Assembly (NCBI RefSeq): GCF_000337735.1 | Contig: NZ_AOHX01000047.1 | Coordinates: 1 to 64,000 of the forward strand | Direction of reading: 5' to 3' | DNA length: 64,000 nucleotides | Source of the DNA: Natronorubrum sulfidifaciens JCM 14089 | Lineage (GTDB): Archaea > Halobacteriota > Halobacteria > Halobacteriales > Natrialbaceae | Shown here: positions 1 to 64,000 of the stretch, in pieces | How the letters are laid out: each line of letters begins with the position of its first letter | How positions within the stretch are numbered: position 1 is the first letter of the stretch | The notes under the pieces: generated by a model | What the model was told of the DNA's origin: nothing | Database searches by the model: none | Seen by the model: the letters and a program-made list of their open reading frames with translations, nothing else | Program-made: the position numbers and the translations under genes

Positions 1-23
1 TCAGAGATGTGTATAAGAGACAG
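1..23. other. Residual Nextera/Tn5 adapter at contig end
   Basis: Bases 5-23 are exactly the 19-bp Tn5 mosaic end used in Nextera library adapters (AGATGTGTATAAGAGACAG). It abuts the nop5 coding frame and puts an in-frame TAA (14-16) into it, so it is not native sequence. On the minus strand it encodes the SYTHL peptide often seen in contaminated database entries. Bases 1-4 match neither adapter arm perfectly. Confidence 0.95.
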
Positions 24-709
24 CCACTGACCCGACCCGACGAGCGGTAACCGAACGCGAGGCAGCCGACGACCGCCAGCTCGTCCACGCGGTGCGGGCC
101 ATGGACGACTGTACGCGAACGGCGAACGAACTCGCCGAACGGCTCGCCGAGTGGGCCGGCACCGTCGACCCCGACGCGGGGACGGGCATCGACTACGCCC
201 GCGACCTCGTGGCTCGAGACGACCTCGAGCCCAACCAGAAGCCGCTCGTCTCGCTCGCTGAACGCGTCGCGTCGCTTGCGGACGAAGCCGACACCCTACA
301 GACGTACGTCGAGCGACAGACGCCGGTCGTCGCGCCGAACCTCGCGGCGCTCGCCGGTCCCGTCCTTGCAGCCCGACTGATCTCGCTCGCCGGCGGACTC
401 GAGTCGCTGGCGAAGAAACCGAGCGGCACGGTGCAGGTCCTCGGAGCCGAGGACGCCCTCTTCGCCCACCTGCGCGGACACGCTCCCTCGCCCAAACACG
501 GGATCATCTACACCCACGACGCGGTCCGGGGCACCCACCCCGACGAACGCGGCTCGGCCGCACGCGCGGTGGCCGGCAAACTCGCCATCGCCGCCCGCGT
601 CGATCACTACTCTGGTGAGGTGAAACCCGACCTCGAGGCCGAACTCGAAGAGCGAATCGCGACGATTCAGGCCCGAACCAACGACAACGGCGGTGATGAC
701 GATGAGTGA
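24..709 (+). CDS. nop5: Nop5/Nop56-like C/D-box RNP scaffold, 5'-truncated
   Basis: This is the C-terminal part of the archaeal Nop5 scaffold of box C/D sRNPs, which holds L7Ae-bound guide RNA and fibrillarin for 2'-O-methylation of rRNA and tRNA. The Nop domain is clear: PVVAPNLAALAGPVLAARLI, then SGTVQVLGAEDALFAHLRG and SPKHGIIYTHDAVRGTHP, ending in an acidic tail (NDNGGDDDE). The N-terminal fibrillarin-binding region is missing because the contig begins here; the frame is open back to about base 24, where adapter begins. The end overlaps the start of flpA by 8 bases, the usual archaeal nop5-flpA arrangement, which suggests coupled translation. Confidence 0.93.
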
Positions 710-1337
710 CGTGCTTCCTGACGGCGTCGAGCGCCGCCAGTTCGACGGCACCGAGCGACTCGCGACCCGTGGCGAACCAGTCTACGGCGAGCCGACCGAT
801 GGGGAGTGGCGTGCGTGGAACCCGACCCGATCGAAACTGGGCGCGATGCTCGACCTCGAGATGGACACCGGCCTCGAGGGCGACGAGACGGTGCTCTATC
901 TCGGTGCAGCAAGCGGTACGACGGTGAGCCACGTCGCCGACTTCGCCGGCCCGACGTACGCCGTCGAGTTCGCACCCCGGCCAGCCCGGGACCTGCTCGA
1001 GACCGCCGAGAGCCGCCCGCGGCTGTTCCCGCTGCTCAAAGACGCCCGGAAACCCGACACCTACGCCCACGTCGTCGAATCGAACGTCGACGTCATCGTT
1101 CAGGACGTCGCCACGCGCGGACAGGCCCGCGTCGCCCTCGAGAACGCGCAGTTTCTCGCCGACGACGGCCGCCTCCTGTTGGCGGTGAAGGCCAGAAGTG
1201 AAGACGTCACGCGCGATCCGGCGGCCGTCTTCGAAGACGTGCAGGAAGCACTCGAAGACGGCTACGACATCCTCGAGACGCAGCGACTCGAGGACTACCA
1301 CACGGACCACCTCGGCATCGTCGCCCGGCCACGATAG
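702..1337 (+). CDS. flpA: Fibrillarin-like rRNA/tRNA 2'-O-methyltransferase
   Basis: FlpA is the SAM-dependent catalytic subunit of the box C/D sRNP. The 211-aa protein has the family opening (GVERRQFDGTERLATRGEPV, then WRAWNPTRSKLGAML), the SAM-binding loop VLYLGAASGTTVSHV, and the acidic catalytic-region motif VDVIVQDVATRGQ. ATG 702 is preferred because homologues start with a short MSD-type N terminus. ATG 696 and GTG 693 are in frame and possible. It overlaps the end of nop5 and is very probably co-transcribed with it. Confidence 0.93.
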   Translation: MSDVLPDGVERRQFDGTERLATRGEPVYGEPTDGEWRAWNPTRSKLGAMLDLEMDTGLEGDETVLYLGAASGTTVSHVADFAGPTYAVEFAPRPARDLLETAESRPRLFPLLKDARKPDTYAHVVESNVDVIVQDVATRGQARVALENAQFLADDGRLLLAVKARSEDVTRDPAAVFEDVQEALEDGYDILETQRLEDYHTDHLGIVARPR

Positions 1338-1402
1338 CCCGGTTGACTCTCCTTCGACGGAGTGGATGGCTGCCGGTTTCCCCGGTCGTGTCGGATAACA
1401 AC

Positions 1403-1408
1403 TATATG
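1403..1408 (+). promoter_or_regulatory. TATA box of acyl-CoA ligase gene
   Basis: TATATG in an AT-rich pocket, centred about 29 bp before ATG 1434. This spacing fits a leaderless or nearly leaderless haloarchaeal transcript and supports that ATG over the in-frame upstream start at 1362. Confidence 0.55.
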
Positions 1409-1433
1409 GGGGTTCGTCGTACCACGGATTGGT

Positions 1434-3023
1434 ATGTCAGCACACCCCACAATCGGCGACACGCTCGAGCAGACGGTCGATCGCTACCCCGGCCGTGATG
1501 CGATCATCTACCCGCGCAAGGACCAGCGCTGGACCTACGCCGAGTTCGACGAGCGCGTCAACCGACTGGCCAACGCGTTGTGCGATCTCGGCATCGAAAA
1601 AGGAGACCGGGTCGCCACCGTCTTGCACAACGGCTCGGAGATGGCGCTGACCGTCTACGCCTGTGCGAAGATCGGCGCCGTCTTCACGCCGCTGAACTTC
1701 CGGCTGCCGGCGGGAGAGATCGAGTACATCGTCTCCGATGCCGACGCTAAAGTGGTCCTGTTCGAAGCCGCGACACAAGAGGCGGTCGAGGGCGCGCGGC
1801 CGGCCCTCGAAGTCGACGACTACGTCTGTATCGACGACGACCGCGAGGAGTGTCCCGACGACGCCCACGGGTTCTACGACCTCCTCGAGTCGGCGTCGGC
1901 CGACCGTCCCGGCGGTCGCGTCGCGGAAGACGACGTGTACGCCTTCATTTACACCTCGGGGACGACGGGCCGGCCGAAGGGCGTCGTCCACGAGCACCGC
2001 GACATGGTCGAGCACAATCTCCTGTGTATCGCGGAGATGGACCTCACCCGCGACGACGTGGGACTGTCGATGATGCCGCTGTATCACTGCGCAGAGCTTC
2101 ACTGCAACCTGTTCCCGCGGGTTCACCGCGGCGCAGCAACCGTCATCCACCACGAGTTTGAGCCGACGGCCGCACTCGAGGCAGTCGACGACTACGACGT
2201 GACGGTCCTCTTTGCCGCACCGACGGCCTGGAACGCGCTCTCGATGGCTGCTGCCGAGGCAGACATCGACGTCTCGTCGCTCCGAGTTGGGCTCTACGGT
2301 GCGGCACCGATGCCCGAGCAAGTCCTCGAAAACTGCCGGAAACACCTCTGTGAGGACTACGTGCAGGCCTACGGCATGACCGAGATCGGCCCCGCTGGCG
2401 TCTTCCAGTCGCCGGACGACCAGCTGCCAAAGCAGGGGTCGGCCGGGCTCCCCGCGCTCAACCACCGACTGCGGATCGTCGACCCCGACGCGGAGCCTGA
2501 TCAAGAGGTCGAGAGCGGTGAGATCGGCGAGATCCTCATCTCGAGTCCGTGTGTGATGCGTGAGTACTGGAACCGCCCGGCGGCGACCGAGCAATCGTTG
2601 CGCGAGGCCGACGGGACGACGTGGTACTACACCGGCGACCTGGGCTATCGTGACGACGACGGCTACCTCTACGTCGTCGACCGGAAAGACGATATGATCG
2701 TCACCGGCGGCGAGAACGTCTATCCAGCCGAGGTCGAGGACGTCCTGTTCTCCCACGACGCCGTCGCGGAAGCGGCCGTCGTCGGCGAATCGGACGACGA
2801 GTGGGGCGAGCGGGTCGTCGCGTACGTCGTCGCCGACGACGTCTCCGCCGGCGACCTCGATGCGTTCGCTCTCGAGAGCGACCACCTCGCCGACTTCAAG
2901 CGCCCGCGAGCGTACTACTTCGTCGACGACCTCCCCAAGAACCCAAGCGGCAAAGTCCAGAAGTTCAAGCTTCGCGAGGACGAGGCGGACGTCGACCCCG
3001 AGGCCGAGACCGTCACATCCTGA
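1434..3023 (+). CDS. AMP-forming acyl-CoA synthetase
   Basis: 529-aa member of the ANL adenylate-forming superfamily. It activates a carboxylic acid, probably a fatty acid, with ATP and CoA. Visible motifs are the P-loop-like [18 protein letters not shown] (about residues 170-187), the YGMTEIGP adenine motif, the hinge block [34 protein letters not shown] near 425, and the C-terminal catalytic lysine motif [12 protein letters not shown] near 500. Length is normal and all core motifs are present. Chain-length specificity cannot be read from the sequence and no beta-oxidation genes adjoin it. A TATA element at 1403 fits the chosen start. Confidence 0.9.
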
Positions 3024-3064
3024 CACCAGTCGCGACCGACAGTGGCGTGCTGCCGAGTCCAAAC

Positions 3065-3071
3065 GGTATTT
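3065..3071 (+). promoter_or_regulatory. TATA-like element of gshA
   Basis: GTATTTA centred about 29-30 bp before ATG 3098, consistent with leaderless transcription from that start. Confidence 0.45.
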
Positions 3072-3097
3072 ACCACCGCAGCCGAAAACGAGAGACG

Positions 3098-4186
3098 ATG
3101 GAACGCGGGTCCCGGGAATCGTTTACGCGCATGGGTACGCTGGGGATCGAAGAGGAGTGTTTCGTCGTCGACGCCGACGGCCGGCCGACGAGTGGCACCG
3201 ACGACCTCGTCTATGAATACGACCCACCAGAGATCCTCGAGGGGCGGCTCGATCACGAACTGTTCAAGTTCGTCATCGAGACCCAGACGCCGCTGATCGA
3301 GGACCCGGCAGATGCCCGAGAGTCGCTGCTCGAGATTCGGCAGGCACTCGTCGATCACGCTACCGCCCACGGCTACCAGATCGCTGCCGCCGGCTTACAT
3401 CCCCTCGCGAAGTGGCGCGAACTCGAGCACGCCGACAAGCCCCGCTATCGGTCCCAACTCGAGCGCATTCAGTATCCACAACACCGAAACACGACGGCAG
3501 GGGTCCACATCCACATCGGCGTCGACGACGCCGATAAGGCGGTCTGGATCGCCAACGAGCTGCGGTGGTACGTCCCGATCATGCTTGCGCTGTCGGCGAA
3601 CTCGCCGTACTGGAACGGCTTCGACACCGGACTCGAGTCCGCCCGTGCGAAGATCTTCGAGGCGCTGCCGAATACGGGAATGCCGACGTACTTCGAGGAC
3701 TACGCAGCGTTCGACCGGTTCGAACGCCGGATGCTCGAGACCGGCTCGATCGAGGATCGGGGCGAACTCTGGTACGACGTCCGCCCGCATACGGCCCACG
3801 GCACTGTCGAACTGCGCACGCCGGATGGGCAGGCCGACCCCGAGGTCGTCCTCGCGTTCGTCGAGTACGCCCGCACGTTAGTCGACGCGCTCGCCGAGGA
3901 GTACGAGGACGGTGCGTCGGGCTACGGCCAGACCCACCGCCGTGAACTCCTCGATGAGAACAAATGGCGGGCGATCCGCCACGGCCACGATGCGAGCTTC
4001 ATCGACCGCGAGATGGAGGGAACGGTCGAGCTGGGCGAACTCGTCGATCGGGAGTGTGAACGGCTGGGAATCGACGGGATCAAACGCGTGTACGAACGTG
4101 ACAGTGGCGCGACCCGACAGCGTCGACTGCTCGAGGACGACGGCCCCGACGCGCTCTGTGAGTCGCTGCTGCTCGGTACTGAATAA
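3098..4186 (+). CDS. gshA: Glutamate--cysteine ligase (GCS2 family)
   Basis: 362-aa GCS2-family carboxylate-amine ligase. In haloarchaea this makes gamma-glutamylcysteine, the main low-molecular-weight thiol used instead of glutathione. The family start [11 protein letters not shown] is followed by [11 protein letters not shown], the ligand-binding [35 protein letters not shown], and [18 protein letters not shown]. The open frame runs far upstream into the acyl-CoA ligase gene, but ATG 3098 is the first start outside it and has a TATA-like element at the right distance. It stands alone with its own promoter. Confidence 0.88.
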
Positions 4187-4289
4187 CGCCAACGTCTATC
4201 TGTTCCGACCAGACGCGTTTCAGGATGCCGTAAGGCAGCCTGCAAAGCTTTACCACCGTGCGAACCCTTGTCCCCCATCAGAGGACAGT

Positions 4290-4886
4290 ATGGCTACGGA
4301 CGACACTGACGAGCATCAGGTGGACGACGGGAGTGGGGAGCGACCGCGAGACGAGCTCGACGAGACACTCGAGCGGGCGGAGGATGAGTTCTTCGAGGCG
4401 GAGGACGACGGCGTTCGCACGACCGCCGTCGAGGAGGTCGATCAGCGCATCGTCGATCTCCTTTCGTGGATCCTCGATACGGAGACGCGGGCGAAGATCT
4501 ACGTGCATCTGTTGGCTCATCCCGGCAGCACCTCGGAAGAAGTCGCAAAGGGGACCGGACTCTATCCGAGTACGGTCCGCGAAGCGCTCGCGGAACTGCA
4601 CGACGAGGACCGCGTGACGCGGGAAAAACGCGTCAGCGAGGGCGCAGGGAACAACCCCTACGAGTATACGGCGATCCAGCCGAGCGAACTCGTCGGCGGC
4701 GTCGTCGATCAGGTCCAGCGGGAACTGAACACGATTTTTACGCTCGACCGCCACGCCGAGTCCGAGACCGGCCTCGAGGACGGTACCGAGCCCGTTACGA
4801 TCACCGTCAACGAGACCGCTCCAACCGACCCGTCTGAGCCGGATGATGACGACACCGGGGCGTCACATTCGACCGACGACCGCTAA
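4290..4886 (+). CDS. Winged-helix transcriptional regulator
   Basis: 198-aa DNA-binding protein. An acidic, low-complexity N terminus (about 1-45) precedes a winged HTH: RAKIYVHLLAHPGSTSEEVAKGTGLYPSTVREALAELHDEDRVTREKR (about residues 70-117, with no run here longer than the family core needs to show recognition helix STVREALAEL). The C terminus is again acidic and disordered. No effector domain is visible. A TATA-like GCTTTACC about 40 bp upstream implies a short leader. The target is unknown; neighbouring genes give no clear hint. Confidence 0.75.
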   Translation: MATDDTDEHQVDDGSGERPRDELDETLERAEDEFFEAEDDGVRTTAVEEVDQRIVDLLSWILDTETRAKIYVHLLAHPGSTSEEVAKGTGLYPSTVREALAELHDEDRVTREKRVSEGAGNNPYEYTAIQPSELVGGVVDQVQRELNTIFTLDRHAESETGLEDGTEPVTITVNETAPTDPSEPDDDDTGASHSTDDR

Positions 4887-5006
4887 CGGCGCGTGTCGCC
4901 GTCCACCCTGCTCGTCGCCCAGTTGCGTCTCATTGCTGTCGTCACGGCCCGCCGAGTCCCGACCACGTCTCTGGTACCCGGCGGGACATCGGAACCGCAG
5001 CCCGTC

Positions 5007-6119
5007 TCAGTTCTCGAGGCCGAGCACGGCCGGGCGCTCGAGTTCGAGGTCGCCGTCGACTGACTGGACGGTCGTCGTCGGCCAGTTGCCCGTTGCTGTG
5101 AGCGGGTCGACCGACGCGTCGTCGCCGGTCGTGACCAAAACGGTGTCCTCGCTTTTCGCGCCGTCGACCGTCGGATTCCACGCGTAGGCCATCGGTGCCG
5201 TGACCGCCGCGTCGTGGTCGGGTGTTGCGATCCACTCCCGGCCCGCAAAGCCGGCGGCACCGCCCTGATGATGGCGCTCCCACTCCCCGTCCCAGCCGAC
5301 CGCGTCGTAGGCGTCCTGAATCGCCTCGAAGACGTCACCAGCCGTCCCGCCAGCGCTCGCCGCGGCCTGTGTGGCTGCAAGTGCGGTCGTCTCGACGCGG
5401 GCTGCCGCCTCGTGGCGGTCCTCGAGCCATGCCGGCGGCTCGAAGGCGACGGTCCGGGTACAACTCGCGTGCAAGCCGGCGCGCTGGGTCGTTACGGAGA
5501 CGAGCGCGTACTCACCGAGTGCAGCCTCGGTCGGCGTGTAGTGGCGATACTGCTGGGCGCGTTCCGAGCCGCCGACGAGGACGACTGGTGCTTCGATGTC
5601 GCGCGCCGAGAGGGCGACCCGCAGCGCCGAAGCGACCTCGTGTTCGCTATCTTCGGGCTGGAGTTCCCGGCAGACCGCTTCGACCGCGCTCGCAGTCTCG
5701 CGGCCGAGCGTGCGGTAGCGCTCGCGGTCGTGCTCGGTCAGCGGCTGGCGAAGCGGCGTCGGATCGACGCGCTCGAGGCCGGGAACCCCGATGTCGGCGG
5801 CGGCTCGTTCGTCGGCGGCGACACGACCTGCGATCGCCTCCTCGAGCGACTCGGCGTACCACGGGAACGTCTCGAGCGAGACTGCGTCGGCCTCGAGATC
5901 CGGCACCTCCTCGGCGGCGAGACGGTCGGCTTCGATGTTGTTTGCGACGATGCGAAACGCCGAGCCGTCGTAGCCGACAGCAGCGACACCGGCGTCCGTC
6001 TCACGGTCGATAACGTTGTTTCCGCCGGTCAGCCAAGCGAAGGCGTTCGGCCGGGCGAACCAGACCGAATCGAACTCCTCGGACTCGAGGAACGCCTCGA
6101 GTCGCTCGCGTTTGTCCAT
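5007..6119 (-). CDS. M24 (pita-bread fold) protein, probably not a metallopeptidase
   Basis: 370-aa protein with a creatinase-type N-terminal domain (FARPNAFAWLTGGNNV) and a C-terminal pita-bread domain. In true M24 metallopeptidases the five ligands are Asp, Asp, His, Glu, Glu. Here the first Asp region reads VSVTTQRAGLHASCTRT (about 207-223), with Ser219 where Asp precedes TRT, and the first Glu region reads YAWNPTVDGAKSEDT, leaving one Glu. The His region (RHHQGG, about 282-287) is kept. So it is a creatinase-like or pseudo-peptidase relative. ATG 6119 is preferred over an upstream in-frame ATG at 6224 because the fold begins right after it. Confidence 0.8.
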   Translation of the reverse strand: MDKRERLEAFLESEEFDSVWFARPNAFAWLTGGNNVIDRETDAGVAAVGYDGSAFRIVANNIEADRLAAEEVPDLEADAVSLETFPWYAESLEEAIAGRVAADERAAADIGVPGLERVDPTPLRQPLTEHDRERYRTLGRETASAVEAVCRELQPEDSEHEVASALRVALSARDIEAPVVLVGGSERAQQYRHYTPTEAALGEYALVSVTTQRAGLHASCTRTVAFEPPAWLEDRHEAAARVETTALAATQAAASAGGTAGDVFEAIQDAYDAVGWDGEWERHHQGGAAGFAGREWIATPDHDAAVTAPMAYAWNPTVDGAKSEDTVLVTTGDDASVDPLTATGNWPTTTVQSVDGDLELERPAVLGLEN

Positions 6120-6322
6120 GTCGGGTGCTGGCGTGGCTGATCCTTGAATCCGACGATGGGAACCCTGCTCGAGGGAGACGGCCGGCGACGCTGGGCCGCG
6201 ATTGGGTGGGCTGTTCGATGGCAAAGACCGGCACGACGGTCGCTCAGTTGCCCGATTCCAGCGCAGTAAGAACGACTCGGGAAACCTAAGTACAGGTGGT
6301 CCTAACCCCCGTCTGAACGCCT

Positions 6323-7198
6323 GTGTCGACCGATAGTTACACTTCCCGTCCGGTACTCCGTCCGCTGATCGAACGGTTCGGCTTTCCGCACCTGATCGCG
6401 ATGACGCTCGCAGTGGTCGCCGCGACCATCCTGCTTGGCGTTGCGGCGAAAGCGACCGGGTCGGGGTTGGCCTGTGAAGCGAACTGGCCCCAGTGTGATG
6501 CTGGGCCCTTTAATCTGCTCCCGGCAAACATCCCGAGTTTCTACGAGTGGTTCCACCGGTTCGTCGCGATGTTCGCCGGCTTCGCCATCATCGGCTCCGC
6601 CATCGCAGCCGTGCGACTCCCGAACATCGACAAGCGCGTGGCCGCACTCGTCGTCGCCGGCATGATCCTGACGCCGATTCAGGTCGTCCTCGGCCGTGAA
6701 ACCGTCACGCAGTATACGATGGGCATCTTGGGCCTGCACTTCTGGACAGCCGTGCTCATCTTCGTTCTCTTTACCGTCGCGACCGTCCTCGTCTGGCAGT
6801 CACGACTGACCTCGACACACGTCACGACGGCGCTCGGGTTCGGGGCCATCGTGTTGCCGTTCCACGTCGCCCTCAGCCCGCTCGTCATCGGCGACATCAC
6901 GGACTACAGTCCGTCCATGCAGATGGCACAGTACGGCGTGACCCTCGGACTCCTGGCCGCCGTCATCGTCGCGACCATGGTCGGCCGCCGCCGGTTCGAA
7001 TCCAACCGGCTGACTGGACTGTTGAGCGCGACGACAGTGCTTGCGCTGTTGGTCATCTTCCTCGGCCGCCGGGCCGTGATGACGTTTAACCCGGCGCTCG
7101 ATTCGCTCTACCTCGCCACCGCCGCGCTGTTGTTCGTGGTGTTCGTCGTCGGGATTCGACAGGTTCGACACGCTCCGCATCGCTCGAGCGACGCGTAG
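6323..7198 (+). CDS. ctaA: Heme A synthase
   Basis: 291-aa integral membrane protein of the COX15/CtaA family, which oxidises heme O to heme A for terminal oxidases. About eight hydrophobic segments are visible. Key family motifs are ATGSGLACEANWPQCDAG (extracytoplasmic cysteine pair), YEWFHRFVAMFAGF with a heme-ligand His, and TMGILGLHFWTA with a second His. The start is GTG at 6323; no better ATG lies in frame before the first membrane segment. It is divergent from the M24 gene and stands alone, without ctaB or oxidase genes in this window. Confidence 0.9.
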   Translation: MSTDSYTSRPVLRPLIERFGFPHLIAMTLAVVAATILLGVAAKATGSGLACEANWPQCDAGPFNLLPANIPSFYEWFHRFVAMFAGFAIIGSAIAAVRLPNIDKRVAALVVAGMILTPIQVVLGRETVTQYTMGILGLHFWTAVLIFVLFTVATVLVWQSRLTSTHVTTALGFGAIVLPFHVALSPLVIGDITDYSPSMQMAQYGVTLGLLAAVIVATMVGRRRFESNRLTGLLSATTVLALLVIFLGRRAVMTFNPALDSLYLATAALLFVVFVVGIRQVRHAPHRSSDA

Positions 7199-7247
7199 TC
7201 GCGAAACGAGAGTTCGTCCTGGGCCTGTTTTTCGAGCATCGAGGCGA

Positions 7248-7739
7248 TCAGCCGAACGCGACGACGACCGCCGCGGCGGCCAGTATCGAACCGACACCGA
7301 CGCCCAACAGCACGTAGTTCGCACGGGGATTCGCTGCTGGCGTTATCTCGCGGGTGTAGTGACGCGACGACAGCGGCCAAAACGGGCGGATTCCCATGGG
7401 CGTCAGCACGTCGGCGAGCAGGTGAGAGCTGATCGAGAGCATGCCGACGACGAACGCGAACGTCGTGGCACCGAGCGCAGTGGCGGGTGCGGACGTTTCG
7501 ACGAACAGGGCGGTGGTCGCCGCGAGTCCGAGCCCGACGAGCAGCGCAAAGACGATCGAATGTGTCGGCCCACGGTGTTCGATCGCCGGGAGTCGCTGAT
7601 CACAGTCCGGCAGCGTCGAGAGGGACAGACAGACGACAGCACCGACGACCGCCGCGGTCTCGTGACCGCCGAGTGCGACGACGGTCCCGAGCGGTGCATA
7701 CGCCAGCAACGAGGCACCGAAATGACCCAACTGATACAT
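7248..7739 (-). CDS. YdjM/LexA-regulated-type membrane-bound hydrolase
   Basis: 163-aa membrane protein of the YdjM-like family (often called membrane-bound metal-dependent hydrolase). It has about four hydrophobic segments and the family polar motifs STLPDCDQRLP, HRGPTHSIVFALL and SSHLLADVLTPMGIRPFWPLS, which carry the conserved His and Asp residues. Biochemical function is not established for the family. ATG 7739 is preferred to upstream starts because the family begins with the first membrane helix. It converges on ctaA. Confidence 0.8.
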   Translation of the reverse strand: MYQLGHFGASLLAYAPLGTVVALGGHETAAVVGAVVCLSLSTLPDCDQRLPAIEHRGPTHSIVFALLVGLGLAATTALFVETSAPATALGATTFAFVVGMLSISSHLLADVLTPMGIRPFWPLSSRHYTREITPAANPRANYVLLGVGVGSILAAAAVVVAFG

Positions 7740-7849
7740 TCGACGGCGAGTTAGTCGCCACAGTCTAAAAACATCGGTATCCAAACACCGGCTCGGAATC
7801 GAATCCCCTGACCGCTGCACCTTTTTCTGCGCCGGGCGAACGACTGGAT

Positions 7850-8251
7850 ATGCGAACCAGTCTCAACGTTCCCGAGGAGATGCTAGCCGAGTTCGACCGC
7901 ACTTGGCAGGCTGAAGGGCTCGACTCTCGCTCCCGCGCACTCCGGGAAGCGATTCAGGAGTACGTCGAATCACACCACCAGTTAGAACGCGCTCGAGGGT
8001 CGGTCGCGGCGACGGTCGTCTTCGACTACGTCCACGAGGAGGTTATCGAGGATCTCCACGAGATCCAACACGAGTTTCAGACCGAAATCGACACGACCTG
8101 TCACGTCCACCACGGTGAGTGGTGTCTCGAGGCCGTGTTCTGTCACGGCTCAGCCGCGGAGATCCGAGAACTCGTCTACCGACTCAAGGATTTCGACGCC
8201 GTCGGACGGGTGTCGGTGACGCTGTTGCGAGCGGACGAGACGGCCGTCTGA
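7850..8251 (+). CDS. nikR: NikR-type nickel-responsive regulator
   Basis: 133-aa ribbon-helix-helix regulator with an ACT-like metal-binding domain. The N terminus (MRTSLNVPEEMLAEFDRTW, SRSRALREAIQEYV) is the RHH DNA-binding part. The C-terminal domain keeps the nickel-site pattern: IQHEF, then CHVHHGEWCLE, equivalent to the H-x-H...C site of E. coli NikR but with one residue fewer between the second His and the Cys. No nickel transporter or hydrogenase lies nearby. The target operon is unknown and metal specificity is inferred. Confidence 0.8.
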   Translation: MRTSLNVPEEMLAEFDRTWQAEGLDSRSRALREAIQEYVESHHQLERARGSVAATVVFDYVHEEVIEDLHEIQHEFQTEIDTTCHVHHGEWCLEAVFCHGSAAEIRELVYRLKDFDAVGRVSVTLLRADETAV

Positions 8252-8302
8252 CTGCCCCCTCAGAACCGAATCACGGAGACAGCTGCTCTGTCAACACTCG
8301 CG

Positions 8303-8632
8303 TCACTCCTCGCTCGAGACGGTGACGTGCCCGTCACTGGTGGCAGTCACCTCGTAGCCGTCATGGGTGAACGTGATGGTTCCGGTTCTCGACGTGCCGC
8401 TGTAGGTCGAACTGAAAAGCGCGTTGAGAGCGTCGGGGTCGATCGTTTCGAACAGTGGTGTAAGCGAGTCGATACCGACTGCGTCGGCGTCCTGATCCGC
8501 TGGTTGTTCTCGCCCGACCGCCGTCCGCAAGGCCGCGATGACTGCACCGCTCAGCGGTTCGTCGTCACCAGCCGTGTACGTTACCTCTCCCCGTTTCCCC
8601 GTCGTCGCTGCGTGCTCGTGCTTCGTGGCCAT
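8303..8632 (-). CDS. HalOD1 output-domain protein
   Basis: 109-aa protein made almost only of a HalOD1 domain (halobacterial output domain 1): PLSGAVIAALRTAVG, the middle DSLTPLFETIDPDALNALF, and a C-terminal beta part GTITFTHDGYEVTATSDGHV. It lies 60 bp downstream of the HTH_10 regulator gene on the same strand and is probably co-transcribed. A second HalOD1 gene in this window (38093-38392) also follows an HTH_10 regulator. Function is not known; a signalling or regulatory role is inferred from the domain name and position. Confidence 0.8.
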   Translation of the reverse strand: MATKHEHAATTGKRGEVTYTAGDDEPLSGAVIAALRTAVGREQPADQDADAVGIDSLTPLFETIDPDALNALFSSTYSGTSRTGTITFTHDGYEVTATSDGHVTVSSEE

Positions 8633-8692
8633 CGGTATACGAGTACGGATGGAGCGTTGACAGGTGTTCCACCGGGTTTGCTGGCCAACGTT

Positions 8693-9355
8693 TTAAGTTC
8701 GATCCTCGTCGTCGGCGATCGTGTTTCCCAACAGCGCGACGTGTCCGCGTCGAAGGAGTGCGGAGAACGCTTGGCTCGAGATGTCGAACTCGTCGGCCAG
8801 TTCTGCGGTCGATGCCTCGCGTGGGACGGCGAAATAACCCGCTTCGAAGGCTCGACAGAGCGCGTCCCGTTGGCGGGCGGTGAGGCCATACCTCGCGGCC
8901 GTATCCGCGTCACTTCGGTAGAGTCGCCGCAGGTCAAACGAGAGGCCGCGTTCCTGACACTGTTCGCGATAGTCGACCAGTGCATCACGGTCCGGGACCT
9001 GTGCGCGATATCGCATCTCGTCACCGTTGGCTTCGATATCGAGAAACGTGATGCCGTGCTCGATCGCATCGACGTACGTCAGGCCTCGTTCACCCTCCGG
9101 CGAGAGCGTGATCCGAAAGAGCCGTCGCTCGGGAAGCGTCGAGAGGGTCTCGAACGACGTGATCGACGGATCGTCCGGGAGGTCCGCAAAGAACCGCTCG
9201 AGGTCGGCCTCCGTCCCCCTCGCCCAGACGATCAGTCGTGCGTTGGTTCCGGGAACCGGCTGTTCGTCCTCGACCTCGAGTGTGACCCCTGGAACTGCCT
9301 GTCGCGTGTCCGCCAGTATCGGATTCGAGACTGTATACTCGGCGATAACGCTCAT
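8693..9355 (-). CDS. Bat-like HTH_10 transcriptional regulator
   Basis: 220-aa regulator of the bacterio-opsin-activator type. The N-terminal ~150 residues form the Bat-associated GAF/HTH-linked domain (MSVIAEYTVSNPILADTRQ, RRLFRITLSPEGERGLTYVD). The C-terminal HTH_10 is clear: YGLTARQRDALCRAFEAGYF, then the recognition part STAELADEFDISSQAFSALL. It has no PAS or receiver domain. It is followed directly by the HalOD1 gene. Its regulon is unknown; the Bat family controls phototrophy or stress genes elsewhere, but no such genes are near. Confidence 0.88.
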   Translation of the reverse strand: MSVIAEYTVSNPILADTRQAVPGVTLEVEDEQPVPGTNARLIVWARGTEADLERFFADLPDDPSITSFETLSTLPERRLFRITLSPEGERGLTYVDAIEHGITFLDIEANGDEMRYRAQVPDRDALVDYREQCQERGLSFDLRRLYRSDADTAARYGLTARQRDALCRAFEAGYFAVPREASTAELADEFDISSQAFSALLRRGHVALLGNTIADDEDRT

Positions 9356-9438
9356 TATCGATCAGTACGGTCCTGCCGATAAGGTGCTTTCGCCGCCCCC
9401 GAGACGCGTTCGGAATGAGTCACCGGCGGGACCGATTC

Positions 9439-10644
9439 TCACCGCCCGAACCGCTTTCTGATCGTCGCCCGCAGCGGCAGCCCCAGCGCGCCGACGATCG
9501 GGAAGAACACGAACGTGAGGAAATCGGTCGCAAGCGTCGCGTGCCCGGCAGCCGCGAGGGCGAAGCCAACGGCTGGTGCCAACACGGGGAGAACGTACAG
9601 ATACGATGGCGTCCAGCCCGGCCCACGCCGCGTGTGGCGGACGATCACGCCGAACAGAAGCGGCATCAACACCGCACCGGCCAGTAACGGTCCGCCGACA
9701 AGGGTGGTTGTGACAGCCACCGCGAGGGCAACGACGATCGTTTCATCGATCGATACCGCACCCCACGTCTCCCGATCCCGGACGAGACGGGCACCGAGCA
9801 GGCCAGCGAGCGTCACGCCGACCACGCCCGCCAACGCACCGTACCACTGGAGCGCCTCGAGCGGTGGCGTGACGAACTCGACTGCTGCCAGAAACTCGAC
9901 GGACGAATCGATGCCGTAGCGGCTGCTCGAGAGCGCGCTCAAAATCCCCTCGGGGTCGCCTCCCACAGCCTGGAGCTCCGTCAAAAGCGCCTCGAGTCCC
10001 GTCTCGTTTGCAAGCGCAAAGTGAGCGAGGCCGGCAACGTAGAGACAGACGGACAACCAGATCAGCGGCAACGAGAAGTTCTGTCGTCGCCACCATCGGG
10101 AAAGCGGGTTGTCAGTACGGCCACTGGTTCCGTCCGACGTTTCCGTGGCCGTCCCCGTCTGACTGCTCGTGGACCTGCTCGAGTCAGTGGTGTGGTCGGT
10201 GGTCCTTGTCGAGCCAGCACCAGTCGCCGCCCCGGTCCCGGACGCGCCACTGCTGGTTGTCGTTCCGGTTGTGGTACTCGAGGAACTGGCTTCCGAATCG
10301 GAGTACGTAAACGTCGTTCCGGAGTCCGCCTCATCGGAGTCGTCCGCCGTCGACTGTGTGTCGTCGGCCTTTTTCGTGGTGCTTTTCCAGACGTCCGGCG
10401 AGGGGAGGCCACTCGTTCGTTTAGCGACGTAATCCTTGTGGCCCATCCGATCGTAGGCCTTCCGTTCGACGGGATCGCCGAGAATGTCGTAGGCTTTCTT
10501 GACGGCCGTAAACTGGGATCGTGCTCGGTCGTCGTCGTTGTGGTCGGGGTGATAGACGCGGACCTGTTGGCGGTAGGCGTCTTTGATTTCGTCCTGTGAT
10601 GCGTCGGACGGAATCTCCAGAAGATCGTAGAAGTCCTCGGTCAT
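9439..10644 (-). CDS. DnaJ-domain membrane protein
   Basis: 401-aa protein. Residues about 1-68 are a J domain (DFYDLLEIPSDASQDEIKDAY) with the HPD catalytic tripeptide in VRVYHPDHNDDD. It should stimulate an Hsp70 (DnaK) partner. A low-complexity Ser/Thr-rich linker (about 90-200) leads to a C-terminal region of about five to six hydrophobic segments. There is no zinc-finger or client-binding DnaJ domain, so this is a type III J-protein anchored in the membrane. Start at ATG 10644 gives the standard MTEDFYDLL opening. dnaK is not in the window. Confidence 0.85.
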   Translation of the reverse strand: MTEDFYDLLEIPSDASQDEIKDAYRQQVRVYHPDHNDDDRARSQFTAVKKAYDILGDPVERKAYDRMGHKDYVAKRTSGLPSPDVWKSTTKKADDTQSTADDSDEADSGTTFTYSDSEASSSSTTTGTTTSSGASGTGAATGAGSTRTTDHTTDSSRSTSSQTGTATETSDGTSGRTDNPLSRWWRRQNFSLPLIWLSVCLYVAGLAHFALANETGLEALLTELQAVGGDPEGILSALSSSRYGIDSSVEFLAAVEFVTPPLEALQWYGALAGVVGVTLAGLLGARLVRDRETWGAVSIDETIVVALAVAVTTTLVGGPLLAGAVLMPLLFGVIVRHTRRGPGWTPSYLYVLPVLAPAVGFALAAAGHATLATDFLTFVFFPIVGALGLPLRATIRKRFGR

Positions 10645-10790
10645 ATAAGCCTCAGTGAGTGTCTCGTCTGCTGTACTGTACTCAAGGGGGGGATATAATA
10701 ACAGTGCTCTCAGCCGGTTTCCCGGAGTCACGTCCCGCCGATCCCCGACCCCTGCTGGCGATTGACGGTGCATCGGGACCGCAACCCGTC

Positions 10791-12062
10791 TCAGGAAAAG
10801 TCGGCCAGCGACGACTGACCACTGTTCGAGGACTCGTCGGTCAGTTCGCGGTCGTCGTCGGTTCCACCATCGCTTCGGTGGCCGTCCCCGCGTTGTCCCC
10901 AGCCCTCGAGGCTGGCCTGATCCGTCGCGGCGAACTCGAGGTTTGCTACCCGAACGCCGAGTTTGCGGACGGGCTCGGTTTCGAACTCCGTAAAGAGGTC
11001 TCGAGCGATACGCTCGACGAGGTCGGGGTCATCGACGGGGCCCGGCAAGGATCGCTCGCGGGTGTTGACATCATAGGGTGGCGTGACGGCTTTGACGCCG
11101 ATGGTTCGGTAGAGTGCGCCCTCGCGTCGAGCGCGGTCGGCGACGGCCGCCGCAAGCGTCTCGATCTGGTCGTACTTCGGGTCGGGTTCGGCGACCGAGT
11201 CGGCGAAGGCGGACTCGCGCGAGAAACTCTTGGGCTCGCCTTTCGGCTCGACCCGGCGGTCGTCGTCGCCGCGGGCGCGGTTGTACAGTTCCCGACCGCG
11301 CTCCCCGAAGCGTTCGACGAAGGGCTCCGGGTCGGCCGCGGCGACGTCACCGGCCGTCTCGAGTCCCATCTCGCGCAGTTCGCGGGCCGTCACGGGGCCG
11401 ACGCCGTGGAGCAAGTCGACCTCGAGTGGGGCGAGAAACTCCCGCACGTCGCCGGGTTCGACGACGGTCAGCCCGTCGGGTTTCTCGAAGTCGCTGGCGA
11501 TTTTGGCCGCGCTCATCGTCGGTGCAACGCCGACGCTGACGATCACGCCGACCTCCCGACGGATGCGGTCTTTGATGTGGCGGGCGAACCCGTCGGCGAC
11601 TTCCCAGGCGGTTCGCTCGGTCACGTCGAGGTAGGCCTCGTCGATGCTCACCTCCCGAACCACGTCGGCACAGTCGTGGAGGATCGACTGAACGTCGTCG
11701 GCGATCGACTCGTAGTAGTCCAGCTCGACGGGGCGGTAGAAGCCGGTCTCCTCGCGGGTGAGGTCGGGGTCGTAGTCGTCCGCGTCGGGCTCGAGCGCCG
11801 CGCGACGGGGGAGTCGCTCGAGGGCGCTCGAGATCGCTTGCGCGCTTTCGACGCCAAACTCGCGGGCTTCGTAGCTGGCGGTGGCGACAGCGCCGACGGT
11901 CTCGCCCGGTTCATAGCCCATGCCGACGACGACGGGTTCACCCCGCAGGTCGGGTTCGCGAAGCCGCTCGCAGGAGGCATAGAAGCAGTCGGCGTCGACG
12001 TGACAGACGATTCGCTCGTCGTCGGTCACCTCGACGCCCGGCAGCCGCGGCCCGTCGGTCAT
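10791..12062 (-). CDS. dinB: DNA polymerase IV (Y-family translesion polymerase)
   Basis: 423-aa Y-family polymerase. Catalytic palm motifs are HVDADCFYASCERL (first Asp) and VSIDEAYLDV (SIDE box). The helix-hairpin-helix LLHGVGPVTARELREMG follows, and the little-finger domain covers about 250-370. The last eight residues, QSSLADFS, match a PCNA-interacting PIP box, so recruitment to the sliding clamp is likely. A disordered polar linker separates the PIP box from the enzyme. It bypasses lesions or copies damaged DNA with low fidelity. Length and motifs are complete. Confidence 0.93.
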   Translation of the reverse strand: MTDGPRLPGVEVTDDERIVCHVDADCFYASCERLREPDLRGEPVVVGMGYEPGETVGAVATASYEAREFGVESAQAISSALERLPRRAALEPDADDYDPDLTREETGFYRPVELDYYESIADDVQSILHDCADVVREVSIDEAYLDVTERTAWEVADGFARHIKDRIRREVGVIVSVGVAPTMSAAKIASDFEKPDGLTVVEPGDVREFLAPLEVDLLHGVGPVTARELREMGLETAGDVAAADPEPFVERFGERGRELYNRARGDDDRRVEPKGEPKSFSRESAFADSVAEPDPKYDQIETLAAAVADRARREGALYRTIGVKAVTPPYDVNTRERSLPGPVDDPDLVERIARDLFTEFETEPVRKLGVRVANLEFAATDQASLEGWGQRGDGHRSDGGTDDDRELTDESSNSGQSSLADFS

Positions 12063-12128
12063 TCGTGTGAGGGTTCGAGCGAATCGTTGTGAACGTTGTG
12101 TCTATCTTGTTGACCCCAGTTCGGCCGA

Positions 12129-12458
12129 TCAGTTGTACCCGCGCCAGCGTTTCCCACACTCGGTACATTTGAAAAAGCGCGTCGGTGGCTCGTCGGCCGA
12201 CGCGGTCTGTTTGAGCGTGTACCACGCTTCCTGATTGCCACAGTCGTCACAGACGACGTCGGTCGCCTTCGGCTTCCCCTCGAAGTTCGCGTTCTCGTCC
12301 GATTCGATCACCTCGGCGTCGGTCTGTGACTCCGTCGTGACAAAGGCGTCTTCGTTCTCGCGATCCCGTTCGCTCGAGGCCCCACAGTCGTCGTTCGTAC
12401 AGACCATGTGGTCGCCCTCTGCTTTCATCATCGAACCGCAGTCGTCGCAAAACTGCAT
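12129..12458 (-). CDS. tfs: Transcription factor S (TFS/RPB9-like, TFIIS-like)
   Basis: 109-aa protein with two zinc ribbons. The N-terminal one is MQFCDDCGSMM...CTNDDCG, like RPB9. The C-terminal one is CDDCGNQEAWYTLKQTASAD, then FFKCTECGKRWRGYN, which matches the TFIIS cleavage-inducing ribbon. The acidic pair usually written DE in the tip loop is seen in ADEP. The protein rescues backtracked RNA polymerase by stimulating transcript cleavage. The reading frame extends further upstream, but ATG 12458 is the natural start because the first ribbon begins at once. Confidence 0.9.
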   Translation of the reverse strand: MQFCDDCGSMMKAEGDHMVCTNDDCGASSERDRENEDAFVTTESQTDAEVIESDENANFEGKPKATDVVCDDCGNQEAWYTLKQTASADEPPTRFFKCTECGKRWRGYN

Positions 12459-12523
12459 AGCCGCCCGTATGCGGTCGGGACGCAAAAAACGCTCTTCTCG
12501 TCGGTGCGGGTGTTCGTCCGCCG

Positions 12524-13501
12524 TTACTGATCGTCGCGGATCGTCGCCCCGCTCGAGGCGGGCGCTGAGAGGATGACGTCGCCCTCGAGGTCGTTGTCCG
12601 CGAGCGCGTCGTGGGCGGCAGCCGCGGCCTCGTCGGCGTGTGTTCGATCCGTGACGGCGTAGACGACGGGACCCCACGACGACTGGCCGACGCCCGTACA
12701 GACCGGACAGCCCTCGAGCGTTTCGATGAGGGTGCCCGCGGGCGGGCGAAAGACGCCGCCCTGAGCGTCGGCGTACCACGCGCCGTTCTTGCGGCCGATT
12801 TCGCTGATCGCCTCGCCGAAGGCCTCGAGTCGGCCCTCGGCGGCGGCGGGCAACAGCTTTCGGGTGACGACGCCGGCAATCTCGTCGGCGACGGCGGGGT
12901 CGGCACGCTCGACCACGCTTCGCATACTTGCGTCCTCGTCATCGCCGCTGCGACCGGGGTCGGCGTCGGGAACGACGACCAGAAACCGCCAGTCGTCGGG
13001 GAGGTCGTGGCGGGCGGCGACCGGCGGGACCGTCCAGTCGCCCTCGGCTGGTGGCTCGGTCGTAAACCGATTCGTCGGGTGACCGGCGTCGACGACGAAT
13101 CCGCCGGCTTCGAACGTCGCAACGCCGATACCGCTGCGCCCGCCACGACCCATCGCGGGGGCGTCGGCTCGGACGTCCGGCTCGAGACCGTGGGCACGTG
13201 CCGTCGCCGCGAGCACGGACAGCGCGAGCTGTGTGCCGCTGCCGAGGCCGATGTGGCGTGGCAGTCGCTGCTCGACCGTGACCGCGACGCCAGGGACCTC
13301 GAGGACGTCGGCGGCACGGGCTGCATACGCCCGCGCCAACTCGTCGTCGCTTTCGATGGCGGACGCCGGTTCGGCAGTGACCGTGACGCGTGGCTCCTCG
13401 AGGCCGACGCCGATGCCGCCGTAGAGCCGTCGTCGGGCCAGCGAGAGGTTCTGGAACCCGACGTGGAGTCGAGCCCCGGCGCTGACGGTCGCGGATGTCA
13501 T
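12524..13501 (-). CDS. Beta-RFAP synthase homologue (GHMP-like fold)
   Basis: 325-aa protein of the beta-ribofuranosylaminobenzene 5'-phosphate synthase family. That enzyme joins PRPP and p-aminobenzoate with loss of CO2, the first committed step of methanopterin synthesis. Family features are the start SAGARLHVGFQNLS, the glycine-rich GHMP loop LPRHIGLGSGTQLALSVLA, GRGGRSGIGVATFEAGGFVV, and SSWGPVVYAV near the end. Haloarchaea are not methanogens, so the product is probably a different pterin or folate-type C1 carrier; this is inferred. It is divergent from the yqeC-like gene. Confidence 0.85.
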   Translation of the reverse strand: MTSATVSAGARLHVGFQNLSLARRRLYGGIGVGLEEPRVTVTAEPASAIESDDELARAYAARAADVLEVPGVAVTVEQRLPRHIGLGSGTQLALSVLAATARAHGLEPDVRADAPAMGRGGRSGIGVATFEAGGFVVDAGHPTNRFTTEPPAEGDWTVPPVAARHDLPDDWRFLVVVPDADPGRSGDDEDASMRSVVERADPAVADEIAGVVTRKLLPAAAEGRLEAFGEAISEIGRKNGAWYADAQGGVFRPPAGTLIETLEGCPVCTGVGQSSWGPVVYAVTDRTHADEAAAAAHDALADNDLEGDVILSAPASSGATIRDDQ

Positions 13502-13511
13502 AGACGGCGGT

Positions 13512-13537
13512 AGGAAACCCCTCGGGAAGGGGGTTTC
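13512..13537. promoter_or_regulatory. Inverted repeat in divergent promoter region
   Basis: Right after the beta-RFAP synthase start codon region, GGAAACCCC is followed by six to seven bases and then GGGGGTTTC, forming a near-perfect hairpin of eight to nine pairs. It sits between two divergent genes, so an operator or 5' leader structure is more likely than a terminator. Role is not known. Confidence 0.35.
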
Positions 13538-13626
13538 GACGGTGGCAACGCCTGACGCCGTCGCGCGTGCTGACAGCCGGGGGAGTCACCGGTAGGGCTT
13601 TTCGACAGCCCGTGGGACCAGCACGC

Positions 13627-14382
13627 ATGGACCTCATTCGCGCACTCGAGGCCGACGCCGGACTCACCTGCGTCGTCGGCGCTGGCGGGAAGAAATCGAC
13701 GCTGTACGAACTCGCCGGCCGACTCGAGCGAGCAGTCGTCACGGCGACCGTCCGGATTCCGATCTTCGACCGCGAGGTCGCCGACGTGCGAGTGACTACA
13801 GACCCGCTCGCCGCCCTCGAGTCGGCCGACGATACCGACCTCGAGTGGCCACTGGGGCTGGTTCCCGAACAGGAACGGGACGACCGATATCGGGGCTACG
13901 ACCCGAAAACGGTCGATCAGCTCGCTGCGGCCGCGGGTATCGACCACGTGCTCGTCAAAGCCGACGGGGCGCGAACGCGGCTGTTGAAGGCTCCGAACGA
14001 ACGCGAGCCGCAACTGCCCGAGACCGTCGAGACGGTGCTCGCCATCGCCAGCGTCGATGCGGTCGGCCGTCCACTTGACGAGCACGTCGTCCACCGCCCA
14101 AAACGCGTCGCGGACGTGACCGGCAGGGCAGTGGGCGAGCCGATCGAACCGGCCGACGTGGCGGCGATTCTGACCAGTCCGGCGGGTGGGCTAAAAAGCG
14201 TCCCCGAGGGGGCGACGTACGTCCCACTGGTCAACATGGTCGATGACGACGACGATCGCGCAACGGCCCGCGAGATCGCGACGCACGTCCTCGAGTACAG
14301 CGCGGCCACACACGGTCGCGTCTCGCGGGTCGTCCTGACGAGCATGGTCGCCGACGAGCCGCTGGTCGACGTGTTGCCGTGA
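13627..14382 (+). CDS. yqeC: YqeC-like selenium/molybdenum-hydroxylase accessory protein
   Basis: 251-aa protein similar to the YqeC family, which accompanies selenium-dependent molybdenum hydroxylases and other molybdoenzymes. A P-loop-like GAGGKKSTLYELA opens the protein, followed by VVTATVRIPIF, HVLVKADGARTRLLKAP, and RPLDEHVVHRPKRVADVTG. It lies directly before the FdhA-like molybdoenzyme gene and mobA on the same strand, so a role in maturing that enzyme is the simplest reading. ATG 13627 is preferred because the family starts with a short helix before the P-loop. Confidence 0.75.
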   Translation: MDLIRALEADAGLTCVVGAGGKKSTLYELAGRLERAVVTATVRIPIFDREVADVRVTTDPLAALESADDTDLEWPLGLVPEQERDDRYRGYDPKTVDQLAAAAGIDHVLVKADGARTRLLKAPNEREPQLPETVETVLAIASVDAVGRPLDEHVVHRPKRVADVTGRAVGEPIEPADVAAILTSPAGGLKSVPEGATYVPLVNMVDDDDDRATAREIATHVLEYSAATHGRVSRVVLTSMVADEPLVDVLP

Positions 14383-14409
14383 GTGACAGTCGCTGCGATC
14401 GGGACAAAG

Positions 14410-14433
14410 ACTGATATGTGGATTGATATCAGT
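14410..14433. promoter_or_regulatory. Perfect palindrome at the fdhA-like promoter
   Basis: ACTGATAT, an 8-bp spacer, and ATATCAGT form a perfect inverted repeat ending 8 bp before ATG 14441. Its place overlaps the expected initiation region, so it looks like an operator for a dimeric regulator, possibly one sensing molybdate, oxygen or substrate. The regulator is unknown. Confidence 0.5.
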
Positions 14434-14440
14434 ACTCAGT

Positions 14441-16531
14441 ATGAGCTCCGACGACGGCGTCCACACGATCTGTCCGTACTGCGGTGTCGGCTGTGGCCTG
14501 CGACTCGAGCGCGACGGCGAGGAGGGTGACGTGACGATCTCACCGTGGTTCGACGCCCCAGTAAACGAGGGCGCACTCTGTGTCAAAGGCGGTGCCTCGA
14601 CGGAGGTCGTCGCCCACGAAGACCGATTGACCGAGCCACTGATCAGAGACGACGGCGAGTTCCGGTCGGCGTCTTGGGACGAGGCACTCGAGGTCGTCGT
14701 CGCCGAACTCGAGCGAATCCGCGAGGAACACGGCCCCGACGCGATGGGCTTTTTCGGCTCCTCGAAGGTGATGAACGAGGAGAACTACCTGCTGCAGAAA
14801 CTCGCCCGACGATACGGCACGAACAACGTCGACAACTGCACGCGGATGTGTCACGCCTCGACGGTCTATACGCTGCGCAACAGTCTGGGGGCGGGGGCGA
14901 TGACAAATAGCATGGACGACCTCAGAGACCACGCCGACGTCTTCTGGGTTCAGGGGGCGAACCCGGCCGAACAGCACGTGATCACCCACAGCCACTACGT
15001 CCGGCCGGCGTTGCGCGAGGGGGCGACGCTGATTCAGGTCGACCCACACGCGAACAAGACGACCACCGACGCCGATGTACATCTCCAACTCGAGCCCGGT
15101 ACCGACATCCCCCTGTTGAACGTCGTCCTGAAGACGATCATCGACGAGGGCTGGGTCGACGACGCGTTCGTCGACGCGCGCACGACGGGAGTCGACCATC
15201 TGAAAGCGACCCTCGCCGACGTCGATGTCGAGACAGCGGCCGAGACCTGTGGCGTCCCGCTCGAGGAGATCCGTGAGGCCGCCCGGATCTACGCGACGGC
15301 GGACAACGCCGCCATCTTCACCGGGATGGGGATGAGCCAACACCGCTGTGGCGTTGACAACGTCCAGAACGAGGTCAATCTCGCGTTGTTGACGGGCAAC
15401 GTCGGTCGGCCCGGAACGGGCGTCAACCCGCTTCGCGGCCAGAACAACGTACAGGGCACCTGTGACGTCGGGGCGATGCCGAACGTCCTGCCGGGGTATC
15501 GCGAGGTCGACGACGAGGCTGCCCGCAGCGCCGTCGAGGACGTCTGGGGGTTCGAGGTTCCCGCCGAGCCCGGTCTGACGAACGTCGAGATTACCCACGC
15601 CGCCGGCGAGTCGGTCGCCGGGCTGTACGTGATGGGCGAGAACCCGGTGATGAGCGAACCCGACTCGAGTGCGGTCGAAGACCGCCTCGAGGAACTGGAG
15701 TTCGTCGTCGTCCAAGATATCTTCATGACCGAGACGGCGGCGTTCGCCGACGTCGTTCTGCCGGCGACCTCGTGGGCTGAACGCGGCGGGACGGTGACGA
15801 ACACCGACCGGCGCGTCCAGCTGATGCGGCCAGCGACGGCCGTCCCCGGGAACACGCGCCACGACCTCGACATCCTCCGTGACGTCGGGACGCGACTGTT
15901 CGGCGACCCCGACTCGAGTGACCAGACGACGACCGACAGCGGGTTCGACTTCGATGGCCCCGAGGCCGTCTTCGAGGAACTCCGCGAGGTGGCCCCGATC
16001 TACCACGGGATCACGTACGAGCGCCTCGGACTCGAGGGCGTCCAGTGGCCGTGCTACGAGGAAGGCGACGCGGGCGATCAGTATCTCTATGCGGAGTCGT
16101 TTGACACCGAAGACGGACTCGGCGTGATTCGCGGGGTCCGGCACACTGAACCCGCTGAAGGACCCGACGAGACGTATCCGCTCATCCTCACGACGGCGCG
16201 ACTCGAAGAACACTACAACACGGGGACGATGAGCACTCGCTCGCCGACGCTCCGCCGACGGACACCCGAGAACTTCGTGGACATCCATCCGGACGATGCT
16301 GCCGACCGCGGGATCGAGGACGGCGACTACGTGACACTCCGTACCCGACGCGGCGAGATCGTCCTCGAGGCGAACGTGACTGAGGCGATCAAACAGGGCT
16401 CGGTCTGGACGACGCCACACTTCTCGGATGCGCGGGCGAACACGCTCACGAACGACGTCCTCGACCCGTTGGCGAAGATTCCGGAGTACAAAGCCGCGGC
16501 GGTCGAGGTCGAACCAACCGCTTCGGAGTGA
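14441..16531 (+). CDS. fdhA: Formate dehydrogenase alpha-like molybdopterin oxidoreductase
   Basis: 696-aa molybdopterin oxidoreductase. The N-terminal 4Fe-4S site uses Cys11, Cys14, Cys18 and Cys47 (CPYCGVGCGL, ALCVKGG). The molybdenum ligand is Cys137 in NCTRMCHAST, at the position that is Sec or Cys in FdhA. Other cofactor-binding motifs are VQGANPAEQHVITHSHY, GNVGRPGTGVNPLRGQNNVQ, and the C-terminal molybdopterin dinucleotide domain (HPDDAADRGIEDGDYV, HFSDARANTLTND). There is no Tat signal, so it is cytoplasmic. No beta or gamma subunit or electron-transfer partner is adjacent. Formate is likely, but a related substrate cannot be excluded. Confidence 0.85.
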   Translation: MSSDDGVHTICPYCGVGCGLRLERDGEEGDVTISPWFDAPVNEGALCVKGGASTEVVAHEDRLTEPLIRDDGEFRSASWDEALEVVVAELERIREEHGPDAMGFFGSSKVMNEENYLLQKLARRYGTNNVDNCTRMCHASTVYTLRNSLGAGAMTNSMDDLRDHADVFWVQGANPAEQHVITHSHYVRPALREGATLIQVDPHANKTTTDADVHLQLEPGTDIPLLNVVLKTIIDEGWVDDAFVDARTTGVDHLKATLADVDVETAAETCGVPLEEIREAARIYATADNAAIFTGMGMSQHRCGVDNVQNEVNLALLTGNVGRPGTGVNPLRGQNNVQGTCDVGAMPNVLPGYREVDDEAARSAVEDVWGFEVPAEPGLTNVEITHAAGESVAGLYVMGENPVMSEPDSSAVEDRLEELEFVVVQDIFMTETAAFADVVLPATSWAERGGTVTNTDRRVQLMRPATAVPGNTRHDLDILRDVGTRLFGDPDSSDQTTTDSGFDFDGPEAVFEELREVAPIYHGITYERLGLEGVQWPCYEEGDAGDQYLYAESFDTEDGLGVIRGVRHTEPAEGPDETYPLILTTARLEEHYNTGTMSTRSPTLRRRTPENFVDIHPDDAADRGIEDGDYVTLRTRRGEIVLEANVTEAIKQGSVWTTPHFSDARANTLTNDVLDPLAKIPEYKAAAVEVEPTASE

Positions 16532-16582
16532 TCGCTGGGTGAATCGCTGCCGATTTAACCGCCGTCTCGCATAGCCTCTTCC

Positions 16583-17221
16583 GTGTCGACATCTCGCACA
16601 CTCGAGGGAGTCGTCCTCGCCGGCGGCTACTCGACGCGTTTTGGCGAGACGGACAAGGCCGTCGCCGACCTCGCTGGGACGCCGCTGATCCGCCGCGTCG
16701 TCGATCGACTCGCTGCGGTCACGGACGCTGTCGTCATCAACTGCCGCGATGACCAACGCGAGGCGATTCAGGCGGCGTTGTCGGGCCACGACCTCGAGGT
16801 GCGCTATGCGATCGACCCGGTTCCGGATCGAGGTCCACTCGCCGGTATCGCCGTCGGCCTCGAGGCGGTTGATCGCGAGTACGCGGCCGTCGTCGCCTGT
16901 GATATGCCGTTCGTCGAGCCGGCGCTGTTCGAACAGTTGTACGCACACGCCCGTGGTCACGATGGGGCCGTCGTCCGACTCGAGGACGGCTGGTACCAGC
17001 CAACGCAGGCGGTCTACCGCGCCGAGTCGATGGCGCGTGCCTGCGAGGAGACGCTGGGTTCCGATGATACTCGGATTCTGGCTGCGTTCGACTCGCTCGA
17101 CGTGGTCACCGTCGAGGAAGCCGCTCTCGAGGGCGTTTCCGAGACGACCTTCGAGAGCGTCGACACCCCGGACGACCTGCGGGCGGCAGCGCACCGGCTC
17201 GAGGAGGTCAGTTCCCGATAA
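16583..17221 (+). CDS. mobA: Molybdenum cofactor guanylyltransferase
   Basis: 212-aa nucleotidyltransferase that attaches GMP to molybdopterin, making the MGD cofactor used by DMSO-reductase-family enzymes. The GTP-binding start is VVLAGGYSTRFGETDKAVAD, followed by DPVPDRGPLAGIAVGLEA and VVACDMPFVEP (metal-binding Asp). GTG 16583 is the only suitable start. It follows the fdhA-like gene by about 50 bp on the same strand, which fits: that enzyme needs bis-MGD. Confidence 0.9.
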   Translation: MSTSRTLEGVVLAGGYSTRFGETDKAVADLAGTPLIRRVVDRLAAVTDAVVINCRDDQREAIQAALSGHDLEVRYAIDPVPDRGPLAGIAVGLEAVDREYAAVVACDMPFVEPALFEQLYAHARGHDGAVVRLEDGWYQPTQAVYRAESMARACEETLGSDDTRILAAFDSLDVVTVEEAALEGVSETTFESVDTPDDLRAAAHRLEEVSSR

Positions 17222-17275
17222 AAACGCCGTTCTCGCCGTTCGTATTCGAACCGTTATTTCGCCGTGACGACCCCG

Positions 17276-19012
17276 TCAGTCCTGCTTCGCGCCGGGGTTG
17301 GTCACGGCACCGTTGGCCGCGGAGTCGAACGTCTGTCCGTACTTCGCCAGCACCCCAGTCGTGTAGTTGGGCTCGGGGAGGCCGTGTTTCTCGAGTCGCT
17401 GCTCGATCTCCTCGTCGGAGAGATCGACGGAGAGTTCGAGGTCGTCGATATCGATCGTGATCGTGTCGCCGTCCTCGAGGGCGGCGATCGGGCCGCCGAC
17501 GGCGGCTTCCGGGGCGACGTGGCCAATGGAGAAGCCTCGAGTGGCACCGGAGAATCGGCCGTCGGTAAAGAGGGCGACGTCCTCGGCATGGCCCTGTCCG
17601 GCGACCGCGCTCGTGACGCCGAGCATCTCGCGCATGCCGGGGCCGCCGCGGGGTCCTTCGTTGCGGATGCCGATGACATCGCCCGTCTCGACGTGTCCCT
17701 CCTGGACGTACGCCATCGCGTCCTCCTCTTCTTCGAAGATACGGACGGGACCCTCGTGGTGGAGGTGGTCCTCGCCGGTGATCTTGATGACGGCACCCTC
17801 CGGCGCGAGGTTCCCGGTGAGGATGCGGATGGCACCACGTTCGTTGATCGGATCGTCGACGGTGTAGAGGAACTCGGCGTCGAGGCTCTCGATTCGCGGC
17901 GGATCGATGCGCTCGATGGCTTCGGCGATCGTCTCGCCGGTGACCGTCAGCGCATCGCCGTGGAGCAGGTCTGCCTCGAGGAGCTCTCGAAGGACGACGG
18001 GGACGCCACCGACCTCGTGGAGGTCGTTCATCACGTGTGCGCCGCTGGGCTGGAGTTTGGCGATCTTCGGCGTGCGGGCGCTGATCTCGTTGAAGTCCTC
18101 GATATCGAGGTCGACACCGGCCTCGGCGGCCATCGCCAGCAGGTGGAGCACGGCGTTGGTCGAGCCACCGATGGCCACCTGGAGCGCGATGGCGTTCTCG
18201 AAGGACTCCCGCGAGAGGAAGTCCGATGGTTTGCGCTGCTCCTGGACGACCTCGACGGCGAGTTCGCCGCTCTCGCGGGCGACCTCGTAGCGGTCGTCGT
18301 CTTCAGCGGGCGGCGAAGACGAGCCAAGCGGTGCGAAGCCGATCGTCTCGGAGATCGACGCCATCGTGTTCGCGGTGAACATCCCACCACAGGAGCCCGC
18401 ACCGGGACAGGCGTGGCGCTCCATCTCGTCGAGTTCGTCCTCGGACATCTCGCCGTCGGCGACGGCCCCGACGCCCTCGAAGACGTTCTGGATCGTGACC
18501 TCACGACCCCCGTGTTCGCCGGGCATGATCGAGCCGCCATAGAGGAAGACACTCGGCAGGTCCGTCCGGATCGCGGCCATCATCATCCCTGGCATGTTCT
18601 TGTCACAGCCGCCGATGGTGACGAGGCCGTCCATGCGCTCACCAAAGGCGACGAGTTCGACGGAGTCGGCGATGACCTCGCGGGAGATCAGCGAGGCTTT
18701 CATTCCCTCAGTCCCCATCGAGATCGCGTCGGAGATCGTGATCGTTCCGAACTCGATCGGCATCCCGTCGGCCTCGTCGACGGCGTCGTAAGCCGACTGG
18801 GCCACGTCGTCGAGGTGGACGTTACAGGGCGTGATGTCGGCCGCCGGGTTCGCGACGCCGATCATCGGCGAGGAAAGATCCGCATCGTCGTACCCCATCG
18901 CGCGGAACATCGCACGGTGGGGAGCCCGTTCGACCCCTTCCGTGACCTCCTTGCTCGGCAACTCCTCGGGTTTGCCCTCGGCGGGCGATCCCTGTTCGGA
19001 CTGTTGGCTCAT
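17276..19012 (-). CDS. ilvD: Dihydroxy-acid dehydratase
   Basis: 578-aa IlvD of branched-chain amino acid and pantothenate synthesis; it dehydrates 2,3-dihydroxy-isovalerate and its methyl homologue. Family motifs are complete: [44 protein letters not shown] and [18 protein letters not shown] (Fe-S cysteines), [12 protein letters not shown], and the C-terminal [12 protein letters not shown] and [21 protein letters not shown]. Length is normal. It stands alone with mobA convergent at its 3' side. Confidence 0.96.
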
Positions 19013-19177
19013 ACCGTGAGATTGCCACCTCGGCGCTTAAAGGTCTTGGATACCGTTACCGCCCCAATAAAGACCCAGTCGAACACATTCGGTGGCTACT
19101 CTTCTGGACACGCTCGCCTTCGATGTCCTGCACGGGACTTTCCCGCTCCTATCACAGAGTGACTGATAGAGTACCGA

Positions 19178-19348
19178 ATGTATACGTACTGCCTCGAGTG
19201 TGGGTGGCAGGCCAGCACTGCCACGTTCGAGACCGACACGGCGGTGTCGAAAAGCGCGATTGAACATTTCGTCGAAACCGGTCACACGGTGGAGTCGGTT
19301 CGGCTCCCGCCACCAGCGGTGGTTCTCGAGAGTTCTAGTAACAACTGA
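19178..19348 (+). CDS. Zinc-finger micro-protein, 56 aa
   Basis: ATG 19178 opens a 56-aa frame beginning MYTYCLECGW, with IEHFVETGHTVES in the middle. CxxC followed by H-x5-H (with GH) looks like a single zinc finger of the C2H2 kind common in haloarchaeal small proteins. Its last residues (SNN) and the stop TGA (19346-19348) are encoded by the first bases of the downstream 82-bp palindromic repeat, so the repeat may have replaced the original C terminus. Function unknown. Confidence 0.65.
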   Translation: MYTYCLECGWQASTATFETDTAVSKSAIEHFVETGHTVESVRLPPPAVVLESSSNN

Positions 19349-19417
19349 AACGAGTGACACACAGATCGCAGAGCCGTCATGCGATCTGGTGTGCAGTGAC
19401 GTGCAGTGGCTACTCTA
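19336..19417. repeat. 82-bp palindromic repeat, copy 1
   Basis: First of two directly repeated 82-bp units. The outer ends are inverted (TAGTAACAACTGAAA against the complement of CAGTGGCTACTCTA), and the centre forms a second stem (GATCGCA...TGCGATC). It overlaps the last 13 bases of the zinc micro-protein gene. It differs from copy 2 at roughly a dozen positions, mostly in the arms. Resembles a MITE or other haloarchaeal palindromic element. Confidence 0.85.
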
Positions 19418-19499
19418 TAGTAACAACTGAAACGGTTTACACACCGATCGCACAGCCATCGTGCGATCGTGTGTGCACTGACTTTCAGTGGCTACTCTA
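19418..19499. repeat. 82-bp palindromic repeat, copy 2
   Basis: Second unit, abutting copy 1 exactly. The inner stem GATCGCAC, loop AGCCATC, GTGCGATC is perfect and is extended by CACAC/GTGTG. Its last three bases (CTA, 19497-19499) are the stop codon of the minus-strand lipoprotein gene. The pair could act as a two-way terminator between convergent genes. Confidence 0.85.
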
Positions 19500-20870
19500 G
19501 TTCGTGTCGAACGGCGGTGACGTCCCGATGACGCTCTCAAACTCGGCGATCGGTCGGACGCCGACGCCGTGGAAGTCGGGGACACGTGGTCCGTCTTCGG
19601 ATTCGTCCTGCGCGAGGGCGATGTGGTCGTCGTCGAACTCGTCGATCGGGTGCGGTTCGATGACCTCGACGATCTCTCGAGTCTCGATGTCGAGCACGGA
19701 GATCCCCGGCGTGACACCCGTCGAGGCGTGTGGGTCGCCCGACAGCGGGGCCGGACCGCGCAGGGTCACGAACATGTACTCGCCGTCGGGGGAGGCCCAC
19801 ATGATGTCGGGCGCGTCACGGTCGTCCGACCCCTCGGACTGCTCGGGGCCGTAGGCGTCGATCTCTTCGATGACCTCGTCGGTTTCGGGATCGACGACGA
19901 CGCCGTCGTTGGTCTCGCGGTTCAGCACCCACAGCTCCTCGCCGTCGGGAGTGAACCAGAAGCCGTGTGCGTCGTTGCCCTGCGTGCTCTCGCCGTCGAC
20001 GAGGACCTCGTCTTCGGCGGTGTCGTAGACGTAGTAGTCGCCAACACCCTCACTGTCGCTCGAGGGGAGCCCCGCGGTGAGATAGAACTTCTCTTCCGTC
20101 GGGTGGGGCATGGTCCCACAGTTGGTCGGCAGCTCGTCGCCGGCGTACGCCTTGTCGACGGCGAACTCCTCGTGGTCGACGATGACGAGCGCGCCGTCGT
20201 GGTAGCTCGGACCGAGCGTGTGCAGCGAGCGCCCGTCGTGGGCGTACTGATGACAAATCGGTGCGCCGCTCTCGATGCCGGCGGCCTGGACGGTGTCGTC
20301 CTCGAGCACGTCAATCTCGTCGACGACCTCGAACGATTCGCTCTCGAGGTCGGCCTCGACGCGAACGATGGCACCCTCGCCGATGGCGTCGATGTGGAGG
20401 TACTCGTCGTCCGGCGAGAACGCGGCCATGTGCGAGCCAGCGCCGGTGTCGATGTCGGCGACCAGTTCGTGGTCTTCGGTGCGGAAGACGAGCGTGCGCG
20501 CGCCGGCCGTACAGGCGACGGCAGCGTACTCGTAGGTCGAGTTGTAGTCGATCATGTGCGGGACGACGCCGTCTTCGGGGACGCCCTCGAGGGCGTTGAC
20601 GTCGATGAAGTCCGTGACCGCGAACCCGTCGCCGTCGGCTGCCGGTTCGTAGATGAAGATGTTGTCCCGACCCTGATCGAGCGCCCAGAGTTCGTAGGAG
20701 CCATCTCCCTCCTCGAGTTCGGGATCGATCTCGTAGTCGAACGCCGTCTCCGTGTCGTTCCCCGAACTGTCGTCGTCATCGTCGCTGTCGCCAGCACAGC
20801 CAGCCAGCGCGACTGCGCCAGCGGCTGCACTCCCGACCAGAAACCGTCTTCGAGTTGGGTCCATCTGCAT
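19497..20870 (-). CDS. Tat-exported lipoprotein with YVTN-type beta-propeller
   Basis: 457-aa secreted protein. The N terminus TRRRFLVGSAAAGAVALAGC is a Tat signal with an AGC lipobox (Cys25), typical of haloarchaeal lipoproteins, followed by an acidic/Ser linker. The rest is a repeated four-strand pattern such as SHMAAFSPDDEYLHIDAIGE, HGFWFTPDGEELWVLNRETN and DIMWASPDGEYMFVTLRGP, characteristic of YVTN or lactonase-like seven-bladed propellers. It sits on the outer face of the membrane. Binding partner or substrate is unknown. The stop codon lies in the palindromic repeat. Confidence 0.85.
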   Translation of the reverse strand: MQMDPTRRRFLVGSAAAGAVALAGCAGDSDDDDDSSGNDTETAFDYEIDPELEEGDGSYELWALDQGRDNIFIYEPAADGDGFAVTDFIDVNALEGVPEDGVVPHMIDYNSTYEYAAVACTAGARTLVFRTEDHELVADIDTGAGSHMAAFSPDDEYLHIDAIGEGAIVRVEADLESESFEVVDEIDVLEDDTVQAAGIESGAPICHQYAHDGRSLHTLGPSYHDGALVIVDHEEFAVDKAYAGDELPTNCGTMPHPTEEKFYLTAGLPSSDSEGVGDYYVYDTAEDEVLVDGESTQGNDAHGFWFTPDGEELWVLNRETNDGVVVDPETDEVIEEIDAYGPEQSEGSDDRDAPDIMWASPDGEYMFVTLRGPAPLSGDPHASTGVTPGISVLDIETREIVEVIEPHPIDEFDDDHIALAQDESEDGPRVPDFHGVGVRPIAEFESVIGTSPPFDTN

Positions 20871-21227
20871 ACCAGTATGGTCCGAACCGCTACCTCAAAA
20901 GTTTGCGGGTTTCAGGCCTTCTACGTGTCGAATTCGGCATTTGGGACGTAGAAAGAGGCAAGAATTGAGGCCGATTCATCCGTCAGTGGTCTGCACTGCA
21001 AGCTGTGGCTGTCTGCCGGCCACTCGAGGCTGATTGCGCTCGACTATTGCGGATTTTGTTGCCGGTATCTGTGTCGTCACTCGGTACCGTCGAAAAACAC
21101 CACGCCAGCGATCGGTATACCGACGTCCTGTCTCCGTACTTTCGGCTACAGCGGTGTTAAAACACTGGTTTAATTGTCGAATCACATCTCGAGTTAGGAC
21201 TGTAATCAACCGGCCCGAAACCGATAC
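20871..21227. other. Gene-free interval, 357 bp
   Basis: Upstream region of the lipoprotein gene and downstream region of the RibL-type gene (both minus strand). It is clearly richer in A/T than the flanks in places (for example GTTAAAACACTGGTTTAATTG near 21155). No convincing open frame, tRNA or repeat was found. It should hold the lipoprotein promoter. Confidence 0.5.
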
Positions 21228-21659
21228 TCACCCACGGCGCTCGAGGATGCGGTCGATGATGAGTCGCGTCGAGAGGATCTCCTCGTCGGCGCTTGGTTCG
21301 CGCCCGCTTGCACGCTCGACGACGCAGTCGATGCCACGGCGCTCGAGTTCGGCCTCGATCGCGTCGACGTCGTGGTGTTGGTCGTGGCCGAGCGCAATCA
21401 CGTCGGGGTCGATCTCCTCGATCGGGACGAAGATGTCCTCCTCGTGGCCGAGTCGTGCCTCGTCGACGGCCTCGAGTGCGCCGACGACGTCCCGGCGCTG
21501 TGTTGCCGGACAGATCGGCGCTTCCTTGTGGTCGACGTTTGCCTTGCGGGCGACGATCACGTACAACTCATCGCCCATCGTGGCCGCCTCTTCGAGGTAG
21601 TGGACGTGGCCCGGGTGGATGATGTCGAACGTGCCCTGTGCGATGACAGTTTTCGTCAT
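21228..21659 (-). CDS. ribL: Archaeal FAD synthase-type cytidylyltransferase
   Basis: 143-aa nucleotidyltransferase like RibL, which makes FAD from FMN with ATP (or CTP in vitro). It has the HxGH signature in [19 protein letters not shown] (residues 15-18 HPGH), [26 protein letters not shown] and the C-terminal [14 protein letters not shown], equivalent to the ISSTxI motif. Length matches archaeal RibL. The JAMM protease gene is 75 bp upstream on the same strand, so the two are possibly co-transcribed. The exact substrate is inferred from the family. Confidence 0.85.
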
Positions 21660-21734
21660 GTCGACCTCCGAGTGGCCGTTGCTCTCGTCGTCGGTTCACA
21701 ATCCAGGTCAAGAGTCGTCTCGAGTGTACTCATA

Positions 21735-22232
21735 CTATCGTCGGAGTTCGTCGTCGATATCCGCCTGCGTGAAGTCGAAGAAGTCCTCGGTTTCGGGGAG
21801 GGCCACGTCGATGACGTTCAACTGCGTGGGTTTGCCCTGTGAGTCGAAGGCTTTCCAGTCCGTTCGTCGGTAGGGCGCGCCGATGATGATGTGGACGCTG
21901 CCCCGACCGAACGTCTCCAGATCCGCGCTGCTCGGCCGGATCACGCCGTTGGGATGGGAGTGGATGCTGCCGAGTGCTTTCACGTCGTTTGGAATCTGGC
22001 TCGTCTTGACCGTTGCGCTGACGCTGTTCGCTTCGGTGCCGGGGACGACCAGAATGTCCGTAATGATGAGTCCGTCCTGATCGACCCCGAGCTTGTCCGC
22101 CTCGGTCCCCCGGAGAAACCCCATATACTCGTTCGGGTGGGTCGCCTCGGAGGATTCGATAGCGAACTCGAGTGTCTCCTCAGCGATGCCGAGAATCTCA
22201 CTCGAGCGAAACAGCGCGTCGAACAGCCCCAT
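21735..22232 (-). CDS. JAMM/MPN+ metalloprotease
   Basis: 165-aa single-domain JAMM protein. The zinc site is complete: Glu35 (HPNEYMGFL) and H-S-H-x10-D in SIHSHPNGVIRPSSADLE (His91, His93, Asp104). Archaeal enzymes of this type remove ubiquitin-like SAMP proteins from targets or process them; which of the JAMM paralogues this is cannot be decided here. It lies before ribL on the same strand and is divergent from the malic enzyme gene. Confidence 0.85.
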   Translation of the reverse strand: MGLFDALFRSSEILGIAEETLEFAIESSEATHPNEYMGFLRGTEADKLGVDQDGLIITDILVVPGTEANSVSATVKTSQIPNDVKALGSIHSHPNGVIRPSSADLETFGRGSVHIIIGAPYRRTDWKAFDSQGKPTQLNVIDVALPETEDFFDFTQADIDDELRR

Positions 22233-22427
22233 ATCACACCCTGCGGGCTTGCGGTTGCTAAACGTTCCGATGGCCGTGGCCGTCCGGAACGTGCCGGTGT
22301 TGGTTCGGCTGCCGCTGTGAAACGATCGTCATCGTCAATGATATTTCTCAATGAGCAACTAGGAATACATACATTCACAATCTATACTAGCGCGTGTCTT
22401 TTCCCGACGCTCATCATAGCCGATTGT

Positions 22428-24680
22428 ATGTCACTAGACGAGGACTCACTCGCATACCATAGCGACGATCCGCCGGGGAAAATCGAGATCAGGACGACGA
22501 AGTCGACGACCACGCAGCGGGATCTCTCGCTCGCCTACTCGCCCGGGGTCGCCGCACCGTGTCGAGAAATCGCCGACAACAGGACCGACGCCTACCAGTA
22601 CACCGCGAAAGCGAACCTCATCGGTGTCGTCTCGAACGGCTCTGCCGTGCTCGGCCTCGGTGATATCGGCGCACAGGCCTCGAAGCCGGTCATGGAGGGG
22701 AAAGGCGTCCTCTTTAAGCGCTTTGCCGACATCGACGTCTTCGACATCGAACTCGACCTCGACGACCCCGACGCGTTCGTCGAGTCGGTCGCAGCGATGG
22801 AACCCACCTTCGGCGGGATCAACTTAGAGGACATCGCCGCGCCGGACTGCTTCCGGATCGAAGAGCGTTTGCGCGACCGAATGGACATTCCGGTCTTTCA
22901 CGACGACCAACACGGGACCGCGATCATCACCGGCGCGGCACTGTTAAACGCCGTCGAACTCGCCGACAAGGACCTCGAGTCGATCTCGGTCACGTTTGCG
23001 GGTGCGGGTGCCGCAGCGCTTGCGACGGCCCAGTTTTTCGTCTCACTCGGCGTCAAGCGAGAGCACATCACGATGGTCGACATCGACGGCATCCTGACGA
23101 CGGCGCGAGCAGAAGCCGGCGACCTCGATCCCTACAGCCGCGAGTTCGCTCGCGACGTGCCCGACGGCGAACTCGCCGACGCGATGGCGGATGCGGACGT
23201 CTTCGTCGGCCTCTCTGTTGGCGGCATCGTCTCGCCGGAGATGATCCAGTCGATGGCCGCGGACCCGATCGTGTTCGCCATGGCCAACCCCGAACCCGAG
23301 ATTGACTACGAGACGGCGAAAACCGCCCGCGACGACGACGTCATCATGGCCACTGGCCGCTCGGACTACCCGAACCAAGTCAACAACGTCCTCGGGTTCC
23401 CCTTCATCTTCCGGGGCGCACTCGACGTGCGGGCCGCTGAGATCAACGAGGAGATGAAAGTCGCGGCCGCGGAAGCGATCGCCGACCTCGCGAAACAGGA
23501 CGTGCCCGACGCCGTCCGAAAAGCCTACGGCGACCAGCCACTCCAGTTCGGCCCCGAATACATCATCCCGAAACCCCTCGACCCGCGGGTGCTGTTCGAG
23601 GTCGCACCCGCGGTCGCCCGTGCTGCGATCGACAGCGATGCCGCCCGGATCGAGATGGATCTCGAGACCTACGTCGAACGCCTCGAGGCCCGTCTCGGCA
23701 AGTCCCGCGAGATGATGCGAACGGTGTTCAACAAGGCCAAAACCGAGCCGAAACGGCTCGCGTTGGCTGAAGGTGGCAACGAGAAGATCATCCGGGCTGC
23801 GGCACAGATCGAAGAACGAGACCTCGCTCAGCCGGTGTTGATCGGCGACGAAGCCGAGATTGAATCGACGATCACAGCGCTCGGCCTCGAGTTCGAACCC
23901 GACGTGGTCGACCCCGCTGCCGGGACGTACGACGGCTACGTCGACTCGCTCTACGAGCGTCGCCACCGCAAGGGCGTGACCCGAACCGAAGCCCGTGAGA
24001 TGATTCTGGACAGCAACTACTTCGCCTCGGTGATGGTCGGTCAGGGCGACGCCGACGCGATGCTCACCGGGCTGACGAACCACTACCCGTCGGCGCTTCG
24101 GCCGCCGTTGCAAGTCATCGGCACCGAGCCGGACACCGATTACGCCGCGGGCGTCTACATGCTCACGTTCAAAAACCGCGTCGTCTTCCTCGCGGACGCG
24201 ACGGTCAATCAGGACCCCGACGAGGACGTTCTCGCCGAAATCACGCGGCACACCGCCGCCCTTGCCAGACAGTTCAACGTCGATCCCCGTGCTGCGTTGC
24301 TCTCGTACTCCGACTTCGGCAGCGTCGACAACGAGGGGACCCGGAAACCACGCCGAGCGGCCGAACAGCTCCGCTCGGACCCGAGTGTTGATTTCCCCGT
24401 CGACGGCGAGATGCAGGCCGACACCGCCGTCGTCGAGGAACTCCTCGAGGGAACGTACGAGTTCGCCGACTTAGACGAGCCGGCGAACGTGCTCGTCTTC
24501 CCGAACCTCGAGGCGGGGAACATCTGCTATAAACTCCTCCAGCGGCTGGGTGGGGCCGAAGCGATCGGGCCGATGCTGGTCGGCATGGACCGCCCGGTTC
24601 ACGTCCTCCAGCGCGACGACGACGTCGCCGACATCGTCAATCTGGCCGCTGTCGCAACTGTCGACGCCCAAGAGACGTAG
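22428..24680 (+). CDS. maeB: Malic enzyme fused to phosphotransacetylase-like domain
   Basis: 750-aa MaeB-type protein. The N-terminal ~430 residues are malic enzyme (oxaloacetate-decarboxylating, NADP-type): [70 protein letters not shown] and [11 protein letters not shown]. The C-terminal ~320 residues resemble phosphotransacetylase ([49 protein letters not shown]) and probably serve allosteric control by acetyl-CoA. ATG 22428 fits the family start; a possible promoter (CTATACTAG) lies about 45 bp upstream. It links the TCA cycle to pyruvate and supplies NADPH. Confidence 0.93.
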
Positions 24681-24724
24681 TCACACCGAGGCGCTCGCGC
24701 GTGCGACATTCCTTCTTGACAAGG

Positions 24725-24730
24725 GTTATA
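24725..24730 (+). promoter_or_regulatory. TATA-like element of DHH gene
   Basis: GTTATA centred about 30 bp before ATG 24758, the spacing expected of a leaderless haloarchaeal promoter. Confidence 0.5.
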
Positions 24731-24757
24731 CGCGACCGACGCAAATAACGATCCAAG

Positions 24758-26662
24758 ATGACACGTGAGTCCGCCGGGGAACCCGGCGCAGACGACGGGG
24801 ATTCCGTCGTCTACGATCTCGCTTCCGAGTGTACTGCAGCGGACGTCGAATACGACCAGCCGTATCTCGCCGAAATCAACGGCATCGTCGACTACGGCGT
24901 CTTCGTCGATCTCTCCGAATCCATTTCCGGTCTCGTCCACGAATCCGTTCTCAGCGGCACCTTCGCCGTCGGCGACGACCTCGTCGTCGAACTCGAGACG
25001 GTTCGAGAGAACGGTGACATGGCGTTCGAGCCGGTCGAAATCGACGACTACACCGTCGAACCCGTCGACCACGACTACGCCCTGACCGGAACCGATCGTC
25101 TCGAGTCGAACATCGGCGAGCAGATCCACCTCGAGGGTGAAGTCGTGCAGGTCAAACAGACCGGCGGCCCGACGATCTTCCACGTTACCGACGAGGACGG
25201 CGTCGTCCCGTGTGCCGCGTTCGAGGAGGCAGGCGTCCGCGCCTATCCGAAGGTCGAAGTCGGCGACATCGTCCGCGTCACCGGCGCTCCGGAGTACCGC
25301 GAAGGCACCGTCCAGATCGAAGTCGACGGCCTCTCGACACTCGAGGGCGAGGACGCCGAGGAAGCCCGCGAACGACTCGAGGACGCCCTCGAGTCTCGCG
25401 CACAACCCCACGATGTTGCGCCTCTGATCGACTGGCCCGCCTTCGAGAAACTCCGACCGGACCTACAGGAGGTCGCGAAACTGCTCCGCCGGACCGTCCT
25501 CGAGGGCCGTCCGATCCGCGTGCGCCACCACGCCGACGGCGACGGCATGTGTGCCGCCGTTCCCGTCCAGATCGCCCTCGAGCGATTCATCGCCGAGGTT
25601 CACGAGGACGAGGACGCCCCGCGACACCTCATCAAGCGCCTGCCCGCGAAGGCTCCCTTCTACGAGATGGAAGACGCCACGCGTGACCTGAACTTCGCGC
25701 TCGAGGACCAGGAGAAACACGGCCAGCAGCTCCCACTGTTGCTCATGCTCGACAACGGCTCGACGGCCGAGGACGTCCCGGCCTACGAGACGCTGGCCCA
25801 CTACGACATCCCGATTGCCGTCGTCGACCACCACCACCCCGACCCCGAAGCGGTGGAGGACTTACTCGACGCCCACGTCAACCCGTACCTCCACGACGAG
25901 GACTACCGGATCACGACGGGGATGTGCTGTGTCGAACTCGCGCGGATGATCGACCCGACCATCACCGACGAACTCCGACACGTCCCTGCCGTCGCCGGCC
26001 TCTCGGATCGCTCGAAGGCCGACGCGATGAGCGACTACCTCGAGCTCGCCGCCGAGGAAGGGTACGACGAGGACCGACTGCAGGACTTGAGCGAGGCGCT
26101 GGATTACGCCGCCTTCTGGCTGCGTTATAACTCCGGCGACCAGCTGATTCAGGACGTACTCCAGATCGACTCGGACGACGAAGAGCGCCACCGCGAACTC
26201 GTCTCATTCCTCGCCGACCGCGCTCGTGAGGACGTCGACGAACAACTCGACGCCGCGATTCCCCATCTCGAGCACGAGGATCTGGACAACGGTGCCCACC
26301 TCTACCGGATCGACGTCGAGAACTACGCCCACCGCTTTACTTACCCTGCGCCGGGCAAGACCACGGGCGAGATCCACGACCGCAAAATCGAGGAGACGGG
26401 CGACCCCGTTATCACGGTCGGCTACGGCCCCGACTTCGCCGTCCTGCGCAGTGACGGTGTCCGACTCGACATTCCGAACATGGTCACGGAACTCGAGGAG
26501 GAGATCCCCGGCGGCGGCGTCTCCGGCGGCGGCCACCTCGTCGTCGGCTCGATCAAGTTCGTCAAGGGCAAACGCGAGGAAGTGATCGACGCCTTAGTCG
26601 AGAAGATGGAAGAAGCCGAGATCGACGAAGCGCTCTCGAGTGCGGCCCCAATTGACGACTAA
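24758..26662 (+). CDS. DHH-family phosphoesterase, RecJ-like, with S1 and OB domains
   Basis: 634-aa protein. Residues about 35-90 form an S1 domain (YLAEINGIVDYGVFVDLSES), about 115-200 an OB fold (IHLEGEVVQVKQTGGPTIFH), and about 240-610 the DHH/DHHA1 core, with VRHHADGDGMCAAVP, LLMLDNGS, IAVVDHHHPDPE and the C-terminal GGGVSGGGHLVVGSI. This is the archaeal RecJ-like family, related to the GINS-associated nuclease/Cdc45 lineage. It is probably a 5'-3' single-strand exonuclease or phosphodiesterase in replication or repair. All DHH ligands are present, so activity is likely. Confidence 0.9.
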   Translation: MTRESAGEPGADDGDSVVYDLASECTAADVEYDQPYLAEINGIVDYGVFVDLSESISGLVHESVLSGTFAVGDDLVVELETVRENGDMAFEPVEIDDYTVEPVDHDYALTGTDRLESNIGEQIHLEGEVVQVKQTGGPTIFHVTDEDGVVPCAAFEEAGVRAYPKVEVGDIVRVTGAPEYREGTVQIEVDGLSTLEGEDAEEARERLEDALESRAQPHDVAPLIDWPAFEKLRPDLQEVAKLLRRTVLEGRPIRVRHHADGDGMCAAVPVQIALERFIAEVHEDEDAPRHLIKRLPAKAPFYEMEDATRDLNFALEDQEKHGQQLPLLLMLDNGSTAEDVPAYETLAHYDIPIAVVDHHHPDPEAVEDLLDAHVNPYLHDEDYRITTGMCCVELARMIDPTITDELRHVPAVAGLSDRSKADAMSDYLELAAEEGYDEDRLQDLSEALDYAAFWLRYNSGDQLIQDVLQIDSDDEERHRELVSFLADRAREDVDEQLDAAIPHLEHEDLDNGAHLYRIDVENYAHRFTYPAPGKTTGEIHDRKIEETGDPVITVGYGPDFAVLRSDGVRLDIPNMVTELEEEIPGGGVSGGGHLVVGSIKFVKGKREEVIDALVEKMEEAEIDEALSSAAPIDD

Positions 26663-26679
26663 GACGGAATGCTGTAACG

Positions 26680-26718
26680 AGTTACGGCGTGACCGCAGAA
26701 CGCGCTCGCGCCGTAACT
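26680..26718 (+). terminator. Hairpin after the DHH gene
   Basis: AGTTACGGCG (26680-26689) and CGCCGTAACT (26709-26718) are perfect inverted arms with a 19-base loop, starting 18 bp after the stop codon. No T-run follows directly, so it may stabilise the 3' end rather than terminate. The rest of 26719-26938 holds no supported gene. Confidence 0.45.
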
Positions 26719-26938
26719 GACGTACAGCGGTCTGTATACCGCTCGCAGTCAGTTGGGCATACTTTTGTATCGCCGTGGTACGCCGACGGTAGCGACTGGT
26801 ATCTCGTCGAGAGCGTCCCGCAGTGCCTCGAGTGGCCAGCCGCGAGTGCGCCCGCTGTTGATCGACGCGAAAAACGACCGTGAAGCGTGGGGTTGCTGTT
26901 GGTTCTGCGATTCGGTCAGTTTGGGCCGGCCGCAGCGG

Positions 26939-27067
26939 TTAGTCCGAGCCGTGTCGAGGAACGTAGCCGCACTCCTCACACTCGAGGGCGTCGTGTCGGA
27001 CCGCAAGCGTCCCGGTACAGTCGGGACAGTGTAGGTCGGCGTCGGTTGGGGATTGACTGATTGCCAT
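26939..27067 (-). CDS. CPxC-type zinc micro-protein, 42 aa
   Basis: ATG 27067 opens a 42-aa frame with two CxxC pairs: HCPDCTGTLAVRHDALECEE and then CGYVP, so four cysteines (14, 17, 30, 33) can hold one zinc ion. The short acidic N terminus and two-knuckle pattern match the many haloarchaeal zinc-finger micro-proteins. It is too short for usual gene finders. The role is unknown; relatives elsewhere affect swarming or biofilm traits, but that cannot be carried over here. Confidence 0.7.
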   Translation of the reverse strand: MAISQSPTDADLHCPDCTGTLAVRHDALECEECGYVPRHGSD

Positions 27068-27178
27068 ATCGGGACCGCAGCGCTGGTCGGTAATAAGCGC
27101 ACCTATTATAGCGATTGTACTGTATATTGGTGATAAAATGCATATAAATATACGAGACAGTCCGCGGTAACGCCGGGC

Positions 27179-27502
27179 TCAGAACTGGTACCGCCGCTCG
27201 TCGTCCATCGAGGGGTACTGGTCCGCGCCGGTCATCTCCTCGAAGGTCATCCCGGAGAGGTACTCGTCGTAGGTGACGTCGTAGGCCGACCGCAGCTGAA
27301 AGTCGAGCTTGCCGGTGTCGACGGTCGTCTGAAAGAGCAGGTGGATCGCACGGCGAACGAGTTCGTCAGTGTCCTCGGGCTCGAGGGCTGCCTCAAGCAG
27401 GGCGAGTTCGTTTCGCGCTTCTCGGTCGAGCGAGACGGTGAGGTCGTCGTCTAGCTGGCCGTAGGAATCCTGTACGTCGTCAGTGAGATCGTCGAGGCTC
27501 AT
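27179..27502 (-). CDS. Conserved haloarchaeal acidic protein
   Basis: 107-aa acidic cytoplasmic protein (start MSLDDLTDDVQDSYGQLDDD, end MTGADQYPSMDDERRYQF). It appears mainly helical, with no membrane segment, cysteines or known catalytic motif. I do not recognise a named family, though the tone of the sequence is that of a conserved haloarchaeal protein. ATG 27502 is chosen; the upstream extension is basic and proline-rich, unlike coding sequence here. It is divergent from mutY, 93 bp away. Confidence 0.6.
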   Translation of the reverse strand: MSLDDLTDDVQDSYGQLDDDLTVSLDREARNELALLEAALEPEDTDELVRRAIHLLFQTTVDTGKLDFQLRSAYDVTYDEYLSGMTFEEMTGADQYPSMDDERRYQF

Positions 27503-27595
27503 AGGAGTGGGGACTCGAGCCGGCGGGATAGGGCTTTCGTGCTCAAGCGATCGAGAACCGCCACCAGTAAGACGACCCACTCGCTAGGACGACCG

Positions 27596-28549
27596 ATGAG
27601 CGAGAGCGACGGTGACGCCGACGGGGACGGGAATGGGGCCGAAGCGTGGACGCTGCCCGACGATCTCGAGGCCGTCCGCGAGGCGCTGATCGCGTGGTAC
27701 GAGGCCGACCACCGCGACTACCCCTGGCGGCGGACCGACGACCCCTACGAGATCCTCGTCAGCGAGGTGATGAGCCAGCAGACCCAACTCGACCGGGTCG
27801 TCGACGCGTGGGAAGCGTTCCTCGAGCGCTGGCCGACGACGGCAGACCTCGCGGCGACCGACCGGGCGGACGTGGTGGGCTTCTGGACGGGCCACAGTCT
27901 CGGGTACAACAACCGGGCGAAGTACCTCCACGAGGCGGCCCAGCAGGTCGAAGAGGAGTACGCTGGCGAGTTTCCGTCAACTCCTGGCGAACTTCAGGAA
28001 CTGATGGGGGTTGGCCCATACACCGCAAACGCCGTCGCGAGTTTCGCGTTCAACAACGGCGATGCCGTCGTCGATACGAACGTCAAACGCGTCTGCTACC
28101 GGGCGTTCGACGTGCCTGACGACGACACCGCCTTCAAGGCGGCCGCGAACGACCTCATGCCCGACGACCGATCACGGGTCTGGAACAACGCGATCATGGA
28201 ACTGGGCGGCGTCGCCTGCACCCAGACCCCCCGCTGTGACGAGGTCGGCTGCCCGTGGCGCGAGTGGTGTGGGGCCTACGCGAGCGGCGACTTCACCGCC
28301 CCCGACGTTCCCACGCAGCCGGGTTTCGAGGGCAGTCGCCGCCAGTTCCGCGGTCGCGTCATCGGCACGCTTCGAGAGTACGACGAACTCGAGCTCGATA
28401 CGCTCGGCCACCGCATCCGCGTCGACTACGTCCCCGACGGTGAGTACGGCCGCGAGTGGCTCGAGGGGCTGCTTGCCGACCTCGAGGACGACGGGCTGGT
28501 CGACCTCGAGGGCAGCGATGGGACGCTCATCGCACGGCTCAAGCGTTGA
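27596..28549 (+). CDS. mutY: A/G-specific adenine glycosylase
   Basis: 317-aa HhH-GPD DNA glycosylase that removes adenine opposite 8-oxoguanine. The HhH is LMGVGPYTANAVASFAF, with Tyr at the position that is Lys in bifunctional glycosylases, and the catalytic Asp is in GDAVVDTNVKRV. The MutY-specific Gln-rich start SEVMSQQTQLDRVV is present. Four cysteines near 208-225 (ACTQTPRCDEVGCPWREWC) make the 4Fe-4S loop with spacing 5-4-5 instead of the classical 6-2-5. The C-terminal NUDIX-like 8-oxoG reader is short or absent; a small winged-helix-like end is seen instead. Confidence 0.9.
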   Translation: MSESDGDADGDGNGAEAWTLPDDLEAVREALIAWYEADHRDYPWRRTDDPYEILVSEVMSQQTQLDRVVDAWEAFLERWPTTADLAATDRADVVGFWTGHSLGYNNRAKYLHEAAQQVEEEYAGEFPSTPGELQELMGVGPYTANAVASFAFNNGDAVVDTNVKRVCYRAFDVPDDDTAFKAAANDLMPDDRSRVWNNAIMELGGVACTQTPRCDEVGCPWREWCGAYASGDFTAPDVPTQPGFEGSRRQFRGRVIGTLREYDELELDTLGHRIRVDYVPDGEYGREWLEGLLADLEDDGLVDLEGSDGTLIARLKR

Positions 28550-28574
28550 ACAGTAGTGTCAGACCCGGCGGCGC

Positions 28575-29606
28575 TCACACGACGAGAAAGACGAGGATCG
28601 CAACGACGATGAAGACGGCTTTGAGCCCTGTGTTGACGACGATGACTTTGGTACCGAACGCCGAGCCCCAGATACCGTACTGAAACGGGATCGAGCGTTT
28701 GACCGTGCCGACCGTCAGCGAAAAGAGGCTCCCGACGAGCAGCGTGATCACTGCCTGTGCGGGCGTGAGTACGTCACCGATCATGGGTGCGACGGAGATC
28801 GCGCCCATCGTCGGATCGACGAGTGAGACGACGATGACCGGCACCGCAGCGGCCGGAAGGCCGACGAGACCGGCGACCGGGTCGATGAGGGTCGCTGGCT
28901 CCTCGAGGCCGACGGTCGCGAAGGCGGCAGCGAGCTGGTCGGTGTACTCGAGGGCGACGAAGACGAGCGAGTAGATGATCGCCAGCCGGGGGACGATCGA
29001 TCGCAGTCGGTCGAGCGTTTCCGCACTCGCATGGCGGAGCTTCTCGCGGTGGGTCCGTTCCTCGTCGTCGGGTGTTTCCGGCTCGATGGCACTGCTGTCG
29101 TACTCGTAGCCGCGCAACAACACGGCACCGGCGAGCAGGCCAACGATCGAGATCGCAAGCGAGATGCCGGCCCGTGCGCCGACGTACATCAGCCCGGCGT
29201 GTAGGCCCAAAATCGGGATGAGGACGGGACCATAGTAGGTGAAAATGTGCTGGAGAAAGCCGAAGAACGTGTTGATAACGACGGCGATCAGGGTGGCCCG
29301 GTCATCGAGCAGCCCCGACTCGCGAAACTCGGCGAGCATCCCGTAGCCGGCGGTGACCGAGACCGTGTTCGTCAACACGGCTGCGCCGACTTCGTCGGGC
29401 AGATTGGCTGGTTCCGTCAGGTAGCGACCGACACGGGCGATGACGTCGACGAGTCCGTACGCGACGGCGAGGTTCGCCAGTCCGACCCCAACGCCGATCA
29501 ACACCGTGATCATCAGCACTCGAGGGAGCGCCTCGGTCAGCAGGACGGAGATAAGCGACTGCACAGCGATCGGTTTGGAGTCGTGGACGAAAGGCCCGTC
29601 GGTCAC
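28575..29606 (-). CDS. Gate-domain (nucleoside-recognition) membrane protein
   Basis: 343-aa integral membrane protein with about eight hydrophobic segments in two related halves, as in the nucleoside-recognition Gate family. Characteristic parts are EVGAAVLTNTVSVTAGYGML, FFGFLQHIFTYYGPVLIPIL, and in the second half LVGLPAAAVPVIVVSLVDPT and VGSLFSLTVGTVKRSIPFQY. A charged cytosolic loop (about 190-215) joins the halves. Function in archaea is unproven; solute transport is inferred. GTG 29606 is chosen because upstream sequence loses coding character and overlaps the divergent gene. Confidence 0.78.
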   Translation of the reverse strand: MTDGPFVHDSKPIAVQSLISVLLTEALPRVLMITVLIGVGVGLANLAVAYGLVDVIARVGRYLTEPANLPDEVGAAVLTNTVSVTAGYGMLAEFRESGLLDDRATLIAVVINTFFGFLQHIFTYYGPVLIPILGLHAGLMYVGARAGISLAISIVGLLAGAVLLRGYEYDSSAIEPETPDDEERTHREKLRHASAETLDRLRSIVPRLAIIYSLVFVALEYTDQLAAAFATVGLEEPATLIDPVAGLVGLPAAAVPVIVVSLVDPTMGAISVAPMIGDVLTPAQAVITLLVGSLFSLTVGTVKRSIPFQYGIWGSAFGTKVIVVNTGLKAVFIVVAILVFLVV

Positions 29607-29668
29607 GGCAGACGGCCCGATGGCTGTGTCGGCCAGTCTATTTGAAGCCGGCGACCTTCGGTGAGACC

Positions 29669-30256
29669 ATGACCGACGTTCACGTCGCCGCGGTCTGTGG
29701 CAGTCTTCGTGAGGCAAGCACGACCCGTTTCGCCCTCGAGTGCGCGCTCGAGGCCGCCGAGCATGCCGGTGCGAGCACCGAACTACTCGATCTTCGGGAG
29801 TTCGAGTTGCCGATCTTCGATGCGGACCGCGACCGAGAAGATGCAGGCGATGCAGCGGAGCTGGCGGCCCGACTTCGAGCCGCCGACGCGATCCTCCTCG
29901 GCTCACCGATGTACCACGGCTCGTACTCCTCGCCGTTGAAAACGGCCCTCGATTACTGTGGCTTCGACGAGTTCAGGGACAAAACCGTCGGCTTGCTCGC
30001 GGTGTCGGGTGGGGCGTTTCCGGTGACGACACTCGAGCACCTGCGGTCTGTCTGTCGGTCGCTGAACGCGTGGGTCATCCCACACGAGGCGGCGATCCCG
30101 AACGCTAACGCGGCGTTCGAAGACGGCGCGTTCGTCGAGTCGGCCCTCGAGAAGCGCGTCGCCACGCTCGGACGCCGGGCGGTACAGTACGCCACGATCG
30201 AACCCGACCCGGGTTCGTTTGAAAGCGACCAGAACGTCGGTGCTGAAGGGAAATAA
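29669..30256 (+). CDS. NADPH-dependent FMN reductase family protein
   Basis: 195-aa flavodoxin-fold protein. The FMN phosphate loop is CGSLREASTTRFAL and the isoalloxazine-binding segment is LGSPMYHGSYSSPLKTALDY, followed by VGLLAVSGGAFP. It probably reduces flavins or quinones with NAD(P)H. It is divergent from the Gate-domain gene with only 62 bp between starts, so the two share a promoter region. Confidence 0.88.
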   Translation: MTDVHVAAVCGSLREASTTRFALECALEAAEHAGASTELLDLREFELPIFDADRDREDAGDAAELAARLRAADAILLGSPMYHGSYSSPLKTALDYCGFDEFRDKTVGLLAVSGGAFPVTTLEHLRSVCRSLNAWVIPHEAAIPNANAAFEDGAFVESALEKRVATLGRRAVQYATIEPDPGSFESDQNVGAEGK

Positions 30257-30259
30257 CGC

Positions 30260-30904
30260 CTAGGGGTCCAGAAACCGCTCGAAGCGCTGGTGGTGGGCGA
30301 GGAAGGCGAACAGCCCGAAACAGAGGATGCCGAGATGGAGTGCATCGATCCGCACGACGATCGTGGTGATCTCGAGCGAGAGCGGCGGCGTGGCGACCGT
30401 CCAGTTCGTAAACCACGCTGTAGCGAGCAACAGTGATGCACCGATGGCCAACAACACTGCGGGGACGAGCGAGCCTCGAGCCGTCCGAGAGTGCGCTTGC
30501 GGGCGGAACACGTGTCGCTCGAGGGCGAACTGTCCGGTGAGGACGCCGGCCAACACGAGGGTTGCGACGACGAATCCGGTGGTGTCGCCGATCAGTTCGG
30601 CGACGAGCAGCCAGACGATCCAGCTGCCGGTCAGCGTGAGCGCAGCCGCGAGTCGCCGCGGTTGCAGGAGGTCTTCCATCTCACTGATGGTCGCACCGAA
30701 GATGCCGGCCCGGAGCAGCGAGCCACAGAAGAGGATTCCGAGTCCAGCGAGCGCTGTCGATGTGGTCCGGGCGTCGACGACGAGCCCAAACCAGAGGCCG
30801 ACGGCGACCGCATCGACTGTCGCCGCCGAGAGCGCCGCGGTCGTCCCAACGACGCGTCGTCGGGTCGTGCGCCCGAGCACCCCGGGCTGGCGAATGACGC
30901 TCAT
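30260..30904 (-). CDS. Hypothetical membrane protein
   Basis: 214-aa protein with about six hydrophobic segments (for example VDAVAVGLWFGLVV, LAGLGILFCGSLLRAGIFG, LTLTGSWIVWLLVAELIG, IDALHLGILCFGLFAFLAHH) and short basic loops. No motif that I recognise. It converges on the FMN reductase gene with 3 bp between stop codons. ATG 30904 is used; the next ATG is at 30925. Confidence 0.6.
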   Translation of the reverse strand: MSVIRQPGVLGRTTRRRVVGTTAALSAATVDAVAVGLWFGLVVDARTTSTALAGLGILFCGSLLRAGIFGATISEMEDLLQPRRLAAALTLTGSWIVWLLVAELIGDTTGFVVATLVLAGVLTGQFALERHVFRPQAHSRTARGSLVPAVLLAIGASLLLATAWFTNWTVATPPLSLEITTIVVRIDALHLGILCFGLFAFLAHHQRFERFLDP

Positions 30905-31242
30905 ACGTACAATATACCGACGCACGCCCTTTCGTTATGGTAGTCATTAACCCGCATAGTAACAACCACCTAGCAGTACGGTCGGCACGGACGGGTATAT
31001 ACGGACGAAATTCACCGTTTCTCGATGGGATCGAGCCGATCGCACTGGGAACCGACGTGTCGGGCGTAACGTGTCGGAACTGGCTGATACCGAACCCACC
31101 GTTTCGAGCCGCTCACGGCGAAGTAGGTGTCGCTTACTCACTTCGTCGACCGCCAGTAGCCTGTGGATACTCCTCGAGAGTCGAGCCGTCGCGATCGAAA
31201 CGTTGGACAGAACTATTTAGGGGGCTGTGGTCGGGTGTGATT
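30905..31242. other. Gene-free interval, 338 bp
   Basis: Divergent promoter region between the membrane-protein gene (minus) and the acidic membrane protein gene (plus). No open frame with haloarchaeal coding character was found. AT-rich pockets occur near 30945-30975 and 31212-31219. Confidence 0.5.
31212..31219 (+). promoter_or_regulatory. TATA-like element
   Basis: ACTATTTA centred about 27 bp before ATG 31243, consistent with a leaderless transcript for the next gene. Confidence 0.5.
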
Positions 31243-31806
31243 ATGCCCGGAACAGAACAACAGGACAAGACACTGTCCGAAGTCGTGGTCAAAGAAGCAG
31301 TCGGAAAAGGGATGGACTCGCCGTTACGGGAGTCCATCCTCGAGGCCGTCGAAGAGGCGGACGGCTCGCCCTCGGGAGGCAAGCGCCGCCTGCCGCTGGC
31401 CGGGATGCTTTTCGGTGCGGGCGCGGCGCTTGGGTTTCTTGCGGGACGACAGTCCACCGACCTCGAGGAGACGCCGCTCGAGGACATCGACCAGCCCGAA
31501 ATCATCGACGACGTCGCCGACGAGACGACCACACCTGCCGAGACAGCCGACTCGGAAACCGAAACCGACGCTGACGACGAGTCGGACTCGAGTCGCCTCG
31601 GTCGGCTGTTGCTCGCCGTGGGCGTTCTCGCCGGAATCGCACTCCTTCGTCGGCGCTTTGGCGCGAGTGACGACGACGACGAGTGGGAGCCGATCGAGGA
31701 GTTCGAACCGGCGACTGACCTCGACGAGGACGATGCCGAGCCAGATGTCGAAACGGCGGGTGCAGAAGCCGACGTGGGCGAATCGGACGACACCGACGAG
31801 GAGTGA
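31243..31806 (+). CDS. Acidic protein with two membrane segments
   Basis: 187-aa protein. Residues about 48-66 (LPLAGMLFGAGAALGFLAG) and about 122-140 (LGRLLLAVGVLAGIALLRRR) are hydrophobic. Between them and at the C terminus are strongly acidic Asp/Glu/Thr-rich stretches (ADSETETDADDESDSS). Conserved-looking in haloarchaea but with no function known to me. The A of its stop codon (31806) is the first base of a MITE-like element. Confidence 0.6.
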   Translation: MPGTEQQDKTLSEVVVKEAVGKGMDSPLRESILEAVEEADGSPSGGKRRLPLAGMLFGAGAALGFLAGRQSTDLEETPLEDIDQPEIIDDVADETTTPAETADSETETDADDESDSSRLGRLLLAVGVLAGIALLRRRFGASDDDDEWEPIEEFEPATDLDEDDAEPDVETAGAEADVGESDDTDEE

Positions 31807-31969
31807 TACTGTCGGACAGAAGTCAATACGAAGTCGGTCGCGAATTCGCGGCCGTTGAGCAACCCCGTGGGGTGCGATGCCCAGCAGAACGCAGCCGTTC
31901 TGCGGATGTCGCCGTCGGAGACGGCCGCAGTAGAGCGACCGATCTTCACGTAGTTCTGTCCGACAGTAT
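31806..31969. mobile_element. 164-bp MITE-like element with perfect terminal inverted repeats
   Basis: The ends are a perfect 15-bp inverted repeat: ATACTGTCGGACAGA at 31806-31820 and TCTGTCCGACAGTAT at 31955-31969. Similarity continues inward (GTCGGTCGC against GCGACCGA), giving about 35 bp of imperfect arms. It has no open frame and no transposase. The left end starts at the last base of a stop codon. A lone copy of the terminal sequence occurs at 53191-53204, also at a stop codon. No clear target duplication was found. Confidence 0.7.
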
Positions 31970-32098
31970 GAAGCGCTGTCCGTTCGAACTCGCGTGCTCG
32001 AGCGTCGAGAGTCTGGACGCGTCGAGGCGGCGGTCTCGTTGTCGAACGCTCGCCGCTGACGAAGAAGCTAAGGGGGCCACGCCGACAGTGTGTAGCCA

Positions 32099-33175
32099 AT
32101 GGAGACGACCCACCGCGTCTTCGTCGGTGATTCACGAGACCTCGCTGCGATCGACGACGAATCGGCCGAACTCGTCGTCACGTCCCCGCCGTACCCCATG
32201 ATCGAGATGTGGGACGACCTCTTTACCGAGCTCGATCCAGCCATCGGCGAGGCGCTCGAGGCCGGCGATGGCCGCGCGGCGTTCGACGCGATGCACGCCC
32301 AACTCGACCGCGTCTGGGACGAACTCGAGCGTGTGCTGGTCGACGGCGGCATCGCGTGTCTCAACGTCGGCGACGCGACCCGCTCGGTCGACGACAGCTT
32401 TCGGGTCTACGCCAACCACGCCCGCGTCCTCGAGGCGTTCGAGTCACGCGGCTTCGATCCGTTGCCCGACATCCTCTGGCGCAAGCCGGCAAACAGCGCG
32501 GCCAAGTTCATGGGCAGCGGCATGATCCCGCCGAACGCCTACGTCACGCTCGAACACGAGTACGTCCTGCTCTTTCGCAAGGGCGGTGAGAGTCGCTCGT
32601 TCGAGCCGGGGGCCGACCGACGCTACGAAGCGGCCTACTTCTGGGAGGAGCGAAACCGCTGGTTTTCGGACGTCTGGACCGAGGTGCGGGGGGAACTCCA
32701 GACTCTCGAGTTCGCCGACGACGACCTCCGTGATCGGTCGGCTGCCTACCCACTCGAGATTCCCTACCGACTGATCTGTATGTACTCGGCCTACGGCGAC
32801 ACCGTCCTCGACCCGTTCTGGGGTACTGGGACGACCACGCTCGCGGCGATGTGTGCCGGCCGAAACTCGCTGGGGTCGGAACTCGAGGCGGCGTTTCTCG
32901 AGCGGTTCGACGACCGACTGGCCGACGTGCCGTCGCTGTCACACTCGGTCAGTCGGGCGCGTCTGGAGCGCCACCGCGAGTTCGTCGCTCGCCGCCGCGA
33001 GGAGGGGAAGTCGTTCGAGTACGATGCAACCCACTACGAGACGCCGGTCGTGACCAAGATGGAACGGGACATCCAGCTCCGCGAGGTGACCTCGCTCGAG
33101 GCAGTCAACGACGGCCTTGGGGGCGATTCCGAGCGCCGGTACCGGGCCAGCCACGAGCCACTGACGCTCGAGTGA
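32099..33175 (+). CDS. zim: DNA N4-cytosine methylase, Zim/CTAG type
   Basis: 358-aa class-beta DNA methyltransferase. The catalytic motif IV, TSPPYPM (Ser29-Pro-Pro-Tyr32), comes first and the SAM-binding motif I, DPFWGTGTTTLAAMCAGR, comes near residue 240, as in N4-cytosine enzymes. There is no restriction endonuclease gene nearby, so it is an orphan methylase. It resembles the haloarchaeal Zim proteins that modify CTAG; the assignment is from remembered likeness and should be treated as probable. Confidence 0.8.
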   Translation: METTHRVFVGDSRDLAAIDDESAELVVTSPPYPMIEMWDDLFTELDPAIGEALEAGDGRAAFDAMHAQLDRVWDELERVLVDGGIACLNVGDATRSVDDSFRVYANHARVLEAFESRGFDPLPDILWRKPANSAAKFMGSGMIPPNAYVTLEHEYVLLFRKGGESRSFEPGADRRYEAAYFWEERNRWFSDVWTEVRGELQTLEFADDDLRDRSAAYPLEIPYRLICMYSAYGDTVLDPFWGTGTTTLAAMCAGRNSLGSELEAAFLERFDDRLADVPSLSHSVSRARLERHREFVARRREEGKSFEYDATHYETPVVTKMERDIQLREVTSLEAVNDGLGGDSERRYRASHEPLTLE

Positions 33176-33202
33176 CAGACCCGGTGACGACAGGGACGTG
33201 GC

Positions 33203-34270
33203 TCAGGGCTCGACGAGGATCTTGATCTCGTCGTGCTCGCCGCCCAGCAGAGTCTCGAAGCCGTCGACGATCTCCTCGAGATCGATCCGGCTGGTGATCA
33301 GCGGTTCGGGATCGAGCGTCCCGTCGGCGAACATGTCGATGACGGCACCGAACTCGACGTCGCTTTTGGGGCCGCCTTCGTACGCCAGCGTCCCGGAGAC
33401 GGTGCGTTCGCCAAGGACGATGTCGTTCGGTTCGATCTCGATGGATTCCTCGAAGATGCTGACGATGGTCACCGAGCCGTCGTGTTTGGCGGAGCGAATC
33501 GCATCCCGGACCGTCTGGTCGATCCCGGCGACTTCGAACGTGGCATCCACGCCGCCGTCAGATCGGTCGATGATCGTGCCAGGTGCATCCGTGTCGATCG
33601 GATCGAGCGTCTCGTCCGCGCCGACCTCGGCAGCCAGTTCCCGTCGGGCGTCTTGGGGTTCGACGGCGTACACCGGGTTCGCGCCCGCGGCCTTCGCCGC
33701 CTGGATGACTGTCAGCCCGATCGGGCCGGTGCCGTAGACGGCGACCGAGTCGCCGGCGGAAAACCCGGCGTTCCGGACGGCGTGCAGGCCGACACTGAAC
33801 GGTTCGACAAGCGCGGCGTACTCGGCCGGCACGTCGTCGGGCACTGGGATCGCCTGCTCGCTCGAGACGGTGATCTGTTCCGAGAAGCCACCACCGCCGC
33901 CGGAGAGGCCGGTGAACCCGCCGGATTTACAGAGGTGGTACGCGCCGTCCTCGCAGTATCGACACTCGCCACAGTAGAGGATCGGATTCACGGTGACGAT
34001 GTCGCCGACGGTGATATCCTCGACGGCTTCGCCGACCTCGACGACTTCGCCGCCGAACTCGTGGCCCATCGAGATCGGGGCCGTCTCTCCAGTCACTGGA
34101 TGCGGGTCGTCGCCCGGAATGAAGATCGGACCGGCCGCGTACTCGTGTAGATCCGAGCCACAGATCCCCGCCGCCGTGACGTCGATCAGTACGTCGTCAC
34201 GCTCAACGGCTGGTTCGGCGATCTCATCGACCTGAATGTCTTCTCGGCCATGGAATACGGCAGAACGCAT
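33203..34270 (-). CDS. Zinc-dependent alcohol/polyol dehydrogenase
   Basis: 355-aa medium-chain dehydrogenase. The catalytic zinc site is CGSDLHEYAAG and GHEFGGEVVEVG, the structural zinc lobe is CGECRYCEDGAYHLC, and the NAD(P) loop is VAVYGTGPIGLTVIQAAKA. The His-Pro-rich insert (IFIPGDDPHPVTGETAPISM) is like that of 2,3-butanediol and related polyol dehydrogenases, so a sugar alcohol or diol is the likely substrate. ATG 34270 is preferred to an upstream in-frame start at 34294. No sugar pathway genes are adjacent. Confidence 0.88.
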   Translation of the reverse strand: MRSAVFHGREDIQVDEIAEPAVERDDVLIDVTAAGICGSDLHEYAAGPIFIPGDDPHPVTGETAPISMGHEFGGEVVEVGEAVEDITVGDIVTVNPILYCGECRYCEDGAYHLCKSGGFTGLSGGGGGFSEQITVSSEQAIPVPDDVPAEYAALVEPFSVGLHAVRNAGFSAGDSVAVYGTGPIGLTVIQAAKAAGANPVYAVEPQDARRELAAEVGADETLDPIDTDAPGTIIDRSDGGVDATFEVAGIDQTVRDAIRSAKHDGSVTIVSIFEESIEIEPNDIVLGERTVSGTLAYEGGPKSDVEFGAVIDMFADGTLDPEPLITSRIDLEEIVDGFETLLGGEHDEIKILVEP

Positions 34271-34401
34271 ACTGCCAATTCTCCTCGAAGCCAAATAAAG
34301 CCATGTTCATAGCTGGCAAGGACCATGAAATCGGTCGCTGGCTGACCGAGCAATCTCCGATAGCAGTATCGCATTTACGTCGCCGCCACGAAACGGATGG
34401 T

Positions 34402-34731
34402 ATGTCGCTCGACGAATACGACGCTGCACGTACCGACCTCGAGCCGGCCGACGGCGAGATCGAAACCGCGGAACTGGTCGTCACCGATGACGTGCTGGTC
34501 AAGGCGTTCGCGCTCGGGCCGGGCGCGGAACTCGAGGCCCACGACCACCCCGAGAGTACGAACGTGTTTCACGTCCTCGAGGGGACGGTGACGGTCGTAC
34601 AGGACGACGAACACGAGGAGATCACCGCGCCCGGCGTCGTTCGTCACGACCGCGGTGTCGTCCACGGCGCACGAAACGACACCGACGAGACGGTCGTCTT
34701 CACGGCGAGTCTCTGCCCGCTGCCGTCGTAA
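34402..34731 (+). CDS. Cupin-domain protein
   Basis: 109-aa single-domain cupin. The conserved motif 1 is GAELEAHDHPESTNVFHVLEG (His-x-His type with H-D-H) and motif 2 is GVVRHDRGVVHGARN. It may bind a metal ion through the His residues. Substrate is unknown. ATG 34402 is preferred to an upstream in-frame ATG (34303), whose extension lacks acidic character. Confidence 0.8.
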   Translation: MSLDEYDAARTDLEPADGEIETAELVVTDDVLVKAFALGPGAELEAHDHPESTNVFHVLEGTVTVVQDDEHEEITAPGVVRHDRGVVHGARNDTDETVVFTASLCPLPS

Positions 34732-34803
34732 GGACGGCTTTCAAACGCGGCCGCGATCGCAGCCGTTGGCGATGAGTATGCACATTCATGTACTGAACAC
34801 GAG

Positions 34804-34810
34804 TTTTTTA
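34804..34810 (+). promoter_or_regulatory. TATA box of the PAS/GAF regulator
   Basis: TTTTTTA centred 27 bp before ATG 34834, in a local AT-rich pocket. Supports a leaderless start at 34834. Confidence 0.6.
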
Positions 34811-34833
34811 TCCGTGCCGTTCCCATCGAAGAT

Positions 34834-37800
34834 ATGAATCGCGGTCTCGGTGTCCCTGAAACGGCCCACCTTCGTCTCCTCGTCGTCGGTTCGTCATCGT
34901 GGCTGCAGACGGCGACGGCTGCACTCGAGGACGGAGCCGTGACGGTTCGCGGGCCGTTCGAATCGGAGGCCGACCTCGAGGCCGACACGCTTGCCGACGT
35001 GGACTGTCTGCTGACCGACGACCCCGACGCTCTCGCCGCGATCAGTGGGGCGTGTGCAGTCGTCTGTGCCGTCGAGTCAGTGGATGGCGAGACACTCGAG
35101 GAACTTCAGCGCGCGGGTGTGTCCGACGTCGTTCGGAAATCGACAGTCGACGCGCCGGCACTGCTCGAACACCGGCTGCGGCAGGCCACACAGCTCGTGA
35201 CGACACGCGAGACGGTCGCCCAACAGGAGACGTGGTATCAGACGCTGCTCGAGCAGTCGTCGGATCTCCTGCTCGTCATCGATGCCGAGGGGACGATCAC
35301 GTCCGTCGGACAGACCGTCGAACGCGCACTCGGTGTGGACTCGGAGACGGTGCTCGACACTCACCTCACGACACACGTCCACCCGGAGGACACGGCGGCC
35401 GTTCGAACTGCGATCGAAGACCTTCGCGAGCGGCCGACCGGGGAGACGACGACCGTGGAGTATCGGTTCCAGCACGCAACCGACGGCTGGTTCGTCCACG
35501 AAGCCGTCCTCACGAACTGGCTCGAGGAGGGTGGTGGGATCGTCATCTCGATCAAGGACGTGACGGATCGCCACCACGTCGAACGAGAACTCGACGAGTC
35601 GTTCGAACGGGTGACGGACGCGTTCTACGCGCTCGATTCGGAGCACCGCCTTACCTATCTCAACGAACGGGCCGCCGACCTCCTCGGTGTCGACCAGTCG
35701 GCGGTTCTCGGACGCAGCGTCCTCGAGGAGTTCCCCGCGCTTGAGGGGACGGTCTTCCACGAGGCAGCACTCGAGGCGATGGACACCCAAGAGCCAACGT
35801 CACTCGAGCAGTACTACGAGCCGGCTGATCGCTGGTACGCCGTCCGGCTCTACCCCTCCCCCTCGGGCATCTCGGTGTATTTCCGGAACGTGACGGACCG
35901 AGTCGAGCGCAACCGGGCACTCGAGGAACGAACGGAGCGACTCGAGACGCTCGTCGAGAACGTCCCGGTTGTACTCTTCGTCCTCGATGTCGACGGGACG
36001 ATCACGCTTGCGGAAGGGCGCGCGCTCGATCACATCGATGGCTGTGGGCCTGACATCGTCGGCGAGTCGGTGTTCGACGTGTTCGACACGCATTCGACTG
36101 TGCTCGAGGATGCACAGACGGCGTTAGACGGGCAGGCCGTCCACTCGGTGACGACGCTCGAGGACCGCGTCTTCGAAGCGTGGTGGCAGCCGATTATCGC
36201 GGACGATTCCCTCGAGCGCGTGATCGGAACAGCCGTCGACATCACCGAGCGCACACAGTATCACGAGACGCTCAACGTCTTACACGAGGCTACGAGACAT
36301 CTCCTGACTGTCGAATCGAAACAGGCCGCCTGTGAGTACATGGTCGACGTCGCCGCCGACGTTCTCGACCTCGAGAGCGTCGTCTACCGCTTCGACGAGC
36401 ACCAGAACGAACTGCTGCCGGCAGCCTACGCCCCGGAACTCGAGTCGACGATCGGGACGCCACCGCGACTCGAACCCACCGACAGCAGCACTTGGCAGAC
36501 GTTCGTCAGCGAGACGCCGTTGCGGTTGGACGACAGCAGGGACTCGGCGTCAGTGTCCGATTCGATGGCGGCCGCCCGCAGCGGGCTCTTCGTCCCGATC
36601 GGCGAACACGGTGTGCTCGTCGCCCTCGACCCCGAACCCGGCCAGTACGACGACGAGACGTTCGAACTCGCCCAGCTCTTTGCTGCGACGGCCGAAGCCG
36701 CCCTCGACCGGATCGGGCGCACCCATCGACTCCACCGTCGCGAACGCGAACTCAAGCAACAGAACGCCCACCTCGAGCGAATAAACGACGCAAACGAGGT
36801 CAGACAGGATATCGAACAGCTCCTGTTGATGGCCGACTCTCGAACCGAGATCGAACAGGGCATCTGTGACCGTCTCGCGGATCTCGAGGCCTGTTCGTTC
36901 GTCTGGATCGGCGAGCCCGACCCGGGTGGGAATCAGCTCCACGGACGCACACAAGCCGGCCTCGATCGTGGCTATCTCGATGCGGTTGCGGTCACGACCG
37001 TCGACGATTCCGCAGCCGAACCGACGGGGCGTGCGGCACGGACACGGGAGACGGTGTACATCGAGAACGTCGCCGGTGCGGTTCGTGATGGTGCCTGGCG
37101 CGTCGAGGCCCTCTCGCGAACCATCCAGTCGGTGTACACCGTCCCGCTGGTGTACGACGACTTCCTGTACGGTGTCGTCTCCCTCTACGGTGACGATCGA
37201 GACGCGTTCGACGCCCCGCTTCGATCGATGCTCGCGGATCTCGGCGAGCGGATCGGCTACGCGATCGACGCGGTCAAACGAAAACCCACACACCGTCCCG
37301 ACGGTGTTGGGACAGTCGAACTCGAACTCGAACTGGACGACGACTCACCGCTGTGTCGACTCGCCGACCGACTGGCGACCCGTCTCGAGTACGAAGGGGA
37401 GACGGTGCGAGCGGACGGCGTCTCGACGGTGTTCGCCACGGTCGACACCGACGACGTTCCAGCCGATACCGCAACGCTCGAGGATCTCGAGGGGATTCAG
37501 ACGGTTTCGGTGATCACCGAAACAGCGGCGGAAACGCTGTTGCAACTCCAGTGTCCCGAGCCGTTCTTTGGCTCCGCTGTCGACACACAGGGTGGAACGC
37601 TTCGCTCGTTCGTCGCCGACCGAACCGGCAGCCGAGCGATCGTCGACGTCCCGGAGACGATCGAAATCAGAGACGTTCTGGCAGGGCTTGGCCGTCGCGG
37701 GTTCCCAGCGTCGATGATCGCCCGCCGCGAGCAGTCGACGGACGAACTGTCGACGATCGACATCGCCGCACGCAACTCGCTGCTCGAACGCCTGACTGAT

Positions 37801-37983
37801 CGCCAGTGGGAAGTCGTCCAGACGGCCTACCACGGCGGCTTCTTCGAGTGGCCGCGCCGGACCACCGGCGAAGCCCTCGCGGATTCGCTCGAGATTTCAT
37901 CGCCCGCGTTTCACAAACACATCAGAGCCACCGAACAGAAGCTCTTTACGGCGCTGTTCGATGGGACGTCGAACCGTGGTTAA
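34834..37983 (+). CDS. Multi-PAS/GAF Bat-like sensor-regulator with HTH_10
   Basis: 1049-aa one-component regulator. A degenerate receiver-like domain (about 1-110, LLVVGSSSWLQTATAALEDG) leads to three PAS domains: about 130-250 (LLEQSSDLLLVIDAEGTITS), 255-365 (VTDAFYALDSEHRLTYLNER) and 375-480 (LVENVPVVLFVLDVDGTITL). Two GAF-type domains cover about 490-640 and 680-820. The C-terminal HTH_10 (LTDRQWEVVQTAYHGGFFEW, TGEALADSLEISSPAFHKHI) binds DNA. There is no histidine-kinase domain. It probably senses light, redox or a small ligand. The HalOD1 gene follows at 38093. Confidence 0.92.
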   Translation: MNRGLGVPETAHLRLLVVGSSSWLQTATAALEDGAVTVRGPFESEADLEADTLADVDCLLTDDPDALAAISGACAVVCAVESVDGETLEELQRAGVSDVVRKSTVDAPALLEHRLRQATQLVTTRETVAQQETWYQTLLEQSSDLLLVIDAEGTITSVGQTVERALGVDSETVLDTHLTTHVHPEDTAAVRTAIEDLRERPTGETTTVEYRFQHATDGWFVHEAVLTNWLEEGGGIVISIKDVTDRHHVERELDESFERVTDAFYALDSEHRLTYLNERAADLLGVDQSAVLGRSVLEEFPALEGTVFHEAALEAMDTQEPTSLEQYYEPADRWYAVRLYPSPSGISVYFRNVTDRVERNRALEERTERLETLVENVPVVLFVLDVDGTITLAEGRALDHIDGCGPDIVGESVFDVFDTHSTVLEDAQTALDGQAVHSVTTLEDRVFEAWWQPIIADDSLERVIGTAVDITERTQYHETLNVLHEATRHLLTVESKQAACEYMVDVAADVLDLESVVYRFDEHQNELLPAAYAPELESTIGTPPRLEPTDSSTWQTFVSETPLRLDDSRDSASVSDSMAAARSGLFVPIGEHGVLVALDPEPGQYDDETFELAQLFAATAEAALDRIGRTHRLHRRERELKQQNAHLERINDANEVRQDIEQLLLMADSRTEIEQGICDRLADLEACSFVWIGEPDPGGNQLHGRTQAGLDRGYLDAVAVTTVDDSAAEPTGRAARTRETVYIENVAGAVRDGAWRVEALSRTIQSVYTVPLVYDDFLYGVVSLYGDDRDAFDAPLRSMLADLGERIGYAIDAVKRKPTHRPDGVGTVELELELDDDSPLCRLADRLATRLEYEGETVRADGVSTVFATVDTDDVPADTATLEDLEGIQTVSVITETAAETLLQLQCPEPFFGSAVDTQGGTLRSFVADRTGSRAIVDVPETIEIRDVLAGLGRRGFPASMIARREQSTDELSTIDIAARNSLLERLTDRQWEVVQTAYHGGFFEWPRRTTGEALADSLEISSPAFHKHIRATEQKLFTALFDGTSNRG

Positions 37984-38023
37984 CTGATTAACCATCCGAA
38001 GCAGCTTCGGTTATACAGTTAAC
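37979..38023. terminator. Palindrome after the PAS/GAF gene
   Basis: GTTAACTG (37979-37986) and CAGTTAAC (38016-38023) are perfect arms. Inside, CCGAAG-CAG-CTTCGG makes a second perfect stem. The left arm includes the stop codon. It is a likely 3' end or terminator structure. Confidence 0.5.
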
Positions 38024-38092
38024 AATCAAACTCTTTACTCACACTCGTCAAGCCACCACTGTCTTCCCATCGATTGGGGGTGCGCAGAATTA

Positions 38093-38392
38093 ATGACTGA
38101 AATGACTTCACGGACGTCGTCTCTGTCGACAGATGATCGCTACACCGTACAGTATGACCGACTCGACACCGAACCACTGAGTGTCGCTGTCGCTGATGCC
38201 GTTGCCACGTTTTGCAACGAAGACCTCACGACACTCGAGCCGCTGCATTACACGATCAACACTGACGCACTCGAGCGACTGTTCGAACCCCGTGCAGAGG
38301 GGCTTCGATCCGGCGGGTCGGTCGTCTTCGAATACAACGACTGTCTGGTGACCGTCTACGCCGACGGCGAGATTCAGGTCGAAACAGCGTAA
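38093..38392 (+). CDS. HalOD1 output-domain protein
   Basis: 99-aa protein made of a HalOD1 domain: PLSVAVADAVATFCNEDLTT, LEPLHYTINTDALERLFEP, and the C-terminal beta part GSVVFEYNDCLVTVYADGEI. It follows the PAS/GAF/HTH_10 gene on the same strand, with a palindrome between, so it may have its own promoter. The window's other HalOD1 gene has the same neighbour type. Function unknown. Confidence 0.8.
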   Translation: MTEMTSRTSSLSTDDRYTVQYDRLDTEPLSVAVADAVATFCNEDLTTLEPLHYTINTDALERLFEPRAEGLRSGGSVVFEYNDCLVTVYADGEIQVETA

Positions 38393-38929
38393 CCGACCCC
38401 TCCCTACTTTGCTCGGTCTTGCGACCTCGCTCCTTGAGGCCGGGGGCTCCGCCTCGAAACAGCCTGAGACGGACTACAGTCGTCACGTACTGTCGACCAC
38501 CAAGGCGGGCGGGGTCGGTGATCAGTGGGAAAGTGAGACAAGAGACCGACCGAGCCACACTGCGACGAGCCGGGATAGGGTGATAGAACACGTCTCATAG
38601 GCGCAGTGTACCGATTTCCTGCCGATCGCCGGCACGGGTCGGCGATCGGCGGTTGCTGGCGACAGCACTCCCTCTCAGGCATCGAGCCGTTCCGTCCCCT
38701 TTTCGCGTCGGCGATCGTTCCGATAGCATCGCCGCTTCGCTCCGCCATCGCTCACGCAAAACCACCGGATCGAAGTTTTCCCTACGGACGTGATTTCGTT
38801 GGAAAAGTGCCCGCCCGGGGAGGGCTCCGAACCGACGAGAGAGCAAGCTCGCGAAGACCACCGGGCTCTCCGCCTTCCGGGGCATTTTATGGCGTCGTCA
38901 CTCATCGGCTCGTGACTCCTTCGAAAAAG
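38393..38929. other. Gene-free interval with tRNA-derived fragment, 537 bp
   Basis: No credible gene. Frames that are open here are basic, Arg/Pro-rich and overlap tRNA-like sequence. The region holds a direct copy of the tRNA-Met 3' end (38802-38833) and several GC-rich inverted repeats, for example CCGATCGCCG...CGGCGATCGG near 38622-38647. It looks like the worn remains of an integration event. Confidence 0.6.
38802..38833 (-). repeat. Truncated copy of the tRNA-Met 3' end (att-like scar)
   Basis: GAAAAGTGCCCG, a 4-bp insertion (CCCG), then GGGAGGGCTCCGAACC matches the 3' end, T-arm and T-rich trailer of the tRNA-Met gene at 38924-38951, about 122 bp away in direct orientation. Such duplications mark where an integrative element used a tRNA gene as its attachment site. 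Confidence 0.7.
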
Positions 38930-39083
38930 TGCCCGGGGAGGGCTCCGAACCCTCGATCTCCGCATGTCCCAGGTCCGAGGCTCGGCAGAGTCCTCGTGGG
39001 GACACGGAGGCTTCCAAGGCGAAACCGCACCGAATCTCTGAACCCTATGAGTGCGGCGCTATGTCCAGCTAAGCCACCCGGGC
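38930..39083 (-). tRNA. tRNA-Met (CAT), elongator, with 80-nt intron
   Basis: 5' exon 39083-39046 (acceptor GCCCGGG, D-arm, anticodon stem CCGCA, loop CTCATA) and 3' exon 38965-38930 (A, TGCGG, variable loop AGATC, T-arm GAGGG/CCCTC, acceptor CCCGGGC, discriminator A). The anticodon CAT is 39049-39047. The intron 39045-38966 follows position 37, the usual archaeal site; partial pairing around both junctions (AGG with CCT) fits a bulge-helix-bulge. CCA is not encoded and a T-run follows. Acceptor starting GCCCGGG supports elongator rather than initiator Met. Confidence 0.92.
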
Positions 39084-39155
39084 TCGTTTCCTGATAGTGC
39101 CGACTATTTCTTTAAGCTTCTCATTCCGTCCGGGCGTGTAACGCCGACCCACGGA

Positions 39156-39160
39156 TTTAT
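39156..39160 (+). promoter_or_regulatory. TATA-like element
   Basis: TTTAT centred 29 bp before ATG 39187 of the DUF7115-like gene, consistent with leaderless transcription. Confidence 0.5.
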
Positions 39161-39186
39161 CACACGGCCTTCCCAACTACCCGCGC

Positions 39187-40461
39187 ATGAGCGTTCCCGG
39201 AATCGTCCACTCTACTCTTGATGGCGAGGAAATCGCGGCACGAGTCTCTCTCGGCGGTGACGACGAACTGTTTATCACCCCCTCGAGCACCCTCGTCTAC
39301 AACTCCGAAGGCCTCCTGAGCGACGAATCAGTCGACGAGTACCCACATGACGCCGACCGATTGACACTCTCCGAGGGTCGACGCAAAACCGCATTCTCCC
39401 TCGAGTACCCACTCGAGGGGACCAAGAAGTTCACCGTTCCCGCGAGCAAGACCGACGCAGTCCTCCATCCGGTGCTCGCCGGCGTCTTGAACGGCAACGG
39501 GATCACCGAGCCGGGCGAGACGGTCGTCCAGACCTACCGCTTTAGCGAACTGACGCTGATCATCACGAGCGATCGGCTGGTCAAACACATCGGCGCGGCG
39601 GTCTGGGACGGCGACTACGAGGAGTACGAGTTCGCGGACGTGACTGGCCTCTCTTTCGAAGACGGCAGCGTCGCCACGCAGATCGTCCTCGCGGTCGACG
39701 GCCGGCCACAGCGGATCAAAGCACCCAACGAGGAAGCCAACGACCTTCGCGAACGGCTCAAGCGCGCGCTGTTCGAGTACCACGACGTCGGCTCGCTGGC
39801 AGCACTCAACGAACTGGTCGGCGATGACGCCGACTCCGATCAAGAGCGCAACCGCGCGTCGGTCGACTTCGGCGACGGTGTCGATCCACTCGATGCAAAC
39901 CCGCCCGAACTGAACGACGACAGCGGTGATGCTGTCGATGAGACGACCGATCCGACATCCGTCGAATCGACCGACCCGCTCGCAGAGAGCTCGACGGCTG
40001 CCAGCACAGCCGAACAGCCGGCACACGCACACGACGCAAGTGACGGACGTGCGGAGTACGGCCAGCAAAACAGCTCACAGACACAGCCCACCGGTGAGTC
40101 TGCACAGGCAGAGACGACGGAGCCGAACACCGAAACCACGGCCACCACCTTCGAGATGCCGGCCGACGAATCGACCGACTCAGCGACCGAACACGTCGAC
40201 GCACCGGCTTCGACCGAGCCGGACCGGGATCGAGACGCCCACGACTCCGTGCTCGAGTCGGGCTCGTTGCTCGGTGGCGAGATCGACGACACGGCAACGG
40301 ATACCGACGACACCACCGCGGCTGCGGAACAGGTCGCCAACAGCGACCTCCTCGAGCGCCTCGAGTCGCTCGAGTCGACCGTCGAACAGCAGACGGAGAC
40401 GATCGAGCGCCAACAACAGACGATCGAACAGCTGATCGCAGAGCTCAGAGCGCGCCGATAA
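39187..40461 (+). CDS. DUF7115-like haloarchaeal protein with C-terminal coiled coil
   Basis: 424-aa protein. The N-terminal ~210 residues are a conserved globular region (MSVPGIVHSTLDGEEIAARV, RLVKHIGAAVWDGDYEEYEF, QRIKAPNEEANDLRERLKRA) that resembles PH-like or DUF7115 domains of haloarchaea. A long acidic, Thr/Ser/Asp-rich linker (about 215-385) follows. The last ~45 residues form a heptad coiled coil (LLERLESLESTVEQQTETIE). Cytoplasmic; function unknown. Confidence 0.72.
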   Translation: MSVPGIVHSTLDGEEIAARVSLGGDDELFITPSSTLVYNSEGLLSDESVDEYPHDADRLTLSEGRRKTAFSLEYPLEGTKKFTVPASKTDAVLHPVLAGVLNGNGITEPGETVVQTYRFSELTLIITSDRLVKHIGAAVWDGDYEEYEFADVTGLSFEDGSVATQIVLAVDGRPQRIKAPNEEANDLRERLKRALFEYHDVGSLAALNELVGDDADSDQERNRASVDFGDGVDPLDANPPELNDDSGDAVDETTDPTSVESTDPLAESSTAASTAEQPAHAHDASDGRAEYGQQNSSQTQPTGESAQAETTEPNTETTATTFEMPADESTDSATEHVDAPASTEPDRDRDAHDSVLESGSLLGGEIDDTATDTDDTTAAAEQVANSDLLERLESLESTVEQQTETIERQQQTIEQLIAELRARR

Positions 40462-40502
40462 CGGTCTTCTGTCGGCAGAACACGGCCTTGTAGCCTCGTC
40501 TG

Positions 40503-40898
40503 TCAGTCCTCACGCCCCGTCACCTTCCGGATACAGGAAGACCCATAGGGGCCTAACTCGCCCGCATCGAGTTTGATGAAATAGCCCGTCGACAGCCCCA
40601 TACCACAGCGCTGGCACGAGAACTCCCCGTCCTTGGTGATGACGTCCTGCTCGAAGCGTACGTACTGGCGGCTCTTCGGGCGGATGATTCCGTCCTCACG
40701 CTCGATGATTCCCCTGAGTTCGGCCTCGTCGAGGATCGTTCGCGTCACCGTCGGATCGGTCGTCACCGTCTCGATTCGGTCGATGACCTCAGGAAGTGGA
40801 AGTGACTCGTGCTCGAGTCGCTCGAGCAGCGCCAGTCCGAGTGCGACCCGGTCGTCAGTGGCGTCAACGGGCTCGGTTCCGGGCTCGTCGCGGTCCAT
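40503..40898 (-). CDS. Small zinc-knuckle protein with winged-helix-like region
   Basis: 131-aa protein. The N-terminal two-thirds is helical and wHTH-like (VALGLALLERLEHESLPLPE, VTRTILDEAELRGIIEREDG). The C terminus has CQRCGMGLSTGYFIKLDAGE and SSCIRK, giving three cysteines and a possible metal site. I recall it as a DUF5830-type conserved haloarchaeal protein, with low certainty. ATG 40898 is used; the longer frame to 40955 has a non-acidic extension. Confidence 0.65.
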   Translation of the reverse strand: MDRDEPGTEPVDATDDRVALGLALLERLEHESLPLPEVIDRIETVTTDPTVTRTILDEAELRGIIEREDGIIRPKSRQYVRFEQDVITKDGEFSCQRCGMGLSTGYFIKLDAGELGPYGSSCIRKVTGRED

Positions 40899-40995
40899 CG
40901 GTGTGTGGTGTCGGCCCGGCACGAATAAACGTTGTGTCGCTGCCCGAAAAGACACAACGGTTTCATCACTCGAGAGAGTATTGAGATCAGTACCG

Positions 40996-41715
40996 ATGTT
41001 ACCGAAACGGAGTCGGCTGCTCGTCGGTGCAGTCGTACTCGGTGCGATCGCCGTTGCGGGCGTGCTCGTCTCCCCGACCGCGATGTTCGGGGTCGTCGAG
41101 TCGGTCGCAGCCGATCCCTATCTGTTCGGCCTCGTCGTGGTCGGTCTCTATCTCCTGCGGCCGCTGTTTGTCCTGCCGACGACGCCGCTTGCGGTTGTCG
41201 TTGGCTACGGCTACGGCGTCACCCTCGGGATTCCGATCGCGCTGATCGGTGTTGTTGCGACCGTTGTTCCCGTGTTCATCGCTGTCCGCTGGATCGGTGC
41301 CGGCGAGACGGACACAACGCCAGCGCTGCGTGATGGCTGGTTTGGCGTCCTCTTCGAACGAACCGAAACGACCGTCTCACGATACTACGAAACTGCGGGC
41401 CCGATCCGCGGCGTCGTGGTCTCACGACTGGCTCCGATCCCATCAGACATCTCGACGTGTGCGGCAGCGGTTAGCGATGTCCGGCTTCGCGAACTCGTGG
41501 TTGGGACGGCACTCGGCGAACTTCCCTGGACGGTTGCGGCGGTCGTCGTCGGTGCGTCGGCGGCAACGGTGACGACGGACGGGCTCGGTGAACTCGGCAT
41601 CCCACTCACAGTCGCCTGTCTCCTCGCTGCGGTGGCGTTGCTTGCAGGCCCCGTCTATCGCACTGTCCGGTCACAGCCACCACGACAGCCCGTCGATCGG
41701 CAGACCGACGGCTAA
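40996..41715 (+). CDS. TVP38/TMEM64-family membrane protein
   Basis: 239-aa DedA/SNARE-associated-type membrane protein with about five to six hydrophobic segments. Family hallmarks are LLRPLFVLPTTPLAVVVGYG and VVVSRLAPIPSDISTCAAAV with GTALGELPWTVAAVVVG, equivalent to the conserved F/P-x-P and G-x-x-P-x-x motifs. Proteins of this group may scramble or transport lipids. The stop codon TAA overlaps the stop codon of the convergent zinc micro-protein gene. Confidence 0.82.
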   Translation: MLPKRSRLLVGAVVLGAIAVAGVLVSPTAMFGVVESVAADPYLFGLVVVGLYLLRPLFVLPTTPLAVVVGYGYGVTLGIPIALIGVVATVVPVFIAVRWIGAGETDTTPALRDGWFGVLFERTETTVSRYYETAGPIRGVVVSRLAPIPSDISTCAAAVSDVRLRELVVGTALGELPWTVAAVVVGASAATVTTDGLGELGIPLTVACLLAAVALLAGPVYRTVRSQPPRQPVDRQTDG

Positions 41716-41846
41716 CGGAACGGATCGCTGCAGTCGATGATGACGCCGTGTTGTGGACAGACGTACTTGCAGTGGCGCTTGTACATCGCCGTCTCACAGA
41801 ACGGACACGGCGGCCCGCCCGCGTGGTGGGTTTCGGTGTCAGTCAC
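41712..41846 (-). CDS. HVO_2523-like zinc-finger micro-protein, 44 aa
   Basis: GTG 41846 is the only start, since an in-frame stop lies just upstream. The 44-aa product contains CPFCETAMYKRHCKYVCPQH and then GVIIDCSDPFR, a pattern I recognise as the conserved haloarchaeal HVO_2523-type zinc-finger protein. Two CxxC-like pairs plus His residues can bind zinc. The last four bases overlap the end of the convergent membrane-protein gene. Function unknown; the strong conservation suggests a real role. Confidence 0.8.
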   Translation of the reverse strand: MTDTETHHAGGPPCPFCETAMYKRHCKYVCPQHGVIIDCSDPFR

Positions 41847-42255
41847 GGTCTATCAGCGCTCGAGCGCACGTTCCCGGCGGCGGACTGCGCGTCGGAGATA
41901 TCGGTCGATTACACGCCATCTGGTGGGGTGTACTGATGGCTGCCACCGGCATGAACACACCGGAGTCGACTGATACAACCGGGTCCGCCTCACGAGCGCA
42001 GCTGCCGTAGTCGAAAACGTTCACACAGTATTTTCTCGGATAAATGAACATGCATAGCGTTAATAACCAGTTCGTGGTTCATGTGTGTGGTGTTACCAGA
42101 GACCATGATTCACTCGAAGGTGGACGACCGGTCGGTCGAGCGGGTCGTCTCGGGAAGCGGTGGCTGCTTCTGGCAGACGGACTCGACTGTCATGCAGCAA
42201 CGAGGCGGAAGCCCGAGACAATCGGGACCAGTGTCGAGCGAACGGGGGCGGCGCG
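41847..42255. other. Gene-poor interval, 409 bp
   Basis: Upstream region of the BCCT transporter gene. An AT-rich pocket near 42030-42070 (CGTTAATAACC at about 42058) may be its TATA box, which would give a leader of about 170 bases. A possible small frame (about 42105-42263) overlaps the transporter start by 8 bases but lacks acidic composition, so I did not call it. No RNA gene was seen. Confidence 0.45.
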
Positions 42256-43884
42256 ATGGCTGATTCGGATGATCTCGGTGCCGTGGGTCGCTTCCGTGAG
42301 GAACTCGACCCGATCGTCTTCCTGTTCGGAGCCGGCCTCTCGGTCGGAATCATTGCACTCTACTTCATCAGCCCGACGACCGTCGAAAACGCGATCGGGG
42401 TGGCAAACGAGTCGATGCTCCAGTATCTGAACTGGGCGCTGCTGTTGATCGTCTTCTTGATCGTCTTGTTCTTGCTGTTCCTGATTATCGGGCCGTGGGG
42501 GAAGATCAGGTTGGGCGACGAGAAGCCGGAGTACAGCTTCCTCTCGTTTTTCGCAATGTTGTACTCGGCTGGCTTCGCCGCCGGGGTCGTCTTCTGGGGG
42601 CCGACTGAGGCGCTGTTTTATTATGACAACCCTTCGCCGCTGTTCGACGTTTCCGGTGGCTCGGCGGAGGCGATGACGGTCGCCGTCCAGCAGACGCTGT
42701 TCCACTGGGCGCTCCCGCAGTTGGCCGTCTTCACGATCATGGGGATCGCGATCGGCTACTTCGCGTACAACTACGACTCCGTCCCACTGCGGGTTTCCTC
42801 GGCGCTGACCCCACTGCTCGGGAAGGATAACCTCGATGGGAACGCCGCGAAGTTCATCGATATCATCGCTGTCTTCGCGACGATCGGCGGCGTCGCGACC
42901 TCGCTTGGCTTTATCGGCAGCCAGTTCGTCACCGGACTGGACTACCAGTGGGGGATCGATCTGGGGAACACCGGGATCTTGCTCGTGGTGACGACGATGA
43001 CGCTTTTGTTTACGATCTCGATGGTGCTCGGCGTCGACCGCGGCATTCGCCGGCTCTCGAACTTCAATATGATTCTCTTCGTCGTCCTCATGGTGGCGAC
43101 GTTCATCGTCGGCCCGACGGTGTTTCTCGTCTTGCTCGGAACACAGGCCTTCGGCGGCATGGTGACGAACTTCGTCTCGATGAGTCTGTTCACCGGCGCG
43201 GGTGTCGAGGGCGGCACCCAGTGGGCAAACGACTGGACCGTCTTCTACTGGGCGTGGGCACTCTCGTGGTCCCCGTTTGCCGGTCTGTTCATCGCCCGGA
43301 TCTCCAAAGGACGCACCGTCCGCGAGGTCGCGTTTACGGGCATCGCTGCGACCTCTGGGGCGACGATTCCGTGGTTTACCTTCGTCGGCGGCTCTGCCGT
43401 CTGGGCCCAGCACAACGGCGTCACGGATATCCTCGGCCCCGTCGGCGAACACGGCGCGCCGGTCGCTGGCTTCGCCCTCTTCGAGGCGTTCCCGCTTGGC
43501 TCCGTGTTCATGATCGCCTTTATGATCCTCGTCACCACGTTCTTCATTACGTCAGCGGACTCCTCGACGCTCGCCGTCTCGATGATGACCACCGGCGGCA
43601 AGGCCAGTCCCTCGAGTATCAACCGGGTCTTCTGGGGGGTCGTCCTCGGCATGACTGCCGCGATCCTGATGATCCTCGGCGGTGTCGACGCCCTGCAGTC
43701 GGCCGCGATCATCACGGGCGGCCCGTTCGCATTCGTTTGTCTGTTCGCATTGCTCGGGCTCGCCCGCGAGTTCAGCGCGAAGTTCGGACGCGTGCTCTTA
43801 CAGGATGACGCCTGGATCGTCGGCTCGCGGCCGGAACAGCCCTCGAGCGGCGATTCGGACGCGGTTCCCGGAGACGACGACTGA
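42256..43884 (+). CDS. BCCT-family betaine/choline-type transporter
   Basis: 542-aa secondary transporter with twelve hydrophobic segments. Family features are LYSAGFAAGVVFWGPTEALF (Gly-rich segment), LFHWALPQLAVFTIMG, and the signature YWAWALSWSPFAGLFIARIS with KGRTVRE, corresponding to the Trp box and following motif of BetP. It imports glycine betaine or a related compatible solute with Na+ or H+, useful for osmotic balance. The C-terminal tail is acidic and short. Substrate cannot be settled from sequence. Confidence 0.92.
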   Translation: MADSDDLGAVGRFREELDPIVFLFGAGLSVGIIALYFISPTTVENAIGVANESMLQYLNWALLLIVFLIVLFLLFLIIGPWGKIRLGDEKPEYSFLSFFAMLYSAGFAAGVVFWGPTEALFYYDNPSPLFDVSGGSAEAMTVAVQQTLFHWALPQLAVFTIMGIAIGYFAYNYDSVPLRVSSALTPLLGKDNLDGNAAKFIDIIAVFATIGGVATSLGFIGSQFVTGLDYQWGIDLGNTGILLVVTTMTLLFTISMVLGVDRGIRRLSNFNMILFVVLMVATFIVGPTVFLVLLGTQAFGGMVTNFVSMSLFTGAGVEGGTQWANDWTVFYWAWALSWSPFAGLFIARISKGRTVREVAFTGIAATSGATIPWFTFVGGSAVWAQHNGVTDILGPVGEHGAPVAGFALFEAFPLGSVFMIAFMILVTTFFITSADSSTLAVSMMTTGGKASPSSINRVFWGVVLGMTAAILMILGGVDALQSAAIITGGPFAFVCLFALLGLAREFSAKFGRVLLQDDAWIVGSRPEQPSSGDSDAVPGDDD

Positions 43885-44000
43885 CGGCGATCGAGTCGTC
43901 TCCGGACGACCAGCGTGGACGCACCGCTGGTCAGTGCTGTCCGATGCAGAGCGATCGAAAAAACGACGTCGCGGTTTCGGTCGGTCGGTTCAGTCGCTTC

Positions 44001-47000
44001 TCAGCACTCGCTCCAGCCACAGGACTCGCAGGTCTTGCAGCCTTCGGAGTAGTACAGCGACAGCGAGCCACAGTCAGGACACTCCGGCGACTCGCCGGCG
44101 TCGATCAGGTCCTGAATGGCGTCGTCGTCGTCGTTGCTCGCCGCAGCGGCTCCGCCGTCGGTCTGTGGGCCGTCAACCTCGGCGTCCGCGCCCGCATCAG
44201 CCGCATCCTCGAGCGTCTGCTGGGTCGGGTACGGCTTGTCGATCTCGCTCTCGAGGTAGCGACGCATCGCGGTGCCGATGGCGTCCGGGATGGACTGGAT
44301 CTGCTCGCCTTTGTCCCAGGCGACTTTCGGACTGCGCGTGCCACAGAGTTCGTCGACGATCTCCTCGGGGTCGACACCCGAGCGCAGCGAGGTCGAGATG
44401 ACCTTCGCCAGCGCCTCGGTAAAGGAGTTCGTGAAGCCACCGGAGTGGCCGATGTTCGCGAACAGCTCGAACGGCTGGCCGGTCTCGGGGTCCTCGTTGA
44501 TCGTCACGTAGACCTTGCCGTAGCCGGTGTCGATACGCTGGCTGACGCCCTGGAGCGCATCTGGCCGCTCGCGCTTCTCGGTGAAGTCGACCTCGACCGG
44601 CTGGCGTGCCTCGTCGACCAGCGAGTCGACGTCTTCCTCGAGAACCTCGCGGACGTCCTCGCTCTCGAGGAACGCCTCGAGACCACCGAAGATCTCGTCG
44701 ATCTGTTCGATGAGCGCCTGTGCAGCTTCCGTCTCGTCGGCGAAGTCGGCGTTGTCGGCTCGCGTCGTCAGCACCTGCTTGGAGCGGGTACCGTCGCGGT
44801 AGTAGGTGACGCCTTTCCCGCCGTTCTCGTAGACCCACTCGAAGACCTCTTTGGCGTCCTCGAGCGAGGAGTCGTTCGGTGCGTTGACCGTCTTCGAGAT
44901 GGCGGAGTCGACGCCTTTCTGTGCGGCACACTGGACGGCCGCGTGCTGTTTCGCCGAGAGGTCCGAGGTGATGACGAACAGTTCGCCGATGGCGTCTGGC
45001 ACCGTCGACAGCCCTTCGACGCCGTCGAACTGGTTTGTGGCCATCTGCTCTTGGGCCTCTGCTTTGACGGCTTCGACGTCGATGTCGTTGGCCTCTAAGG
45101 TGCGCAGGAAGTAGTCGTCGAACTCGACGAGCATCTCGTCGCCCTGCACGTCGTCGGTGACGTTCTTGTAGTAGGCGACGTTGTAAATCGGCTCACAGCC
45201 ACCCGTCGTGTTGCCGACCATCGAGGTCGTTCCGGTCGGGGCGATGGTCGTCACGTTGTGGTTGCGGATCGGGAAGCCATCGGCCCAGTCGTCGGCGTCC
45301 TCGCCGGTCTGTTTCTCGAACCATTCGCGGTACTCGGTCGGCTCGGCGTACTTCGAGTCGTCCCAGTCGTTAAAGGAGCCACGCTCGGTTGCGAGGTCGT
45401 GACTCGTCGCCTTCGCGCCGTGGTTGATGTGGGTCAGCAGCTGGCTGGCGACCTCGTTGCCCTCCTCGCTGCCGTACTTGATGCCGAGCTGGATGTAGAG
45501 CTGGGCAAGCCCCATGATGCCGAGGCCGATCTTGCGCATGTCTCGGACCTTCTGCTCGATCTCTTCGACCGGGAAGTCGGACATCGTGACGACGTTCTCG
45601 AGGAAGCGCGTTCCGTACTCGATGCGCTCGTCGAACTCCTCGAAGTCGATCGCCTCCTCTAAGAAGGCCGCGACGGCCGCCTCGTGGGAGTCGTACTCCT
45701 CTCCGTGTTCCTCGCTCCAGACACGCCAGTCGGGTGCGTTCTGGTCAGCGACTGTCGAGAGGTTGATGTGGCCGAGGTTACAGGCCTCGTACTCCTCGAG
45801 TGGCTGTTCGCCACAGGGGTTTGTCGCGAGGATGCGGTGGTCTTCCTGCTCTTCGATGTCGAAGGAGTGCTCCTTGTTCACTCGCTCGAGGTAGATGACG
45901 CCCGGTTCGCCGTTTTCGTGAGCGCCTTCGACGATGCGATCGAAGATGAGTTCGGCGGGGATCGACAGCGGTTCGCCGACCTCGACGTGCTCGCCGAGGT
46001 CGTAGCGGCTGTACATCTCCTTGGTCTCCTCGGTGGCGATATGAGGTTCCTCGGTTCGCGGATTGGTGAACGTGAACTCCTCGCCGTTTTTGACGGCGTC
46101 CATGAAGCCGTCGGTGATGCCGACGGAGATGTTGAAATTAGAGAGATGGCCTTCGACGGCGTTGCGCAGATGTTTCGGAACGCGTCCTTCCTCGTCGATC
46201 AGCTCGCGAGCTTCCTCGAGGGCTTCGGAGAAGGTCGTGTAGGTGTAGTCGTCGGGGTCGTTCAGTCGCAGCGTGTGGGCCAGCGAGACGTCCTTGTTCT
46301 TGGCGTGGATGAACTCGATGACGTCCGGGTGGGAGACCCGCATGATCCCCATCTGCGCACCGCGTCGGGTGCCACCCTGTGCGATCGTCTCACAGAGCTG
46401 GTCGTACGTTCGCATGAACGTGATCGGGCCGGAGGCGATACCGCCCGTCGAGCCGACCGAGTCGCCGAAGGGGCGCAGCTGCCAGAAGCCGTAGCCGACG
46501 CCGCCGCCGGACTGGAAGACCTCCGCGGCCTTCTTTGCCGTCTCGTGGATGTCCGAGAGGTCGTCGTCGGGGCTCATGACGAAACACGCGGAAAGCTGCT
46601 GGAGTTCGTCGCCGGCGTTCATCAGGGTCGGCGAGTTCGGCATAAAGGAAAGGTGCTCCATCCCCTCGATGAACGTCTCGGCGACGTCCTCGACGTGCTC
46701 GCGGACCTCCTCGGGGAGTTCCGGAACGACCGTCTCGTAGGCAAACTTGTTGACGTTGTGCTCTGTCAGTTCGGTTTCGACGTCGTCATCGACGGACGTC
46801 CCCTCACCGAAGACCTCCTCGGCGAGTTCGTCCCGGCGTGGGTGGTCGGGCTTGAGCTGGTCGGGCGTGACGGATACCTCGAGGTCGAGCTTGTCGGCCT
46901 CGTAGACGGCCTCGGCGAGGGCGACGTTCTTGCCGACGCGGTCGAAGAGGTCCTCTTGCTCCTCGATGAGTTCGCCGTTGGCGTCCTTGCGTAGATAGCG

Positions 47001-47114
47001 CGCGGGCAGGATGTTCTGATACGCGTTGGCGGTCATCCGCTCCTCGAGCGTGTCGCCGTCGGTGCGTTTGATCGGGAGGGTCAACTCAGCCGCGGAGAGC
47101 TCCGAGTCGCTCAC
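44001..47114 (-). CDS. nrdJ: Adenosylcobalamin-dependent ribonucleotide reductase (class II)
   Basis: 1037-aa class II reductase converting ribonucleotides to deoxyribonucleotides. Core motifs are PNSPTLMNAGDELQQLSACF (active-site Cys), GGGVGYGFWQLRPFGDSVGS, NPCGEQPLEEYEACNLGHIN (catalytic Asn-x-Cys-x-Glu), and PTGTTSMVGNTTGGCEPIYN. The C terminus is a zinc ribbon CPDCGSLSLYYSEGCKTCES with CGWSEC, whose last cysteines relay electrons from thioredoxin. GTG 47114 (SDSELSAAELTLPIKRTDG) is preferred: codons between it and ATG 47216 are AT-ending and uncharacteristic. If ATG 47216 is used the protein is 34 aa longer. Confidence 0.92.
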   Translation of the reverse strand: MSDSELSAAELTLPIKRTDGDTLEERMTANAYQNILPARYLRKDANGELIEEQEDLFDRVGKNVALAEAVYEADKLDLEVSVTPDQLKPDHPRRDELAEEVFGEGTSVDDDVETELTEHNVNKFAYETVVPELPEEVREHVEDVAETFIEGMEHLSFMPNSPTLMNAGDELQQLSACFVMSPDDDLSDIHETAKKAAEVFQSGGGVGYGFWQLRPFGDSVGSTGGIASGPITFMRTYDQLCETIAQGGTRRGAQMGIMRVSHPDVIEFIHAKNKDVSLAHTLRLNDPDDYTYTTFSEALEEARELIDEEGRVPKHLRNAVEGHLSNFNISVGITDGFMDAVKNGEEFTFTNPRTEEPHIATEETKEMYSRYDLGEHVEVGEPLSIPAELIFDRIVEGAHENGEPGVIYLERVNKEHSFDIEEQEDHRILATNPCGEQPLEEYEACNLGHINLSTVADQNAPDWRVWSEEHGEEYDSHEAAVAAFLEEAIDFEEFDERIEYGTRFLENVVTMSDFPVEEIEQKVRDMRKIGLGIMGLAQLYIQLGIKYGSEEGNEVASQLLTHINHGAKATSHDLATERGSFNDWDDSKYAEPTEYREWFEKQTGEDADDWADGFPIRNHNVTTIAPTGTTSMVGNTTGGCEPIYNVAYYKNVTDDVQGDEMLVEFDDYFLRTLEANDIDVEAVKAEAQEQMATNQFDGVEGLSTVPDAIGELFVITSDLSAKQHAAVQCAAQKGVDSAISKTVNAPNDSSLEDAKEVFEWVYENGGKGVTYYRDGTRSKQVLTTRADNADFADETEAAQALIEQIDEIFGGLEAFLESEDVREVLEEDVDSLVDEARQPVEVDFTEKRERPDALQGVSQRIDTGYGKVYVTINEDPETGQPFELFANIGHSGGFTNSFTEALAKVISTSLRSGVDPEEIVDELCGTRSPKVAWDKGEQIQSIPDAIGTAMRRYLESEIDKPYPTQQTLEDAADAGADAEVDGPQTDGGAAAASNDDDDAIQDLIDAGESPECPDCGSLSLYYSEGCKTCESCGWSEC

Positions 47115-47224
47115 GCGCGGGTCACCTCGTGGGTATCCCGTCTCCGGGTGTCGATTCTGGTGTAGGGGGAAGTCCTGAATTCCATCATTCGTAACGAAGG
47201 TTCGATAGTCAGCCATGCATCTTA

Positions 47225-47273
47225 AAACTGGGTATTTCCTCCTACTTTGCTTGTACTAGGACAATACCAGTTT
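47225..47273. promoter_or_regulatory. Inverted repeat at the nrdJ promoter
   Basis: AAACTGGGTATT (47225-47236) and AATACCAGTTT (47263-47273) are near-perfect arms with one extra G. On the minus strand, TTTTAAG at about 47222-47227 looks like the nrdJ TATA box and overlaps one arm, so the repeat could be an operator. A bound regulator is unknown. If that TATA box is right, transcription starts after ATG 47216, which favours GTG 47114. Confidence 0.45.
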
Positions 47274-47553
47274 CATAGATGTCTCTGTACTGTTTGGGTT
47301 TCCGTTCGATCACGATCGCCGAAATGACCGTAATCGGTGCTGTGAGCAACTACAACGCGAACGGCCTTAACGATTTTCAGACCGAACTGAAAGTGACCGA
47401 AACGACCATGAACTGCCCCTCTGTCGGTCGATTTTCAGTTCCACGACCTTGGAATTCCACCTGCATAGACTGTTTATATTTCCTGACGGTCACGACTAGT
47501 ACTCTCTCATCACATCCAGAAAGATTACGTCCCTGTAGTACGGGGTGTTCCGT
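47274..47553. other. Rest of the divergent intergenic region
   Basis: AT-richer than the flanks. GTTTATATT near 47470 is a good TATA box for the small membrane protein gene, giving a leader of roughly 55-60 bases. No other gene or RNA was recognised. Confidence 0.45.
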
Positions 47554-47736
47554 ATGTTCGAACCATTGACCTCCTCGACCATCCTGCTCATTCTGGCGGG
47601 ACTGGCTGCCTTTGCGGTCGCCATTGTTGCGATCCGCATTGCGATTAAATTGGCCGTTCGTCTCGGTCTCGTCGCTGCCGTTGTTCTCGCCGCACTGTGG
47701 GCAACCGGGACTCTCGAGTTGCTCCCCGGGGTCTGA
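47554..47736 (+). CDS. Small membrane protein, 60 aa
   Basis: 60-aa protein with two hydrophobic segments: ILLILAGLAAFAVAIVAIRI and LGLVAAVVLAALWATGTLEL, separated by a short basic hinge (KLAVR). ATG 47554 is preferred; GTG 47545 adds three residues. It may be a small component of a membrane complex. It converges on trpG with 12 bp between stops. Function unknown. Confidence 0.6.
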   Translation: MFEPLTSSTILLILAGLAAFAVAIVAIRIAIKLAVRLGLVAAVVLAALWATGTLELLPGV

Positions 47737-47748
47737 AACGGACGAACG

Positions 47749-48393
47749 CTACGCAGTTGCGTGTGCAGCCACCGACTCGAGGAAGTTTTCGATGACGTCG
47801 TGCCCAACAGCCGTCAGGACGCTCTCCGGATGGAACTGCACACATTCGAGTGGGTACTCGCGGTGGCGCACCCCCATGACGAGCGTCTCCGAGCCGTGTT
47901 CGGCCGTTGCCGACACCGCGAAACAGTCGGGCACTTCGGTGGCGACCAGCGAGTGATAGCGGCCGGCCCGAAAGCCCTGCTCGAGTCCCTCGAAGACGCC
48001 CTCGCCGTCGTGGTCGACCGCCGAGGCCTTCCCGTGGATCGGGTCGGGTGCCCGGCCGACGGTGCCACCGTAGGCGTAGACGGCGGCCTCGAGGCCGAGA
48101 CAGACGCCGAGCGTCGGAACCTCGGTGAGTTCGTCGAGTACGTCCATCGTGACGCCGACGTCGCGGTCGTTTTTCGGATGGCCCGGCCCCGGACTGATGA
48201 TGATCGCATCCGGGTCGACGGCACGGACGTCCTCGAGCGCGGCGGTGTTTTTCAGAATCTCGGTCTCGGTGCCCGGCAGTTGGCTGACGTACTCGACGAG
48301 ATTGTACGTAAACGAGTCGTAGTTGTCGATGAACAGTACTGTCAGCGCCTCCGCATCCGTGTCGGTAGCCGACTGCTCGCTCGTCGCGTTCAT
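47749..48393 (-). CDS. trpG: Anthranilate synthase component II (glutamine amidotransferase)
   Basis: 214-aa class I glutamine amidotransferase that supplies ammonia to TrpE. Motifs are FIDNYDSFTYNLVEYVSQLP, ISPGPGHPKNDRD, the nucleophile loop LGVCLGLEAAVYAYGG (Cys with Leu-Glu instead of the usual His-Gln next to it), GRYHSLVA, and VQFHPESVLT with catalytic His and Glu. It overlaps the end of trpE by 4 bases. Last gene of trpDFEG. Confidence 0.95.
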   Translation of the reverse strand: MNATSEQSATDTDAEALTVLFIDNYDSFTYNLVEYVSQLPGTETEILKNTAALEDVRAVDPDAIIISPGPGHPKNDRDVGVTMDVLDELTEVPTLGVCLGLEAAVYAYGGTVGRAPDPIHGKASAVDHDGEGVFEGLEQGFRAGRYHSLVATEVPDCFAVSATAEHGSETLVMGVRHREYPLECVQFHPESVLTAVGHDVIENFLESVAAHATA

Positions 48394-50066
48394 CGGCTCA
48401 CCTCCGGTGTCGTCTCGAGGGTGTCGGTCGCCCCGTCTTCGCCGTCGTCGGTCGACAGCTCGATTTTCTCGAGGGCTGCGAGCACGCCACCCATCTTCTT
48501 CTCGGTTTCCTCGTATTCGGCTTCGGGGTCGCTGTCGGCGACCAGTCCGGCTCCGGCCTGAACGGTAATCCGGTCTCGGTCACCTTCCTCGACGGTTGCG
48601 GTTCTGATCACGATCGCGAAATCCGCGTCGCCCGTCCAGGAGTAGTAGCCGACGCCACCGCCGTAGAGCCCGCGTGGCTTGGCCTCGAGGTTGTCGATGA
48701 TCTCCATCGCGCGGATCTTCGGCGCGCCCGAGAGCGTTCCGGCGGGAAACGACGCGCGGGTCGCATCAAAGGCATCGGCGTCTGCTGCCAGCGCTCCGGT
48801 CACGGTCGATTCGATATGCTGGACGTGGCTGTACTTGAGGACGTTCATGAACTCGTCGACGCGGACCGAGCCAGCCTCGGAGACCCGACGCACGTCGTTT
48901 CGCGCTAGATCGACCAGCATCGTGTGCTCGGCGCGTTCTTTCTCGTCGGCCAGCATCTCGCCGGCCAGCCGGCGATCTTCGACGGGACTCGAGCCCCGGT
49001 CACAGGTCCCGGCGATAGGGTTGGACATGACTTCGCGCCCGCGCACGGAGACCAGTGTCTCGGGACTCGCGCCGACGACGGTCAGATCGCCGTGGTCGAG
49101 CAGATACATGTACGGCGACGGGTTGACGTCGCGCATCGCCTCGTAGAACCCAAGCGGGTCGACGTCGCCGTAGAGCTCTCGTGTTCGGGAGATGACGCCC
49201 TGATAGATGTCGCCGTCGAGGACGTGTTCTTTCGCCCGACGGACGCTCTCCTCGTACTCGGCTTTGGGGACGGCGACCTCTTTGTCGCGGACGAATCCGC
49301 CCGTGTCCGGTGGGTCGGCCGTCTGCAACGTCTCTGCGACCGCGCGTGCTTCGGCTCGAATCTCGTCGTAGACCGCGTCGGGGTCGTCATCGGCCTCGAG
49401 GACCGGCGTACAGACCAGCGAGACGGTCCCCTCGTGTTCGTCGAACGCGAGCGTCTTCGTCGTCAGCACGAACTGGGCGTCCGGGAACCGCGAGTCGGGT
49501 CGCTTGAGGCCGACTTCCTCGAGCCAGAGGTCGTAAACGGCGTCGTAGGCGAGAAAGCCGACCAGCCCGCCGGTCAGATGCTGACGTTCGTGGTCGGGTG
49601 CGTTCGGGAAGTCGACATCGGGCATCGCCGCCCGGAGTGCGTCGACGGTGTCGCCGTCGGCGTCTGTCTCGACGAGGTCCAGCGGCGCATCGTCGCTCAG
49701 CGCCTCGACGGTCGTCCCCTCGGGTTCGACCGTGACGACGGCGTCCGGATCGTAGCCGACGTAGGAGTAGCGCGCGTGGCGGTCCGCTCGCGTCGAACTC
49801 GGGCGGAACGCCCCGTCCGGGTCGCTCGAGGCGGTCTTCTCCGCGCTCTCGAGTAAGAAGGCGTACGACGATCGCTCCCGGTCGCTCGAGGGCGAGCGGC
49901 CGGTGAGGGCGGCGTAGGCTGCAAGCGGCGTCGTCTCGACGTCGAGGGTAGCGACGGTTCGGACGACTGCCGGCCGATTCTCGCGGGTGCCCGCATACTC
50001 GCAGAAGGTCTCGCGGTCGATATCTAGCGTCGGCGTCGGGTTCGATGGGGGGGCTGCGTCAGTCAT
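48390..50066 (-). CDS. trpE: Anthranilate synthase component I
   Basis: 558-aa chorismate-binding subunit that makes anthranilate with TrpG. The catalytic C-terminal domain shows NPSPYMYLLDHGDLTVVGAS (feedback-inhibition and substrate region), SNPIAGTCDRGSSPVEDRRL, EHTMLVDLARNDVRRV, SFPAGTLSGAPKIRAMEIID and GLYGGGVGYYSW. The N-terminal part (about 1-240) is the tryptophan-binding regulatory domain. It overlaps trpF (4 bp) upstream and trpG (4 bp) downstream, so translation is coupled. Confidence 0.96.
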   Translation of the reverse strand: MTDAAPPSNPTPTLDIDRETFCEYAGTRENRPAVVRTVATLDVETTPLAAYAALTGRSPSSDRERSSYAFLLESAEKTASSDPDGAFRPSSTRADRHARYSYVGYDPDAVVTVEPEGTTVEALSDDAPLDLVETDADGDTVDALRAAMPDVDFPNAPDHERQHLTGGLVGFLAYDAVYDLWLEEVGLKRPDSRFPDAQFVLTTKTLAFDEHEGTVSLVCTPVLEADDDPDAVYDEIRAEARAVAETLQTADPPDTGGFVRDKEVAVPKAEYEESVRRAKEHVLDGDIYQGVISRTRELYGDVDPLGFYEAMRDVNPSPYMYLLDHGDLTVVGASPETLVSVRGREVMSNPIAGTCDRGSSPVEDRRLAGEMLADEKERAEHTMLVDLARNDVRRVSEAGSVRVDEFMNVLKYSHVQHIESTVTGALAADADAFDATRASFPAGTLSGAPKIRAMEIIDNLEAKPRGLYGGGVGYYSWTGDADFAIVIRTATVEEGDRDRITVQAGAGLVADSDPEAEYEETEKKMGGVLAALEKIELSTDDGEDGATDTLETTPEVSR

Positions 50067-50731
50067 GGGTGATGGGGCGTGTCCGGCTCTACTGCTCGAT
50101 GGGCGGTCGTTGCTCGGTCGACGAACGAGTGTACTGCGGTCGGGTCCTTGCTACCGTCGTCGGCTTCGACCCCACTCGCGGCGTCGACGGCGAACGGCTC
50201 GACCGTCCGGACCGCGTCCGCAACGTTGTCGGGGGTGAGTCCACCGGCGAGAATCAACGGCGACTCGAGGTCGGCGGCGGCCTGTCGAGTTCGCTCCCAG
50301 TCGTGGGTTTCACCGGTGCCGCCACCGCCGTCCTCGCCCGGTGTATCGACGAGGAGGGCGTCGACGACGCCGTCGTAGGCGGCCGCGTTCGTCGCGTCGT
50401 CGGCACCGACCGCGTAGAGGAACTGCGCGTCGATGGTCGACCGCAAGCGGTCGAGGGCGTCCGGCTCGAGGCCGCCGTGGATCTGGAGGACATCCGGTCC
50501 GACCGCATCGACCAGCTCGCGTGCGTGGTCAGGGTCGGACGGCATCGTCACGAGCACCGTCGTCACGAACGGCGGCGTGGCCGCGACGAGGGCTCGAGCC
50601 TGATCGACTGCGACCTCTCGTGGCGTGTCGACAGTGACGTCACAGATGATCCCGACCGCGTCGACACCGGCGTCGACGACCGTCTCGAGGTCGGCTTCGG
50701 TCGTCAGTCCACAGACCTTGACGCGCGTCAT
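50063..50731 (-). CDS. trpF: Phosphoribosylanthranilate isomerase
   Basis: 222-aa TIM-barrel isomerase of tryptophan synthesis. The start VKVCGLTTEADLETVVDAGV holds the catalytic Cys. VLQIHGGLEPDALDRL, LVDTPGEDGGGGTGETHDWE (phosphate loop and catalytic Asp) and LILAGGLTPDNVADAVR, then AVDAASGVE, complete the family set. It overlaps trpD and trpE by 4 bases each. Confidence 0.95.
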   Translation of the reverse strand: MTRVKVCGLTTEADLETVVDAGVDAVGIICDVTVDTPREVAVDQARALVAATPPFVTTVLVTMPSDPDHARELVDAVGPDVLQIHGGLEPDALDRLRSTIDAQFLYAVGADDATNAAAYDGVVDALLVDTPGEDGGGGTGETHDWERTRQAAADLESPLILAGGLTPDNVADAVRTVEPFAVDAASGVEADDGSKDPTAVHSFVDRATTAHRAVEPDTPHHP

Positions 50732-51744
50732 CGCTGTACCTGTTCAGCAGCCCCCTCACAGAGGCGTTCGAACTTCGCCGCCGCGTCACCGGACTCGATC
50801 GCCTCGCGTGCGATATCGGCACCGTCCTCGAGCGAGTCGGCCTCGCCCGCGACGTAGGTCGCTGCACCCGCGTTCGCGAGGATGACGTCGCGCTTTGCGC
50901 CCGTCACGTCGCCCTCGACGATACCGCGCATGTCGTCGGCGTTCGCCTCGGGCGAGCCACCTGCGATATCCGCGATGTCGTGTGCTTCGAGGCCGAGATC
51001 GGACGGCTCGAGCGAGTACTGCTCGAGGTCGGAGCCGGTTACTTCCGCGACGGTGGTCTCGCCGTGGATGGCGATCTCGTCGGTGCCCGCACCGTGGACG
51101 ACCAGCGCGCGGTCGACGTCCATCCGGGCGAGCGCTGCCGCCAGCGTTGGGACGAGGTCGGGGTCGTAGACGCCGATGACCTGTGCGTCTGCGCCCGCGG
51201 GGTTCGTCAGCGGCCCGAGGATGTTAAAGACCGTCCGCATGCCGAGTTCCTTGCGCGGACCGATGACGGCTTTCATCGCGGGGTGGAACACCGGTGCGAG
51301 CATGAAGCCGATGCCGTCGCGTTCGATCGCGGTCTCGACGGCCGGTGGCTCGGCCTCGATATCAACGCCAGCGACCTCGAGGACGTCGGCGCTGCCCGAC
51401 GACGAGGAGACGGAGTAGTTGCCGTGTTTTGCGATCGGGACACCAGCCCCGGCGGCGACGATCGCACTCGTCGTCGAGACGTTGATCGTGTTGTAGTCGT
51501 CCCCACCCGTTCCACAGGTGTCGACCAGCGGCTCTCGGTCAGGCGAGATCGTTCGGGCCGCCTCGCGCATCCCTTCCGCGAAGCCGGCGATCTCCGCTTC
51601 CGTTTCGCCTTTCGCACGCAGTGCCGCAAGCAGTGCGCCGATCTGTGCCTCCGTTGCGCCCTCGAACACCGCCGTCGAGGCCGCTCGAGCCTCCGTTTGT
51701 GTCAGGTTCTGACCGTCAGTCACCCGTTCGACGTATTCCTGCAT
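50728..51744 (-). CDS. trpD: Anthranilate phosphoribosyltransferase
   Basis: 338-aa class III phosphoribosyltransferase. PRPP is bound by VDTCGTGGDDYNTINVSTTS; KHGNYSVSSSSGSADVLEVA carries the second motif, and GPLTNPAGADAQVIGVYDP is typical of the family. First gene of the trpDFEG operon. The start ATG 51744 gives the standard MQEYVERVTDGQNLT opening. A TATA-like element lies about 55 bp upstream and an inverted repeat lies in the leader. Confidence 0.95.
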   Translation of the reverse strand: MQEYVERVTDGQNLTQTEARAASTAVFEGATEAQIGALLAALRAKGETEAEIAGFAEGMREAARTISPDREPLVDTCGTGGDDYNTINVSTTSAIVAAGAGVPIAKHGNYSVSSSSGSADVLEVAGVDIEAEPPAVETAIERDGIGFMLAPVFHPAMKAVIGPRKELGMRTVFNILGPLTNPAGADAQVIGVYDPDLVPTLAAALARMDVDRALVVHGAGTDEIAIHGETTVAEVTGSDLEQYSLEPSDLGLEAHDIADIAGGSPEANADDMRGIVEGDVTGAKRDVILANAGAATYVAGEADSLEDGADIAREAIESGDAAAKFERLCEGAAEQVQR

Positions 51745-51755
51745 AGTGAACACCA

Positions 51756-51802
51756 ATGTACGTAGTTGTCTTGTAATGTCCAAATCAGTACATCGACTTA
51801 AA
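51756..51802 (-). promoter_or_regulatory. trpD promoter region with inverted repeat
   Basis: On the minus strand, TTTAAG (51802-51797) is a TATA-like element; transcription should start near 51773, giving a leader of about 30 bases. ATGTAC (51756-51761) and GTACAT (51788-51793) are inverted arms flanking that start site. They could be an operator for a tryptophan-responsive regulator. The regulator is unknown. Confidence 0.4.
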
Positions 51803-51927
51803 CGTGTCGCCGGAATGCGTGGGGCTCCCTCCCGTACGGCTTCCGATTCGAAACCTTCAATTACCGTGGCGGGCAACGATTGAATGCAGACGAGGTGGCG
51901 ACGGACGCCACGGAAGCGAAACCAGGC

Positions 51928-52002
51928 GGGTTGGTGGTCTAGTCTGGTTATGACACCTCCTTGACATGGAGGAGGCCGGCAGTTCAAATCTGCCCCAACC
52001 CA
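51928..52002 (+). tRNA. tRNA-Val (GAC)
   Basis: 75-nt intronless tRNA. Acceptor GGGTTGG pairs with CCAACCC, with discriminator A at 52002. The D-arm is GTC...GAC, anticodon stem CCTCC/GGAGG with loop TTGACAT (anticodon GAC at 51963-51965), and T-arm GGCAG/CTGCC with loop TTCAAAT. CCA is not encoded. A T-run (ATTTT) follows. Confidence 0.95.
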
Positions 52003-52045
52003 CTAATTTTGCTGCGAGCAAATCCGCGAGCAGCAGATTCGTTAC

Positions 52046-52062
52046 GTTGGGCAGTTTGAACC
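52046..52062 (-). repeat. Inverted partial copy of the tRNA-Val 3' end
   Basis: GTTGGGCAGTTTGAACC reads, on the minus strand, like the T-arm and acceptor of tRNA-Val with small deletions. It lies between the tRNA gene and the direct copy at 52120-52140. Confidence 0.45.
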
Positions 52063-52119
52063 AGACAAGTCGCAGCCCGGGAAGCGAACGAAGTGAGCGA
52101 CCCGGAACGTCTTGGCGAG

Positions 52120-52140
52120 GTTCAAATCTGCCCCAACCCA
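52120..52140 (+). repeat. Direct copy of the tRNA-Val 3' end (att-like scar)
   Basis: This 21-bp stretch is identical to the last 21 bases of the tRNA-Val gene (51982-52002), 138 bp further on. An exact repeat of a tRNA 3' end next to the gene is the usual mark of site-specific integration. The 117 bp between has no gene. Confidence 0.8.
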
Positions 52141-52143
52141 TTT

Positions 52144-52190
52144 CTGACGGAACAACAACCGACGAGCGCAGCGAGTCGTTCGGTCCGTCA
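52144..52190. terminator. Strong hairpin downstream of the att-like scar
   Basis: TGACGGA and TCCGTCA are outer arms; CCGACGA and TCGTTCGG form an inner stem. It may end tRNA-region transcripts or be a remnant of a lost element. The rest of 52191-52282 shows no gene; it should carry the promoter of the next gene. Confidence 0.45.
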
Positions 52191-52282
52191 ACCTGTTCTT
52201 CGGTTCGACTCAGACGTATCATACAGCCACACCATCGGTCGCAACCGAACGGTAGAAACGTGCGAGTCGACTCGAGGCCAGT

Positions 52283-53191
52283 ATGGAGGTCGTCGGCCGG
52301 CTGGCAGGGTTGCTCGTCGTCTTGCTGCTTGGAACGGGGCTGCGAGCATCGGGTATCCTCGACACTGGCCGGACGGCACGACTGAACACGGTCGCTTACT
52401 TCGTCGCGCTGCCGGCGCTGATCTTCGTCTCAACGTACGACCAGGCGATCGGCCAGCTCCTTTCGCCGGCGCTGTTCGTGGGACTGTTGTTCGTCCTGTT
52501 CACGACGGCGGGGGTGGCATGGCTCGTCCACCGAAATCGGGACTCGAGGGGGCGTCAGAGCGTGGCCGTCATCCAGTCGTATCACTCGAACATCGGCTAT
52601 CTCGGCGTCCCGCTCATCGCCGCAACGTTCGACCCGGCGGTGACGGCGATCGCGAGCGTGATCCTCGGCGTCGTGACGCTCGTCCAGTTGCCGCTGTCGG
52701 TGCTGATCCTGTCGACGCTCAACGGTGCCGACGCGGCGCTTGGACCGAAGCTTCGGGGGCTGGCGAAAAATCCCGTGTTGCTCTCGTTGCTCGTCGGCCT
52801 CACGGTCGGCTCGGTCGGGCTCGCGGTTCCCGGCCCTGTTGCGACTGGCCTCGACGCCGTCGGCTCGCTGGCGCTGCCGCTGGCACTGCTCTGTGTCGGG
52901 GCGTCACTCGAGGTCGACCTGCCGACAATCGATTACGGCGCGACTGGGGCCGTCGTCGCATTGAAAATCGTCTGTATGCCCGCGCTCGCGTGGGTCGTCT
53001 TCTCGGCGCTGGCTGTCGATACGGCGACGTTTACCGCCGCGGTCGTGATGTTCGCGACGCCGACCGCGGTCTCGACGTTCGTCTTCGCGGCCGAACTCGG
53101 TGGTGACACGGAGTTCGCGTCGCTGAACGTCTTCGTGACGACGCTGCTCTCGATGGGGTCGTTACTGGTCCTCATCTCGCTGGTTGGCTGA
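52283..53191 (+). CDS. AEC-family (auxin efflux carrier-like) transporter
   Basis: 302-aa membrane protein with about ten hydrophobic segments in two related halves, as in the AEC/BASS fold. Parts such as LNTVAYFVALPALIFVSTYD, QSYHSNIGYLGVPLIAATFD and LALPLALLCVGASLEVDLP are family-like, including the Asn-x-Gly-x-x-Gly-x-Pro crossover. It probably exports organic acids or amino acids. The A of its stop codon begins a copy of the MITE-type terminal sequence (53191-53204). Confidence 0.85.
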   Translation: MEVVGRLAGLLVVLLLGTGLRASGILDTGRTARLNTVAYFVALPALIFVSTYDQAIGQLLSPALFVGLLFVLFTTAGVAWLVHRNRDSRGRQSVAVIQSYHSNIGYLGVPLIAATFDPAVTAIASVILGVVTLVQLPLSVLILSTLNGADAALGPKLRGLAKNPVLLSLLVGLTVGSVGLAVPGPVATGLDAVGSLALPLALLCVGASLEVDLPTIDYGATGAVVALKIVCMPALAWVVFSALAVDTATFTAAVVMFATPTAVSTFVFAAELGGDTEFASLNVFVTTLLSMGSLLVLISLVG

Positions 53192-53204
53192 TACTGTCGG
53201 ACAG
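53191..53204. repeat. Solo copy of the MITE-like terminal sequence
   Basis: ATACTGTCGGACAG is identical to the first 14 bases of the 164-bp element at 31806, and again begins at the last base of a TGA stop codon. No partner end was found before the next gene's stop at 53223. The core CTGTCGGACAG is itself an odd-centred palindrome. Confidence 0.6.
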
Positions 53205-53222
53205 CCCGATTCGAAGATCAGT

Positions 53223-54035
53223 TCAACCGCCGAAAAACCGTTTAATTCTGCTGAACAGGCCGGTTCCCTCGCTGTCGTTCCCCTCGTCGATCTCGTCGCT
53301 CGAGTCGCCGTCACGGTCGATCGAGCCGGCGAGTGGACCGGCATCGTCGCCGAGACCGGTCCCTGAAGACTCGCTCGCGCTGTTCGGGGCCGATGACTGT
53401 GCCTGTGTCGCCTCGAGGTCGTCCATCGAGAGCTCGATCTCGTCGACGTCGGGCGTTGACTCCCGCCCCGATCCCGCCTCGGCGGCGCGGACGTCCGCAC
53501 CGGTGACGGTGCCGTCTTCGATGCGGGCCGCGAGCTCCTCGAGCGAGGCGTCGTCGTCCAGCTCGGTGTCGTCGGGGATCGCCGTCGCCGCCGCATCGAT
53601 CGCTGTCGCAGCGTCGGTTCCCGTCTCGACTCCGCTGTCGGCAGCTGGTTCGGTTGGTGTTGGTGCCGTATCCGTCACGTCGGCGGCCGTCGGGTCGGCG
53701 CTGGCCTCGTGGTCTGTCACACTGTCCGGCTGATCGCTGTCCACGTCGGCTGCATCGTCGCCGACCGAATCGGCCGCAGGAACGTCGGTTTCGTCGAACT
53801 CGGTCGTCACGGAGTCGTCCGTGTCAGTCGCCGTGCCGTCGAGTCCGTCGCTCGAGTCGTCGGCCGTCGCTTTCGTCTCGTCGAGCGAGGCGAGAATGTC
53901 GTCGACGCTTTGCTCGGAGACGACGCGTTGGGGGCCGCCGCCGGGCTCGAGACTGTCACTCGAGTCGCTGTCAGCGTCGGTCGACCCGCTCGAGTCGGCT
54001 CCAGACTCGTTCGCGGAGGGCTGCTCGTCGCTCAT
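53223..54035 (-). CDS. Acidic low-complexity protein with amphipathic C terminus
   Basis: 270-aa protein dominated by Asp, Ser, Thr, Ala and Glu, mostly disordered. A short conserved-looking part is near the N terminus (VVSEQSVDDILASLDETKAT) and another at about 155-180 (DASLEELAARIEDGTVTGAD). The end, GLFSRIKRFFGG, is a short basic amphipathic helix that could touch the membrane. Function unknown. Confidence 0.65.
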   Translation of the reverse strand: MSDEQPSANESGADSSGSTDADSDSSDSLEPGGGPQRVVSEQSVDDILASLDETKATADDSSDGLDGTATDTDDSVTTEFDETDVPAADSVGDDAADVDSDQPDSVTDHEASADPTAADVTDTAPTPTEPAADSGVETGTDAATAIDAAATAIPDDTELDDDASLEELAARIEDGTVTGADVRAAEAGSGRESTPDVDEIELSMDDLEATQAQSSAPNSASESSGTGLGDDAGPLAGSIDRDGDSSDEIDEGNDSEGTGLFSRIKRFFGG

Positions 54036-54146
54036 TGTGCACGTCTGTCCCTGCGGAGACCATAACTGTTGCCCAGTGGGACCGTCACGGCGAGTGACTG
54101 CATCCGGATCGACGATGGCCTCGGAGCACGCTCGAGCGGGCTCGAC

Positions 54147-54938
54147 TCAGGCCGGCTGCTCGGCCAGTTCCGGCCTCGAGAGGACGACGTTGAGCACCGC
54201 GCCGAAGAGGATCAACATGCCGGCGAAATACAGCCAGGTGACGAAAAGCAAGACGACACCGACTGCGCCGTAGGCCTGATACTGACCGGCGTTGGCGGCG
54301 TACAGCTGAAAGCCGACCTGTAGAATCGTCCAGCCCACGGCAGCGAAGACGGCACCGGGGAGGATGTCGGTGAGCGTCACCGGAATCGGTGGGAGGACGT
54401 AGTAGATCGGTACGAAGACGAGCACGAGACCGAGAAGCAGCGTGACCCAACTCAACAGGCCGGCAAACGGCACGAGGTCGGCAGCAAGCCCGAGGATAGT
54501 CCCGATTACGATCATCAACACCATCGCGCCTGCGCCCGCGACGATTACGGTAAGGCCGTCTTTGATCTGATCGACGAGTGTGTCCTCGACGACCTCGTCG
54601 TAGACCTTATCGAACGCGAGGCTGAGACCGCGAAAGACCTTGAGCGCACCCCAGGCGGCGACGGCCAGCGCGACGACGGTCGCCTCCGCGCGCCCGGATT
54701 CGGTCGTCAACGCGTCCCTGACGAGGTCTTCGCCCGCTTCGGGGAGGAAATCGCCGGCGACGAGGATCAGTCGTTCGGCCGCGTCTTCACCGCCGAACAA
54801 CGAGCCGACGACGAGTGCGAGCAACACCATCGGGATCAACGAGACGAACGCGTAGTAGGCAAATCCCGCTGCGAGAAAGGAGATATCGCGATCGTTTGCC
54901 GTGCGATAAACCGAGATGATCGTCTCAGACACGTCCAT
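54147..54938 (-). CDS. YihY/BrkB-family membrane protein
   Basis: 263-aa membrane protein with six hydrophobic segments. The family start SFLAAGFAYYAFVSLIPMVL, the middle AWGALKVFRGLSLAFDKVYD and the later ILPGAVFAAVGWTILQVGFQ and YGAVGVVLLFVTWLYFAGML are typical of YihY. The function of this widespread family is not settled; it was earlier mistaken for RNase BN. Confidence 0.88.
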   Translation of the reverse strand: MDVSETIISVYRTANDRDISFLAAGFAYYAFVSLIPMVLLALVVGSLFGGEDAAERLILVAGDFLPEAGEDLVRDALTTESGRAEATVVALAVAAWGALKVFRGLSLAFDKVYDEVVEDTLVDQIKDGLTVIVAGAGAMVLMIVIGTILGLAADLVPFAGLLSWVTLLLGLVLVFVPIYYVLPPIPVTLTDILPGAVFAAVGWTILQVGFQLYAANAGQYQAYGAVGVVLLFVTWLYFAGMLILFGAVLNVVLSRPELAEQPA

Positions 54939-55037
54939 ACCGAGACGAGCACGGCCAGCACCAAAGGTCTGTCAGTTGACCGCAGTTTCTGCTCTGAGTG
55001 CCGTTTTCGGTCGCGGTCGAACGCGGCCGGTGTCGGC

Positions 55038-55814
55038 TCACCACTCGACACAGAAGTTGTGCGACGCATAGACCGCCCCATCGTCGGCGATGTAGACGCC
55101 GACACCGCCACGATCCCAGTCAGGGACGGTCCCTTCCTCGAGGATCGCCTGACGGTGGGGCGTGGAGTTCATCCACTGATCGACGAGTCCCGTTGCAAGC
55201 GCCTCCGCGCTCTGATAGTGAGCCGTGTCGCTGGTTCCGGGGCCTTCGACGGGACGGTCGACCCACGTCTGTGCGATGTTCTCGCCGTAGCCGCGACAGT
55301 AGTCGTCGACGGCGGTGAAGCGATCCATCGGCTCCTCGCCGTCGGGGTTGACGTGATCGAAGTACTCCCGGTCGGCCATATCGTGGCTGTGTGCGCGTGA
55401 GACGGACGCAACCGTCCCGTCCCACTCGAGTGGCTCGAGGCCGTGCTCGGCCCGGCGGTCGTTGACTTCGGCGTGGACGAAGTCCTCGACGGTCGCCGAG
55501 TCGACCCGCTCGACGTCGGTCTCATAGACCGACTCGTTGGGATCAGCCGGGTCGGTAACGGCGGGGTTTCGCTCGCCTGCCGGCGGCGGGTTCGAACTCG
55601 GTGGCGGCAGCGAGTCGGTGTCAATCGAATCGGGGACCGCGAACTCGGTGTCGTCGACGCCGAGGTCCTCGAGAACGGTCGGTGCCAGCACGGCGGTTCC
55701 GAGGGCGAGTGCGCCGATGACGGCGACAGCGACGAAAAACCGAAGGAGTGTTCGGATGACGGCCCGATCCGAGCGGTCACCGTCGGACGAGGCAGCTGCG
55801 GGACGTCGATCCAT
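55038..55814 (-). CDS. CAP/SCP-domain secreted or membrane-anchored protein
   Basis: 258-aa protein. One N-terminal membrane segment (LLRFFVAVAVIGALALGTAV, about 22-44) anchors it, with a Pro/Ser-rich stalk (SLPPPSSNPPPAGERNP). The CAP domain covers about 120-255: VSRAHSHDMADREYFDHVNP, CRGYGENIAQTWV and HRQAILEEGTVPDWDRGGVG, holding the two cavity His and Glu residues. It acts outside the cell. CAP proteins bind sterol-like ligands or have unclear roles. ATG 55814 is preferred over 55838. Confidence 0.85.
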   Translation of the reverse strand: MDRRPAAASSDGDRSDRAVIRTLLRFFVAVAVIGALALGTAVLAPTVLEDLGVDDTEFAVPDSIDTDSLPPPSSNPPPAGERNPAVTDPADPNESVYETDVERVDSATVEDFVHAEVNDRRAEHGLEPLEWDGTVASVSRAHSHDMADREYFDHVNPDGEEPMDRFTAVDDYCRGYGENIAQTWVDRPVEGPGTSDTAHYQSAEALATGLVDQWMNSTPHRQAILEEGTVPDWDRGGVGVYIADDGAVYASHNFCVEW

Positions 55815-55889
55815 TATCCTTCGGAACGTGGTGCCCAAATAAGACAGTCGTGGTCAGTTGCAGCCACTGACACGCGCTCCTGATAGCGA

Positions 55890-56198
55890 TTATGACTGTT
55901 CATCGCCGAAGATCGTCTCGTGAAAGCCGATGACGAGTCCCGGCACGACGGCCATAAAGAGGTGTTCCTCGAGTGGAATCCCGGCGATGTCGATCCCGGT
56001 TCGCAGGTTGATGTCGAAGACGCCGACCGCAAGCGTGTAGCGATCCCAGACGTAGGCGATGGGATACAGTGCGAGGATCGTGATGGCGGCTTTTCGGAGC
56101 GCGTCTGCACGCCGGAGCAACAGGACGGCGACGGTACCCCAGAACAGCTCCGTCGCGAGATAGGTGTACCGACCGAGGACACTGATGTCGAGGGCCAT
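55890..56198 (-). CDS. Single-unit lycopene cyclase-domain protein
   Basis: 102-aa membrane protein with three hydrophobic segments and the CarR/CrtYcd-type signature: YTYLATELFWGTVAVLLLR, then TLAVGVFDINLRTG and the diagnostic PLEEHLFMAVVPGLVIG. Full archaeal lycopene cyclases hold two such units (about 230 aa), so this has one unit only and would need to dimerise or play another role. No carotenoid genes adjoin. ATG 56198 is the first start that fits; longer frames upstream overlap the divergent CBS gene. Confidence 0.78.
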   Translation of the reverse strand: MALDISVLGRYTYLATELFWGTVAVLLLRRADALRKAAITILALYPIAYVWDRYTLAVGVFDINLRTGIDIAGIPLEEHLFMAVVPGLVIGFHETIFGDEQS

Positions 56199-56301
56199 AC
56201 CGTGTGTACGATGGCCAAGCCAAAAACATCGGGTTTGAACCCACCCAGCTAGAACGTGCGGTATGTTCAAAACCCCGGCGTGAGTATACCGAAGTAGGAA
56301 C

Positions 56302-57459
56302 ATGAATATCGCTGATATCGCTACCACGGAATATATCGAAGTCGACGTTGGCACGCGTATGGGGAAGGTCCGTTCGACCTTTGACAACGGCAATCCCAAG
56401 GGAATTATCGTCACCGATGATGGGGAGTACGAGGGCGTCATCAGCGAACGAGAGGTCCTCCAGTCCCACGTGGAGGACGACGCGAAAGTGTCGGCACTGA
56501 TCAAACCCAGCCGGAACTCGCCGGCACCCAAAGTTGACCGGAACGAAGACGTCCGGGAGACCGCACGCGTCCTGATCGAGAGCAACTCGAAGGTCGCACC
56601 GGTGTTCGAACACGGCGACCTCTGGGGCGTCATCAGCGGCGACGCGATCCTCGAGGCCGTCCTCGAGAACCTCGACACGCTCACCGTCGCGGACGTCTAC
56701 TCGGACGATCCGGTTACACTCGCGGAAGACGACGGAATCGGCAAGGCGATCAACCACCTCCGAGAGCACGGAATCTCCCGTCTGCCCGTCGTCAACGAGA
56801 ACGGCTACCTCTCCGGCGTCGTCACGACCCACGACATCGCCGACTTCGCCATCCGAAAGAACCACACGACGACGACCGGCGACCGCGTCGGCGACTCCCA
56901 GCGACTGCTCGATGTCCCCATCTACGACATCATGACCAGTCCCGTCGCGACGACGACACTCGACACGACGGCCAAAGACGCCGTCGAGCAGATGCTCGAG
57001 CAGGATTACGCCGGGCTGATGGTCACGCCCGAGGACGACGACCGCGTCGTCATCGGCGTCGTCACCAAGACGGACGTGCTGCGTGCGCTGACGTTCACCG
57101 AAGAAGAGCACATGGACGTCCAGATCACCAACATCTCGATGCTCGATACGATCACTCGAGAGTCGATCGTCCAGAGCATCGAGCAGGTCTCCGATAAGTA
57201 CGCCGACATGCAGGTGATGCACGCCCACGTGCGCTTCCACGAGCACAACGAGACGCTCCGTGGCACCCCGCTTGTCCAGTGTCAGGTCCGCCTGCGGACG
57301 AACAAAGGACAGGTCGCCGGCACCGGCGAAGGCTACGGTGCGGAGAACGCCTTCCGCGTGGCCATCGACAAACTCGAGCGCAACGTCTTGGAGATCAAAG
57401 GCATCACGAGCGACGAGGAGTACCGCGGTCAGCTCCTGCGCAAACTGAACGAGCTGTAA
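56302..57459 (+). CDS. Four-CBS-domain protein with possible HPF/RaiA-like C terminus
   Basis: 385-aa protein. Four CBS domains lie at about 4-55, 70-120, 125-180 and 205-270 (for example HGISRLPVVNENGYLSGVVT and DYAGLMVTPEDDDRVVIGVV). The last ~100 residues (SDKYADMQVMHAHVRFHEHN, LVQCQVRLRTNKGQVAGTGE, AFRVAIDKLERNVLEI) have the strand-helix pattern of hibernation-promoting factors (HPF/RaiA). If so, the protein joins adenylate sensing to ribosome binding. That fold call is by eye. It is divergent from the lycopene cyclase-domain gene and converges on radB. Confidence 0.8.
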   Translation: MNIADIATTEYIEVDVGTRMGKVRSTFDNGNPKGIIVTDDGEYEGVISEREVLQSHVEDDAKVSALIKPSRNSPAPKVDRNEDVRETARVLIESNSKVAPVFEHGDLWGVISGDAILEAVLENLDTLTVADVYSDDPVTLAEDDGIGKAINHLREHGISRLPVVNENGYLSGVVTTHDIADFAIRKNHTTTTGDRVGDSQRLLDVPIYDIMTSPVATTTLDTTAKDAVEQMLEQDYAGLMVTPEDDDRVVIGVVTKTDVLRALTFTEEEHMDVQITNISMLDTITRESIVQSIEQVSDKYADMQVMHAHVRFHEHNETLRGTPLVQCQVRLRTNKGQVAGTGEGYGAENAFRVAIDKLERNVLEIKGITSDEEYRGQLLRKLNEL

Positions 57460-57648
57460 TCGGGCCGTCGCGCCGCCGGCTGCAACGCCCGGAAAGACCC
57501 CGTCGCCATCCCCTCGGGGGTCGTCCCACCTACGAACCAGCCGCAGTTTTTCTTCGCGACGACTCCGTGAGTGGCTGCTCGACGCAGGCCGACGAATCGT
57601 TCATGTATCGTGTCCAGACCAGCCGGATGTCCGGTAACTGTTCGAGAG

Positions 57649-58356
57649 TCAGCGCCGCGGCGACTCGGCCCCGCCCTCGAGGCCGCGATCCGTAATCCGG
57701 AACTGGACCGACTCGCCAGCCGACTTCGAGCGGTGTTTCTCGAGGGTTGCCCGTCGGTTCCCGCCACGGAATCGCTCGAGTCGGACGACGACGCCGGTCC
57801 AGTGCTCGAGTGTATTGCCACCGAGCGCGCGCGTGCGGTCGGCGTCGGGGTCCGAAAAGACCTGATTCGTGAGCACGACCGCCAGATCGTGTTTGCGGGC
57901 CAGCGAGAGGAGATGGGTCACCTGCCGGGCGACGCTGCGTAGCGCTTCGCCTTCGTCACCCTCTGCGGTTCGCTCGAGGCGATAGAAACCGGTTGCGCTG
58001 TCGAGGACGATCAGATCCGCCCGTTCGGCGAACCCCTCGGCGTCGCGGACGGCCTCGGCCTGTTCGTCGAAATCGAGTGCGTCCTCGATGACGATGCGGG
58101 AGGCGACAGCCTCGACGTCTTCGTCGTCGACGTGGGCCGACAGCAGTTGCTGAAAGCGGTCAACCGAGACGCCTTCGGTATCGATGTAGACGGCCGTCCC
58201 GCCGGCGACGGCCGTTTCGACGGCTGCGGACAGCGCGATGTTCGTCTTGCCCGCGGCTGGCGGGCCGTATAGCTGCGTGACGGTCCCGCGTTCGAACCCC
58301 CCTCCGAGTAACTCGTCGACCGGGCCACAGCCGGTCGGAATCGGCTCGTCGTTCAC
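57649..58356 (-). CDS. radB: DNA repair protein RadB
   Basis: 235-aa RecA-family paralogue that assists RadA in recombination. The Walker A is LYGPPAAGKTNIALSAAVE, Walker B is ADLIVLDSATGFYRL, and the RadB-type end is RRATLEKHRSKSAGESVQFR. There is no N-terminal HhH domain, which separates it from RadA. GTG 58356 (NDEPIPTGCGPVDELLGGGF) is preferred because homologues begin here; the longer frame runs upstream in basic sequence. It is divergent from the RNase H-like gene. Confidence 0.92.
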   Translation of the reverse strand: MNDEPIPTGCGPVDELLGGGFERGTVTQLYGPPAAGKTNIALSAAVETAVAGGTAVYIDTEGVSVDRFQQLLSAHVDDEDVEAVASRIVIEDALDFDEQAEAVRDAEGFAERADLIVLDSATGFYRLERTAEGDEGEALRSVARQVTHLLSLARKHDLAVVLTNQVFSDPDADRTRALGGNTLEHWTGVVVRLERFRGGNRRATLEKHRSKSAGESVQFRITDRGLEGGAESPRR

Positions 58357-58476
58357 GGTTCGAATTTGCAGGTAGCGAGGAAAAAGCCCCCGAAACCGGC
58401 TGGTCGAGTCGCACTCGAGGGACGCAGCCGACCGAATCCGTGTACGTTTATTCACGCTCGCGTCGAAGGCGACGCT

Positions 58477-59223
58477 GTGATCGTCGTCGCCACGTCAGAT
58501 TTCGAAGTGTACCACGGCGTTGTCACCGAACTCCGCGACCGTGGGACCGAGTTTACCACCGTCGAGCCTGATATGTCGCTCCCGGCTCGCACTACAGTCG
58601 TCATCACTGGGTCCGACCACGCCGACGGCTTCGACGCCGTGACGACGATCGTCGCGAAGCCGGATGCCCCTCGGCGCGCCGTCGATCAGGCGCTCGCCGC
58701 GGTTCGAGGCGACGGCGGGCAAACGATCATCGGCGTTGATCCGGGCCGCAAACCGGGAATCGCTGTCCTGACGGGCGAGATGGTCGTCGCCGCGTTTCAG
58801 GTCCCGCTCTCGGATGCCGTCGACGTGATCCAGCGCGAGGCGGCTGAGGCGACCGCTCCGATCGTCCGCGTTGGCGACGGCTCGCGTCTCCATGGGTCGA
58901 AACTCGTCAACGAGTTAGCAGACGTGCGAGTCGAACTCGTCGATGAGACCGGTACGACGCCATATCTCGGGACGGGCGCGCGAGGAATGGGCGACGTGCT
59001 CGCTGCCGTCAACATCGCCCGCCTCGAGGGAGCGGCCGTTGACACACGGGAAATCGAGCCGACGGCGGGCGAACTGCAGGTGATCAAAGACCGCTCGCGC
59101 GAGCGAAGCGAGGAAAACCGCGCGATCGACGAATCGCTGGCCCGACGAGTCGCGTCGGGTGAGTTGACGATCGACGAAGCACTGGCAGCACACCGCGGTG
59201 AAGATCCCGACGACGCGAGTTGA
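58477..59223 (+). CDS. RNase H-fold protein next to radB
   Basis: 248-aa protein. The centre holds TIIGVDPGRKPGIAVLTGEM, where an Asp in a Gly-Val-Asp-Pro-Gly context is the first acidic residue of an RNase H/RuvC-like fold; VRVGDGSRLHGSKLVNELAD and VELVDETGTTPYLG follow. It ends with a helical part (AIDESLARRVASGELTIDEA). The neighbourhood with radB suggests a DNA-repair role, for example a junction or flap nuclease, but this is inference. GTG 58477 is chosen; an upstream frame has basic, non-coding character. Confidence 0.72.
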   Translation: MIVVATSDFEVYHGVVTELRDRGTEFTTVEPDMSLPARTTVVITGSDHADGFDAVTTIVAKPDAPRRAVDQALAAVRGDGGQTIIGVDPGRKPGIAVLTGEMVVAAFQVPLSDAVDVIQREAAEATAPIVRVGDGSRLHGSKLVNELADVRVELVDETGTTPYLGTGARGMGDVLAAVNIARLEGAAVDTREIEPTAGELQVIKDRSRERSEENRAIDESLARRVASGELTIDEALAAHRGEDPDDAS

Positions 59224-59262
59224 GACGGGCCGTCTCACCGGTTGACGAGCCGTCCCTCGAGG

Positions 59263-61089
59263 TCAGTGCTCGCTGCGCGATGCGAACAGGGCGGCAACGA
59301 GTATTGCCACGAGGGCGACGCCGACGCCGAGTCCGGGCATCGAATCATCTGCTTCGTCGTCGCCAGTCACCGTCATCGCCGGCTCATCGGTGGACGTGTT
59401 GTCATCGGCCGACCCGTCGTCGGGCTCGGTCGCCGTCTCGTTGTTGGCGGTCGCCTTGTCCTTGCTTTTGTCCGTCTTCGCTGGTCCGTCCGCTGGTTTC
59501 TTGGCGTCGCCGTCCGTGCCGTCTGCAGGCGATGTCTCGTCGTTCGTCCCGTCGCCGGTGTCGCTTTCGTCTCCCGTGTCGCCGCTGCCCGGCGTTGCGA
59601 TCGTCGGCTCAGCGTCGGCGAACTGGACGTTCCTGTTCTCTTGCATCGTGATCTGTGAGGCATCGGCACTGCCGTTGTCTTCGGCGATTGCAAGCGCGGT
59701 CTGCTGTTGATTGAGGTTCTCCTGTGTCACGAACTGGGTGTGCTCGAGGTCGGCGATCCAGTACTGGTCGCCGTCAATCTGTTGTTCGTTCTCGCCGTCG
59801 TAATCGAACGACAGCAGCGAGCTGCCGTTGATATCGTTCCCACCGATCGTCACCGTCGTTTCGTTGGTAATCACGGCTCCGGCTTCGGGGTCGAACGAGT
59901 CACCGAGGTGTTCCACACTTGCGACACCGACCTGTTCGTTGTAGTTCCGTTGTTCAGCCAGCTGAATGGCCGTCGCATCGCTTTGATTGAGCGCGATCGC
60001 CACAGCCGCGCTCTGTAAATTCACGTTCACCTGCTCTGTGTTCTGGTACTGGCTCACACTGACTTCTGGCTCCTCGCTGTCGTGGGTGACCCCACCGTTC
60101 CCGTCCGTCGTCATGACGCTGTTGTCCTCAACCGCCGCAGTGGCGACGTTCATCCCCGACATCGCCTCGAGCAGCGAGACCGTCTCGGTCGATGCAAGCT
60201 GTTCGTTGAGGTTGGTCTGGTCGGTGATCTGGATCGCTGTCGCGACGGAGCCGTTACCGACCGCGATGGCGACTGCCATCCCCTGTTGGTTCTGGTTCGC
60301 CTGCACAACCTCCTGTGACTGCTCGACAGTCGCCTCCGTCGACTGGCCATCGGGGCCGACGTCGCCAGTCTCGTGGAGCGTCGTCGTTCCCTGCTGTCGG
60401 TTCTGGTTGGCCTGTGTCGATCGCTGGTACGCCACGGCCTCGCTTGCGCCTTCAGCGATTGCGACGGCGATGCTCTGGTCGTTGTAATTGACCTGCTCGA
60501 CGTCCTGATCTTGTGTGGTCGACGCCTCGGTCGGCTGTGAGACGTCCTGCACGGCGTCGCCGTCCGTCTGGTCAGCGACACTCCACCCATCGAACTCCTG
60601 TCTGTCGCCGTTTCCGAAGACGATGTGTACGTCGCCGACGTTTTCGAAGACGAGATCCTCGGATGTAGCCAGCGTGTTTTCGGCGGTTGCCTCACCGACC
60701 TGACTGTTCGCGTTCTGTTGATTCGCCTCCTGAATCGCCGTCGCCTCACCCCCATCGATCGCGATGGAGATCGCCCCACCTTGCTGGTTGAAATCGACCT
60801 GCTCGACGTCCTGATACTGGACGACGTCGGCGATCTCTTCCCGGTCGGTAATCGGGTCGGGTGCATCCGCCAGCTGCGTCTCGATGAACTCATCAAGCGA
60901 CTGATTCTCGAGTTCTGCACCGAACACGAAGTAGAGGTCTTCGCCGTGCTCGAGTGTCTGCACCGTGTCCGCCGTCGAACCCGATTCAGAGTCGATGTCG
61001 ATCGTGTCTGCAGGAGCCGCTGCGCCGGTCATCGAAAAGACAACCATCGCGGCGACGAGCAGTATCGTGAGCTGTGAGCGTCTGAGCAT
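59263..61089 (-). CDS. Secreted Q/N-repeat (curlin-like) protein with PGF-CTERM-like anchor
   Basis: 608-aa secreted protein. Signal peptide about 1-25 (LTILLVAAMVVFSMTGAAA). Five units of about 38-41 residues lie at 91-130, 193-233, 257-297, 347-386 and 452-489. Each follows a pattern of Gln/Asn spaced by two, then alternating Ala/Ile, a short Gly/Asp turn, Ala-Ile-Gln, and again Gln-x-Asn-x-Asn (for example EQVNYNDQSIAVAIAEGASE). This is like curlin repeats but longer. A Thr/Asp/Lys stalk (about 495-580) leads to a C-terminal PGLGVGVALVAILVAALF plus basic tail, like the PGF-CTERM signal for archaeosortase. Fibre function is inferred. Confidence 0.82.
   Translation of the reverse strand: MLRRSQLTILLVAAMVVFSMTGAAAPADTIDIDSESGSTADTVQTLEHGEDLYFVFGAELENQSLDEFIETQLADAPDPITDREEIADVVQYQDVEQVDFNQQGGAISIAIDGGEATAIQEANQQNANSQVGEATAENTLATSEDLVFENVGDVHIVFGNGDRQEFDGWSVADQTDGDAVQDVSQPTEASTTQDQDVEQVNYNDQSIAVAIAEGASEAVAYQRSTQANQNRQQGTTTLHETGDVGPDGQSTEATVEQSQEVVQANQNQQGMAVAIAVGNGSVATAIQITDQTNLNEQLASTETVSLLEAMSGMNVATAAVEDNSVMTTDGNGGVTHDSEEPEVSVSQYQNTEQVNVNLQSAAVAIALNQSDATAIQLAEQRNYNEQVGVASVEHLGDSFDPEAGAVITNETTVTIGGNDINGSSLLSFDYDGENEQQIDGDQYWIADLEHTQFVTQENLNQQQTALAIAEDNGSADASQITMQENRNVQFADAEPTIATPGSGDTGDESDTGDGTNDETSPADGTDGDAKKPADGPAKTDKSKDKATANNETATEPDDGSADDNTSTDEPAMTVTGDDEADDSMPGLGVGVALVAILVAALFASRSEH
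59623..60819 (-). repeat. Five curlin-like protein repeat units
   Basis: Coding positions of the repeats: unit 1 at 60819-60700, unit 2 at 60513-60391, unit 3 at 60321-60199, unit 4 at 60051-59932 and unit 5 at 59736-59623. Spacers of about 24-65 residues separate them. Units 1-4 are closest; unit 5 is shortest and most diverged. Confidence 0.75.
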
Positions 61090-61720
61090 CGCTATCAGTC
61101 TCCGGATTTGAAAATCGCTGGTGAGTGTCCCCGTTGCCTGACTATCATCGTTTCAAACCAGTAGTTTCCGAACACTGTCTTTGTTATCTGGTAGTTACGA
61201 GAACGAAGCAGTCGGCTACTCGGACAACAACTACCCCTCGAGCGGAGTGCGCTCGGCTGGAGCGAACGCGGTCCAAACCCCTATGACCCGCGGATACGAT
61301 CGGGAAGGGGGTGACGTGACCGGGGTGGAACGGTTCAGCGATCTCGAGTGTCTCTCGTAGGGGATGGTTTCGGAAGTGGTTCACAGAAACGACAGTCAGG
61401 AATCGAGGACTCCTTCGAGTCAGTTCATAAATATCGGCGACTGCAGCGGGGCCTCCAGTACGGCAAGTCAACAGTCGTCACTCGCTCACGGTTCCGTATC
61501 AAACTCGTACAGACGAGTGTCTCATTCGCTGTATTGTTGTTTTGTCGGCCTGAGATCGGCCAACTTCGAATTTGAGTCGAAACTGTTCCCGGGGTTCATA
61601 TTCATCTCCGGGGTGGCTACCAACCGGGCAGCGTGACACAGACGCGACGTCGGCACCGTCGATGAGACGATGGCCACTGTGACGCTGACACGTGTGCCCG
61701 ACACGCGATAGACGATACAC
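61090..61720. other. Long divergent intergenic region, 631 bp
   Basis: This separates the curlin-like gene (minus) from the small secreted protein gene (plus). Frames open here have no acidic composition or start signals and are rejected. AT-rich stretches lie at about 61140-61200 and 61545-61610 (TTCATATTCAT near 61600). Its length is unusual for this compact window and suggests complex control of both genes. Confidence 0.55.
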
Positions 61721-62155
61721 ATGAAACGCGCACTCTCACTCGCACTGACGGTCGCACTGATCGGCAGCCTCGTCTTTATGGGGTTCGCTGGAACAGCTGC
61801 TGCAGACGCTACGATCGAGAACAACGCTGACGTCACGCAAGACACGAACGCGGAGACGGACCAGGACCAGGAGTCCGAACAGGACGCTGAACAAGACGCC
61901 AAAAACTACCAGAACCAAGACGCTGACCAGGCCAACACTGCGTGGTTAGGCGATAACATCGCACTGTCCGTCCACGGTGACGCAGAAGCGGAAAACGAGG
62001 TTGACCAAGAGAACGACCTCGACCAGCGACAGGACGCTGACATCGACCAGGACATCGACCAGGACAACGAGCAGGACCAAGACGCTGACACCGAAGCCGA
62101 AAGCGAGTTCGAGCAGGAGTTCGAACTGCAGGACTTCATCAACTTCGGCTTCTAA
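61721..62155 (+). CDS. Small secreted Asp/Gln-rich protein with one curlin-like unit
   Basis: 144-aa protein. Signal peptide about 1-28 (LALTVALIGSLVFMGFAGTA, cleavage after AAA). The mature part is very rich in Asp, Gln, Glu and Asn. Residues about 64-104 (QNQDADQANTAWLGDNIALS, then VHGDAEAENEVDQENDLDQR) line up with the repeats of the neighbouring 608-aa protein. The rest is degenerate DQ/DID repeats and an aromatic end DFINFGF. There is no anchor, so it should be released or assemble outside the cell. A major-subunit or nucleator role beside the anchored protein is inferred. Confidence 0.75.
   Translation: MKRALSLALTVALIGSLVFMGFAGTAAADATIENNADVTQDTNAETDQDQESEQDAEQDAKNYQNQDADQANTAWLGDNIALSVHGDAEAENEVDQENDLDQRQDADIDQDIDQDNEQDQDADTEAESEFEQEFELQDFINFGF
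61853..61900 (+). repeat. 48-bp tract shared in inverted orientation, copy A
   Basis: Encodes ETDQDQESEQDAEQDA (residues 45-60) of the small secreted protein. It is nearly identical, with about six differences, to 62714-62667 on the minus strand. Confidence 0.75.
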
Positions 62156-62231
62156 CACCGCTGACGTAGCACTGCCGCAGCACCGATTTTCACCGCATAT
62201 TTTGCGTCACTGACCTCGCGTTCAGCAGTGA

Positions 62232-62492
62232 TACGGCTCGTTTCTCACCAGTGACGACGTTCGTTTCGACCTCGGCCGCCCCTCGCAGCGCCCTCGAGTC
62301 GTTGGTGATCACGAACTGAACGACAGCCTCGAGTTCGCTCGACTGATTGCAAGCCAGCAGCAGACGGCACTATCGCTGGTCGATCGAAGCGTCGGGAAAA
62401 ATAAACGAGTCTCGTCCGAACTGATTCAGTGGCTCTGCCACCACTGGCAGTCACTGCACACCCCACAAGACGGCCCTGTGAAGGATGTGTGA
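62232..62492 (+). pseudogene. Possible gene remnant without start codon
   Basis: The frame is open from 62232 (after a TGA at 62229-62231) to a TGA at 62490-62492, with no ATG, GTG or TTG start in its first two-thirds. Its translation includes DDVRFDLGRPSQRPRVVGDH and VSSELIQWLCHHWQSLHTPQ, with fair acidic and GC3 character. It may be the 3' remains of a gene lost from between the two secreted-protein genes. I do not recognise a family. Confidence 0.25.
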
Positions 62493-62522
62493 GTCGTGTT
62501 AGTTGGTGTTCGCTTCAGCGGC

Positions 62523-63728
62523 TCAGTTCTGGCGGCGGAGTGCCAGCATGGCGGCGGCGAGCATCGCGACGAGGGCGACGCCGACACCGAAGCCTGGCAG
62601 TCCGTCTTCGTCTTCGTTATCCGAGGCGACGTTTTCTTGCTCAGAGTCCTGCTCCTGCTCGTTCGACGCGTCCTGCTCAGCGTCCTGTTCGGACTCCTGG
62701 CTCTGGTCCGTCTCCGAGTCCGTGTCCTGGTCGCCATCGCCGTCGTTCGAGACGCCGTCATCGTCTTCGGCGCCGTTGTCTCCGTTCGCGTCGTCTTTGT
62801 CGTCCTCCTTGTCGTCGTCTTTCTTGTCGTCGTAGTCTTTGTCAGCCTTCTTCTCGTAGTCCTTTCCGTCTTTCTTGTCGTCTTTCTTATCGTCGTAGTC
62901 CTTGTCGCCTTTCTTCTCGTAGTCCTTCTCGTCTTTCTTGTCGTCGTCCGTTTCGTCAGTTTCGTCGTCTTTCTTATCGTCGTCTTTCTCGTCAGTCTCG
63001 TCCGTCTCATCGCCGTCGTCCATACCGGGCGTCACGGTGGCCGAATCGGCGATCGTGACGAATCCGTCAGCCTCGTCGTAGTAGGCCTGAATCGGTTCGC
63101 CATCGAGGTAGACCGTTGCCGTAACGACGGTCTCCGTCTCGATCGTCGACGTATCGATACTGACGTCGTTGTTCACACCGGTCAGTCCGGTTGCGGTGCC
63201 GAGTTCGTTATCGTCCGCGTCGGTGAGGACGACGTCGAACTCGGTGTCGTCACCGTGTCCATCGAGCAGCGCGGCGACATCAACGTTCACCTGGTCGATC
63301 GGGTCATCCGCCGACTGGTCGCTCATCTCGATACCGGCACCGTACACCGTCGCGGTGGCGGATGCTTTGGTGTCAGATTTGCTGTCATCCGCGTAGACGG
63401 TTGCCGTGTACTGTCCCGGCTTCTCGCTTGGCACGTAGACCGCAGCGTTCGTAAGGTCTCCGTCGAGTTCGGTTTCGAACACGACCTCACCGCTTTCGTG
63501 TTCAATCTCGAGGTACTGTCCCTCGTGGGCGGTGACGGATTCGACGACGAAGGCCGTGTCACCGTCGTTCATCCCGAGAGCTTGGTCAGTAAACGTTACG
63601 TCTTCGTCACCGTGGTTTGCCGCCGCTGCGCCCGCAAACGCTGCGGACATGGCAATGACGGACAGCACCATCAGTCCGGCTAACAGTACTGCACGTCCTT
63701 TCTGGAGCGTCGTTGGATTGCTTGTCAT
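62523..63728 (-). CDS. PGF-CTERM surface protein with lysine-rich tandem repeat
   Basis: 401-aa secreted protein. Signal peptide about 1-37 (LLAGLMVLSVIAMSAAFAGA). Residues about 40-130 form a beta-rich domain of the DUF7282/surface-glycoprotein kind (FTDQALGMNDGDTAFVVESV), and about 130-235 a second beta domain. Residues 240-312 are Asp/Lys-rich, with a 21-residue unit repeated at 268-288 and 289-309 (KDYEKKGDKDYDDKKDDKKD). A Gln/Glu/Asp stretch (339-365) follows, then the anchor PGFGVGVALVAMLAAAMLA and RRQ, a classical PGF-CTERM signal cut by archaeosortase A. It is a cell-surface protein. Confidence 0.85.
   Translation of the reverse strand: MTSNPTTLQKGRAVLLAGLMVLSVIAMSAAFAGAAAANHGDEDVTFTDQALGMNDGDTAFVVESVTAHEGQYLEIEHESGEVVFETELDGDLTNAAVYVPSEKPGQYTATVYADDSKSDTKASATATVYGAGIEMSDQSADDPIDQVNVDVAALLDGHGDDTEFDVVLTDADDNELGTATGLTGVNNDVSIDTSTIETETVVTATVYLDGEPIQAYYDEADGFVTIADSATVTPGMDDGDETDETDEKDDDKKDDETDETDDDKKDEKDYEKKGDKDYDDKKDDKKDGKDYEKKADKDYDDKKDDDKEDDKDDANGDNGAEDDDGVSNDGDGDQDTDSETDQSQESEQDAEQDASNEQEQDSEQENVASDNEDEDGLPGFGVGVALVAMLAAAMLALRRQN
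62667..62714 (-). repeat. 48-bp tract shared in inverted orientation, copy B
   Basis: Encodes ETDQSQESEQDAEQDA (residues 339-354) of the PGF-CTERM protein. It matches 61853-61900 of the small secreted protein gene almost base for base, in opposite orientation, about 0.8 kb apart. Confidence 0.75.
62802..62927 (-). repeat. Two 63-bp tandem coding repeats
   Basis: Unit 1 is 62927-62865 and unit 2 is 62864-62802. Both encode a 21-aa block starting KDYEKK and containing DKDYDDKKDD. Near-identity suggests recent slippage or unequal crossing-over, so repeat number may vary between strains. Confidence 0.8.
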
Positions 63729-64000
63729 GTGTTGTGTTGTTTTTGTGTTTCGCTCGGTTTGGTCTCGACCCGAGGGTTACTGTCGTGAGCTCGCTGGTCC
63801 CAGCCACGACGGTCCCCGTCGCGAACTGGCGTCGGATCGTTGGAGAGCGCGGACGTACCCGCACCTGCTCCCGTGACACTCACGAGAGCAGCAGTTTCTG
63901 TACGCCGCAACCGTTCGATTTCTCGGACCATCTGTCTCACTCACCCTTTCGGGGTGAAACAGGCTATTTCGATAGGTAACTTTAATATACACAGCAATGA
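63729..64000. other. Upstream region of the PGF-CTERM gene
   Basis: No supported gene in the last 272 bases. Frames that are open are short and lack haloarchaeal composition. The last 30 bases are AT-rich (GGTAACTTTAATATACACAG) and may belong to the next gene outside the window. Confidence 0.45.

Follow-up and report, generated by a model that had tools for sequence, protein, structure and literature searches.

The window analysed here is a stretch of 64,000 nucleotides, in which three open reading frames, encoding P0001, P0002 and P0003, were found where the original prediction had placed them. The features of the large protein P0001 and of its small partner P0002 are as follows, with unit scores taken from an HMM whose training set contains P0001's own units:

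59263..61089, minus strand: P0001, 608 aa, predicted secreted, with five Q/N-ladder units (open reading frame and homologue family)
61012..61089, minus strand: N-terminal signal sequence of P0001, some 26 residues long (read off the sequence; the alignment shows it conserved)
60676..60831, minus strand: P0001 unit 1, residues 87-138 (70.0 bits)
60379..60525, minus strand: P0001 unit 2, residues 189-237 (57.0 bits)
60181..60333, minus strand: P0001 unit 3, residues 253-303 (59.2 bits)
59914..60060, minus strand: P0001 unit 4, residues 344-392 (65.2 bits)
59605..59754, minus strand: P0001 unit 5, residues 446-495 (69.9 bits)
59275..59349, minus strand: PGF-CTERM anchor of P0001, residues 581-605 (TIGR04126, 32.8 bits, 3.8e-8)
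61090..61720, no strand: intergenic region separating the divergently oriented large and small genes; it contains conserved blocks (alignment with four relatives)
61721..62155, plus strand: P0002, 144 aa, predicted secreted small partner with one unit (open reading frame, family and linkage)
61721..61804, plus strand: signal peptide of P0002 (alignment; conserved across the small family)
61907..62038, plus strand: the one Q/N unit in P0002, residues 63-106 (8.2 bits)

P0001 had been described as carrying five repeats of about 40 residues with regularly spaced Gln and Asn. The five Q/N-ladder units were borne out, but the full unit is about 52 residues long. Each unit contains two copies of the half-motif Q-x3-Q-x-[N/D]-x-N-x-[Q/E], 27-28 residues apart, giving 10 copies at this loose stringency of Q-x3-Q-x-N-x-N-x-Q, in which [N/D] and [Q/E] are allowed. 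Composition-preserving shuffles of P0001 yielded a mean of 0.013 copies and a maximum of 1. When the units were compared with one another, identity was 0.41 in the same register versus 0.04-0.17 after a shift of 1-8 residues. As in functional amyloids generally, P0001 repeats a unit whose ladder-forming residues share one face. Pairwise dN/dS of P0001 against its congeners was about 0.28-0.30, and values across P0001, P0002 and P0003 ranged from 0.17 to 0.47; therefore, all three proteins are under purifying selection.

Five full units were present in all 52 distinct P0001 homologues that we examined. Unit length is nearly fixed, the linkers vary from 10 to 82 residues, and Lys makes up 0.3% of residues inside the units. 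An alignment of 47 family sequences contained 59 invariant columns, nearly all of them Q, N, A or G, and in the unit profile conserved and variable positions alternate strictly, with the invariant residues on one face of each strand. Conservation extends beyond the repeats to an N-terminal segment and to one that follows unit 1 (FDGW motif). Homologues are found in most Natrialbaceae, in some Haladaptatus and in a few other families; in an order-wide survey the matches were confined to four families. The family is mostly single-copy. Nine plasmid records, all haloarchaeal, carry a homologue, and a search of phage records returned none. The PGF-CTERM-like end predicted for P0001 was recovered by TIGR04126, but the idea that the large protein serves generally as an anchored nucleator does not hold for the family: the anchor is present in only 7 of the 52 homologues, and in 38 the chain ends 3-9 residues past unit 5.

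To examine how the units may fold, we considered AlphaFold2 models. In the P0001 model each unit is predicted to consist mainly of two long strands of about 25 residues each; the beta-solenoid of curli, by comparison, has one rung per about 22 residues. The cores of units 2-5 have a pLDDT of roughly 80-89 and unit 1 is weaker; the pTM is 0.54 and overall confidence modest. Together with the half-motif spacing, the predicted strands agree with the paired-strand units and Gln/Asn ladders originally proposed. These strands may fit stacked arches or a flat antiparallel hairpin sheet alike. The model of P0002 was poor and uninformative (mean pLDDT 49). A Foldseek search of the P0001 model against the PDB and viral structures produced no significant match; FapC (9u4u) ranked first in the PDB and CsgA second, both non-significantly, with E 0.12 and a TM-score of 0.08 for the best match and E 1.5 and TM 0.05 for CsgA. 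The P0001-family profile, searched against PDB sequences, retrieved nothing but a chance match to PhoQ and no FapC chain, and domain searches with Pfam, NCBIfam and PHROGs found nothing meaningful except PGF-CTERM and the P0003 signal.

P0002 had been read as having one similar unit and no anchor, and we found the same. Its unit scores weakly, at 8.2 bits, a level (at least 8 bits) reached by 3 of 1620 small-protein shuffles. With an HMM trained on large proteins only, a single unit scored at least 10 bits in 44 of 81 small proteins, compared with 2 of 1620 shuffles. Mature P0002 is strongly acidic (D 20.7%, E 13.8%), and its matches to MSCRAMM Sdr/Clf families were rejected as low-complexity D/E/Q matches far below cut-offs. 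Across the family the small proteins diverge rapidly while the signal peptide is conserved, and some contain an inserted extra domain. The large gene usually lies head-to-head with one to four small paralogues encoding predicted secreted proteins, and of 48 loci, at least 37 have a divergent small gene upstream of the large one. Among 61 Natrialbaceae genomes, a small gene was detectable in 38 of the 47 with the large gene and in 0 of the 14 without it (Fisher p 3.6e-8, with shared ancestry left uncorrected). Thus, the pair does co-occur in other haloarchaea, and the model strands are long, whereas absent strands or genes that never occur together would have spoken against the original prediction. 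No dedicated assembly or secretion helper adjoining the pair was seen in the inspected neighbourhoods.

Among known systems, Fap offers one of the closest parallels in design. In the secreted, co-encoded FapB and FapC, imperfect repeats whose number and length are fixed are connected by variable linkers and carry a conserved Asn/Gln array (PMC12392863); the predicted secreted P0001 and its co-encoded, unit-bearing partner recall this plan. In its fixed repeat number, variable linkers and conserved Asn/Gln, P0001 resembles FapC more closely than it does curlin. The two systems differ in unit number and length, with five of about 52 residues in P0001 and three of 38-39 in FapC. In place of the FapC motif, each P0001 unit bears two copies of Q-x3-Q-x-N-x-N-x-Q, and P0001 has a single-unit partner. 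The FapBC repeat motif NQQxN is absent from P0001 and averages 0.29 per homologue. Partners from a fapABCDEF operon were not evident among the inspected gene neighbourhoods, and the Fap outer-membrane machinery is not expected in an archaeon. The sheath protein SH of Methanospirillum hungatei, an archaeal extracellular protein, is comparable by description: each monomer contributes six beta-arches, and these stack into large amyloid-like sheets (PMC10593813). Unlike P0001, SH carries a helical cap domain and forms rings around the cell (PMC10593813).

Taken together, we favor, with a probability of about 55%, the model that P0001-type proteins and their small partners form an amyloid-like extracellular fibre or matrix of stacked Q/N-ladder units. 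P0001 would be the founder of a family of secreted proteins with five units in haloarchaea. A short turn would connect the two long beta strands of each unit, which has an invariant Gln/Asn/Ala face and a variable opposite face. Within the mature chain, all five units would stack in register, allowing Gln and Asn side chains to form hydrogen-bonded ladders. This would create a cross-beta block five layers thick from which the acidic, variable-length linkers loop out. Such blocks and the single-unit small partners could then stack end to end into a fibre or matrix. Its backbone or template would be the conserved large protein, and the fast-evolving small proteins would serve as caps or variable co-subunits. 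The PGF-CTERM that the large protein has in the window's lineage would keep the structure attached to the cell. A more specific version, which we advance tentatively and at somewhat less than even odds, is an archaea-specific functional amyloid unrelated to curli and Fap. Here a five-layer, long-strand beta-arch template would have rapidly diversifying single-unit subunits polymerise on it into matrix fibres, some displaying a domain inserted in the arch turn.

Instead of polymerising, P0001 could act as an elongated adhesin at the cell surface or as a protein associated with the S-layer, with the units as a finite beta-stack or beta-sheet spacer and the small proteins as ligands or competitors. 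A finite structure predicts the fixed count of five, in which CsgA differs, and the anchor of some members and the conserved non-repeat segments, as possible functional modules, point the same way. However, FapC is a proven amyloid with an equally fixed repeat number (PMC12392863). The 38 anchorless members that stop just past unit 5 would leave an open edge strand, and stand-alone single-unit proteins fit a closed stack poorly. We therefore regard this alternative as unlikely. Rather improbable is a role for the small proteins as assembly regulators of the large protein, such as caps or chaperone-like inhibitors, and not as co-subunits. A single unit does match one end of a stack, and the acidity of P0002 and the rapid divergence behind a conserved signal peptide would suit a regulator, but up to four paralogues per locus and the extra-domain insertion in some suggest displayed subunits.

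Membership of the bacterial curli family, suggested by the Q/N ladder logic, the pairing of a large and a small secreted protein and the second-ranked, non-significant Foldseek match, is already contradicted at the sequence level and is very improbable. Like P0001 and P0002, CsgA and CsgB place Gln and Asn at regular ladder positions and are paired subunits with internal repeats. The curli minimal motif X6QXGX2NX10 defines units of about 22 residues (PMC3521004), less than half as long as those of P0001. At E<=10, Pfam PF07012 (Curlin_rpt) matched none of 29 P0001 homologues, and it matched nothing in the window genome. As positive controls, the same profile recovered curlin repeats from E. 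coli and from a few other haloarchaeal genomes (G036, G056, G347, G389 and G183). These haloarchaeal curlin-repeat proteins are, like P0001, predicted secreted and Gln/Asn-rich, but their repeats are about 19 residues long, carry the curli motif and lie at a separate locus, and no similarity to P0001 units was detectable. QxGxxN motifs number 0 in P0001 and 0.81 per homologue versus 0.33 by chance, compared with 5 each in CsgA and CsgB, and profile-profile alignment of the unit with curlin repeats covered one column; no profile similarity to CsgA/CsgB was found. The CsgG-like helper was missing, as had been noted, with no PF03783 match at E<=1 in the window genome, and CsgE and CsgF were not evident among the genes of the neighbourhood. 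The kinship with curlin that had been proposed is thus not detected by sequence tests. Also very improbable is the idea of disordered water- or salt-binding Q/N/D-rich matrix proteins, which the low-complexity, acidic small proteins and the low-confidence P0002 model would allow, since alternating invariant positions across divergent homologues and predicted long strands are unexpected for disorder.

If P0001 forms the proposed fibres, this would suggest that archaeal Gln/Asn-ladder amyloids arose independently of curli and Fap. The biofilm matrix of Haloferax volcanii contains a Congo red- and thioflavin-positive putative amyloid, whose protein was unnamed there (PMC4180959). The P0001 family is unlikely to be that amyloid because its matches were limited to four families in the survey, which covered the order rather than Haloferax by name. 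For the haloarchaeal biofilms that reportedly stain for amyloid but lack a confirmed gene (PMC4180959), the P0001 locus offers a candidate that is defined, conserved and mostly single-copy. It occurs in a large family that can be cultured, and it comes with small partners and a sharp rule of five units and ten Q-x3-Q-x-N-x-N-x-Q half-motifs.

The third neighbour, P0003 (401 aa), had been grouped with the other two as Q/N/D-rich and as a member of the system. The mature chain of P0003 is D/E/K-rich and not Q/N-rich (Q 4.1%, N 3.8%). We rejected P0003 as a general third component because, among the loci examined, it lies beside the pair only in congeners. Like P0001, it scores above the cut-off for PGF-CTERM (TIGR04126), and the Q/D-rich exception in its sequence is a 92-nt segment shared with P0002 at 80% DNA identity.

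The locus contains three real genes, whose coordinates are those of the original prediction:

59263-61089, minus strand: P0001, the large protein (608 aa), with a signal sequence at the N terminus, then five units rich in Q and N, a linker, and a PGF-CTERM anchor
61721-62155, plus strand: P0002, the small partner (144 aa), with a signal peptide and without an anchor
62523-63728, minus strand: P0003, a neighbour (401 aa), with a haloarchaeal surface-glycoprotein signal and PGF-CTERM

The anchor of P0001 matched TIGR04126 (E 3.8e-8), and P0001 is single copy in this genome. Pairwise dN/dS against congeners was 0.17-0.47 for P0001, P0002 and P0003, and because this reflects purifying selection we conclude that all three are translated. 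Gln plus Asn account for 15.5% of P0001 and 19.4% of P0002, compared with a median of 4.25% over 50 called genes of the window. The intergenic region (61090-61720) holds conserved non-coding blocks, and one around CTCGTACAGACGAG contains an inverted repeat.

The half-motif Q-x3-Q-x-[N/D]-x-N-x-[Q/E] starts at P0001 residues 93, 120, 195, 222, 259, 287, 349, 376, 452 and 479, two per unit and 27 or 28 residues apart. Shuffled P0001 contained a mean of 0.013 copies and at most one (5000 trials); the repeat is not a product of chance. A unit profile found exactly five matches of 57-70 bits each, and identity between units, 0.41 when they are in register, dropped to 0.04-0.17 once they were shifted by 1-8 residues. 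The halves of one unit match each other at a shift of 27 (identity 0.28), as if each unit had arisen by internal duplication. The consensus reads A-x-V-x-Q-x-Q-x-V-x-Q-x-N-x-N-x-Q-x-x-A-x-A-I-A-x, a turn, and A-x-A-x-Q-x3-Q-x-N-x-N-x-Q-x-G-x-A-x-A-x-N, and its alternating conserved and variable positions are as would be expected of two beta strands with a single conserved face.

Paired strands in each unit had been proposed, and an AlphaFold2 model of P0001 residues 30-500 (alignment of 47 sequences) agrees, predicting mainly two long strands of ~25 residues around a 3-5 residue turn, with a short kink breaking the first strand in units 1-3. Mean pLDDT was 60 and pTM 0.54, with the cores of units 2-5 at roughly 80-89.

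With strong P0001 homologues defined by E below 1e-20, a sample of 100 relatives had them in 47 of 61 genomes of Natrialbaceae, the window's own family (window genome included), and in two further genomes of the order. In a wider order sample, 87 of 394 genomes had matches, from the same family, families f17 and f14, and one f4 genome, and some had two or three copies. Across 295 genomes of the phylum, matches were confined to Natrialbaceae. Named genera include Natronorubrum, Natrinema, Natrialba, Haloterrigena, Halovivax, Natronococcus and others, with homologues also in Haladaptatus genomes and in Halomicrococcus plasmid records; products in plasmid records are annotated as "hypothetical protein" or "PGF-CTERM sorting domain-containing protein". 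Natronorubrum bangense has a large gene with two small genes twice, once on the chromosome and once on an 828-kb plasmid, with equal match statistics.

Each of the 52 distinct large proteins examined contains five complete units of ~52 residues, separated by linkers of 10-82 residues, and lysine is 0.3% of unit residues. Four show a sixth match that is weak and partial or, at L132, an extra half unit. In 38 of the 52, the C terminus lies 3-9 residues past unit 5, and a PGF-CTERM-like end, counted by sequence pattern, is present in only seven, from Natronorubrum and a Natrinema/Haloterrigena group. Thus the anchored nucleator of the original prediction would be a trait of certain lineages and does not define the family.

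At least 37 of 48 named loci have, upstream of the large gene and divergent from it, between one and four genes for small secreted proteins; this count comes from a crude filter that missed one further positive locus (L116). Start-to-start distances are mostly 0.5-1.1 kb. Of the remaining loci, some lie close to the end of their contig, and most of the rest come from a divergent sister clade whose signals are twin-arginine-like. The expected co-occurrence was borne out: a P0002 homologue was detectable in 38 of the 47 Natrialbaceae genomes with a strong P0001 homologue and in none of the 14 sampled without one, two of which are incomplete (Fisher p 3.6e-8, which overstates independence because the genomes are related). 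Three of the genomes (G005, G026, G057) lack both genes, and other members of their genera carry both.

The small proteins share a near-identical signal peptide (MKRxLxxxLTVALxGSLxFMGFAGTAAA), and their mature part diverges quickly. A unit HMM trained only on units of large proteins recognized one unit in most of them, with at least 10 bits in 44 of 81 compared with 2 of 1620 shuffles (best, 49.6 bits). The P0002 unit scored 8.2 bits; 8 bits was reached by 3 of 1620 shuffles. At five Natrinema loci (L098, L112, L113, L114 and the second small gene of L120), the two strands of the Q/N unit are separated by an extra domain of Ig-like size. An orphan P0002 paralogue (76% identical; L065, 5143-5577, contig C61) lies elsewhere in the window's genome with no adjoining P0001 homologue, and a second copy is present in congeners too. 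At L131, on chromosome 2 of Haladaptatus halobius, we found no intact large gene at the site of the match, while the small gene with the top unit score remains beside it.

The proposed kinship with curlin failed every sequence test. None of 29 homologues matched PF07012 at E<=10, P0001 contains no QxGxxN motif, the unit profile did not align with CsgA, CsgB or curlin repeats, and CsgG is absent. The PF07012 test has power, because the model finds proteins with curli-type repeats of ~19 residues in 5 of 394 haloarchaeal genomes. Such proteins at L145 (1300-2037, minus), L146 (994-1617, plus) and L169 (7420-8463, minus), with repeats such as NNDADVDQRNKAFVDQDGK, score above the Pfam Curlin_rpt cut-off, and their loci are separate from those of the P0001 family. 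Dueholm et al. (PMC3521004) mention a single archaeal protein whose repeats resemble those of curli. In design, the family is closer to Fap: the number of repeats in FapC is three in 94% of cases, the repeats are fixed in length with linkers that vary, and a conserved network of Asn and Gln gives the cross-beta layer its shape (PMC12392863). The P0001 family shares the fixed number and length of repeats, the variable linkers and the conserved Asn/Gln. However, the unit motif differs from that of FapC and the family profile found no FapC match among PDB sequences, and therefore we do not claim Fap membership. Foldseek of the model against the PDB (350,542 chains) returned nothing significant; the top-ranked entries, both non-significant, were FapC (E 0.12, TM-score 0.08) and then CsgA (E 1.5, TM-score 0.05). 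With such TM-scores, the ranking hints at local similarity at best.

Sequence anatomy, gene linkage and co-occurrence are established by these results, and the strands are predicted; from them we infer, as the most likely mechanism and function, a system that stacks and polymerizes. Once secreted, a P0001 chain would fold its five units into a stack of five layers that ladders of Gln and Asn hold together, and the open ends of the stack could template more chains as well as the single-unit small proteins. Variable faces and linkers would interact with the hypersaline surroundings, and in Natronorubrum PGF-CTERM processing would tether the chain to the membrane. Among haloarchaea, we found evidence of amyloid staining only for Haloferax volcanii (PMC4180959).

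P0003 had been grouped with the pair as Q/N/D-rich. It is D/E/K-rich, and of the other loci examined in detail only those of two congeners have it next to the pair; it is probably an independent surface protein. P0002 (61838-61929) and P0003 (62638-62729) have in common a 92-nt segment of 80% DNA identity that encodes a Q/D/E-rich stretch, which suggests exchange between these neighbours. Judging from their sequence, the genes past P0003 resemble glmS and genes for a sugar nucleotidyltransferase and for sugar-nucleotide enzymes.
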